A stretch of 36,266 nucleotides of DNA from an uncultured Sphingomonas sp. (lineage in GTDB: Bacteria; Pseudomonadota; Alphaproteobacteria; Sphingomonadales; Sphingomonadaceae): positions 1 through 36,266 of the forward strand of contig CAJYOI010000056.1 in the NCBI GenBank assembly GCA_913776045.1, written 5' to 3'. The notes below the pieces were generated by a model. That model was not told the origin of the DNA, searched no databases, and worked only from the letters and a program-made list of their open reading frames with translations. Below are positions 1 through 36,266 of the stretch, piece by piece. Made by a program: the position numbers and the translations under genes. Positions within the stretch are counted from its first letter, which is position 1; the number at the start of each line of letters is the position of its first letter.

Positions 1-1136
1 ATCTTCCCGAAAACGCCGTCCTGTTCGTCGACGAAAGCCACCAGACCGTGCCGCAGATCGGCGCGATGGCGCGCGGCGACCATCGACGGAAAATCACGCT
101 CGCCGAATATGGCTTCCGCCTGCCCTCGTGCATCGACAACCGCCCGCTACGCTTCAACGAATGGGACGCGATGCGTCCGCAGACGGTCAGTGTCTCGGCG
201 ACGCCCGGCAATTGGGAGATGGAACAGACCGGCGGCGTCTTCGCCGAACAGGTCATCCGCCCCACGGGGCTGATCGACCCGCCGGTCGAAATCCGCCCGG
301 TCGAGGAACAGGTCCAGGACCTGATCCAGGAGTGCAAAAAGACTACCGACATGGGCTACCGTACGCTCGTCACCACGCTGACGAAGCGGATGGCCGAGGA
401 TCTGACCGAGTATATGCACGAGGCGGGGCTTAAGGTCCGCTACATGCATTCCGACGTGGAGACGCTGGAGCGTATCGAGCTGATCCGCGACCTGCGCCTC
501 GGTGTCTACGACGTGCTGATCGGCATCAACCTGCTGCGCGAAGGCCTGGACATTCCCGAATGCGGCTTGGTCGCGATCCTGGATGCCGACAAGGAAGGAT
601 TCCTGCGCTCCGAAACCTCGCTGATCCAGACCATCGGCCGCGCCGCGCGTAACGTCGAGGGCCGGGTGATCCTCTATGCCGATCGCATGACCGGCAGTAT
701 GGAACGCGCGATCAACGAGACGAACCGCCGCCGCGAAAAGCAGTTGGCGTACAATGCCGAACACGGCATCACGCCGGCGACCGTCAAGAAGACCATCGGC
801 GACATCATCGCGCATGTCGGGTCGAAGGATCAGGTCACCGTCGAAATCGACGAGGACCGGCCGCACATGGTCGGCCATAATCTGCGCGCGTATATCGAGG
901 AACTCGAAAAGAAGATGCGCGATGCCGCCGCGAACCTGGAATTCGAGGAAGCCGGGCGCCTCCGCGACGAAATCCGGTCGTTGGAGCAGGAAGAACTTGG
1001 CCTGCCTGTCGCCGAGCACAAGGCGCCGATCATGGGTCGGTCGAACGAAGGCAAGCCGGGCACGCGCAAGACGCGGTACGGGAAACAGAAGGCAATCCGG
1101 ATGGCGGGGGGAAGCTCGCGGCGGGGCGGTAGGTAA
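1..1136 (+). CDS. uvrB: UvrB, excinuclease ABC subunit B (C-terminal 377 residues; 5' end outside window)
   Basis: UvrB is the damage-verifying helicase-like subunit of UvrABC nucleotide excision repair. The reading frame is open from base 3 and begins inside the gene with the Walker B region [13 protein letters not shown], so the true start lies upstream and about half of a usual ~700-residue UvrB is seen. Visible family marks are helicase motif V ([13 protein letters not shown]), motif VI (QTIGRAARN) and a C-terminal UVR motif ([20 protein letters not shown]) that contacts UvrC. The frame ends in a basic Gly/Arg-rich tail with TAA at 1134-1136. No terminator is obvious before the toxin-antitoxin genes that follow. 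Identification is certain from these motifs. An internal GTG at 48 is not a real start, because the conserved domain continues through it. Confidence 0.97.
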
Positions 1137-1187
1137 GAGGCGAGGGTGCGCTATAGGACGGTTTCGCAATGACGCTACATTTCCGGG

Positions 1188-1472
1188 ATGATTAGAAGCT
1201 TCGTCGATTCCGAAACCGAATGCTTTTGAAGCCGCGCGCGAAGCCGAAAGTTGCCGCCGGACATTCAGCAGGTCGCGCATCGCAAGTTGCGTCAGTTCGA
1301 TGAAGCTGAGCGGCTCGACAATATGCGGGTCCCGCCCGGCAATCGGCTGGAGGAGTTCAAGGGCGACCGCAAAGGGACATATAGTTTACGCATCAACGGT
1401 CAGCGGCGGATCGCTTTCCGCTGGTCAGATGGAGGCGCGGGCGATGTCCGGATCGAGTTTTATCATCGCTGA
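1188..1472 (+). pseudogene. higB: HigB-type toxin, RelE/ParE superfamily, with in-frame TGA after codon 13
   Basis: HigB toxins are small ribosome-dependent mRNA endonucleases paired with a HigA antitoxin. An ATG at 1188 opens a frame reading MIRSFVDSETECF, then TGA at 1227-1229, then SRARSRKLPPDIQQVAHRKL and on to RIEFYHR. Without the TGA the product would be 94 residues, the normal HigB length, and the opening MIRSF is typical of the family. The stop sits where many relatives have Trp, so TGG to TGA is the simplest explanation. A TTG at 1251 could restart translation and give 73 residues, but that product lacks the first helix and no good ribosome binding site precedes it. The toxin is therefore probably dead, or made only by readthrough. 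The antitoxin gene follows 10 bases downstream and is intact. Confidence 0.8.
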
Positions 1473-1482
1473 GGAGGATCGG

Positions 1483-1764
1483 TTGGACAACGTTCATCCG
1501 GGCTATATCCTGCGCGAAGATTTCCTGATCGGCAGCGAAATCCCTCTCGCGGAAGTCGCCGAGGGCGCGCAGATCAACCCGGCCGTTCTGGCGGAGATCG
1601 TCGCTAGTCGGCGTGATATCGATGCGTCGATCGATGCGCGGCTGACCCGCTATTTCGGCATGTCGGATGGCTTTTTTCTGCGGCTGCAGAACGGCTACGA
1701 CATAAAGGAGGTCGCCTATCGCGAGGCGGACAACCTCGCGAAGATCGTCCGCCGTGCCGCCTGA
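1483..1764 (+). CDS. higA: HigA-type antitoxin, XRE-family helix-turn-helix protein
   Basis: HigA neutralises HigB and represses the higBA promoter as a dimer. The 93-residue product begins DNVHPGYILREDFLIG after the start codon, the usual opening of the family, and continues with a helix-turn-helix around residues 18-60 (PLAEVAEGAQINPAVLAEIV). The start is TTG at 1483, chosen because GAGGAGG at 1471-1477 lies six bases upstream; the in-frame ATG at 1444 lies inside the toxin gene and would add residues with no family match. The toxin stop codon overlaps this ribosome binding site, so the two genes are translationally coupled. The gene ends three bases before the convergent PRC-barrel gene. 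Survival of the antitoxin next to a broken toxin is a common decay order. Confidence 0.85.
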   Translation: MDNVHPGYILREDFLIGSEIPLAEVAEGAQINPAVLAEIVASRRDIDASIDARLTRYFGMSDGFFLRLQNGYDIKEVAYREADNLAKIVRRAA

Positions 1765-1767
1765 GCC

Positions 1768-2142
1768 TTATCCCTCGCGCAGGTCTTCGGTCTTTGTCCC
1801 GTAATATCCCGCGACGCGATCTGCGTACGCCTGGTCGAACGTGGGCGCGTTGTTGGCCCAGCTCGGGCCGCCTTCCAGCAGGCGCTTGTCGACCGTGATC
1901 GTGTAGAGATCGTTGGCGATGTCGTAGATCAGGAGTTCGAATGGCACCGCGTAGAAGCTCTTGCCCATGCCGAGGAATCCGCCAAGGCTCAGCACCGCGT
2001 GGGTGGTGCGGCCGGTGCCCTTGTGGATCATCAGCGCGTGGACGGTGCCGACGTTGGTGCCGTCGCGGCTCTGCACTTTCAGCGTGTGAGCGACGTTGGC
2101 CTGGACCAGCAGCAGCGTGGCGGCGTCGATTTCGGTGCTCAT
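1768..2142 (-). CDS. PRC-barrel domain protein
   Basis: This 124-residue protein looks like a stand-alone PRC-barrel, a small beta-barrel fold found in RimM and photosynthetic reaction centre H subunits. Visible features are the strand pattern KVQSRDGTNVGTVHALMIHK followed by THAVLSLGGFLGMGKSFYAV, PFELL and the YTITVDKRLLEGGPSW tail that resembles many proteobacterial PRC proteins. There is no signal peptide, so it is probably cytoplasmic. The start is the ATG at 2142, preceded by a purine-rich stretch; longer frames upstream are arginine/proline-rich noise. It is convergent with higA and divergent from the lipoprotein gene. The biochemical role of such single-domain PRC proteins is unclear. 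Confidence 0.8.
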   Translation of the reverse strand: MSTEIDAATLLLVQANVAHTLKVQSRDGTNVGTVHALMIHKGTGRTTHAVLSLGGFLGMGKSFYAVPFELLIYDIANDLYTITVDKRLLEGGPSWANNAPTFDQAYADRVAGYYGTKTEDLREG

Positions 2143-2281
2143 TTCTTTTTCGTCCTGATTCAGATTGCAAGCTGTCGGGGTTTGGAACCGGCGGGGCGGG
2201 GCTCGGTTCCCCCGCGGCGTGTACCGCCCCGGCGATCGGTGGTTGAGGCGGGGGCGGCACTGGTCCAAGGAAGGTCGGGTG

Positions 2282-2806
2282 ATGCGTAGTCTTATCCTTG
2301 CCGGCGTGGCCGGGCTCGCCCTTCTGTCCGCCTGCGTGCCCAAGGCCGAAGCGCCGGCGCCCGCCCCGGTGCGACCGATCCCGCAGCCGGTGCGCACGGC
2401 CAGTTCGGCGCCCGTCCCGGCGCCGTCGACCGATTGGCGCGACTGGGCGTTGACGCCGGGGACGTGGCGCTATGCCGGCGATCCGCGGGGCAGCCGGGCA
2501 ACGTTCGGGGCCGGCGGTGCGCCGCTGCTGACACTCGTCTGCGACGCCGGAGCGAACGTCATCCGCATGACTCGCACGGGCGTGGCCGCGGGCGCCTTGA
2601 CCGTCCGCACCAGCACGACTGCGCGGACGCTGCAGACCCAGGCGGTCGTCGGGGGCGTGGAGGCCGTGCTGCCGGCGCGCGACCCGCTGCTCGACGCAAT
2701 GGGGTTCAGTCGCGGACGCTTCGTCATAGAGGGCGGGGGCGGTGCGTCGCTGGTCGTTCCCGCCTGGGCCGAAGTGCTGCGCGTCGTCGAGGATTGCCGC
2801 GGCTGA
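2282..2806 (+). CDS. Small lipoprotein, function unknown
   Basis: A 174-residue product with a clear lipoprotein signal: a short basic start, hydrophobic residues 4-15 and the lipobox LLSAC with Cys at about residue 17. A proline/alanine-rich linker follows (about residues 18-45), then a domain starting WRDWALTPGTWRYAGDPRGS that resembles short sphingomonad hypothetical proteins. Two cysteines (LVCDAG and VEDCRG) could form a disulfide in the periplasm. The start ATG at 2282 has a GGAAGG-like site upstream; the longer in-frame extension to 2165 overlaps the divergent promoter region and has no signal peptide. I do not recognise a specific function. It is divergently transcribed from the PRC-barrel gene. 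Confidence 0.75.
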   Translation: MRSLILAGVAGLALLSACVPKAEAPAPAPVRPIPQPVRTASSAPVPAPSTDWRDWALTPGTWRYAGDPRGSRATFGAGGAPLLTLVCDAGANVIRMTRTGVAAGALTVRTSTTARTLQTQAVVGGVEAVLPARDPLLDAMGFSRGRFVIEGGGGASLVVPAWAEVLRVVEDCRG

Positions 2807-2930
2807 GGCATCCCTGCGAGAGCGAAAGATACTGACGCGCTTTCTTCGCATTACAAGTCTTGAAACCTTGGCCGACACGATTCACATTCGGGGTGTGTCG
2901 AGCAACCGGCACGCTCGTGTTCAACAAGCG

Positions 2931-2944
2931 AAAGGAGGTGATCC
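2931..2944 (+). promoter_or_regulatory. Extended perfect Shine-Dalgarno sequence
   Basis: AAAGGAGGTGATCC is the exact complement of the last 14 bases of typical bacterial 16S rRNA (GGATCACCTCCTTT). Ordinary genes in this window match four to six of these bases. One base separates it from the ATG at 2946, which puts GGAGG seven bases from the start, the optimal spacing. It decides the start of the 18-codon ORF. Confidence 0.85.
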
Positions 2945-2945
2945 G

Positions 2946-3002
2946 ATGTCTCATGGTTCAGCAGTGGGGTCGGTTCAGTTCGTTCGGGAGACGCGCGTCT
3001 GA
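2946..3002 (+). CDS. 18-residue small ORF with extreme ribosome binding site
   Basis: The ORF reads MSHGSAVGSVQFVRETRV and stops at TGA 3000-3002. It is supported by the 14-nt perfect Shine-Dalgarno match directly upstream and its ideal spacing. No gene follows on the same strand, so it is not an ordinary leader peptide of a downstream operon. It appears to be the coding part of an independent short transcript ending at the terminator at 3143-3190. A weak promoter-like TTGAAA at 2860 lies upstream with no convincing -10. The peptide has no membrane segment and no signal; it is mildly basic at its end. An overlapping frame from ATG 2953 to 3039 (28 codons) also exists but lacks the spacing. 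I do not recognise the peptide, and translation may matter more than the product. Confidence 0.6.
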   Translation: MSHGSAVGSVQFVRETRV

Positions 3003-3139
3003 CCTGACGCGCGGACTAGGCGGCAACGCCGGTCCGTGAGGGTGCGCGGGGGGTATCCTCCCCCAATCAACGGCACCCGCATCAGGCATCAGACGCCCGC
3101 ATGGTCTCCCGGGCTGGAGCTCTCCGGCCGCTGACCATG
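3003..3139 (+). ncRNA. Candidate structured RNA: three-way junction plus hairpin in the 3' part of the sORF transcript
   Basis: Directly after the sORF stop the sequence can fold into a closed three-way junction. P1 pairs 3003-3010 (CCTGACGC) with 3079-3086 (GCATCAGG), with one mismatch. P2 pairs CGGAC 3012-3016 with GTCCG 3032-3036 and GGCG with CGCC around a GCAA tetraloop at 3023-3026. P3 pairs GGGTGC 3040-3045 with GCACCC 3073-3078, holding an inner G/C hairpin, and abuts the 3' strand of P1. A second hairpin follows: CATGGTC 3100-3106 with GACCATG 3133-3139, with an inner seven-pair stem and GCTC loop. The folding was done by eye. I match it to no named RNA family; tmRNA, RNase P and 6S RNA do not fit. 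Confidence 0.55.
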
Positions 3140-3142
3140 TCG

Positions 3143-3190
3143 GAGGTCGTCGGGGTGGTAGAAGCCACCCCGGCGGCCTCTTTCAGTTTG
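3143..3190 (+). terminator. Strong intrinsic terminator closing the sORF/RNA unit
   Basis: A 16-pair stem (3143-3158 with 3165-3180, two of the pairs G-U) closes a TAGAAG loop and is followed by CTCTTTCAGTTTG, a moderate T-rich tract. It is the most stable hairpin in this gap and lies where the RNA transcript would be expected to end. Confidence 0.7.
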
Positions 3191-3199
3191 TGCGGGCGC

Positions 3200-3224
3200 G
3201 CTCAGCTTGCGGAGCAAGCTGAGC
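3200..3224. repeat. Perfect 10-bp inverted repeat
   Basis: GCTCAGCTTG at 3200-3209 and CAAGCTGAGC at 3215-3224 are exact reverse complements around the loop CGGAG. It lies ten bases after the terminator and before the 82-bp repeat. It may be a back-up terminator or part of a repeat; no U-tract follows. The remainder of 3225-3492, apart from the 82-bp element, shows nothing I can support. Confidence 0.5.
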
Positions 3225-3281
3225 AGACGCCACGGCGGGCGGCGGCGTGGCGTACGGGGCTATCGCTCCACACACGCCTCC

Positions 3282-3363
3282 GTCATCCCGGACTCGATTC
3301 GGGATCTAGTGCCAAGTCCCGTGTCGCCTGCGACTGTGGATCCCGGATCAAGTCCCGGATGAC
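3282..3363. repeat. 82-bp palindromic interspersed repeat, copy 1
   Basis: The element starts GTCATCCCGGAC and ends GTCCCGGATGAC, so its 12-bp ends are near-perfect inverted repeats, with inner GGGATC/GGATCCC arms. A second element of exactly the same length lies at 24517-24598, with similar sequence throughout. Both lie in intergenic space and neither encodes a protein. This is the pattern of REP/MITE-like repeats. Confidence 0.85.
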
Positions 3364-3492
3364 GAAGAGTGGGTTTCAGCGGGGCTTTGCAAAAAGCTGG
3401 TGCGCGAGCTGCACCTTACGCACGAAGCGCTGTGCTTCGATCGGCGAAGCGAGCAGTTCAGGTCCGACTGCAGCCCCCAACCCTCACGCCGC

Positions 3493-3879
3493 CTACGCCA
3501 CGTCCGGCGCCAGCACCCAGGCCAGCGCATCCTCTCGCATCTGGAAGAACCGTACTTCCGGCCGCTCCATCAGCAGCCGCTTCGCCTGGATGCGCGGCAG
3601 CATGCTGCCCGTCACGATGCCGATCCGCCGCGAGCGCACGGCTGGTGCGCGCATCATCGTTTCGAGTGCGTCGGCAACCTCCTTCGACTGGGTGCCGGCT
3701 TGGGTATAATCGCACACAGACACCGGCGCCTTGCCGGTTTTGTCCAGCACCCGTTTCGCCGCCGCGCCGATCGCCTGAGCGAAGGCGGTCACGTCGGCGA
3801 GTGTCCAAAAACCGATGATCGCGGATTCGAACAGCCCCAGGTCCACTTGGACATCGACCCTGAAGCGTGGTGTTTCCAT
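3493..3879 (-). CDS. Conserved-looking 128-residue protein, possibly STAS/SpoIIAA-like
   Basis: The product begins METPRFRVDVQVDLGLFESA and contains ADVTAFAQAIGAAAKRVLDK, PVSVCDYTQAGTQSKEVAD and RSRRIGIVTGSMLPRIQAKR. The alternating strands and helices, with a central hydrophobic strand and an IVTGSML turn, resemble SpoIIAA-like or STAS-type folds that lack enzymatic residues. That is a fold impression, not a match. There is no signal peptide or membrane segment. The start ATG at 3879 is the first sensible one; longer upstream frames run into thyA. It lies downstream of thyA on the same strand with 77 bases between, so it may be read through from thyA. Function unknown. Confidence 0.7.
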   Translation of the reverse strand: METPRFRVDVQVDLGLFESAIIGFWTLADVTAFAQAIGAAAKRVLDKTGKAPVSVCDYTQAGTQSKEVADALETMMRAPAVRSRRIGIVTGSMLPRIQAKRLLMERPEVRFFQMREDALAWVLAPDVA

Positions 3880-3956
3880 AAATGCTACAGTGCGGCGGAA
3901 TGGTTTACAGCCAGTTGCTTGCGTCAGACTTTTGCGGCGAACCGCGCCGTTTCGGA

Positions 3957-4886
3957 TCAGACCGCGACGGGGGCGGCGATGTGGGCGTGGGGTTCGTAGC
4001 CGGTGACCGTGAAGTCGCCGATCGCATAGTCGAAGATCGTGTTTGGTCGCCGCGCGATCGTCAGCCGCGGGTCCCCGCGCGGCGTACGCGCCAGCTGCTG
4101 CTCGACCAGATGCGCGTGATTCAGATAGACGTGCGCATCGCCGCAACTCCACACCAGCTCGCCCGGCTTCAGGTCGCATTGTTGCGCCAGCATGCGGATG
4201 AGCAACGCGGCGGAAAAGGCGTTGAACGCGAAACCCAGTCCCAGATCGCACGACCGCTGCCACAACATCCCCGACAGCTTCCCGCCCGACACATGATACT
4301 GGTATGTCATGTGGCACGGCGGCAGCGCCATCCGGTCGAGTTCGGCGACGTTCCAGCCGGTGAAGATGTGCCGGCGCGAGGCCGGGTTGGTCCGAAGCGA
4401 CGTCACCAGCGCGGCGATCTGGTCGATCCCGCGGGACGCCTTGCGGTACAGGCCGCCCTCGACCGGTTCGTACACCGGCCAGTCGACCCACTGCTTGCCA
4501 TAGACGGGCCCAAGCTCGCCCCAGCGTGCGGCAAACGCGTCGTCGGCCAGGATCCGCGCTTCGAACGTGTCGCGGTCCAGGCCTTCGCCGGTCGCGCGAT
4601 TGTACGCATCGAGCGGCCAGTCGGTCCAGATGTGGACGCCCTGTTCGACCAGCGGGCGGATGTTGGTGCTGCCGGACAGGAACCATAGCATCTCGCGTGT
4701 CGCGGTCTTCCACGCCACCCGCTTGGTGGTCAGCAGCGGCACGCGATCGTCGCTGAGGTCGAAGCGCATCGTCGGGCCGAACAGCGACCGGGTGCCGACG
4801 CCGGTGCGGTCGCGCCGTTCGTCGCCGCGCTCCCACACGGCGCGTAGGAGGTCGAGATATTGCTGCTCGTAATGCGGGGCGGTCAT
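3957..4886 (-). CDS. thyA: Thymidylate synthase ThyA
   Basis: ThyA methylates dUMP to dTMP with methylene-tetrahydrofolate as carbon donor and reductant. The 309-residue protein starts MTAPHYEQQYLDLLRAVWER, followed by the phosphate-binding arginine region DRTGVGTRSLFG, TTKRVAWKTATREMLWFLSG and the active-site segment ALPPCHMTYQYHV with nucleophilic Cys at about residue 191. The dUMP-binding RSCDLGLGFAFN and HVYLNH segments are intact. The length is a little above the common 264-residue form because of an insert around residues 85-140, which many alphaproteobacterial ThyA proteins share. The gene is divergent from the c-di-GMP protein across 127 bases that must hold both promoters. Confidence 0.97.
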   Translation of the reverse strand: MTAPHYEQQYLDLLRAVWERGDERRDRTGVGTRSLFGPTMRFDLSDDRVPLLTTKRVAWKTATREMLWFLSGSTNIRPLVEQGVHIWTDWPLDAYNRATGEGLDRDTFEARILADDAFAARWGELGPVYGKQWVDWPVYEPVEGGLYRKASRGIDQIAALVTSLRTNPASRRHIFTGWNVAELDRMALPPCHMTYQYHVSGGKLSGMLWQRSCDLGLGFAFNAFSAALLIRMLAQQCDLKPGELVWSCGDAHVYLNHAHLVEQQLARTPRGDPRLTIARRPNTIFDYAIGDFTVTGYEPHAHIAAPVAV

Positions 4887-5013
4887 CGCCGCGTTCTACG
4901 GCGCGCGGCGGGGTCGGGCAACGTCGGCACCGCGCACTCGGGAAATACGTAAAACATCGAAAACCAGTCATTTTGGAGGAAATTTTTAAGGTCCCGCCGC
5001 CTAATCCCGTCGC

Positions 5014-7080
5014 GTGCCGAACATGATCCGCTCCCTGCGCAGCCTCGCCAGCGCCCGATCGGCAGCCACAGACGCGGAGCGCGCGGCCGAAGAGGATCTG
5101 TTGCGCGGCCAGCGCGCGCAGCTGATGGTGCGCGAATTCGAGGAACAGGGATCGGGCTGGTTCTGGCAGACCGATCGCGACGGCTCAATCACCTATCTGT
5201 CCGCCAAGGTGGCGCGGCAGGTCGGCCACGTCGATGGCGGCGTGGGCGAGACGCTGACCGCGTTGTTCCAGATCGACAGCGAATCGCCTGATACCGAACG
5301 CACGCTCGGCTTCCACATGTCGTCGCGGACGTCCTTTTGCGAATATTCGGTGCGCGCGGTCGGCGGCGATGCCGATCGCTGGTGGTCGATTTCCGGTCGG
5401 CCGATCATCGATGCGAACGGGAATTTCCAAGGCTTCGTCGGCTGGGGCAGCGACTTGACCGCCAAACGCCGGTCGGAGGCGGAAATTACCCGTCTGGCGC
5501 TGTTCGATGGCCTGACGGGCCTGGCCAATCGCCAGCGGATGCTGCTGTCGCTCGATCAGACCCTGGCGCAGGTCGCCGCCACCTATCGCACGGCGGGTTT
5601 GCTGCTGCTCGATCTGGACCGGTTCAAGGCGGTCAATGATACGCTGGGACACCCGACCGGCGATGCGTTGCTGAAACAGGTGGCACAGCGGTTGACGCGT
5701 GCGGTCGGCGATGCCGGCCTGGTCGGTCGACTGGGCGGTGACGAGTTCAAGGTCATCGTCCCCAGCGATGCCGATCGCGACCGGCTGGCGACGCTGGCCG
5801 AAACGATCATCACCGTACTGTCACAGCCCTATTTCATCGGCGGGTCGTCGATCTCGATCGGATGTTCGATCGGCATCGCGGTTGCCCCGGATGACGGAAC
5901 GGATGCGGAAGCCCTCGTTCGCAACGCCGACTTGGCGCTATATGCGGCGAAGGGCGACGGTCGCGGCGTCCACCGCTTCTTCCGCGAGGAGTTGTTGGAG
6001 GGGGCGCGGAGCGGCAGGCAGCTGGAGGATGATTTGCGCCAGGCGCTGGTCGGCAATCAGCTGCATCTGGTGTACCAGCCGATCGTGACGACGGCCGACG
6101 AACGGATTGTCGGCTATGAAACACTCCTTCGCTGGAACCATCCCGTTCGCGGCGCCATCAGCCCGGCCAAATTCGTTCCCATCGCCGAGGAATGCGGGAT
6201 GATCGAGGCGATCGGCACCTGGGTGCTGCGTCGCGCCTGTGCGGATGCGGCGCAGTGGCCGGCCGACATCCGCGTCGCCGTCAACATCTCGCCGATCCAG
6301 TTCGCCAATCCCGCCCTGCCGGCGATCGTCGCCGCCACGCTGGCCACCACGGGCATCGCGCCCGAACGGCTGGAGCTGGAGATCACCGAAAGCGTCTTCG
6401 TCAACGACGACACGTCGACCGATGCGATGTTCGCCAGCCTGAAGGGGCTGGGCGTTCGCCTGGCGCTCGACGACTTCGGCACCGGCTACTCCTCGCTCGG
6501 CTATCTGCGCAAGGCGCCGTTCGATAAAATCAAGATCGACCGCAGCTTCGTCTGCGGCGTCGCCGACAGCGCCACGCGCAACGCCGCGATCGTCCGCGCG
6601 ATCGTGACGCTGGCGGACACTTTGGGCATGGATACCACCGCGGAGGGCGTGGAAACGCAGGACGAAATCGCGCTGATCCGCGATATTGGCTGCAAGCAAA
6701 TTCAAGGCTGGGTGTACGGAAAAGCCGTGCCCCAGGCCGACGTGCTGGCCCGCGCCGGTCAGGGCGGCGGCAGCGTGACGCGGGTCGGTCACCGGGTCAG
6801 TCGTGCGCCGCGTAACAAAGTGCTGCGCTGGGCTATGCTGGAGGTCGCCGGGCAAGTCGGGGATGTGCGAATCCGCAACCTGTCGAACGGCGGAGCGATG
6901 ATCGATGGCGTCGAGTTTCCAGACGGATCACGCGGCCTGCCGGTACGGCTCGATCTGGGAGACGGACGGATGGTCGGGGCGACGGTGCGTTGGGCGCAAG
7001 GCGATCGCGCCGGCGTGGCGTTCGATCGTGTCGTCATGCTGGACTCGATTGCCCCACGGTCGGCGCGCCCGCGCAATTAA
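5014..7080 (+). CDS. PAS-GGDEF-EAL-PilZ cyclic-di-GMP turnover protein
   Basis: A 688-residue cytoplasmic protein joining a sensor, both c-di-GMP enzyme domains and a c-di-GMP receptor domain. Residues 45-160 look like a PAS domain (SGWFWQTDRDGSITYLS, then SISGRPIIDANGNFQGFVG). GGDEF at 241-245 is intact, but the RxxD inhibitory site is missing. The EAL domain begins GYETLLRW (ETL at about 369) and keeps VAVNIS, ELEITES, DDFGTGYSSL, KIDRSF and AEGVET, so phosphodiesterase activity is expected. The last ~95 residues form a PilZ-like segment with RAPRNK and NLSNGG. GTG at 5014 or ATG at 5023 may be the start; TTGGAGGAAA at 4974 is too far away to decide. Which enzyme activity dominates cannot be read from sequence. 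Divergent from thyA and 48 bases ahead of ligA. Confidence 0.93.
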   Translation: MPNMIRSLRSLASARSAATDAERAAEEDLLRGQRAQLMVREFEEQGSGWFWQTDRDGSITYLSAKVARQVGHVDGGVGETLTALFQIDSESPDTERTLGFHMSSRTSFCEYSVRAVGGDADRWWSISGRPIIDANGNFQGFVGWGSDLTAKRRSEAEITRLALFDGLTGLANRQRMLLSLDQTLAQVAATYRTAGLLLLDLDRFKAVNDTLGHPTGDALLKQVAQRLTRAVGDAGLVGRLGGDEFKVIVPSDADRDRLATLAETIITVLSQPYFIGGSSISIGCSIGIAVAPDDGTDAEALVRNADLALYAAKGDGRGVHRFFREELLEGARSGRQLEDDLRQALVGNQLHLVYQPIVTTADERIVGYETLLRWNHPVRGAISPAKFVPIAEECGMIEAIGTWVLRRACADAAQWPADIRVAVNISPIQFANPALPAIVAATLATTGIAPERLELEITESVFVNDDTSTDAMFASLKGLGVRLALDDFGTGYSSLGYLRKAPFDKIKIDRSFVCGVADSATRNAAIVRAIVTLADTLGMDTTAEGVETQDEIALIRDIGCKQIQGWVYGKAVPQADVLARAGQGGGSVTRVGHRVSRAPRNKVLRWAMLEVAGQVGDVRIRNLSNGGAMIDGVEFPDGSRGLPVRLDLGDGRMVGATVRWAQGDRAGVAFDRVVMLDSIAPRSARPRN

Positions 7081-9264
<2,184 letters not shown>

Positions 9265-9426
9265 TTGCCTCAAAGTGATGCCTTTTTGCAACGCAGCATA
9301 ATCGAAAATCGCCTCGACTCGACGACTCGGGGAACCGTCATGTATTAGTCACAAATCGAAGGCAGGGCGCACCGCGAACGGCGCGGGTGCCGTGTCCGAG
9401 CATCATGCTCAGAGGGGTAATTTTCA

Positions 9427-12219
9427 ATGCGGAAGCAGTTGTTTGTCGGCGTGGCCTTTGCTGCGCTCCTGATCCCGGGTGCGTCCTATGCCCAGTCGAC
9501 CGGTTCGACCGAAACCGACGAAGCGGCGGGTGAAGTCGTCGTTCGCGGCCAGCGTGCGGCGGGCGTCGGCGGCATCGACATTCCTGACACCGCAAAGAAC
9601 AAGCAGGTTCTGGGCCAGGAATTTATCGCGCGTCAGACGCCGGGCCAGACGGTCAACGACATCATCAACCAGCTGCCGGGTGTTAGCTTCCAGAACAACG
9701 ATCCGTTCGGCTCGGCCGGCGGTACGCTGACGATCCGCGGCTTCGACGGCAGCCGCATCAGCCAGACGTTCGACGGCATCCCGCTGAACGACACCGGCAA
9801 CTACGCGATCTATTCGAACCAGCAGCTCGACCCGGAATTGATCGAGCAGGTCAATGTGAACCTGGGTTCGACCGATCCCGACTCGCCCACCGCATCGGCG
9901 TCGGGCTCGACCGTCAACTATCGTACGCTGATCCCCACCGATGACTTCGGTGCGCGCCTGGTCGGCTCGGTCGGCGACTACAGCTTCTTCCGCATCTTCG
10001 GCATGATCAACACCGGCACGCTGACCTCGTTCGGCACCAAGGCGTGGGTCGCGGCATCGCGCGCCAGCAACGATGTCGTGTTCAACAACTTCGGTGAGAT
10101 CAACAAGCAGCAGTACAACGCCAAGATCTATCAGCCGATCGGTTCGGGCCGCGACTTCATCTCGATCTCGGGCCATTACAACCAGAACCGCAACAACTTC
10201 TTCGGTTCGGCCCCGCTACGTCTCGACAGCAACATCTTCTCGCAGAACACCACGACGGGCGGCGCGACGACGACCAACCCGATCCTGGTGACCGGCGCCG
10301 TTCGTAACCCGGGCACGGGTTCGACCAACCGCTTCCCGATCAGCCGCGACGAACTGCCGTACAACATCGTGCGCTGCCAGACGGACACCCCGCAGGCAGG
10401 CGTCGCTGACACGCCGTTCATCGTCAACGATCCGACGGCGTCGAACAACGGCCAGGCCTGCGGCGCCAGCTTCGACGAGCGTTTCAACCCGTCGAATACC
10501 GGCAACATCCGCATCAATTCGCGCTTCACGCTGGCCGATGGCCTGACGCTCTACGTCGACCCGAGCTACCAGTACACCAAGGCGAATGGTGGCGGCACCG
10601 TCACCGGTCGTGAAGGTGGCTTCACCCGCACCGCGTCGGGCGTGCTGCAGGCGATCACGACCCCGCAGTACGGCTTCTTCGGCGGTCAGTACTACACCGG
10701 CCGCGACCTGAATGGCGACGGCGACCTGCTCGACCAGGTGACGGTGCTTGCGCCCAGCCAGACGCAGACCCGCCGCTATGGCCTGATCTCGTCGCTGCGC
10801 TACGACTTCGCGCAGGGCCAGAGCGTCCGCTTCGGCTACACCCGCGATTACGGCATCCACCGTCAGACCGGCGAGCTGGGCTTCCTGCAGGCGAACGGCC
10901 AGCCGTTCGACGTCTTCCCGGTCAACGACGGCATCAAGGCGGTCAACGGCACCACCGTCGAGCGTCGCAACCGCAAGTCGCGCGCGATCCTGGACCAGGG
11001 CTTCGCACAGTATATCGGCGACTTCTTCAACGGCGACCTGCGTGTCGAGGCTTCGGTCACCGGCAAGTGGTTCCAGCGCAAGCTGCAGAACTTCTGCTTC
11101 GTCACCGCCGCCAACGGTAACCTGGACTGCTTGGGTGAAGGCGCGTCGGACGCGTCAATTGCCGCTTATGCAGCGGCCAGCCCGTACGCGGTGACCGTCA
11201 CCAACGGCATCCCGACGGTGACCGGCTACGCGCCGCCGCAGTCGCGCACTTACAAGTATGACAAAATCCTGCCGGCCGGCGGCCTGACGTACCGCGTCAC
11301 CGATGGCTTCAGCGTCTTCGCCAACTATTCGAAACAGATCCAGGTCCCGGGCACGGACAACCTGTACCAGGCCTTCTTCTTTCCGCAGGACACCCGCGCG
11401 GGTAACCCGGTGCCGGAAACCACCGACAACTTCGACGCCGGCCTGCGCTACACCAGCAGCCGCGTCCAGGCGTCGCTCGGCCCCTGGTATACCCGCTTCG
11501 ACAACCGTCTGGCGGGTGCCTACGACATCGACACCCAGCAGACGATCTATCGCAACCTGGGCCGCGTCGATAAGTACGGCATCGACGGCAGCATCGCCTA
11601 TCGTCCGATCAACCAGCTGCTGTTCTACGTCTATGGGTCGTACCTGAAGTCGGAGATCAAGACGAACGTCGAGATCGGCCGCTGCCCGACGACGCTGACC
11701 ACCGCCAACACGACGATCAACTGCACCACGGCCGGTGCGCCGATCCTGGCGCAGACCGCGGGCAAGCGGGAATCGGGTGCCCCGGTCTATACCTTCGGTG
11801 GCCGCATCCAGGCTTCGCTGGGTCCGGTGGAGCTTGGCGCGCAGGCGAAGCGTACGGGTCCGCGCTACATCAACGACCAGAACATCGCGAACTATGCCTG
11901 CACCTCGGCGCTGGTGAACCTGATCTGTCCGACGACGGCGAACACTCCGGCGACCTACACCGGCACGCGTGGTTTCGAAGTCGCGACCTATGGTGCGAAG
12001 ACCCCGGCCTACACGGTCGTCGACTTCGACGCCCGCGTGAACCTCGACTGGCTCGGCTGGAACAACCCGAAGACCTATCTGCAGCTGAACGTCGTCAACG
12101 CGTTCAACAAGCTGTATGTCGGTGGCTTCAACGGCGGTCAGACCGTTCCGACCAACATCGTGAACGCGCAGATCGGCAGCCCGCGCGCGTTCATCGCGTC
12201 GCTGAACGTCGGCTTCTAA
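9427..12219 (+). CDS. TonB-dependent outer-membrane receptor
   Basis: A 930-residue TBDR that would import a large or scarce substrate through the outer membrane with TonB energy. The signal peptide MRKQLFVGVAFAALLIPGAS ends at SYAQ. The plug domain follows (about 35-160, GEVVVRGQRA, VNDIINQLPGVSFQNNDPFG, LTIRGFDGSRISQTFDGIPL), then the 22-stranded barrel. It ends FIASLNVGF with the aromatic C-terminus needed for Bam insertion. The gene uses GC-ending optimal codons very evenly, which suggests high expression. The 162-base leader contains GAGCATCATGCTC, a short hairpin, but no promoter I trust. The substrate is unknown; the adjacent LytS/LytTR pair could be its regulator. A double hairpin terminates the transcript. 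Confidence 0.95.
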   Translation: MRKQLFVGVAFAALLIPGASYAQSTGSTETDEAAGEVVVRGQRAAGVGGIDIPDTAKNKQVLGQEFIARQTPGQTVNDIINQLPGVSFQNNDPFGSAGGTLTIRGFDGSRISQTFDGIPLNDTGNYAIYSNQQLDPELIEQVNVNLGSTDPDSPTASASGSTVNYRTLIPTDDFGARLVGSVGDYSFFRIFGMINTGTLTSFGTKAWVAASRASNDVVFNNFGEINKQQYNAKIYQPIGSGRDFISISGHYNQNRNNFFGSAPLRLDSNIFSQNTTTGGATTTNPILVTGAVRNPGTGSTNRFPISRDELPYNIVRCQTDTPQAGVADTPFIVNDPTASNNGQACGASFDERFNPSNTGNIRINSRFTLADGLTLYVDPSYQYTKANGGGTVTGREGGFTRTASGVLQAITTPQYGFFGGQYYTGRDLNGDGDLLDQVTVLAPSQTQTRRYGLISSLRYDFAQGQSVRFGYTRDYGIHRQTGELGFLQANGQPFDVFPVNDGIKAVNGTTVERRNRKSRAILDQGFAQYIGDFFNGDLRVEASVTGKWFQRKLQNFCFVTAANGNLDCLGEGASDASIAAYAAASPYAVTVTNGIPTVTGYAPPQSRTYKYDKILPAGGLTYRVTDGFSVFANYSKQIQVPGTDNLYQAFFFPQDTRAGNPVPETTDNFDAGLRYTSSRVQASLGPWYTRFDNRLAGAYDIDTQQTIYRNLGRVDKYGIDGSIAYRPINQLLFYVYGSYLKSEIKTNVEIGRCPTTLTTANTTINCTTAGAPILAQTAGKRESGAPVYTFGGRIQASLGPVELGAQAKRTGPRYINDQNIANYACTSALVNLICPTTANTPATYTGTRGFEVATYGAKTPAYTVVDFDARVNLDWLGWNNPKTYLQLNVVNAFNKLYVGGFNGGQTVPTNIVNAQIGSPRAFIASLNVGF

Positions 12220-12222
12220 GCG

Positions 12223-12292
12223 CGACGGCCCAGGCCTGAAGAAACAGGGCCGTCGTCTGACCCGCAAGGGCAGGCGGCGGCCCTTTTCTTTG
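12223..12292 (+). terminator. Tandem hairpin terminator after the TBDR gene
   Basis: CGACGGCCC at 12223-12231 pairs perfectly with GGGCCGTCG at 12247-12255. A second hairpin pairs AAGGGC 12266-12271 with GCCCTT 12280-12285 and runs into TTCTTT. The position directly after the TAA supports a terminator that separates the receptor from the kinase gene. Confidence 0.7.
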
Positions 12293-12325
12293 CGCGTCGT
12301 GCGACGAACCGTTACAGGGCGGGGC

Positions 12326-13438
12326 GTGCAGCAGCCGACGATCCTGTCCCGCCCCTTCTTCGAACAGAAAAGCCGCGCCTTCTGGATGCTCCAGGCCGCC
12401 GGCTGGTCGGGGTACCTGCTGCTGCGCGTCGTGGTGGCGGCGTCGAACAGCGTGTCGGTGGAGGGCTATCCGCCGATCTTCATCGAAGCGATCGTCGGCT
12501 ATTGCCTGACGCTGCTGCTCTCGACGCTCTATGGCTATTATCGTCGCCTGCCGCGCTGGCGGGCGATCGTGCTGACGGTCGCGACGCTGCTCATCGCGAC
12601 GCTCGTCTATTCCGTCATCCAGGCGTTCAACGTCAGTTTCCTGCGCCCCGGCCTCGCGCGCGGGGCGGATGCGGGGATCAGCTGGGCGTTGGTCATCGGA
12701 TCGAGCTTCATCCCCTTCACCGTGCTGACCGGCTGGACGTCGCTCTACTTCGGTATCAACTGGTATCTGATCGTCGAGGAACAGGTCGACCGGATGCAGA
12801 TGCTGGAGAGCGAGGCGTCGTCGGCACAGCTCGCGATGCTGCGCTATCAGCTCAACCCGCATTTCCTGTTTAACACGCTCAATTCGATTTCGACTTTGGT
12901 CCTGCTGAAGGAAACGCAGCGCGCGAACGCGATGCTCAGCCGGCTGTCAGCCTTCCTGCGCTACACACTGGCCAACGAACCGACCGCGCACGTCACCGTC
13001 GTCCAGGAGATCGAGACGCTGAAACTGTATCTCGACATCGAGAAGATGCGGTTCGAAAAGCGCCTGCGCACCAATTTTGAGATCGATCCCGCGGTCGAAC
13101 GCGCGCGGCTGCCCTCGCTGCTGCTCCAGCCGTTGGTCGAAAACGCGATCAAATATGCGGTCACGCCCAAGGAGGAAGGGGCCGACATCTCGGTCACCGC
13201 TCAACTCGCCGCCGAACGCGTTCGCATCACCGTGTCGGACACCGGCCCCGGCTTGAACGGATCACCGAAGCGGCCAAGCCTGTCCACCGGGGTCGGCCTT
13301 GCGAACATTCGCGAGCGGCTGGCGCAGGCGTACGGCCCCGACCACCGCTTCGAAATCCGGGCTCTTCCCGAGGGCGGCTTTTCTGTCGTGATCGAGATAC
13401 CATATCAACTGGAGGGACCGGCACGCGAGGCAGGGTAA
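12326..13438 (+). CDS. LytS-type membrane sensor histidine kinase
   Basis: A 370-residue kinase of the His_kinase/LytS class. About four hydrophobic segments lie between residues 20 and 150 (QAAGWSGYLLLRVVVAA, IVGYCLTLLLSTLYGYY, IVLTVATLLIATLVYSVIQA, WALVIGSSFIPFTVLTGW). The phosphorylation site is LNPHFLFNTLNSIS with His at about residue 179. The ATPase has the N-box LLQPLVENAIKYAV, DTGPGL and GVGLANIRERL. GTG at 12326 is the preferred start, with AGGGCGGGG just upstream; an in-frame TTG at 12290 lies in the terminator. It is followed 67 bases later by a LytTR regulator, an apparent two-component pair. The signal sensed is unknown. Confidence 0.92.
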   Translation: MQQPTILSRPFFEQKSRAFWMLQAAGWSGYLLLRVVVAASNSVSVEGYPPIFIEAIVGYCLTLLLSTLYGYYRRLPRWRAIVLTVATLLIATLVYSVIQAFNVSFLRPGLARGADAGISWALVIGSSFIPFTVLTGWTSLYFGINWYLIVEEQVDRMQMLESEASSAQLAMLRYQLNPHFLFNTLNSISTLVLLKETQRANAMLSRLSAFLRYTLANEPTAHVTVVQEIETLKLYLDIEKMRFEKRLRTNFEIDPAVERARLPSLLLQPLVENAIKYAVTPKEEGADISVTAQLAAERVRITVSDTGPGLNGSPKRPSLSTGVGLANIRERLAQAYGPDHRFEIRALPEGGFSVVIEIPYQLEGPAREAG

Positions 13439-13505
13439 GGCACGACAACGGGGAACCGATCAGGGGGCACTGACGATTTTTCCGCATGACGAAAGACCAC
13501 GACGC

Positions 13506-14309
13506 ATGACCATCCGCACCATCCTCGTCGATGACGAGCCGTTGGCAATCCAGGGCCTAGAACTCCGCCTGCAGGAATTCGACGATGTCGAGATCATCGA
13601 CAAGTGCCAGAACGGGCGCGAGGCGATCAGCGCGATCAAGACCCACAAGCCCGACCTGGTTTTCCTCGACATCCAGATGCCGGGCTTCGACGGTTTCTCG
13701 GTCATCCAGGGGCTGATGGAAGTCGAACCGCCGCTGTTCGTGTTCGTGACCGCCTACAGCGACCACGCGCTGAAGGCGTTCGAGGCGCAGGCGGTCGATT
13801 ATCTGATGAAGCCGGTCGACGAAGCCCGCCTGGCCGACACGCTCGACCGCGTCCGCCAGCGGCTCAGTGAAAAGCGCGGCCAGGCCGAGGTGGAAAAGCT
13901 GAAGGAAGTGTTGGCCGAAGTCGCGCCCGATTCGGTCGATGCGATGGGTGACACCGGCGGCGGCGAACCGGCGTCGAACCGCTTCGAGAAGCTCATCAAC
14001 ATCAAGGATCGCGGCAAGATTTTCCGCGTCGACGTGGACACGATCGAGGTCGTCGAGGCGGCGGGCGATTACATGTGCATCAAGACCGGCGACAACACGC
14101 TGATCCTGCGCCAGACGATGAAGGATCTGGAAAAGCGCCTCGACCCGCGCCGATTCCAGCGCGTACACCGCTCGACGATCGTCAATCTGGACCTGGTGCG
14201 GCAGGTGAAGCCGCATACCAATGGCGAATGCTTCCTGGTGCTCGAATCAGGTGGGCAGGTGAAGGTGTCGCGCAGTTACCGGGACGTGGTGGCGCGGTTC
14301 GTTCATTGA
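13506..14309 (+). CDS. LytTR-family response regulator
   Basis: A 267-residue regulator. The receiver domain (1-120) has the acidic pair DDEP, phosphoacceptor Asp55 in VFLDIQMPGFDGF, the conserved Thr/Ser in VFVTAYSDHA and Lys in DYLMKPVDE. After a linker (about 125-160) comes a LytTR DNA-binding domain (KLINIKDRGKIFRVDVDTIE, AAGDYMCIKT, RFQRVHRSTIVNLDLVRQV). LytTR proteins bind short direct repeats upstream of targets. It is the natural partner of the preceding kinase, and the adjacent TBDR is a plausible target, which is inference from position only. Confidence 0.94.
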   Translation: MTIRTILVDDEPLAIQGLELRLQEFDDVEIIDKCQNGREAISAIKTHKPDLVFLDIQMPGFDGFSVIQGLMEVEPPLFVFVTAYSDHALKAFEAQAVDYLMKPVDEARLADTLDRVRQRLSEKRGQAEVEKLKEVLAEVAPDSVDAMGDTGGGEPASNRFEKLINIKDRGKIFRVDVDTIEVVEAAGDYMCIKTGDNTLILRQTMKDLEKRLDPRRFQRVHRSTIVNLDLVRQVKPHTNGECFLVLESGGQVKVSRSYRDVVARFVH

Positions 14310-14367
14310 ACCTTTCCCGGTTCCCCCATCGAAACCGACGGTTGCGGAATTCGGGAGGAGGAACAGG

Positions 14368-14383
14368 TTTCGCTGTAGCGAAA
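14368..14383. repeat. Short palindrome in the convergent gap between the response regulator and the oxidoreductase operon
   Basis: TTTCGCTGTAGCGAAA is a 16-base palindrome with a two-base centre. As RNA it would form a six-pair hairpin with a TGTA loop. It lies between two convergent genes and could act as a weak bidirectional terminator. The rest of the 182-base gap shows nothing notable. Confidence 0.35.
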
Positions 14384-14491
14384 TTCGTTGGTCGGCACGA
14401 TCGACGTCGCGGCCAAACTGACTGCCGAGACCTGTCTCCTCCGTGTCGGTCGATTCCACGGGGCGAGACGACTACGCCCGTGCCAGAGCCG

Positions 14492-16648
14492 CTACAGCAG
14501 CGCCTCCACTCGGAATGGCATTTCGCGCAGCCGCTTGCCGGTGGCGTGATACACCGCGTTGGCTACCGCCGCCGCGCAACCGGTCATCGCGACTTCACCC
14601 AGTCCCTTGGCGCCAAGCGCATTGAACCGATCGTCAGGCCGGTCCACGAAGCCGACGTCGATCTCCCCGATGTCGGCATTCACCGCGACGACGTAATCGG
14701 CCAGGTCGTTGTTCAGCCAGCCACCGTAGCGCGGATCCACCTCGGTCGCTTCGCGCAGGCAGGCGCTGATCCCCCACACCACGCCGCCGCGAACCTGGCT
14801 GGCGGCGGTGCGCGGCGAGATGACGCGGCCGCAGTCGGCGACGCTGACGACGCGGGGCACGCGGATGCGGCGGGTATGCGGTTCGACATGCACCTCGACG
14901 AAATGTGCGATGTAGCTGAAGCTGGTGAAGTCGGGATAGGCCGGGCCGGACACTGCCATCCCGCCTTGGCGCAGCGCGGCGACCTGTTTCTCGCCCTGGC
15001 TGGGACCGGTCGTCGTCACCTCGACCTGAACCGAGGGACGACGAATGCTGGCGAGCTGCCGGTGGAGGGTGCCGGAGGGCGTGCGCCCCGCCAGCAGCTC
15101 GACCATTGCCGCCTTCAGCTTGGCCGCGGCGCCCTGTGCGGCAGTCACAGCACTTGCCGTACCCCAGGATCCCGCCGTCACATGCTGCGGCGCGACCGAC
15201 GTGTCGCCGATCGCGATTTCCAGCCCCGCCGGATCAATCGCGAGCTCGCGCACCAGCACCTGCTCGATCGTCGACCGGATGCCCTGGCCCATCTCATGCC
15301 CTGCCGCGGCGAAGCGCGTCCTGCCGTCGGCGCTGACCTTCAGCGTTGCAATCGTCGGGTGGACGATCGCCGGATAGGCACCGCAGCCAACGCCCCAACC
15401 GACCTGGGTGCCATCGGCGCGCACCATCTGTCCGGATGCGAGCGGTCGCCCCTCCCAGCCGAAGCGCCGTGCACCCTCCGTCAGGCACTCGTGCAGGAAA
15501 TGGGTGGAGAAGGGCTTGTCGTCGATCGGATCGCGCGTCGCGCGGTGCTTCAGGCGAAAGGCGAGGGGATCGACGCCCAACTTCACCGCCAGTTCGTCGA
15601 CCGCGCTGTCGAAGGCGAAGGAGGACGGATGCGGCGTCGGCGCGCGCATGTAACCGGGTGCCTGCGTGTCGATCCGGATGTTAGCCGCGGTGCCCGAATA
15701 GTCGGCGATGCCGTACATCATCGGCGGCGATTCGTGATAATCGGGGGGAAACTGTCCTGCGCGCGATTGCTGCTGGTCGGCGTCGTAGCGGACTGCGATC
15801 ATGCGGCCCTCGTCATCCGCACCGATCTCGATCCGGTGACGGTTGAGCGGGCGGAAGGTCGCGTTGTGAAAGATCTGCCCGCGCGGCACGACCAGCTTCA
15901 CCGGCCGCCCGGTCAGCATGGCGGCGCGCGCGACGAGCGCGGTCTGGCGCTGCGGCCCGCCCTTCTGCCCGAAGCCGCCGCCGACCTGCGGGCTTTTTAC
16001 CACGACCTGTTCAGGCGTCAGGCGCAGCGTGCGCATCAGCGCCCCCTTCACCATGTTCGACCCTTGCGTGCCCTCGTAGACGGTCAGCACGCCGCCCGCC
16101 CACACCGCGGTGGTCGACAGCATCTCGATCGGATTATGATGCTGAGCGGGGCTGATATACTCCGCCTTGTGTCGGGTGACGGCGCGCGCCATCGCCGCGG
16201 CCGCATCGCCGCCCTTGGTCGGCGCAACGGGCTGGGTCACCGCGCCCTTGTCGTCGATCGTCGCGGTGAACTCGGGCGCGACGGCGTAGCTCGCGCGGAT
16301 CGCCTCCGCACCCTCGATTGCGGCTTCCAGGCTCTCAGCGACGACGAGGGCCACCGGCTGGCCGCGATAGGCGATGTCGGTTGTGATCGTCGGGGGCGGC
16401 GGCGGGCCGCCGGGGCCGCCGGCGGGCGGCGGCGGGAAGTCGCTGGCGGTCAGCACTCGCACTACACCCGGCACGGCCATCGCCGCGTCGGTCGACAGCG
16501 CGGTGACCGTACCCTTGGCGATCGTCGCGGGTACCTGCATCGCATAGAGCAGGCCCGGTAGCGCGACGTCGGCGGCATAGGACGCGCGGCCCAACACCTT
16601 TTCCCGCGCGTCGACTCGCGGTCGGTTGGGGAAGGGGGCGCTCGTCAT
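14492..16648 (-). CDS. paoC: Molybdenum-binding large subunit of a PaoABC-like aldehyde oxidoreductase
   Basis: The 718-residue catalytic subunit of the xanthine oxidase family, holding the molybdenum cofactor. It starts MTSAPFPNRPRVDAREKVLG, the usual N-terminus of the PaoC/YagR type. It contains VKSPQVGGGFGQKGG (cofactor loop), RAPTPHPSSFAFDSAVDELA, GQGIRSTIEQVLVRELAID and the catalytic Glu in AKGLGEVAMTG at about residue 685. The length matches E. coli PaoC (about 730). The ATG overlaps the end of the FAD-subunit gene by four bases. PaoABC enzymes oxidise a broad range of aromatic aldehydes in the periplasm; the substrate here is not readable. A glycine/proline loop at about residues 70-90 (PPPPAGGPGGPPPPP) is unusually low in complexity. 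Confidence 0.9.
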   Translation of the reverse strand: MTSAPFPNRPRVDAREKVLGRASYAADVALPGLLYAMQVPATIAKGTVTALSTDAAMAVPGVVRVLTASDFPPPPAGGPGGPPPPPTITTDIAYRGQPVALVVAESLEAAIEGAEAIRASYAVAPEFTATIDDKGAVTQPVAPTKGGDAAAAMARAVTRHKAEYISPAQHHNPIEMLSTTAVWAGGVLTVYEGTQGSNMVKGALMRTLRLTPEQVVVKSPQVGGGFGQKGGPQRQTALVARAAMLTGRPVKLVVPRGQIFHNATFRPLNRHRIEIGADDEGRMIAVRYDADQQQSRAGQFPPDYHESPPMMYGIADYSGTAANIRIDTQAPGYMRAPTPHPSSFAFDSAVDELAVKLGVDPLAFRLKHRATRDPIDDKPFSTHFLHECLTEGARRFGWEGRPLASGQMVRADGTQVGWGVGCGAYPAIVHPTIATLKVSADGRTRFAAAGHEMGQGIRSTIEQVLVRELAIDPAGLEIAIGDTSVAPQHVTAGSWGTASAVTAAQGAAAKLKAAMVELLAGRTPSGTLHRQLASIRRPSVQVEVTTTGPSQGEKQVAALRQGGMAVSGPAYPDFTSFSYIAHFVEVHVEPHTRRIRVPRVVSVADCGRVISPRTAASQVRGGVVWGISACLREATEVDPRYGGWLNNDLADYVVAVNADIGEIDVGFVDRPDDRFNALGAKGLGEVAMTGCAAAVANAVYHATGKRLREMPFRVEALL

Positions 16649-17664
16649 GCCTTGGTCCTTTCCGCCGCGATCATCAGCGCATCCGCGACGACCCGCGCGG
16701 CCAAATCGATCTTGAAGCGGTTGTGCTTGCCCGCGACCGCGCCGGTCAGCGCGGCGTGGCCTGCCGTTGCTGCGCTCTGTCGGGTCAGACGCTGCCCGGC
16801 GAGCGCGTTTTCCGCTGCCGTTGCGCGCCACGGCTTCGTCGCGATACCGCCGAGCGCGATGCGGGCTTGGGCGACGACGTCGCCTTCCATCTCCAGCGCA
16901 ACCGCGGCGGAGGCGAGCGCGAAGGCGTAGCTCTCGCGGTCGCGGATCTTGTGATAGGCCGACCGCCGCCCGGCGCGCGTCTTCGGCACCACGATCGCGG
17001 TGACGATCTCGTCGGGCGCCAGCGTGAATTCCAGCTGCGGCGTGCTGCCGGGCAGGCGGTAGAGCTGGGCGACCGGCAGTGACCGCGTGCCTTGGCTGCC
17101 CAAGACCTCGACATAAGCATCCAGAGCGACCAGTGCGACCGGCCAGTCGCCCGGCGATACCGCGGTACAGTCCGCGCTCGCGCCCAGCACCGCCTGTCCG
17201 CGATCGAGCCCGCCGATTGCCGCACAGCCCGAGCCCGGCGCGCGCTTGTTGCACGGATAGGTCGTGCCCGCCGACGTGCCGCCCGCGCCGTTGCGGAAAT
17301 ACAGGCAGCGCGTTCGCTGGAAAAGGTTGCCGCCGACCGTTGCCATGTTGCGCAGCTGCTGCGATGCGGCCTTGCTGAGCGAGTCCGCCAGCACCGGGTA
17401 GTCGCGCAGCACGGTACGATCCACCGCCACCGCGCTCATCGGCGCCAATGCCCCGAAGCGCAGCCGGTCGCCTCCGGTTTCGATGCGGTCGAGCCCGTCC
17501 ATCGCGGTCACGTCGATCAGATGCGCCGGCCGCTCGATATCGAGCTTCATCAGGTCGTACAGCGTCGTGCCGCCGGCGATGTAGCGCGCCCCGGTGCCCG
17601 CTGCGGTAAAGGCGGCGACGGCGGCTTGCGGACTGGCGGCGCGGGCGTAGGTGAAGCGGCGCAT
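16645..17664 (-). CDS. paoB: FAD/4Fe-4S subunit of a PaoABC-like aldehyde oxidoreductase
   Basis: This 339-residue medium subunit passes electrons from the Fe-S subunit side to FAD. FAD-binding motifs are YIAGGTTLYDLMKLD near residues 28-43 and MATVGGNLFQRTRCLYFRN. Four cysteines follow in the order RCLYF, YPCNK, SGCAAIGG and SADCTAV. This arrangement is the extra [4Fe-4S] site that distinguishes PaoB from ordinary xanthine dehydrogenase FAD subunits. The C-terminal CO-dehydrogenase flavoprotein domain is present (RDRESYAFALASAAVALE). The ATG at 17664 overlaps the stop of the small subunit by one base, so translation is coupled. Confidence 0.9.
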   Translation of the reverse strand: MRRFTYARAASPQAAVAAFTAAGTGARYIAGGTTLYDLMKLDIERPAHLIDVTAMDGLDRIETGGDRLRFGALAPMSAVAVDRTVLRDYPVLADSLSKAASQQLRNMATVGGNLFQRTRCLYFRNGAGGTSAGTTYPCNKRAPGSGCAAIGGLDRGQAVLGASADCTAVSPGDWPVALVALDAYVEVLGSQGTRSLPVAQLYRLPGSTPQLEFTLAPDEIVTAIVVPKTRAGRRSAYHKIRDRESYAFALASAAVALEMEGDVVAQARIALGGIATKPWRATAAENALAGQRLTRQSAATAGHAALTGAVAGKHNRFKIDLAARVVADALMIAAERTKA

Positions 17665-18284
17665 CAGACCCGCCGCCCCTTCTGCGCAACGTCCTCGATC
17701 GCCGCGACGATGCCGACATAGGCGCCGCAGCGGCAGATATTGCCGCTCATATATTCGCGAATCGTCGCGCGGTCGGTGGCATTGCCTTCGCGAACGCAGG
17801 CGACCGCGGCCATGATCTGGCCCGGCGTGCAATAGCCGCATTGAAGCGCGTCATGGTCGATGAACGCCTGTTGCATCGGGTGCAGCGCGTCGCCGTCGGA
17901 CAATCCCTCGATCGTCGTGACGCTGCGTCCGTCGAGCTTGGCGGCGAGCGTCAGGCACGACGCGACACGGTGGCCATCGACATGGACGGTGCAGGCGCCA
18001 CACTGACCATGGTCGCAGCCCTTCTTCGCGCCCGTCAGCCCCAGTCGTTCGCGCAGCAGGTCGAGCAGCGAGGTGCGCGGATCGATAGCGACCGGCGTCG
18101 CGCGACCGTTGATGACGGGGGTGATGCCGATCGTAGGGCCGGATACGGGCGAGATCCGGGGAGCGGCCATTGCGGCGTCCTGGTCGAGCAACGCGAAAGC
18201 GGACGCTACGGCCGCTGCGCCGCCCAACGTCGTTCGTCGCGTAACGCCGGGCGTATCGACTGCGCCTGATCCGTCGTCGCCCAT
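17664..18284 (-). CDS. paoA: 2Fe-2S small subunit of a PaoABC-like aldehyde oxidoreductase, with Tat-type leader
   Basis: The 206-residue iron-sulfur subunit has a plant-ferredoxin cluster (GCDHGQCGACTV) and a second [2Fe-2S] domain (QCGYCTPGQI and NICRCGAYVGIVAAI). The N-terminus carries a twin arginine in VTRRTTLGGAAAVASAFALL, consistent with Tat export of the folded heterotrimer, as for E. coli PaoA. The start is ATG 18284, with GGGAGG eight bases upstream; longer frames upstream are noise. It is the first gene of the paoABC-like operon. The 210-base gap upstream holds a small CGTAGT/ACTACG stem at about 18410-18430 and otherwise nothing I can name. Confidence 0.92.
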   Translation of the reverse strand: MGDDGSGAVDTPGVTRRTTLGGAAAVASAFALLDQDAAMAAPRISPVSGPTIGITPVINGRATPVAIDPRTSLLDLLRERLGLTGAKKGCDHGQCGACTVHVDGHRVASCLTLAAKLDGRSVTTIEGLSDGDALHPMQQAFIDHDALQCGYCTPGQIMAAVACVREGNATDRATIREYMSGNICRCGAYVGIVAAIEDVAQKGRRV

Positions 18285-18494
18285 CTCGCCATCCTCCCGT
18301 CGCTGCCCGGCGGGGCATGACGGGTCCATCGTTCCCGATGTCGGCTGGGTTGGCAAGGGACGGTTGCATCGTCTTGGAATTGTTGACGGACTTCGCTTCG
18401 GGCGACCGCGTAGTGCTGAGGTACTACGGGACGGGCTAGGCGACGGCCGGCCCTTCGCTATCACCGTGCCGCCGGCGGAGGGCTGGCGAAGCGG

Positions 18495-18752
18495 ATGACG
18501 ATGATGAAGCGCGCCCCGATCTGCGGCCTAGCGGTCCTGTCCCTCGCGGCGGCCTCGCCCCCCAAACGGCTATATCTCGACCCGCACAGCGCGATGATTA
18601 GGACGGCGGCACGACTGTGGGGCGTCGCGCGGGCCGATGCGGCGGTGCTGTCGGCGGCGTGGTTCACCGGGGGGGGGGGCGATCGAGATACGGTCGCGCG
18701 TCGACCATCTGGTCAGCCGAGGGGCGGCGGCTGAGATGCCGGTGCTGGTCGC
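18495..18752 (+). pseudogene. Glycoside hydrolase family 6 (beta-1,4-glucanase) N-terminal remnant
   Basis: GH6 enzymes cleave cellulose-type beta-1,4-glucans. The frame from ATG 18495 gives a secretion signal (MKRAPICGLAVLSLAAA), then RLYLDPHSAMIRTAARLWG and AAWFTGG, which match the GH6 N-terminus. An 11-G tract at 18669-18679 shifts the frame: with ten Gs it would continue AIEIRSRVDHLVSRG ... EMPVLVAY, the start of the GH6 catalytic core. The homology then stops abruptly at about 18750, where DNA of a reversed LacI gene begins. About 80 of some 300 residues remain, without the catalytic acids, so it is dead. A GGAGGG site precedes the ATG. Confidence 0.75.
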
Positions 18753-19450
18753 GTACACAGGTCGAGCGCAGCGGCATAGCCGACGTCATAGGTGAAGTGG
18801 CCCGACACGACGATCGCTTCGTCGATCGTCGCGCCGACCTCGGCAAAGGCGCGGCGATAGCCCTCGGTGCGCTCATGGCTCGATGCGTGAAAGGGATCGC
18901 CCAGGATCAGTCCCACCCGGCGATGACCCTGTGCCAGGACATGCGCGGCGATGGTCTGCGCCGCCGCCGCCTCGTCCCTCGTGACGACGATCCCACGGTC
19001 GAGATCGCGGTGCGGGCTAATCCGGCAATTTCTAGCGGTCGAGCAGATCGAGCACCACCGGGCTGGTCGCACGCCGGCGGCGCGAGCAACACGCCATCGA
19101 GCCCCGCACGCAGCAGGAATTTCCCCAGCTCCGCCGCCCGATTCGCGACATGGCCGAAGGGGAGGACAACCAGCCGATAGCGTTCGTTCTCCAGCCGGCC
19201 GAGCGCACCGTTCTGCAGGTCGACAACATAGCTGGTGGTCGGCCGTTCATAGGTCAGGCCGATCAGATAGCTGCGCTTGGCGATCAGGCTCTGCGCCGCG
19301 ATGTTCGGGTGATAGTCGAGCGTCGCCGCGGCTTCCTTCATTGTCCGGCGCACAGCCTGGCTGACATGCGCTTCGTCGTTAAGCGCGCGCGTTACCGTCT
19401 TGGCCGACGCCCGCCAGCTTCGCCACATCGATGATCGTCGCTGGTTTCAA
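18753..19450 (-). pseudogene. LacI-family transcriptional regulator, frameshifted and C-terminally truncated
   Basis: From TTG 19450 the frame reads KPATIIDVAKLAGV, the LacI helix-turn-helix. It then loses register and resumes as AKTVTRALNDEAHVSQAVRR, LDYHPNIAAQSLIAKRSYLI and YRLVVLPFGHVANRAAELGK. Register changes again near CDQP (VVLDLLDR lies in the third frame, ending in TAG) and resumes as RISPHRDLDRGIVVTRDEAA to YDVGYAAALDLCTRP. At least three indels exist. The effector domain ends at about 18753, where it abuts the GH6 remnant. Such regulators normally bind a sugar and repress the neighbouring uptake genes. No functional protein can be made. Confidence 0.85.
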
Positions 19451-19529
19451 AATGGCCTTGCTCCACCACCCGCGGCCTGCCCCACAGAGGTGGCGTAGCA
19501 ACCGTCTTGACGAAAGTCGGTCGATGTCG

Positions 19530-19564
19530 GCAAACGTTGTCAGAACAGCGGTAAACGTTGTCGG
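19530..19564. promoter_or_regulatory. Two LacI-type operator-like sites spaced 21 bp
   Basis: AAACGTTGTC occurs at 19532-19541 and again at 19553-19562, with central CG steps exactly 21 bp (two helical turns) apart. A central CG flanked by A/T-rich half sites is the hallmark of LacI-family operators. They sit between the reversed lacI remnant and the receptor remnant, where an operator would be expected. Confidence 0.6.
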
Positions 19565-19567
19565 TTT

Positions 19568-20014
19568 TGCCTGGTCGGCAACCACCTGCCGCTGGCGTCG
19601 AAGATGAACCTCAGCGCGCGGCTCTCGCAGTGGTTCGACGTGGGCCGCAATCGCCTCGACTGGCAGGCGCTACTCAACTATCGCTCGTCGTTCTTCCTGA
19701 CCCAGTACAACGAAGACGACATCGTGGTCCTGAACGGCACGCGCCAGTCGGCGCTGACCGCCGGCTTCCCGGACAGGCAGAAGGGCTGCAGGATGCTGAA
19801 CCTGGGTATCGGCTGTTCGATCGACCGCTTCCGCATCGAGGCGTGGGTCAGCAACGTTCTCGACGAGGAAGTATCGCAGAAGGCGCCGGTCGGATCGTCG
19901 CTGAACATCCGCTTCCTGAACGACGCACGCACCTATGGCCTGCGGGGTCGCGTGACATTCCTGTACACGCGGGACGCCGGCGCCACGGAGTCGCCTGCTC
20001 TGACCACCGCCTGA
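19568..20014 (+). pseudogene. TonB-dependent receptor, C-terminal remnant
   Basis: The frame reads CLVGNHLPLASKMNLSARLS, LDWQALLNYRSSFFLTQYNE, IEAWVSNVLDEEVSQKAP and LNIRFLNDARTYGLRGRVTF. This is the last ~145 residues of a sphingomonad-type TBDR barrel, including the final strands. The signal peptide, plug and most of the barrel (about 80% of a normal receptor) are missing. Homology starts only a few bases after the second operator-like site, so a deletion has joined the promoter region to the 3' end of the gene. An ATG at 19604 leaves an open frame of 136 residues, but no export signal. The TGA is at 20012-20014. Confidence 0.85.
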
Positions 20015-20025
20015 ACCTCGGCAGG

Positions 20026-20568
20026 TGCGGCCCGGCGGGGTATCTGCCATTCTGGCTGAGGCCGCTCGACCGCACCATCACCGCAGCGGACGTCACGATT
20101 CTGTTCTTAGTCGGCCTCAGCGCGGCAGCCGTGCTGGCGATGCTGCTGGGACGCTGGATCGACCGCCACGGCCGGCCTTTCTCAATGCTCGTCGCCATCG
20201 CGCTTGTCGCTGGATCCGGATTGGCTGCAATGGCCGGAGCCAGCGACGGCATGACCGCGCACCTCGCCTACATCGTCTTCGCGACCGCCGCCGCGACCTT
20301 CCTGGCGCTGCACAGCGGCCAGACCCTGCGCATCCTGCCCGATCCCGAACGCTATGGCCGCGGCATCGGGCTGTTCAACATCACCAACACCGCGCCATCG
20401 GTCGTCGCGCCGGTGCTGGCGATCCTGCTGACGCCCAGCGTCGGCTTCGCCGGCCTCTTCTTCCTGTCGGCCTGCCTGTTCCTGGGCGCCGGTATCGCGC
20501 TGGCGGGGCTGGCGTCGGCCGAATGGCGCGCTGATCCACGCCGCGCGGATAGACCTAACGCGGCTTGA
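20026..20568 (+). pseudogene. MFS sugar transporter, C-terminal half
   Basis: Translation gives about 180 residues with membrane segments (VTILFLVGLSAAAVLAMLLG, FSMLVAIALVAGSGLAAMAG, LAYIVFATAAATFLALHSG, VVAPVLAILLT, LFFLSACLFLGAGIALAGLA) and the loop motif GRWIDRHGRP between them. This is the second half of a 12-segment major facilitator of the sugar-transporter type. No start codon or N-terminal half is present, and the frame begins 11 bases after the receptor remnant. The 3' end overlaps the convergent esterase gene by 14 bases. Its neighbours suggest it once imported oligosaccharides released by the GH6 enzyme. Confidence 0.75.
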
Positions 20569-21259
20569 GCGTCGCTGCGACCTGCGGGGCGACCTTGCCG
20601 ACGATCGCGTCGATGCCTTGAGGATTCGGGTGGATGCGATCGGGCAGCATCAACTGCCGGTCGGTCACCACGCCGTCGAGGAAGAACGGATAGAGCCCGG
20701 CGTCGTAGCGTTTTGCGAGGTCGCCGTAGATCGCGTTGAAGGCGCGCGTGTACTCGGGCCCCATGTTGGGCGCGGCGATCATGCCGGTCAGAAAGATCGG
20801 GATGCCGCGACGCTTCAGTTCCTCGCAGATTGCGGTCAGGTTCGCGCGTGTCTCCTTGGGGTCGATGCCGCGCAGCATGTCGTTGCCGCCCAGATTGACC
20901 ATCACCAGGTCGGGCTTGCGCGGCAGGCCGTCGAGGCTGAACGCCAGCCGGCGTCGTCCCGCCGCCGTAGTGTCGCCGGACACGCCGGCATTGCGCACGG
21001 TGGCGGCAATCCCGCGATCCTTCAGCGCCTGTTCCAGCCGCGCGGGGAAGCTCTGCTGCGGCAGCACGCCGTAGCCGGCGTACAGGCTGTCGCCGAACGC
21101 CACTACCAGCTTGCCGTCGGCGACGGGCGTGCTGGCGGTCGCGGCAGGCGTCGCGGACGTCTCGCTGACGACGTTCTGCGCCGTATTCTCGGGCGAGCAG
21201 GCGGCGAGCCCTTGGAGGAGCAGCATCGCGCCCGCATATGGGGCAAGCCGGTTGGACAA
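20555..21259 (-). CDS. GDSL-family arylesterase/lysophospholipase (TesA-like) lipoprotein
   Basis: A 234-residue SGNH hydrolase. Block I is VVAFGDSLYAGYG with the catalytic Ser, block II is NAGVSGDTTAAG, block III is VNLGGNDMLRG and block V is LPDRIHPNPQG with the Asp/His pair. The N-terminus SNRLAPYAGAMLLLQGLAAC ends in a lipobox, so the enzyme is probably anchored as a lipoprotein facing the periplasm. TTG at 21259 is chosen because GGAG lies nine bases upstream and the lipoprotein signal begins there; GTG 21274 is the alternative. The gene is divergent from the ABC ATPase gene that starts at 21277, an arrangement common for tesA and the ybbAP-type genes. Confidence 0.9.
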   Translation of the reverse strand: MSNRLAPYAGAMLLLQGLAACSPENTAQNVVSETSATPAATASTPVADGKLVVAFGDSLYAGYGVLPQQSFPARLEQALKDRGIAATVRNAGVSGDTTAAGRRRLAFSLDGLPRKPDLVMVNLGGNDMLRGIDPKETRANLTAICEELKRRGIPIFLTGMIAAPNMGPEYTRAFNAIYGDLAKRYDAGLYPFFLDGVVTDRQLMLPDRIHPNPQGIDAIVGKVAPQVAATLKPR

Positions 21260-21276
21260 GGACGTCGTCTCCACAC

Positions 21277-21978
21277 ATGTCGAAGGATCTGGGCACGGAT
21301 ATCGCAATCCGCGCGCGCAATGTCACCCTGACGCTGGGCACGCGCGCCGCGCCGACGACGATTTTGAAGGGCATCGACCTGGACATCGCCGCCGGCAGCA
21401 GCGTCGCGATCCTGGGGCCGTCGGGGTCGGGCAAGTCGTCGCTGATGGCGATCCTGTCGGGATTGGAGCGTGCGAGTGGCGGCACGGTGGAGGTCGCAGG
21501 TGTGGCCTATGCCGACCTCGACGAAGACGGCCTGGCATGCGCGCGGCGCGGGCGCGTCGGCATCGTGCTGCAGGCGTTTCACCTGCTGCCGACGATGACC
21601 GCGCTTGAAAATGTCGCTGTGCCGCTCGAACTTGCCGGTGTCGACGATGCCTTCGCGTGCGCGTCGGCGGAGCTTGAGGCGGTCGGCCTCGGCCACCGGT
21701 TGACCCATTATCCGGTTCAGCTGTCGGGTGGCGAGCAACAGCGTGTCGCCATCGCGCGCGCGGTCGCGGGCGGGCCGAAGATCCTGTTCGCCGACGAACC
21801 GACCGGTAACCTGGATGGCGCGACCAGCGGGACGATCGTCGACCTGCTGTTCGAGCGCCGCCAGGCGGCCGGCGCGACGCTCGTTATCATCACCCATGAT
21901 CCCTCGCTCGCCGAGCGCTGCGACCGCGTGCTGACGATGCGCGACGGGCTGATCGTCGCCGACAGTGCATGCGCTTGA
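21277..21978 (+). CDS. ABC transporter ATP-binding protein, YbbA/LolD type
   Basis: A 233-residue ATPase with Walker A GPSGSGKSSLM, the Q-loop region VLQAFHLLPTMTALENV, signature LSGGEQQRVAIARAVA, Walker B ILFADEPTGNLD and the H-loop TLVIITHDPSLAERCD. These features match the MacB/LolD/YbbA class that drives FtsX-like permeases. The following permease gene overlaps it by ten bases, so the two form one transporter. ATG 21277 is used although no Shine-Dalgarno is visible; the message may be leaderless, since the divergent esterase starts just 17 bases away. A role in lipoprotein or lysophospholipid handling is suggested by the neighbour only. Confidence 0.93.
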   Translation: MSKDLGTDIAIRARNVTLTLGTRAAPTTILKGIDLDIAAGSSVAILGPSGSGKSSLMAILSGLERASGGTVEVAGVAYADLDEDGLACARRGRVGIVLQAFHLLPTMTALENVAVPLELAGVDDAFACASAELEAVGLGHRLTHYPVQLSGGEQQRVAIARAVAGGPKILFADEPTGNLDGATSGTIVDLLFERRQAAGATLVIITHDPSLAERCDRVLTMRDGLIVADSACA

Positions 21979-24506
21979 TGGCGAGCGATGCCCGCCTCGA
22001 CTGGCGCCGTTGCTGGCAGATCGCGCGGCGCGACCTTCACGCCGGTTTCCGCGGGCTGCGGCTGCTTGTCATCTGCCTGTTCCTGGGCGTCGCGACGCTG
22101 GCGGCGATCGGCAGCCTGACCGCTTCGATCACCTCCGAACTGGCGTCCCGCGGGCAGGGCCTGCTGGGCGGCGACGTCGAGGTCGCGATGACCCAGCGCC
22201 AGGCGTCGGCGGCGGAGCATGCCGCGCTCGCTCGGCTGGGGACGGTCAGCGACACCATCCGCACCCGCGCGATGGCCCGACGCGCAGTGCCGCAGGCGGG
22301 CGCGCCTGACGCGGTCCTAACCGAGCTCAAGGGCGTGGATGCCCGTTATCCGCTCTACGGCACGCTGACGCTTGCGACGGGGCGCTACACGCCGCTCGCA
22401 AGCGACGCAGTGGTGGTTGGCCGCCCGCTGGCTGAAAGGCTGCTACTCCGGGTCGGTGACCGGCTGCGTTACGGCGAAGCGGACTTCAGGGTCGCGGGGA
22501 TCATCGCCGACGAGCCCGACCGGGTGGGGGAGGGCTTCACGCTGGGCCCCGTCGCGATCGTCTCGCTGGACGGGATGGCGCGCACCGGCCTGCTCCAGCC
22601 CGGCGCGCTGTTCGAAACGAAGTATCGCATCCGCCTCGCCCCCGATGTCGCGCCTAAGGCCACGATCGACCGGCTGAAGGCGCAGTTCCCGGCCGCCGGT
22701 TGGGAATATAAGGATCGCGACCGGGCGGCGCCCGGCGCGGTGCGCTTCTTCGAGCGGATGGGGCAGTTCCTGTCGCTGATCGGCCTGGCCGCGCTGGTCA
22801 TCGCCGGGATCGGCGTCAGCAATGGCGTTGGATCCTACCTGACCCAGAAGCGCGCGAGCATCGCGACGTTGAAAATTCTCGGCGCGACGTCGGCCGACAT
22901 CGCGCGCATCTATCTGCTCCAGATCGGTGCGGCGGCGCTGGTTGCGGTCGCAGCCGGACTGGTCGTCGGTGCACTTCTGCCGATCCTGTTCGTCGCGCTG
23001 GCCGGCGACCTGCTGCCGGTCGCACCGGGGCTGGGGCTGTTTCCGGTCCCGCTGGCGACGAGCGCCGCCTACGGTGCGCTGATCGCGCTGGCCTTCGCGC
23101 TGCCGCCGCTGGCCCGCGCGCGGACGCATCCCGCGGCTGCCCAGTTGCGCAGCGGTGTCGAGGAGAGCGGTCGGATCGACCGACGTACGCTGCTGGGCGT
23201 CGCTGCGGCCGGCAGCGCGATCGTCGCGCTGGCGCTCGTCACCGCGCGCGAGCCCGTGTTCGCCGCCGCCGTGCTGGGGGCGGTCGGGGTGGTGCTGCTG
23301 GTGCTGTTTGTGCTCGGCTCCCTCATTCGCCGGGTCGCCGCGCGCCTGCCACGACCGCGTCGACCGCTCGTCCGGCTGGCGCTAGCCAACCTCCACCGCC
23401 CCGGCGCGCAGACCGTCGCGCTCGTGATCGCACTCGGCTTGGCGCTCACGCTGTTCGTAGCGCTGGCGGGCATCCAGACTAGCCTGACCCTCGAGATCCG
23501 CCGCGTTGTCCCCGAACGCGCGCCCGACCAGTTCGTGCTCGACATCCCGTCCGAAGAGCGCGCCCGCTTCGTCGCGGTGGTCAGGGGACAGGCGCCCGAG
23601 GCGAAGCTCAACATCGTCCCCTCGCTGCGCGGCACGATCACCGCCTATGGCAAGCAGCGTGTGGCCGATCTGAAGCAGCTGCCCGACGGCGCGTGGTTCC
23701 TTCGCGGTGAACGCGGCGTGACCTATGCGGATACCTTGCCGCCGGGCAGCGAACTGGTCGCCGGGCGATGGTGGCCGCGGGACTATGCCGGACCGCCGCT
23801 AGTCTCGCTGGACCGCGACGCGGCGCGGGTGCTGGGCGTGCGGGTGGGTGATACGCTGACCGTCAGTATCCTCGGACGCGAGATCGAGGCGCGGATCGCC
23901 TCGCTGCGGCAGGTCAACTGGGACACGATGGGGTTCAACTATGTGCTGGTGTTCTCGCCGGTCACATTGGCGAGCGCGCCGCACAGCCTGACCTCGACGA
24001 TCGACATCGACCCTGCACACGAAGGACCGGTGTCGCGCGCCTTGCTGGCCGCTTTCCCTTCCGCTTCGATCATCGCGGTCAGCGACGTGCTGGGGCAGGT
24101 GACCACCATCCTCGACCAGATGGCGACCGCGGTCCTGATCGCCGCGTCGGTCGCGATCCTCGCCGGCATCGCGGTGCTGATCGGTGCGATCGCGGCGGCG
24201 CGGCAGGCGCGGATCTATGACAGTGTGGTCCTCAAGACGCTGGGTGCGACGCGGCTGCAGATCCTGGCGGCGCAGGCGATCGAATATGCGCTGCTCGCAC
24301 TGGTGCTGGCTGCACTCGCGTTGGGGCTCGGAACGCTGGCGGCATGGTACGTCATCACCGGCGTGTTCGATTTCCGCTGGTCGCCCGACTGGGGGACGGT
24401 GCTCGCGACGCTTGGCATAGGCGCGCTGACGACGCTGGGAATCGGCTTGGCGAGTTCGTTGCCGACGCTTTCGGCGTCTCCGGCAACGGCGCTGCGGCGG
24501 CTGTAA
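21969..24506 (+). CDS. FtsX-like ABC permease, YbbP type
   Basis: An 845-residue permease with two FtsX-like halves. The first membrane helix is at about residues 24-45 (LRLLVICLFLGVATLAAIG), followed by a periplasmic domain to about 255. Three helices around 260-375 come next (FLSLIGLAALVIAGIGVSNG, AAALVAVAAGLVVGALLPIL), then central helices, a second periplasmic domain (about 500-700) and three C-terminal helices. KRASIATLKILGATSADIAR and SVVLKTLGATRLQILAAQAI are the conserved cytoplasmic loops. The length is typical of YbbP. ATG 21978, forming TGATG with the ATPase stop, is an equally good start. It is the partner of the preceding ATPase. Confidence 0.93.
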   Translation: MRLMASDARLDWRRCWQIARRDLHAGFRGLRLLVICLFLGVATLAAIGSLTASITSELASRGQGLLGGDVEVAMTQRQASAAEHAALARLGTVSDTIRTRAMARRAVPQAGAPDAVLTELKGVDARYPLYGTLTLATGRYTPLASDAVVVGRPLAERLLLRVGDRLRYGEADFRVAGIIADEPDRVGEGFTLGPVAIVSLDGMARTGLLQPGALFETKYRIRLAPDVAPKATIDRLKAQFPAAGWEYKDRDRAAPGAVRFFERMGQFLSLIGLAALVIAGIGVSNGVGSYLTQKRASIATLKILGATSADIARIYLLQIGAAALVAVAAGLVVGALLPILFVALAGDLLPVAPGLGLFPVPLATSAAYGALIALAFALPPLARARTHPAAAQLRSGVEESGRIDRRTLLGVAAAGSAIVALALVTAREPVFAAAVLGAVGVVLLVLFVLGSLIRRVAARLPRPRRPLVRLALANLHRPGAQTVALVIALGLALTLFVALAGIQTSLTLEIRRVVPERAPDQFVLDIPSEERARFVAVVRGQAPEAKLNIVPSLRGTITAYGKQRVADLKQLPDGAWFLRGERGVTYADTLPPGSELVAGRWWPRDYAGPPLVSLDRDAARVLGVRVGDTLTVSILGREIEARIASLRQVNWDTMGFNYVLVFSPVTLASAPHSLTSTIDIDPAHEGPVSRALLAAFPSASIIAVSDVLGQVTTILDQMATAVLIAASVAILAGIAVLIGAIAAARQARIYDSVVLKTLGATRLQILAAQAIEYALLALVLAALALGLGTLAAWYVITGVFDFRWSPDWGTVLATLGIGALTTLGIGLASSLPTLSASPATALRRL

Positions 24507-24516
24507 CGCGCCCGAT

Positions 24517-24598
24517 GTCATCCCGGACTTTATCCGGGATCCAGGGCCAACGGCCGTGTCGTTCGCGACTCTGATTCCCGGATCATGTCCGGGATGAC
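24517..24598. repeat. 82-bp palindromic interspersed repeat, copy 2
   Basis: Ends GTCATCCCGGAC and GTCCGGGATGAC are perfect 12-bp inverted repeats. Length and layout equal copy 1 at 3282-3363, and blocks such as GCCAA, CGTGTCG and GCGACT are shared in the interior. It lies eleven bases after the permease stop, in a gap between convergent genes. Confidence 0.85.
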
Positions 24599-24626
24599 GA
24601 TGGGATTTCGGGCGGATCGCGGTCCG

Positions 24627-25202
24627 TTACCCCAGCGCGCGTTCGCCGTGCTGAAGGATGGCGGGTATGACCAGATCCTCCTCATCCGCCAGGTGCGCGA
24701 GAAGCAGGTCGATAAATCTCTGCATCTGCACCGCATAGCCATCGATTGCATGCGCGGCATCGGGGCCGGGCAGTGCCTGAAGCAGCGCCCGCGCCTGCTC
24801 GACCGTCGCGACCAGCCTCTCGTGGATCAGCGCATGATCGCCTTCGAGCAGATCGAACCCGACGACCAGCCGTTCGTCGAGCTGGCGGAACTTCGGGAAA
24901 TAGGCGTGGTCTTCAATGCGGTGATGCTGGTCTAGGTGCTGGAGGAAATGGTTCAGCCCGGTGACGAAGCCCTGCTGAAACCGCGCCGTATCGATCTGGC
25001 GCGCGCGGAAGGCGTCGACGATCCGCGACACTTCGGCGCCTTCGTGGCGCAGGCTGGCGTGGACGTGCAGCCAGAAATCGGCGAGCTGACCAAAATTGGC
25101 GTGCGCCCGCCAGGTGTCCTTGGGAAAGGCCGCACGCAGCAGCGCGATTTCGTCGGGCAGGCCGCGGCGTTCGCCCAGCTTCAGCGTCATCGGATCGGTC
25201 AT
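24627..25202 (-). CDS. Hemerythrin domain-containing protein
   Basis: A 191-residue four-helix protein with hemerythrin-type ligands: HVHASLRHE, HLDQHHRIEDHAYFPKFR, EGDHALIHERLV and HLADEEDLVIPAIL. The His/Glu/Asp spacing fits a di-iron or other metal site binding oxygen, nitric oxide or iron. There is no signal peptide, so it is cytoplasmic. ATG 25202 lies two bases after the exonuclease stop, indicating an operon. The role is open: related proteins serve in NO or oxygen stress and iron storage. Confidence 0.88.
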   Translation of the reverse strand: MTDPMTLKLGERRGLPDEIALLRAAFPKDTWRAHANFGQLADFWLHVHASLRHEGAEVSRIVDAFRARQIDTARFQQGFVTGLNHFLQHLDQHHRIEDHAYFPKFRQLDERLVVGFDLLEGDHALIHERLVATVEQARALLQALPGPDAAHAIDGYAVQMQRFIDLLLAHLADEEDLVIPAILQHGERALG

Positions 25203-25204
25203 GG

Positions 25205-26041
25205 TCAGCCCCCGATCCGCGCAAGTAGCTCATCCTCGGCGACGATCTCAATGCCGACACCCGTATCGCGCAATTCTTCCGCCCGCCGGTAGGTGGCGTG
25301 TGCGTGGAAAAATCGGCCAAACGGCTGCGCATTGCTGATGACCAGCATCGTCGACGTCGTCCCCACCGACGCGACGATCCGCGCGCCATGCCCGGCCAGG
25401 CGATAGGCGAGCGCGCTGTTGCGCGCGCAGCCGAGCAGCGCGATACGATGCCCTTTCAGCGGCCCTTCCGGCGCGGCCTGCGGGGCGGTGCCGCCGCGCT
25501 GGTTCGTCGGCGCCATCCAGCCGGCCAAATCGACGCCGGTATGTTCGGACGCCCGCACCACGACCAGCCCTGCGGCGCGCGCGTCGCTGAGCGCATCATG
25601 GTGCTTGTGACGGATCTTCAGGAATTTGGAGAGCACGTTCAGCCGGTGGCTCGGCAATTCTGGCCACGCCCGCTTGGCGACGCGCACGCTGTCGAGCCAC
25701 GTCGCCTCGATCGGCGGCAGGTCATGCGCGCGGCAGGCCGCAGCCAGCGCACCCTTGTCGAACAATGAGTGCGCGACAGTCACGCGCCCCGACAGATGCC
25801 CGCTGACCACATCGTGGACGTCGGCAAAGGTCGGCTTGCCCGCGACATGGTCGCAGCTGATGCCATGGATGCGCGTGTTGAACGACGAAAACTCGTCGCA
25901 CGGGTCGATCAAAGTCTCGTACGCGAACACCTCCTGGCCGTCGCGGAAGCCGACGATGCCGATCTGGCAGATGCTGCTGACGCGCGAACAGGCGGTTTCG
26001 ACATCGATGACGACGAAGTCGACGGTAGGAACGGTAGCCAC
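25205..26041 (-). CDS. DEDDh exonuclease (DnaQ-like) with C-terminal BRCT-like domain
   Basis: A 278-residue protein. Residues 1-165 form a DnaQ-like 3'-5' exonuclease: ExoI VDFVVIDVETA (Asp/Glu pair), ExoII around AHSLFDKGALAAACR and ExoIII HHDALSDARAAG with the DEDDh histidine. This supports intact catalysis. Residues 190-275 (PLKGHRIALLGCARNSALAY to VAEDELLARIG) have the layout of a BRCT domain. Such DnaQ-BRCT proteins are stand-alone nucleases rather than the polymerase proofreading subunit, likely acting in repair. Its stop is two bases from the hemerythrin gene, and it follows the alcohol dehydrogenase by 43 bases on the same strand. Confidence 0.88.
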   Translation of the reverse strand: MATVPTVDFVVIDVETACSRVSSICQIGIVGFRDGQEVFAYETLIDPCDEFSSFNTRIHGISCDHVAGKPTFADVHDVVSGHLSGRVTVAHSLFDKGALAAACRAHDLPPIEATWLDSVRVAKRAWPELPSHRLNVLSKFLKIRHKHHDALSDARAAGLVVVRASEHTGVDLAGWMAPTNQRGGTAPQAAPEGPLKGHRIALLGCARNSALAYRLAGHGARIVASVGTTSTMLVISNAQPFGRFFHAHATYRRAEELRDTGVGIEIVAEDELLARIGG

Positions 26042-26084
26042 GGCCGGAACATAGCATGTCCGGCCGCGACTTTCCGCACAAGAT

Positions 26085-27134
26085 TTAGCCCATCGACGCG
26101 ATATCGATGACGAAGCGGTACTTCACGTCCGACTTGAGCATGCGTTCGTAGGCCGTCTCGATCTCGTCAGCGCGGATCATTTCGATGTCCGCCGTGATGC
26201 CGTGTTCGGCGCAGAAATCGAGCATCTCCTGCGTCTCGGCGATGCCGCCGATCAGCGATCCGGCGATGCTGCGGCGCTTGAAGATCAGGTTGGCGATGGT
26301 GGGCGAGGGGTGCGCATGTTCGGGCACGCCGACCAACGTCAGCGTACCGTCGCGCTTCAGCAGGGTGGTCAGCGCGTCAAGATCGTGGCTCGCCGCGACG
26401 GTGTCCAAGATGAAGTCGAAACTGTTCGCATGCGCCGCCATTTCCTCTTCGTTGCGCGACACGATCACTTCGTCCGCACCCAGCGCCAGCGCGTCGGCGC
26501 GCTTGCTCTCCGAGGTGGTGAAGGCGACGACATAGGCTCCCATCGCATGCGCGAGCTTGATGCCCATATGGCCCAGGCCACCGATGCCGACGATCCCCAC
26601 CTTCTTGTCCGGGCCGATGTTCCAGTGCCGCAGCGGCGAATAGGTGGTGATGCCCGCGCACAGCAAAGGCGCGACCGCGGCCAGATCCTGTTCGTCATGG
26701 CCGACCTTCAGCACGAAGGCGTCCTTGACGACGATGCGCTGCGAATAGCCGCCCAGCGTATGGCCCGGCGCGTCCGCGGTCGGGCCGTTGTAGGTGCCGA
26801 CGAAGCCCGTCTCGCAATATTGCTCCAGCCCGTCGTCGCACGACGGGCAGCTCTGGCAGCTGTCGACCATGCAGCCGACGCCGACGATGTCGCCGACTGC
26901 GAACTTGGTCACCTGGTCGCCGACCGCACTGACGCGCCCGACGATCTCGTGCCCCGGCACGCAAGGGTAGAGCGTGCCCTGCCATTCGGAGCGCACCTGA
27001 TGCAGGTCGCTGTGGCAGACACCGCAGTAGAGGATGTCGATCTGCACATCGTCGGCATTGGGCGCGCGACGCTCGATCGTCATCGGCGCGACGGGCTGGT
27101 CGGCGGCTTGGGCGCCATAGGCGAGAGTGGTCAC
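26085..27134 (-). CDS. Zinc-dependent NAD(P) alcohol dehydrogenase, YahK/cinnamyl-alcohol type
   Basis: A 349-residue medium-chain dehydrogenase. The catalytic zinc site uses the Cys in ILYCGVCHSDLH, His-Glu in VPGHEIVG and the later CAGITTYSPL. The structural zinc uses four Cys in VDSCQSCPSCDDGLEQYC. The Rossmann motif is GIVGIGGLGHMGIKLAHAMG, and the following TTSESKRADA suggests preference for NADPH, as in YahK. GTG 27134 is the start, giving VTTLAYGAQAADQP, with AAGGA upstream. The enzyme probably reduces aldehydes to alcohols. It opens a minus-strand run of three genes. The 273-base gap upstream, shared with the metallophosphoesterase, includes the 14-bp palindrome GGTCCGGCCGGACC at 27176-27189. 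Confidence 0.93.
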   Translation of the reverse strand: MTTLAYGAQAADQPVAPMTIERRAPNADDVQIDILYCGVCHSDLHQVRSEWQGTLYPCVPGHEIVGRVSAVGDQVTKFAVGDIVGVGCMVDSCQSCPSCDDGLEQYCETGFVGTYNGPTADAPGHTLGGYSQRIVVKDAFVLKVGHDEQDLAAVAPLLCAGITTYSPLRHWNIGPDKKVGIVGIGGLGHMGIKLAHAMGAYVVAFTTSESKRADALALGADEVIVSRNEEEMAAHANSFDFILDTVAASHDLDALTTLLKRDGTLTLVGVPEHAHPSPTIANLIFKRRSIAGSLIGGIAETQEMLDFCAEHGITADIEMIRADEIETAYERMLKSDVKYRFVIDIASMG

Positions 27135-27407
27135 GGAAGAAGTCCTTCTGGTCGTCTGAAAAGGCGTGGGTGCCCGGTCCGGCCGGACCCCCGCCGCGGG
27201 GTAACGGGCAGGGCGGGCGACGGGTCCCGCGCGTCGGAGATACGGTGCGATTTCTCGCGGGCGCGACGTGGGATGCGGGGTACCTAGCGACAAGGGATCA
27301 CCTGACGCTTCGGCACGTTCTCGGCCACATCGTCGCGCAATCGAAAGGGCCGCCCGATCTTCCACCTGTTCTTCGCGCTGCCCTGCCTTCTGGTCGTTGC
27401 TCGCTGG

Positions 27408-28472
27408 GTGTGGCCGCTGTCGTTGGCGCTACCGATCAAGCTGATCGTCACGCTGTTGCTGCTCGCGGCGTCGCAATATCATCTGTGGAGCCGGCTCTCG
27501 TCGGGATCGGTCTTTGCGCCCGAATTTCCCCGCGGGGTCGTAATCGCGTTCAACTGGGCGTTCGGCGCGATCCTGTTGCTGGCGGTATTGCAGCTGTTGC
27601 TCGATTTGGGGACGTTGGCGACCACCCTCGTGCGCCGCGAGAGCGTCGCGGTGCCGGACGGTGTGCGCTACTCGATCGGCGGCGTGGCGGCGCTGCTGTC
27701 AGCAGTGGCGGTGGCGAATGCCATCCGCGTGCCGCCGATCAAGGACGTCGAAATCTCGATTCCCGGTCTTCCGCCCGAATTCGACGGCTATCGGCTGATC
27801 CAGCTGACTGACCTGCACATCAGCAAGCTGTTTCCGAAAAGCTGGACCCGCGCGGTCGTCGATCGGACTAACGAAGCGGGCGCGGATCTGATCGTCGTGA
27901 CGGGGGACTTCATCGACGGATCGGTCGCGATGCGCCGCGCCGATGTCGCACCGCTTGCCGATTTGACGGCGCGGGACGGGGTCTATGCGATTCCTGGCAA
28001 CCACGAATATTTCTTCGATTACAACGCTTGGATGCGCCACCTGACCGGCTTGGGCCTCGTGATGCTGCCCAATGCGCATCATGTGCTTCGACGGGGCGAG
28101 GGTCGGCTGGTGCTGGCGGGCGTCACCGACCTGTCGGCGCCGAATGTCGGCCAGCCAGGTCCCGATCTGCACGCAGCACTTGCCGGTGCGCCCGCCGGGG
28201 TGCCCGTGCTCCTGCTCGATCATCAACCGCGCCAAGCGAGGAACGCTGCCGCGGCGGGCGTCGCCGTGCAATTATCGGGGCACACCCATGGCGGGATGAT
28301 CGTCGGCCTCGACCGGTTCGTCGCGCCGGCAAACAAGGGGTTCGTGGCGGGGCGCTACACGGTCGGCGGGATGACGCTGTACGTCAACAACGGCACCGCG
28401 CTGTGGCCGGGCTTTGCGCTCAGGCTAGGGCGACCTTCCGAGCTGACGCGGATTACATTGCGGCGGAGGTGA
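27408..28472 (+). CDS. Membrane-anchored metallophosphoesterase, YkuE type
   Basis: A 354-residue calcineurin-like phosphoesterase. Three or four hydrophobic segments occupy residues 6-105, followed by the catalytic domain with all five metal motifs: QLTDLHISK, VTGDFIDG, IPGNHEYFF, LLLDHQPR and SGHTHGGM. The catalytic face would be in the periplasm if the anchor has an even number of helices. The start is uncertain. GTG 27408 is the only usual start codon in the frame after the stop at 27303, yet the bases before it translate to GRPIFHLFFALPCLLVVARW, a convincing extra membrane helix. A CTG start at 27366 or a frameshift upstream may be involved. Confidence 0.85.
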   Translation: MWPLSLALPIKLIVTLLLLAASQYHLWSRLSSGSVFAPEFPRGVVIAFNWAFGAILLLAVLQLLLDLGTLATTLVRRESVAVPDGVRYSIGGVAALLSAVAVANAIRVPPIKDVEISIPGLPPEFDGYRLIQLTDLHISKLFPKSWTRAVVDRTNEAGADLIVVTGDFIDGSVAMRRADVAPLADLTARDGVYAIPGNHEYFFDYNAWMRHLTGLGLVMLPNAHHVLRRGEGRLVLAGVTDLSAPNVGQPGPDLHAALAGAPAGVPVLLLDHQPRQARNAAAAGVAVQLSGHTHGGMIVGLDRFVAPANKGFVAGRYTVGGMTLYVNNGTALWPGFALRLGRPSELTRITLRRR

Positions 28473-28482
28473 ACCTAACAGC

Positions 28483-28577
28483 CGTCGTCCCCGCGGAGGC
28501 GGGGATCAATAGTCGCTGAACGAGGTGAGACTCACGAAGGCCAGCCAGAATTTATACTCGCCTTCGCGGGGATGATG
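28483..28577. repeat. Palindromic intergenic repeat, second family, copy 1
   Basis: The left end CGTCGTCCCCGCGGAGGCGG and the right end TCGCCTTCGCGGGGATGATG are imperfect inverted repeats around CCCGCGNAGGCGGG. A similar element lies at 34714-34805, with the same end motifs and a comparable A/T-richer middle. No protein is encoded. It fills the space between the metallophosphoesterase and tetR genes. Confidence 0.7.
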
Positions 28578-28594
28578 TCGGAAAGGACGCGGTC

Positions 28595-29242
28595 CTACTC
28601 CGCCGCCAACCCCCGCCGCAGCATCGCCGCGACCGTCGCCGCGACGTCGTCCGCCGGCACGTCCGCGTCCCACACGCCGTAGCGCAGCCCCAGGAACACG
28701 TTCATCCCCATGATCGCCCAGGCGTGGACTTCACCCACGTCGGCGCGCAGTTCGCCGCGATCGGCAGCGGCGGTCAGGCGTTGGCGGATGCGCTCGGCGG
28801 TCGTCGCATAATGGCGGCGGAAGCTGTCGGGGTCGACGAATTCGGATTCATCGATGATCCGGTAGATTTCCTTGTGGTCGCGCACAAACGACAGAAATCC
28901 GGCGAGGCCGGCGCGTTCGCCGTCGATCCCATCCTTGGCCGCCCGGATGCCCGGCGCGACGTGATCGCGGACTTGGCCCGACATGTGCGCGACTAGCGCG
29001 CGGAACACCGCGTCCTTCGAATCGAAATAGGTGTAGAAGCTGCCGAGCGCGACTCCGGCCCGCCGCGTGATGTCGCTGATCGACGCGTCGTGGAAACCCC
29101 GCTCGCCGAATTCCTGCGCGGCTGCATCCAGGATCGCCTGCTGCGTCCGCCGCCCGCGTTCGGTCCGTGGCACCTTGCCTTCGCCGGCGACCGCGCCCGA
29201 ATCCATCGATGCTGTTGCCGCCGGGTCACGCCGCGCCGTCAT
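28595..29242 (-). CDS. TetR-family repressor of the adjacent TBDR/MFS import genes
   Basis: A 215-residue regulator with the TetR N-terminal domain at about residues 23-70: RRTQQAILDAAAQEFGERGF, DASISDITRRAGVALGSFYT and YFDSKDAVFRAL. The ligand domain is alpha-helical and of ordinary length. ATG 29242 is selected because GGAGGGG sits about ten bases upstream; the longer frame to 29350 crosses the operator and promoter. The gene diverges from the TBDR gene across 122 bases containing a perfect 8-bp inverted repeat, so local repression of the import genes, relieved by their substrate, is the likely role. Confidence 0.9.
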   Translation of the reverse strand: MTARRDPAATASMDSGAVAGEGKVPRTERGRRTQQAILDAAAQEFGERGFHDASISDITRRAGVALGSFYTYFDSKDAVFRALVAHMSGQVRDHVAPGIRAAKDGIDGERAGLAGFLSFVRDHKEIYRIIDESEFVDPDSFRRHYATTAERIRQRLTAAADRGELRADVGEVHAWAIMGMNVFLGLRYGVWDADVPADDVAATVAAMLRRGLAAE

Positions 29243-29267
29243 TTGCCTGAACCCCTCCCAATTTCCC

Positions 29268-29289
29268 AAGTTGAAACCTGGTTCAACTT
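29268..29289. promoter_or_regulatory. Probable TetR operator
   Basis: AAGTTGAA (29268-29275) and TTCAACTT (29282-29289) are perfect inverted repeats around ACCTGG. The length and two-fold symmetry suit a TetR dimer. The site lies 26 bases upstream of the tetR start and overlaps the -35 of the candidate promoter for the receptor gene. Confidence 0.7.
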
Positions 29290-29299
29290 TCAGTAGAAC
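29271..29299 (+). promoter_or_regulatory. Candidate sigma-70-type promoter of the TBDR gene
   Basis: TTGAAA at 29271-29276 and TAGAAC at 29294-29299 are 17 bases apart, the optimal spacing. The -35 box lies inside the TetR palindrome, so bound repressor would block polymerase. Transcription would begin near 29306, leaving a leader of about 60 bases. Confidence 0.5.
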
Positions 29300-29364
29300 G
29301 CTCCTCAACCATGCGCAACCCCGCCGGTTCAACGGACGGGGGCGCACCAAAAGGGGAGGAATGC

Positions 29365-31722
29365 ATGATCCGCACCGTCACGTCCTTGCGCGCCGCGCTC
29401 ACAATCGGCGCCAGCGTCGCCGCTCTCGCCGCCGCACCGTCCACCGCGCAGGACAGCATTCAGCCGCAGGCCGAGGCGCAGGCTGCCGAGGATGCCGGCG
29501 ACATCATCGTCACCGCCCGCCGCCGCGAGGAGTCCCTGCGCGACGTACCGATCGCCGTCACCGCCTTCACCGGAGCGCAGCTGGAAGCGGCCGGCGCGAT
29601 CGACATCACCGACATCGCCGCGACGACCCCGAATGTGACCCTCGAAGTGTCGCGCGGCACCAATTCGACGCTCAGCGCCTTCATCCGCGGCGTCGGCCAG
29701 CAGGATCCGGTCGGCGGTTTCGAAGCCGGCGTCGGCATCTACCTCGACGACGTGTACCTCAACCGCCCGCAAGCCGCGGTCATGGACATCTATGACGTCG
29801 AACGCGTCGAAGTTCTGCGCGGGCCGCAGGGTACCCTTTATGGCCGCAACACCATCGGTGGCGCCGTGAAGTACGTCACGCGCCGGCTGGGCAGCGACCC
29901 GACGATCATGGCGAAGGGCACCTATGGTTCGTACAATCAGATCGACGGCGTGCTGTCGGGCAGCGTCCCGCTGGGCGACAGCGGGTTCAAGATCGGTGGC
30001 GCGGTCGCCCGACTGACCCGCGACGGGTTCGGCGAGAATCTGACGACCGGCCTGGAAAACTACAACAAGGACATCTGGGCGGCGCGCGGCACGCTGCAGT
30101 ATGACACGACGGGGCTCTTCGTTCGTATGTCTGGCGACTACACGCTCGACAAGTCGGCACCGCGCGGCGGCCACCGTCTGATTCCAGGGCTCGCGAGTGG
30201 CACGCCGGTCCTGGGCGACGTCTATGACAGCCGCGGCGCGCTGGTTTCGCCCGCACAGCGGGTCAAGGCTTATGGCGGCTCGCTGTTCGCGGAGTTGACA
30301 CCGACCGAGTGGCTGACGTTCCGCTCGATCACTGGCTATCGCAAGGACGATACCGCGACTCCGATCGATTTCGACGCACTGCCCGCCGCGGACGTCGATG
30401 TGCCGAGCTTCTACAACAACGAACAGTTCAGCCAGGAAGCGCAACTGCTGGTCAACACCGGCGGTCTGTCTGCGCTGGTCGGCCTTTACTACCTCGACGC
30501 CAAGGCGCGGACGGTATTCGACGTGCGCCTGCCGGGCGGTGTTTTGGGCGGCGTACCCTACACCCAGTTGACGGCGCTCACTTTCGGCGACGTGAAGACG
30601 GATACCGTCGCGGTCTTCGGCGATGTCACCTACGACTTTTCGCCGCAGATCAGCGTTTCGGTTGGCGGCCGCTATACCTGGGACAATCGTAAGGCGCAGA
30701 TCCTGCGCCGGTCCTATCTGAACGGCGGCTCACCGTTCTTCGGTGGTAACGGCGTCTTGCTCGCGACGACGTCGGACTTCCGCGGCGACGGGTCGTTCAG
30801 CAAGTTCACGCCGCGCGCCTCGGTCAGCTTCAAGCCGACGCCCGACCACAATATCTACGCGTCCTATTCGAAGGGCTTCAAGGGCGGCGGGTTCGACCCG
30901 CGCGGCCAGTCGACCGCCTGCCGCGCGCCGGCGGGTGCCGTCTGCACCCCGCAACAGGTCTATGACTTCCTGTCGTTCGATCCCGAAACGGTCGACAGCT
31001 ACGAGGTCGGCTACAAAGCAAGCCTGTTCGACAAACGCCTGAACTTCGCGCTCGCCGCCTTCCACGCCGCGTACAGGGACGTGCAGGTGCCGGGCTCGAT
31101 CGGCACGACGGTGAACGGCCAGCAGACCTTCATCGGCGTCACGACCAATGCCGGCCGCGCGCGGATCAACGGTCTGGAAGCGGAAGTGAACGCGACGTTG
31201 GCGCGCGACTTCGCGGGCGCCGGCAGCCGCGTGACGTTGTCGGGTACCGCGGGCTATCTGGATGCCAAATACACGCAGTTCATCGACAGCCGCGGTATCG
31301 ACGTCGCCAGCCGTCGCCGCATCCAGAACACGCCCGACCTGACCGCCAGCGGGACGCTCGCCGCGTCGCTGCCGGTCGGCGACGGCACGCTCGGTGCCTC
31401 GACCACGGTCAGCTATCGCAGCGACAGCCAGCAGTTCGAACTGCGCACGCCGATGCTCGACCAGCCGGGCTATGCGCTTTGGGACGCTAACCTGACCTAT
31501 GACCTGAACCGCAACCTGACGTTCGGCCTGCATGGCCGCAATCTGACGGACAAGCGCTATATCGTGTCAGGCTACAACTTCCTGTCGCAGAACCCGGATA
31601 CGGGCGACTTCAATCGCACGGCGGCGGGCGCGTACATCCCGACGCTCGGCACGGAAGGCGTGCTGACAGCCTATTACGGCAACCCGCGCCAGATCATGTT
31701 CTCGGTGACGGCGCGCTATTGA
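29365..31722 (+). CDS. TonB-dependent outer-membrane receptor, TetR-controlled
   Basis: A 785-residue receptor. The signal peptide is RTVTSLRAALTIGASVAALA, ending in APSTAQD. The plug starts at DIIVTARRREESLRDVPIAV and holds FIRGVGQQDPVGGFEAGVGI, VGIYLDDVYLNRPQA and VEVLRGPQGTLYGRNTIGGA. The barrel ends in NLTDKRYIVSGYNFLSQNPD and MFSVTARY. This layout is the iron-complex/organic-compound TBDR type abundant in sphingomonads. ATG 29365 is preferred, with AAGGGGAGGA just upstream. A hairpin follows the stop and an MFS permease gene comes next, so outer- and inner-membrane uptake are encoded together. The substrate is not readable; a lignin-derived or other aromatic acid is one possibility. Confidence 0.95.
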   Translation: MIRTVTSLRAALTIGASVAALAAAPSTAQDSIQPQAEAQAAEDAGDIIVTARRREESLRDVPIAVTAFTGAQLEAAGAIDITDIAATTPNVTLEVSRGTNSTLSAFIRGVGQQDPVGGFEAGVGIYLDDVYLNRPQAAVMDIYDVERVEVLRGPQGTLYGRNTIGGAVKYVTRRLGSDPTIMAKGTYGSYNQIDGVLSGSVPLGDSGFKIGGAVARLTRDGFGENLTTGLENYNKDIWAARGTLQYDTTGLFVRMSGDYTLDKSAPRGGHRLIPGLASGTPVLGDVYDSRGALVSPAQRVKAYGGSLFAELTPTEWLTFRSITGYRKDDTATPIDFDALPAADVDVPSFYNNEQFSQEAQLLVNTGGLSALVGLYYLDAKARTVFDVRLPGGVLGGVPYTQLTALTFGDVKTDTVAVFGDVTYDFSPQISVSVGGRYTWDNRKAQILRRSYLNGGSPFFGGNGVLLATTSDFRGDGSFSKFTPRASVSFKPTPDHNIYASYSKGFKGGGFDPRGQSTACRAPAGAVCTPQQVYDFLSFDPETVDSYEVGYKASLFDKRLNFALAAFHAAYRDVQVPGSIGTTVNGQQTFIGVTTNAGRARINGLEAEVNATLARDFAGAGSRVTLSGTAGYLDAKYTQFIDSRGIDVASRRRIQNTPDLTASGTLAASLPVGDGTLGASTTVSYRSDSQQFELRTPMLDQPGYALWDANLTYDLNRNLTFGLHGRNLTDKRYIVSGYNFLSQNPDTGDFNRTAAGAYIPTLGTEGVLTAYYGNPRQIMFSVTARY

Positions 31723-31748
31723 ATCGCGCAGGCGATAAAAGGGGGAGA

Positions 31749-31781
31749 GGGCCGGGTACTGCCGCTGGTGGTACCCGGCCC
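31749..31781 (+). terminator. Hairpin between receptor and permease genes
   Basis: GGGCCGGGTAC at 31749-31759 and GTACCCGGCCC at 31771-31781 form a perfect 11-pair stem with an 11-base loop. The tract after it (TTGCCGTG) is weak in T, so partial termination or protection of the receptor message is more likely than a full stop, leaving less permease than receptor. Confidence 0.6.
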
Positions 31782-31814
31782 TTGCCGTGTAAGCTGGAGA
31801 AAATTGGAGAGGTC

Positions 31815-33095
31815 ATGACCGCAACGACGCCCATCGCACCGCCGACGCGCCGCTACGCCAATACCGTGCTGGCGATGCTGTTGCTGGTCTACACCTTCAA
31901 TTTCCTCGACCGGCAGATCCTCGGCATTCTGGTTCAGCCGATCAAGGCCGACCTTGGGCTGACCGATACCCAACTCGGTGCGCTGGGCGGTATCGCCTTT
32001 GCGCTGCTGTATTCGACGCTCGGCGTGCCGCTGGCGGTCGTTGCCGATAAGACCAGCCGCAGCTGGGTCATCACCGTCAGTCTCGCGATCTGGAGCGCGT
32101 TCACCGCGCTTTGCGGCCTTGCGACCGGCTTCTGGAGCCTATTCCTCGCGCGCCTCGGTGTCGGCGTGGGGGAAGCGGGCGGCGTCGCGCCCAGTTATGC
32201 GATGATCGCCGATTACTTCCCGCCGGAGCGACGCGCGCGCGCGCTGGCGATCTATTCTCTTGGCATCCCGGTCGGTCTTGCGGCGGGTGCGCTGCTCGGC
32301 GGCTACATCGCGCAGAATGTGAATTGGCGCACGGCGTTCATCATCGTCGGCGTAATCGGCCTCGTCATCGCGCCGATCTTTCGTCTGGTGGTGCGGGAGC
32401 CCGTCCGTGGTGGCGCGGACCCCAACCGACGCGCCCCCGCGCAACCCGTGCCGGTGTCGGCAGTGTTTCCGATCCTGGCGCGCAAGCCCAGTTTCTGGCT
32501 GATGGCGTTTGCTGCCGCCTTCAGTTCGATGTGCGGCTATGGCCTCGCCTTCTGGGTGCCGTCGCTCCTCATCCGCAGCTTCGGGCTAGACCTGATCGGT
32601 GCGTCACAATTCGCCGGTTCGCTGCTGCTGATCGGCGGAACGGCCGGCGTTTTCCTGGGCGGATACCTCGCCGACAAACTCGGCGGGCGCGACCGTGGCA
32701 ATTACGCCAAGCTGCCGGCGATCGCCTGGCTGATCACGCTGCCGCTGTTCGCCGCCGGCTTCTGGTCGCAATCGGTGTGGGTCGCCTGGGCGTTCCTGCT
32801 GATCCCGAACGGCCTCAACATCCTTTGGCTGGGGCCGGTGACGACCGCGGTCCAGAATCTGGTGCCCCCGCAGATGCGCGCGACCGCGAGTGCGTGCTTC
32901 CTGTTCATCAACAATCTGATCGGGCTGGGTGCCGGTAGCTGGGTGATGGGCGCGATGTCCGACGCGATGACCGCGCGGCTGGGCGCGGAGGCGCTGCGCT
33001 ATTCGCTGATCGCGGCGACGGGGTTCTATCTGATCGCCGCGGTGCTGATGCTGCTGGCGGTGCGGCCGCTGCGGAAGGATTGGGTGGAGGTTTGA
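31815..33095 (+). CDS. MFS permease, spinster/organic-anion type
   Basis: A 426-residue transporter with 12 predicted membrane helices. The first is NTVLAMLLLVYTFNFLDRQI with the FNFLDRQILGIL motif common in spinster-like MFS members. The motif-A-type loop is GVPLAVVADKTSRSW, and RLGVGVGEAGGVAPSYAMIA with FPPERRARALAIYSLGIPVG carries the fourth and fifth helix signatures. ATG 31815 has GGAGAGG three bases upstream. The gene follows the TBDR gene and probably moves the same compound across the inner membrane. It is convergent with prfC across a long inverted repeat. Confidence 0.92.
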   Translation: MTATTPIAPPTRRYANTVLAMLLLVYTFNFLDRQILGILVQPIKADLGLTDTQLGALGGIAFALLYSTLGVPLAVVADKTSRSWVITVSLAIWSAFTALCGLATGFWSLFLARLGVGVGEAGGVAPSYAMIADYFPPERRARALAIYSLGIPVGLAAGALLGGYIAQNVNWRTAFIIVGVIGLVIAPIFRLVVREPVRGGADPNRRAPAQPVPVSAVFPILARKPSFWLMAFAAAFSSMCGYGLAFWVPSLLIRSFGLDLIGASQFAGSLLLIGGTAGVFLGGYLADKLGGRDRGNYAKLPAIAWLITLPLFAAGFWSQSVWVAWAFLLIPNGLNILWLGPVTTAVQNLVPPQMRATASACFLFINNLIGLGAGSWVMGAMSDAMTARLGAEALRYSLIAATGFYLIAAVLMLLAVRPLRKDWVEV

Positions 33096-33105
33096 ACGTC
33101 TCGTA

Positions 33106-33199
33106 AAGCCCCTCCCCTTCAGGGGGGTAGGGGTGGGGGACGTCTCACCGAGACTGACGCCCACGGATAGGCCCCACCCCCCCTGAAGGGGAGGGGCTT
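33106..33199. repeat. Long perfect inverted repeat between permease and prfC genes
   Basis: Positions 33106-33127 and 33178-33199 are exact 22-bp reverse complements built around CCCCTCCCCTTCAGGGG; the G/C-rich arms continue imperfectly inwards. The element sits eight bases before the prfC stop and eleven after the permease stop. It could terminate both genes, or be a mobile palindromic repeat of the CCCCTCCCCTTCAGGGG kind. Confidence 0.8.
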
Positions 33200-33207
33200 G
33201 TCGTCGG

Positions 33208-34692
33208 TCACCGCTCCCGCGTCGCTGCAAACGTCACCTTCGGATAGCGATCGGCGATATACCCGACCTCCCACGCCGATTTCGCCAGGAACACGGGGTT
33301 GCCGTCGCGGTCCTTCGCCATGGCGCCCTTGTTCTGGTCCATGAACGTCTTCACCTCGCCCGCCTCGCCGCTCAGCCAGCGCGCGGTGTCGTAGGGCGAG
33401 GGCTCCAGCCCTGCGGCGACCTTGTATTCCGCATCGAGACGCGAAAGCAGCACGTCGAGCTGGAGCTGCCCGACCACGCCGATGATCCAGTTCGACCCGA
33501 TCTCGGGGTAGAACACCTGAATCACGCCCTCTTCGCTCAGGTCGTCGAGCGCCTTGCGCAGCTGCTTGGTCTTGGTCGGATCCTTCAGCGCCACGCGCCG
33601 CAGGATTTCGGGTGCGAAATTGGGGAGCCCCGTGAAGCGCACCCCCGGCTTTTCCGCCAACGTGTCGCCGACGCGCAGCGTGCCGTGGTTGGGGATGCCG
33701 ATGATGTCGCCCGGATAGGCCTCGTCGGCGACTTCGCGCTGCTGGGCGAAGAACAGGATGGGGGAGTGCACCGCGATCGGCTTGCCGTGACCGGTCGGCG
33801 TCAGCTTCATGCCGCGTTTGAACGTGCCGGAGACGAGCCGCATGAAGGCGATGCGGTCGCGGTGGTTGGGGTCCATGTTCGCCTGGACCTTGAACACGAA
33901 GCCGGTGACCTCGGGGTAGTCGGGTGCGACCGGCGCGGGTTCGGCCGGCAGGGCGTGCGGGGGCGGGGCATATGCGGCGATCGCCTCGATCAGCTGGTCG
34001 ACGCCATATTCGCGCAACGCCGAGCCGAAGAAGACCGGCGTCAGGTCGCCGTTGCGATAGGCCTCGACATCGAATTCGGGATAGCCTGCGCCCGCCAGCT
34101 CGACCTCTTCCTGCACATTCTCCGGCAGCGCGTCGGTCGCGTCGCCCATGACGTGCAGACCCTGGTACGTGCCGCCCATGCCGATCGGCCACATCATCGG
34201 CGTGACGTCGAGCGCGAGCTTGTCGGCAACCTCGTCCAGCAGTTCGAACGGCGACAGGCCTTCGCGGTCGACCTTGTTGATGAAGGTGATGATCGGGACC
34301 GATCGTAGCCGGCAGACCTCGAACAATTTCCGCGTCTGCGCCTCGATCCCGCGCGCGGCATCGATCACCATGATCGCCGAATCGACGGCGGTCAGCGTGC
34401 GATAGGTATCCTCGCTGAAGTCCTCGTGGCCCGGCGTGTCGAGCAGGTTGAAGGTGATAAGCCCCAAGGAATCAAAGGCGCGTTCGAACGTCATGACCGA
34501 CGAGGTGACCGAAATGCCGCGCTGCTGCTCGATCTTCATCCAGTCCGACCGCGCACGGCGGGCAGCGCCGCGCGCCTTAACTTCGCCAGCGAGATGAATT
34601 GCGCCGCCCTTCAGCAGCAGCTTTTCGGTCAGCGTCGTCTTGCCGGCGTCGGGGTGCGAGATGATCGCGAAGGTGCGGCGGGGGGAGGTCAT
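33208..34692 (-). CDS. prfC: Peptide chain release factor 3
   Basis: RF3 is a translational GTPase that removes RF1/RF2 from the ribosome after termination. The 494-residue protein has G1 SHPDAGKTTLTEKLLL, the switch region KIEQQRGISVTSSVMTFE, G3 LLDTPGHEDFSEDTYR and G4 FINKVDRE, followed by domain II (FVFKVQANMDPNHRDRIAFM) and the C-terminal domain (FYPEIGSNWIIGVVGQLQLD). Slightly shorter than the 529-residue E. coli protein. ATG 34692 gives the standard MTSPRRTFAIISHPDAG opening. Upstream bases belong to a palindromic repeat, so earlier in-frame starts are discounted. Confidence 0.96.
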   Translation of the reverse strand: MTSPRRTFAIISHPDAGKTTLTEKLLLKGGAIHLAGEVKARGAARRARSDWMKIEQQRGISVTSSVMTFERAFDSLGLITFNLLDTPGHEDFSEDTYRTLTAVDSAIMVIDAARGIEAQTRKLFEVCRLRSVPIITFINKVDREGLSPFELLDEVADKLALDVTPMMWPIGMGGTYQGLHVMGDATDALPENVQEEVELAGAGYPEFDVEAYRNGDLTPVFFGSALREYGVDQLIEAIAAYAPPPHALPAEPAPVAPDYPEVTGFVFKVQANMDPNHRDRIAFMRLVSGTFKRGMKLTPTGHGKPIAVHSPILFFAQQREVADEAYPGDIIGIPNHGTLRVGDTLAEKPGVRFTGLPNFAPEILRRVALKDPTKTKQLRKALDDLSEEGVIQVFYPEIGSNWIIGVVGQLQLDVLLSRLDAEYKVAAGLEPSPYDTARWLSGEAGEVKTFMDQNKGAMAKDRDGNPVFLAKSAWEVGYIADRYPKVTFAATRER

Positions 34693-34713
34693 GCGGAGCC
34701 CTACACTATCCAT

Positions 34714-34805
34714 CGTCATGCCCGCGAAGGCGGGCATAAATTCCGGCTGAACCAGCAGAAGCGCGATGGCAGGATGAATTTCTTTCCGCCTACGCGGGAA
34801 TGGCG
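34714..34805. repeat. Palindromic intergenic repeat, second family, copy 2
   Basis: Ends CGTCATGCCCGCGAAGGCGG and CCGCCTACGCGGGAATGGCG are imperfect inverted repeats resembling the element at 28483-28577. It separates prfC from the epimerase gene and probably overlaps the prfC promoter region. Confidence 0.7.
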
Positions 34806-34818
34806 TGTGGGGAAAGGG

Positions 34819-35688
34819 TCAGGCGGTCAGCGTCACCGACATCCGGAATTCGCGCTGCTCACCGGGCGCCAGCCTTTGAATGCCCGGCTTGTCCCAGATC
34901 TCGCCCGAAAAGCCCGCCGGGTCGGCCTCGCCCCACCATGGCTCGACGCAGACGTAGGCGGCACCCGGCTTGGTCCAGACACCCAGTTCAGGCGCCTCCC
35001 AGTCGATCCGCAGGTTCGGTCGTCCCTCGACGCCGTATGTCAGCCCCCGCGATTCGACCGGCGACCAGATCAGCGCATCGTCGCTGAACAGATCGTCGCG
35101 CAGACGCAGCACCGACCCGTCGAGCGGGCTGGCGCGCCTGCCGGCGATCAGGCCATCGGGCGACAATTCGCTGATCGCACCGGGTTCAGCGACGTCGAAC
35201 AACAGGCAGTGATCGGTCTTCGCGCCGCCATAGGGCAACGGCCAGGCGAAGGCGGGATGGTAGCCGAAGCTCGCCGGCAGGTCGCAATCGCCGGGGTTGG
35301 CAAGCATCGTTGTGATCTTGAGTGTCGCGCCCTCGATCCGGAAGTCGACGGTCAGCGAAAAGTCGAACGGATAGGCCTTGCGGGTCGCATCCGACGCTTC
35401 GAGCCGGAAGGTCGCGCGGTCGTCGTCTACCCCAACCACATCGAACGTCGATGTCCGAGCAAATCCGTGCTTGCCGAGCGCGTATTCCTGGCCGTCCAGC
35501 CGATAGCGGTTCCCCGCCACCGCGCCGACGATCGGGAACAGGATCGGCGCGCGGCCAGTCCAGTACGCCGGGTCGGCGTTCGTCATCAGCTCCGCCCCGT
35601 CGCCGTCGATCAGCGACGACAGTTCTGCGCCATACGGGTTGACCGCGGCGCGCAGCGCTTCGGATCCGAAGGAAATCCAGTCCGCCAT
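34819..35688 (-). CDS. Aldose 1-epimerase family protein
   Basis: A 289-residue beta-sandwich protein of the galactose mutarotase-like group, of the LacX/YeaD-like branch. Marks are NPYGAELSSLIDGDGAELM, WTGRAPILFPIVGAVAGNRY, LGKHGFARTSTFDVV (catalytic-type His), PASFGYHPAFAWPL (second His) and VEPWWGEADPAGF. The final RLAPGEQREFRMSVTLTA is typical. Such proteins interconvert sugar anomers, but the natural sugar of this branch is often unknown. ATG 35688 shares one base with the preceding dehydrogenase stop, so the two are translationally coupled. Confidence 0.9.
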   Translation of the reverse strand: MADWISFGSEALRAAVNPYGAELSSLIDGDGAELMTNADPAYWTGRAPILFPIVGAVAGNRYRLDGQEYALGKHGFARTSTFDVVGVDDDRATFRLEASDATRKAYPFDFSLTVDFRIEGATLKITTMLANPGDCDLPASFGYHPAFAWPLPYGGAKTDHCLLFDVAEPGAISELSPDGLIAGRRASPLDGSVLRLRDDLFSDDALIWSPVESRGLTYGVEGRPNLRIDWEAPELGVWTKPGAAYVCVEPWWGEADPAGFSGEIWDKPGIQRLAPGEQREFRMSVTLTA

Positions 35689-36266
35689 CACCCTTCCCGG
35701 TGTACCGCAAAGCCCTGCCATGACTGGTTGGTCGGCATCAGTTCCAGCGTGTTGATATTGAGGTGCGGCGGCAGCGTCGCGACCCACAGCAGCGTGTCGG
35801 CGATATCCTCGGCGGTCATCGGGTCCACGCCGCCATACAGCTTGTCCGACGCTTCCTGGCTGCCGGTACGGACCAGCGTGAATTCGGTCTCGACCATGCC
35901 CGGTTCGATCGATGTCACGCGCACGCCGGTGCCGTGCAGGTCGGCGCGCAGGTCCAGGCTGAACTGGCGGACGAACGCCTTGGTGCCCGCATAGACGTTG
36001 CCGCCGGGGTAGGGATAGGTCGCGGCGACCGACGACAGGTTGATGATCGCGCCCTTGCGCGCGACGAGAGCCGGCAGCAGCGTGTGGGTGATCGCGACCA
36101 GCGCGGTCACGTTGGTGTCGATCATCGTCCGCCAGTTGGCAAGCGATGCCTTCTGGGCGGGCTCCAGCCCCAGCGCCAGGCCGGCGTTGTTGATCAGCAG
36201 GTCGATCTCGGCGAACGGGCCCTCCAAGCTATCGATCGCGGCATCGCGCGCGTCGTCGTCGCGGAT
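35688..36266 (-). CDS. SDR-family dehydrogenase, YdfG-like (N-terminus outside window)
   Basis: The frame is open to the window edge and gives 192 residues: LLINNAGLALGLEPAQKASL (NNAG), NLSSVAATYPYPGGNVYAGT with the Ser, then YAGTKAFVRQFSLDLR (YxxxK), followed by VRVTSIEPGMVETEF. The C-terminal INTLELMPTNQSWQGFAVHR closely resembles E. coli YdfG, an NADP-dependent 3-hydroxy acid dehydrogenase that reduces malonic semialdehyde. The TGxxxGxG cofactor motif is expected just beyond 36266. Coupled to the epimerase gene by a one-base overlap. Confidence 0.9.
   Translation of the reverse strand: MRDDDARDAAIDSLEGPFAEIDLLINNAGLALGLEPAQKASLANWRTMIDTNVTALVAITHTLLPALVARKGAIINLSSVAATYPYPGGNVYAGTKAFVRQFSLDLRADLHGTGVRVTSIEPGMVETEFTLVRTGSQEASDKLYGGVDPMTAEDIADTLLWVATLPPHLNINTLELMPTNQSWQGFAVHREG

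Follow-up and report, generated by a model that had tools for sequence, protein, structure and literature searches.

The window, a stretch of 36,266 nucleotides from an uncultured Sphingomonas sp., contains a compact plus-strand unit at 2922-3190. The motif CAACA is followed by an extended Shine-Dalgarno (SD) sequence, GAAAGGAGGTGATCC, an ATG one base further on, a short open reading frame (sORF) of 18 codons, a long structured part and a terminator. A lipoprotein-like frame stands upstream on the plus strand; its protein has no Pfam match. Downstream, no gene lies on the same strand, as the first-pass annotation had noted, and the first gene recognised by Pfam is a thymidylate synthase on the minus strand (3957-4886), with a 125-residue minus-strand frame that has no Pfam match between it and the RNA. 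The best explanation is that these features form a transcription unit of about 290 nt, which would encode a small structured RNA of an alphaproteobacterial group; the Rfam family CC2171 (RF01867) is the only catalogued part of that group that we found. Beyond the terminator, at 3282-3366, there are inverted repeats of the CATCCCGGACTCGATTCGGGAT kind that resemble dispersed palindromic repeats.

The 321 nt at 2880-3200 fold with a computed energy of -181.5 kcal/mol, compared with -138.05 ± 5.2 kcal/mol for shuffled sequences (z = -8.36; none of 100 shuffles was as stable). Together with covariation in short-form relatives, this rules out a chance fold, and the element is real and conserved. The first-pass annotation was right to see here a compact, structured RNA that carries an sORF and ends in a terminator of its own, and to set it apart, as regards the window, from an ordinary attenuator. 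Two of the checks that it had proposed left it unrefuted: compensatory changes are present in relatives (in P2, in the insert and, across families, in P1), and no Rfam family reaches its cut-off in the window. It overlooked that the leader is complementary to the 16S rRNA tail, that there is a long-range helix (P1) and that the fold starts inside the ORF.

Upstream of the RNA, a promoter-like element (2854-2883, plus strand) combines CAAGTCTTG, with CTTG at 2859-2862, and GATTC at 2879-2883, 20 nt on. The latter is a GANTC site, presumably a site of CcrM methylation, and the whole element may be a GcrA-type promoter; a scan for the sigma-70 consensus gave no hit. When all CTTG-GANTC pairs in 164 upstream regions were counted, a spacing of 20 nt came up 100 times, followed in frequency by 10 nt with 26. 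GANTC is present in 126 of the 164 regions versus 37.5% of shuffles. The sequence CAAGNCTTG (2854-2862) forms an inverted repeat across the -35-like box; it is found again upstream of relatives, possibly as the site of a regulator. In Erythrobacter-type upstream regions (for example, L084, L100, L119 and L171), a conserved stretch (AUCAGCGGCGAACGCGGUCUUGG and the like) lies between the promoter-like element and the leader, possibly as a further RNA domain.

The leader opens with CAACA (2922-2926, plus strand), the first bases of the RF01867 consensus, which is frequent, though not invariant, in relatives. The extended SD (2930-2944, plus strand) is complementary to the 16S rRNA tail: GAAAGGAGGUGAUCC pairs with GGAUCACCUCCUUUC(U), covering 15 of the last 16 nt of 16S rRNA, with the AUG one base after the complementary stretch, and the duplex is computed at -29.9 kcal/mol. 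A search of the window's own assembly for the complement of the 16-nt tail, allowing up to three mismatches, gave 18 matches, of which the window site is the best with one mismatch, at the first base; two others have two mismatches and fifteen have three, and a reversed control pattern gave four matches. The tail was read directly in one genome, that of another alphaproteobacterium (G654), and is presumably the same in the source genus, in whose queried genomes the 16S landmark was not found. In a close relative (L002), the insert that separates the sORF stop from the 3' strand of P2 includes a P2r hairpin with GGATCACCTCC in it; this sequence copies the 16S tail and could base-pair with the leader of the same RNA.

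When the 321 nt were searched at the DNA level against genomes of the family (E ≤ 0.001), 267 of 298 genomes and 88 of 96 genera gave a match; the top five matches cover all or almost all of the unit, while the lower matches among those listed cover mainly the leader and ORF. Scanning named genomes with a pattern returned at least 119 loci, and the 80 titles among the matches listed are those of sphingomonads or of unplaced metagenome-assembled genomes with broader names (bacterium, Alphaproteobacteria, Proteobacteria). These loci and others were combined into 166 distinct elements with an ORF starting MSHG, a set that leaves out one locus with a 56-residue ORF (L152). More widely, a leader-start pattern matched 61 of 398 genomes of the phylum, every one of them alphaproteobacterial, and a related pattern of leader and start matched 31 of 385 genomes of the class. 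Within the order, a shorter pattern matched 52 of 147 genomes, 51 of them in the window's own family and the lone outsider apparently unrelated. Because the patterns demand the leader, its perfection among pattern hits is by selection; a few elements found via RF01867 carry GGTGGTCC or GATCGAATG in its place.

The ORFs of the distant elements have 14-36 codons and dissimilar peptides. One subtype of 14-16 codons, VSxxKRCHLA... (L295, L296, L240, L241 and L243), has within the ORF a UCACCUC complementary to its own SD, and its DNA is very similar between genomes. Five contigs filed as viral in IMG/VR (L240-L243 and L245) hold a like element, which may be host sequence or mark prophage borders. 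A phage origin was rejected, there being one weak phage match and six pattern matches on viral contigs, of which L244, with a 71-codon ORF, is something else. A plasmid origin was likewise set aside: the eight Azospirillum plasmid matches, two of which were inspected, cover only the leader.

The leader also suggests a reading that we regard as unlikely, in which the RNA is a sponge: under some condition it would sequester 30S subunits by binding their 16S tail, or interfere with maturation of the 16S 3' end, and the ORF would serve only to recycle bound subunits. Such a sponge would account for the near-full complementarity to the tail, the best match in its own assembly and one found across the class, and the start codon one base after the duplex may, by its spacing, slow initiation. 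However, neither the helices P1 and P2 nor the insert nor an ORF of fixed length would be required for this, and of the 52 genomes of the order that the leader-start pattern matched, 48 have a single hit, so titration of ribosomes would require very high expression.

The ORF (MSHGSAVGSVQFVRETRV and stop; 2946-3002, plus strand) runs from ATG at 2946-2948 to TGA at 3000-3002, as first annotated. Its length is 18 codons in 153 of the 166 elements and 15-20 in the other 13, and all three stops occur (TAA 93, TGA 54, TAG 19). Conservation of the stop is by itself modest evidence, since TGG, the sole T-purine-purine triplet that is not a stop, would be rare by chance. Over codons 5-18 of the 153 ORFs, the first, second and third codon positions have entropies of 0.92, 1.01 and 0.67 bits, respectively. 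Coding selection would leave the third position the most variable, and here it is the least; the frame and stop thus look kept, whereas the amino-acid residues do not. By these entropies the peptide does not look selected, the property that would mark a dual-function sRNA, and the earlier suggestion of a dual-function RNA with a selected peptide finds no support in the codon variation.

It is therefore highly improbable that the RNA is the mRNA of a functional 18-residue peptide. The MSHG start and the conserved length are what a small-protein gene would have, but the invariant codons double as a strand of P1, the search pattern for the loci included MSHG, many unrelated residues occur at positions 7 and 10-18, and the peptides of other families share little past the first codons. 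Most loci were found by a pattern that fixes the first codons, so the invariance of these codons is partly by selection; RNA pairing explains the remainder.

Within the fold, P1 is a long-range helix (2952-3139, plus strand) that joins ORF codons 3-10 with the strand before the terminator. It consists of P1a (2952-2956 and 2958-2962 with 3130-3139) and P1b (2968-2973 with 3124-3129). In P1a, codons 3-6 pair with GCUGACCAUG; across 58 short-form relatives 99.1% of its cells are paired, but it is nearly invariant and so says little by itself. Distant elements vary more in sequence here, and differ by compensation, for example CAUUGUC/GACAAUG, CAUAGUU/GACUAUG, CACCAAA/UUUGGUG and AUGAGAUU/AAUCUCAU. 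We collected 65 of them, with near-identical ones collapsed and four IMG/VR contigs included, and scored 56. The 18 nt around the terminator start pair with codons 2-7 above the control-window mean in 40 of the 56 (Wilcoxon p = 4.6e-6, a value that takes the elements as unrelated) and not above controls in 16. Tested element by element, in 42 elements, P1 gave mostly weak p-values.

P2 (2985-3111, plus strand) pairs 2985-2992 with 3104-3111 and is extended by 2993-3000 with 3091-3100, its 5' strand being the last sORF codons. Its pairing probability is 0.99 in the full transcript, and the extension covaries in relatives. Covariation was measured on the A2 alignment, comprising 58 of 67 non-redundant short forms after nine had been removed by hand for odd inserts. 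Six P2 pairs show two-sided changes: one is C-G in 20 sequences, G-U in 18, A-U in 10, G-C in 5 and U-G in 2, and the adjoining pair is C-G in 32 versus G-C in 21. Another pair proposed for P2 (66/102) can be made in just 19 of the 58. Taken over the whole structure, covariation scores 0.227, versus 0.124 ± 0.007 in shuffles (0/500) and at most 0.064 when the partners are slid. Cells paired and cells with a two-sided change also lie above all shuffles, whereas the remaining two of the five measures do not rise above them (pairs with a two-sided change, 44/500; pair types, 173/500). Near the sORF end of nine loci (L165, L174-L176, L179, L273, L281, L283 and L293), GAGCARCCU occurs in different frames and looks like a hairpin loop; this hairpin-like element is possibly a counterpart of P2.

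Two smaller hairpins exclude P1b. P0 (2940-2947 with 2969-2975; 2940-2975, plus strand) masks the end of the SD and the start codon, and P4 (3112-3118 with 3123-3129; 3112-3129, plus strand) is the second; GGUCGG is common to P0 and P1b, and CCGGCC to P4 and P1b. In the full transcript (2902-3190) their pairing probabilities are 0.55 and 0.80, respectively, and the register of P4 differs between subgroups. Of 32 GTG-start elements, 28 have the motif, and the base at -1 and its P0 partner are complementary in 25 of these, against a permutation mean of 20.4 (p = 0.0023). Singly, P0 is weak, with p ≤ 0.05 in 12 of the 65 distant elements, and on that count we rejected it as a class-wide feature. 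The unit closes with an intrinsic terminator and its U-rich tail (3142-3189, plus strand): the hairpin at 3142-3181 has a loop of 4 and is followed by a T run, and the scan gives it 18 pairs where 16 had been counted by eye. A hairpin with a T run likewise follows P1 in the relatives examined. Sequence comparison thus points to an invariant core of leader, AUG, 18-codon ORF, P1 from the ORF start and P2 from the ORF end.

The three-way junction that had been placed directly after the stop (3003-3086, plus strand) lies outside this core. It is built from P1r (3003-3010 with 3079-3086), P2r with its GCAA loop, and P3r (3040-3078) with the AAUCAACG strand. In the window, P1r has seven of eight standard pairs, C3008-A3081 being the failure, and a mean pairing probability of 0.83; a near relative (L148) has C-G at that position. 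P2r and P3r appear in the minimum free energy fold, as drawn earlier, and covary in relatives. The junction therefore stands as a structure, but the fold begins inside the ORF and the junction is an insert. As a conserved core it is rejected, because 107 of the 163 scored elements (three of the 166 were left unscored) are short forms with fewer than 62 nt between stop and P1.

In long forms, 11 with P2r and 18 without, there are many two-sided changes in P2, the P2 extension, P2r and P3r; these are 29 of 56 long forms, chosen by motif, and the structure was predicted from the same sequences. At least eight of nine P1r pairs form in 12 of 19 relatives versus 25% of shuffles, although on inspection three of the 12 match other conserved strands. 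The comparison indicates that the junction is a lineage-specific, covarying insert on the tip of P2.

A second hairpin (3100-3139, plus strand) had been described as a unit beside the junction. Its perfect 7-pair stem, 3100-3106 with 3133-3139, is present, but it shares strands with P2 and P1a and is an alternative to P1 and P2, not a neighbour. Its probability rises from 0.00 in 2902-3190 to 1.00 in 3000-3190, a segment that lacks the ORF strand, and forcing it in the full transcript gives a fold 4.5 kcal/mol above the best. All seven pairs are possible in 40 of 56 long forms and in 6 of 107 short forms. The hairpin would be expected to form when a ribosome holds the ORF.

The setting of the 166 loci was compared with that of the window, using ORFs called by a simple script and single-linkage clusters, with flanks that are partly short. 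A gene of one cluster (about 189 residues, with a lipoprotein-like start) lies upstream on the same strand in 144 loci, and 2 further loci have it after the RNA, on the minus strand. In 46 loci, the downstream neighbour is a minus-strand gene belonging to a single cluster. In 41 (for example, L126, L119 and L171), it is a same-strand gene resembling class IV aminotransferases, an assignment made by Pfam on the one member tested, and 37 of these genes lie no more than 290 nt from the P1 end; these loci are mostly Erythrobacter/Novosphingobium-type, and the gene follows the terminator. An sORF, then mutually exclusive structures, then a terminator is the order of parts in an attenuator, and these 41 neighbours also speak for one. 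Nevertheless, it is very unlikely that the RNA is an attenuator or leader of a neighbouring gene, as the window has no such gene downstream on the same strand, another 46 loci have a minus-strand neighbour of one family, and the upstream gene is far more constant.

The balance between the alternative folds was computed for naked RNA throughout. In the full transcript the best fold, at -160.2 kcal/mol, has P0 and P4 (state A), and forcing P1a gives -158.4 kcal/mol, a cost of 1.8 kcal/mol. Holding the SD single-stranded raises the probability of P1a from 0.17 to 0.93. We folded 160 of the 166 relatives on a stretch that starts 15 nt upstream of the SD core, ends shortly after P1 and does not include the terminator: the median probability of P1a is 0.525 when the RNA is free, and it is at least 0.5 in 159 of the 160 when the SD is held open. 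On this shorter stretch the window RNA itself gives 0.83, compared with 0.17 in the full transcript, where state A is preferred. Freeing the SD costs a median of 4.05 kcal/mol over the 160 relatives, set against -29.9 kcal/mol for the tail duplex.

We give an even chance to a model in which the RNA is a translation-gated sRNA, switched between folds by 30S docking and ribosome transit. In state A, P0, P4 and P2 would form, with the end of the SD and the start codon masked. In state B, P1 and P2 would form with the SD free, and pairing of the 16S tail of a 30S subunit with the leader would favour P1. The subunit would then wait at P1 as at a gate, because P1 (+7 to +17) must melt before the start. 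In state C, a ribosome on the ORF would strip P1 and P2, leading in long forms to the hairpin at 3100-3139 beside the terminator. How ribosomes load and pass would in this way set the fold of the 3' part. The RNA would probably act in trans as a regulator and, through its activity or stability, signal the availability of ribosomes, and the peptide would be a by-product.

Judged by comparison among relatives, the unit shows selection for fold, leader, start, frame and stop, and for the window RNA we infer transcription, 30S docking, the fold switch and the output in trans. Among the first-pass guesses, that of a ribosome-associated regulatory RNA is the best supported. An ordinary Hfq-type regulatory sRNA, with the sORF an accident of conserved seed and stem sequences, would likewise have a structured body, a terminator with a U tail and invariant stretches usable as seeds, and the low variation at third codon positions agrees with it. 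This explanation is improbable, however, given a stop at codon 19 in 153 of the 166 elements with all three stop codons in use, and a start codon immediately downstream of the site that best matches the 16S tail in the assembly, an arrangement also found in other families.

The translation-gated model can be extended, speculatively and in our view with a rather low chance of being right, to a class-wide RNA sensor of ribosomes. Its conserved 'ligand' would be the 16S tail of free 30S subunits, and docking and transit would reset the fold and the trans-acting output, so that the RNA reports free ribosomes and not a metabolite; the mini-ORF would only time and release the ribosome. In sphingomonads, it would have a fixed chromosomal place and possibly cell-cycle methylation control, through GANTC at a fixed distance from the -35-like box.

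Turning to known RNAs, Rfam at gathering thresholds returned nothing in the window and nothing in 20 distant loci. At an E-value threshold, the window matches RF01867 at 30.5 and 30.8 bits (E = 9.5e-5 and 5.4e-5), short of the gathering score of 75 bits. In 190 genomes of the class, 56 match this family at E ≤ 0.1 and seven exceed the cut-off; since a control list also matches weakly in unrelated genomes, weak RF01867 matches alone prove little. A match to ctRNA_pGA1 at 3123-3188 (26.7 bits, cut-off 45) was judged to be a terminator-hairpin resemblance and set aside. CC2171, a Caulobacter sRNA that reportedly goes back to Landt et al. 2008, shares with the window RNA the CAACAA-GAAAGGAGGUGAUCC leader, the start triplet with UCUCAU and the 3' terminator. 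The window aligns with the RF01867 leader, CAACAAUCGAAAGGAGGUGAUCC, with one different letter, and the outer helix of the family, in which the ORF start pairs with pre-terminator bases, is present.

There are differences. The window has ATG after G, whereas CC2171 has GTG after A, and P1 is CAUGGUUCAGC/GCUGACCAUG in the window compared with CAUUGUC/GACAAUG in CC2171. P2 at the ORF end and an insert of about 80 nt are both lacking from the RF01867 model. The interior hairpins of the model align to the window with a 77-nt insertion, deletions and low posterior probabilities. By cut-off, the window RNA is no member of RF01867, but by leader, P1 and terminator it appears to be a divergent relative; contrary to what had been proposed, the class is not wholly undescribed, because CC2171 is a distant relative. 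A second copy of MSHCH type in the same genus (L220 in G091, about 1485-1660) follows the same plan, is nearer to CC2171 than to the window RNA and scores 68.9 bits against RF01867, so some sphingomonads carry both subtypes; the window's own assembly has no comparable second hit (the next is 19.3 bits).

We found no function for CC2171 in the open-licence literature, nor CC2171 by name together with Caulobacter, and did not find there the insert, the P2 covariation, the signature of a frame without a peptide or the class-wide span. In the parts available, Rfam 15 names CC2171 as a family improved by a single covarying pair (PMC11701678), and an RF01867 candidate appears in a survey of Mesorhizobium (PMC5596092). 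The available text of Schrader et al. 2014 (PMC4117421) describes intergenic Caulobacter ncRNAs as not translated, which counts against reading this RNA as a translated sRNA. It also reports that 75.4% of Caulobacter genes start without an SD sequence (PMC4117421); among mostly SD-less starts, a leader that pairs with nearly the whole 16S tail and a frame-kept mini-ORF within a fold are a striking exception.

Extended SD pairing near the start codon is similarly described in S. aureus, where, in the portion of that study available, it is a general feature of mRNA start sites (PMC13009471), whereas here it is part of one structured RNA. A parallel in mechanism is the S. meliloti duf1127 leader, as presented in the accessible part of its report (PMC12218461). 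Its short uORF has first codons that alternate between the ribosome, a hairpin over the ribosome-binding site and another role, and it is proposed to sense ribosome shortage, with the RNA, not the peptide, being what matters. That leader acts in cis on the downstream gene by premature termination, and it differs from the window RNA in sequence and place (PMC12218461). By analogy, it indicates that ribosome-gated codons can be suited to sensing ribosome shortage, although a cis target gene is absent in the window. The window RNA would lend itself to asking how cells might sense free 30S subunits, and a nearly orphan Rfam entry, CC2171, becomes a testable system: the kind of RNA is catalogued, and the variant and its reading are new.
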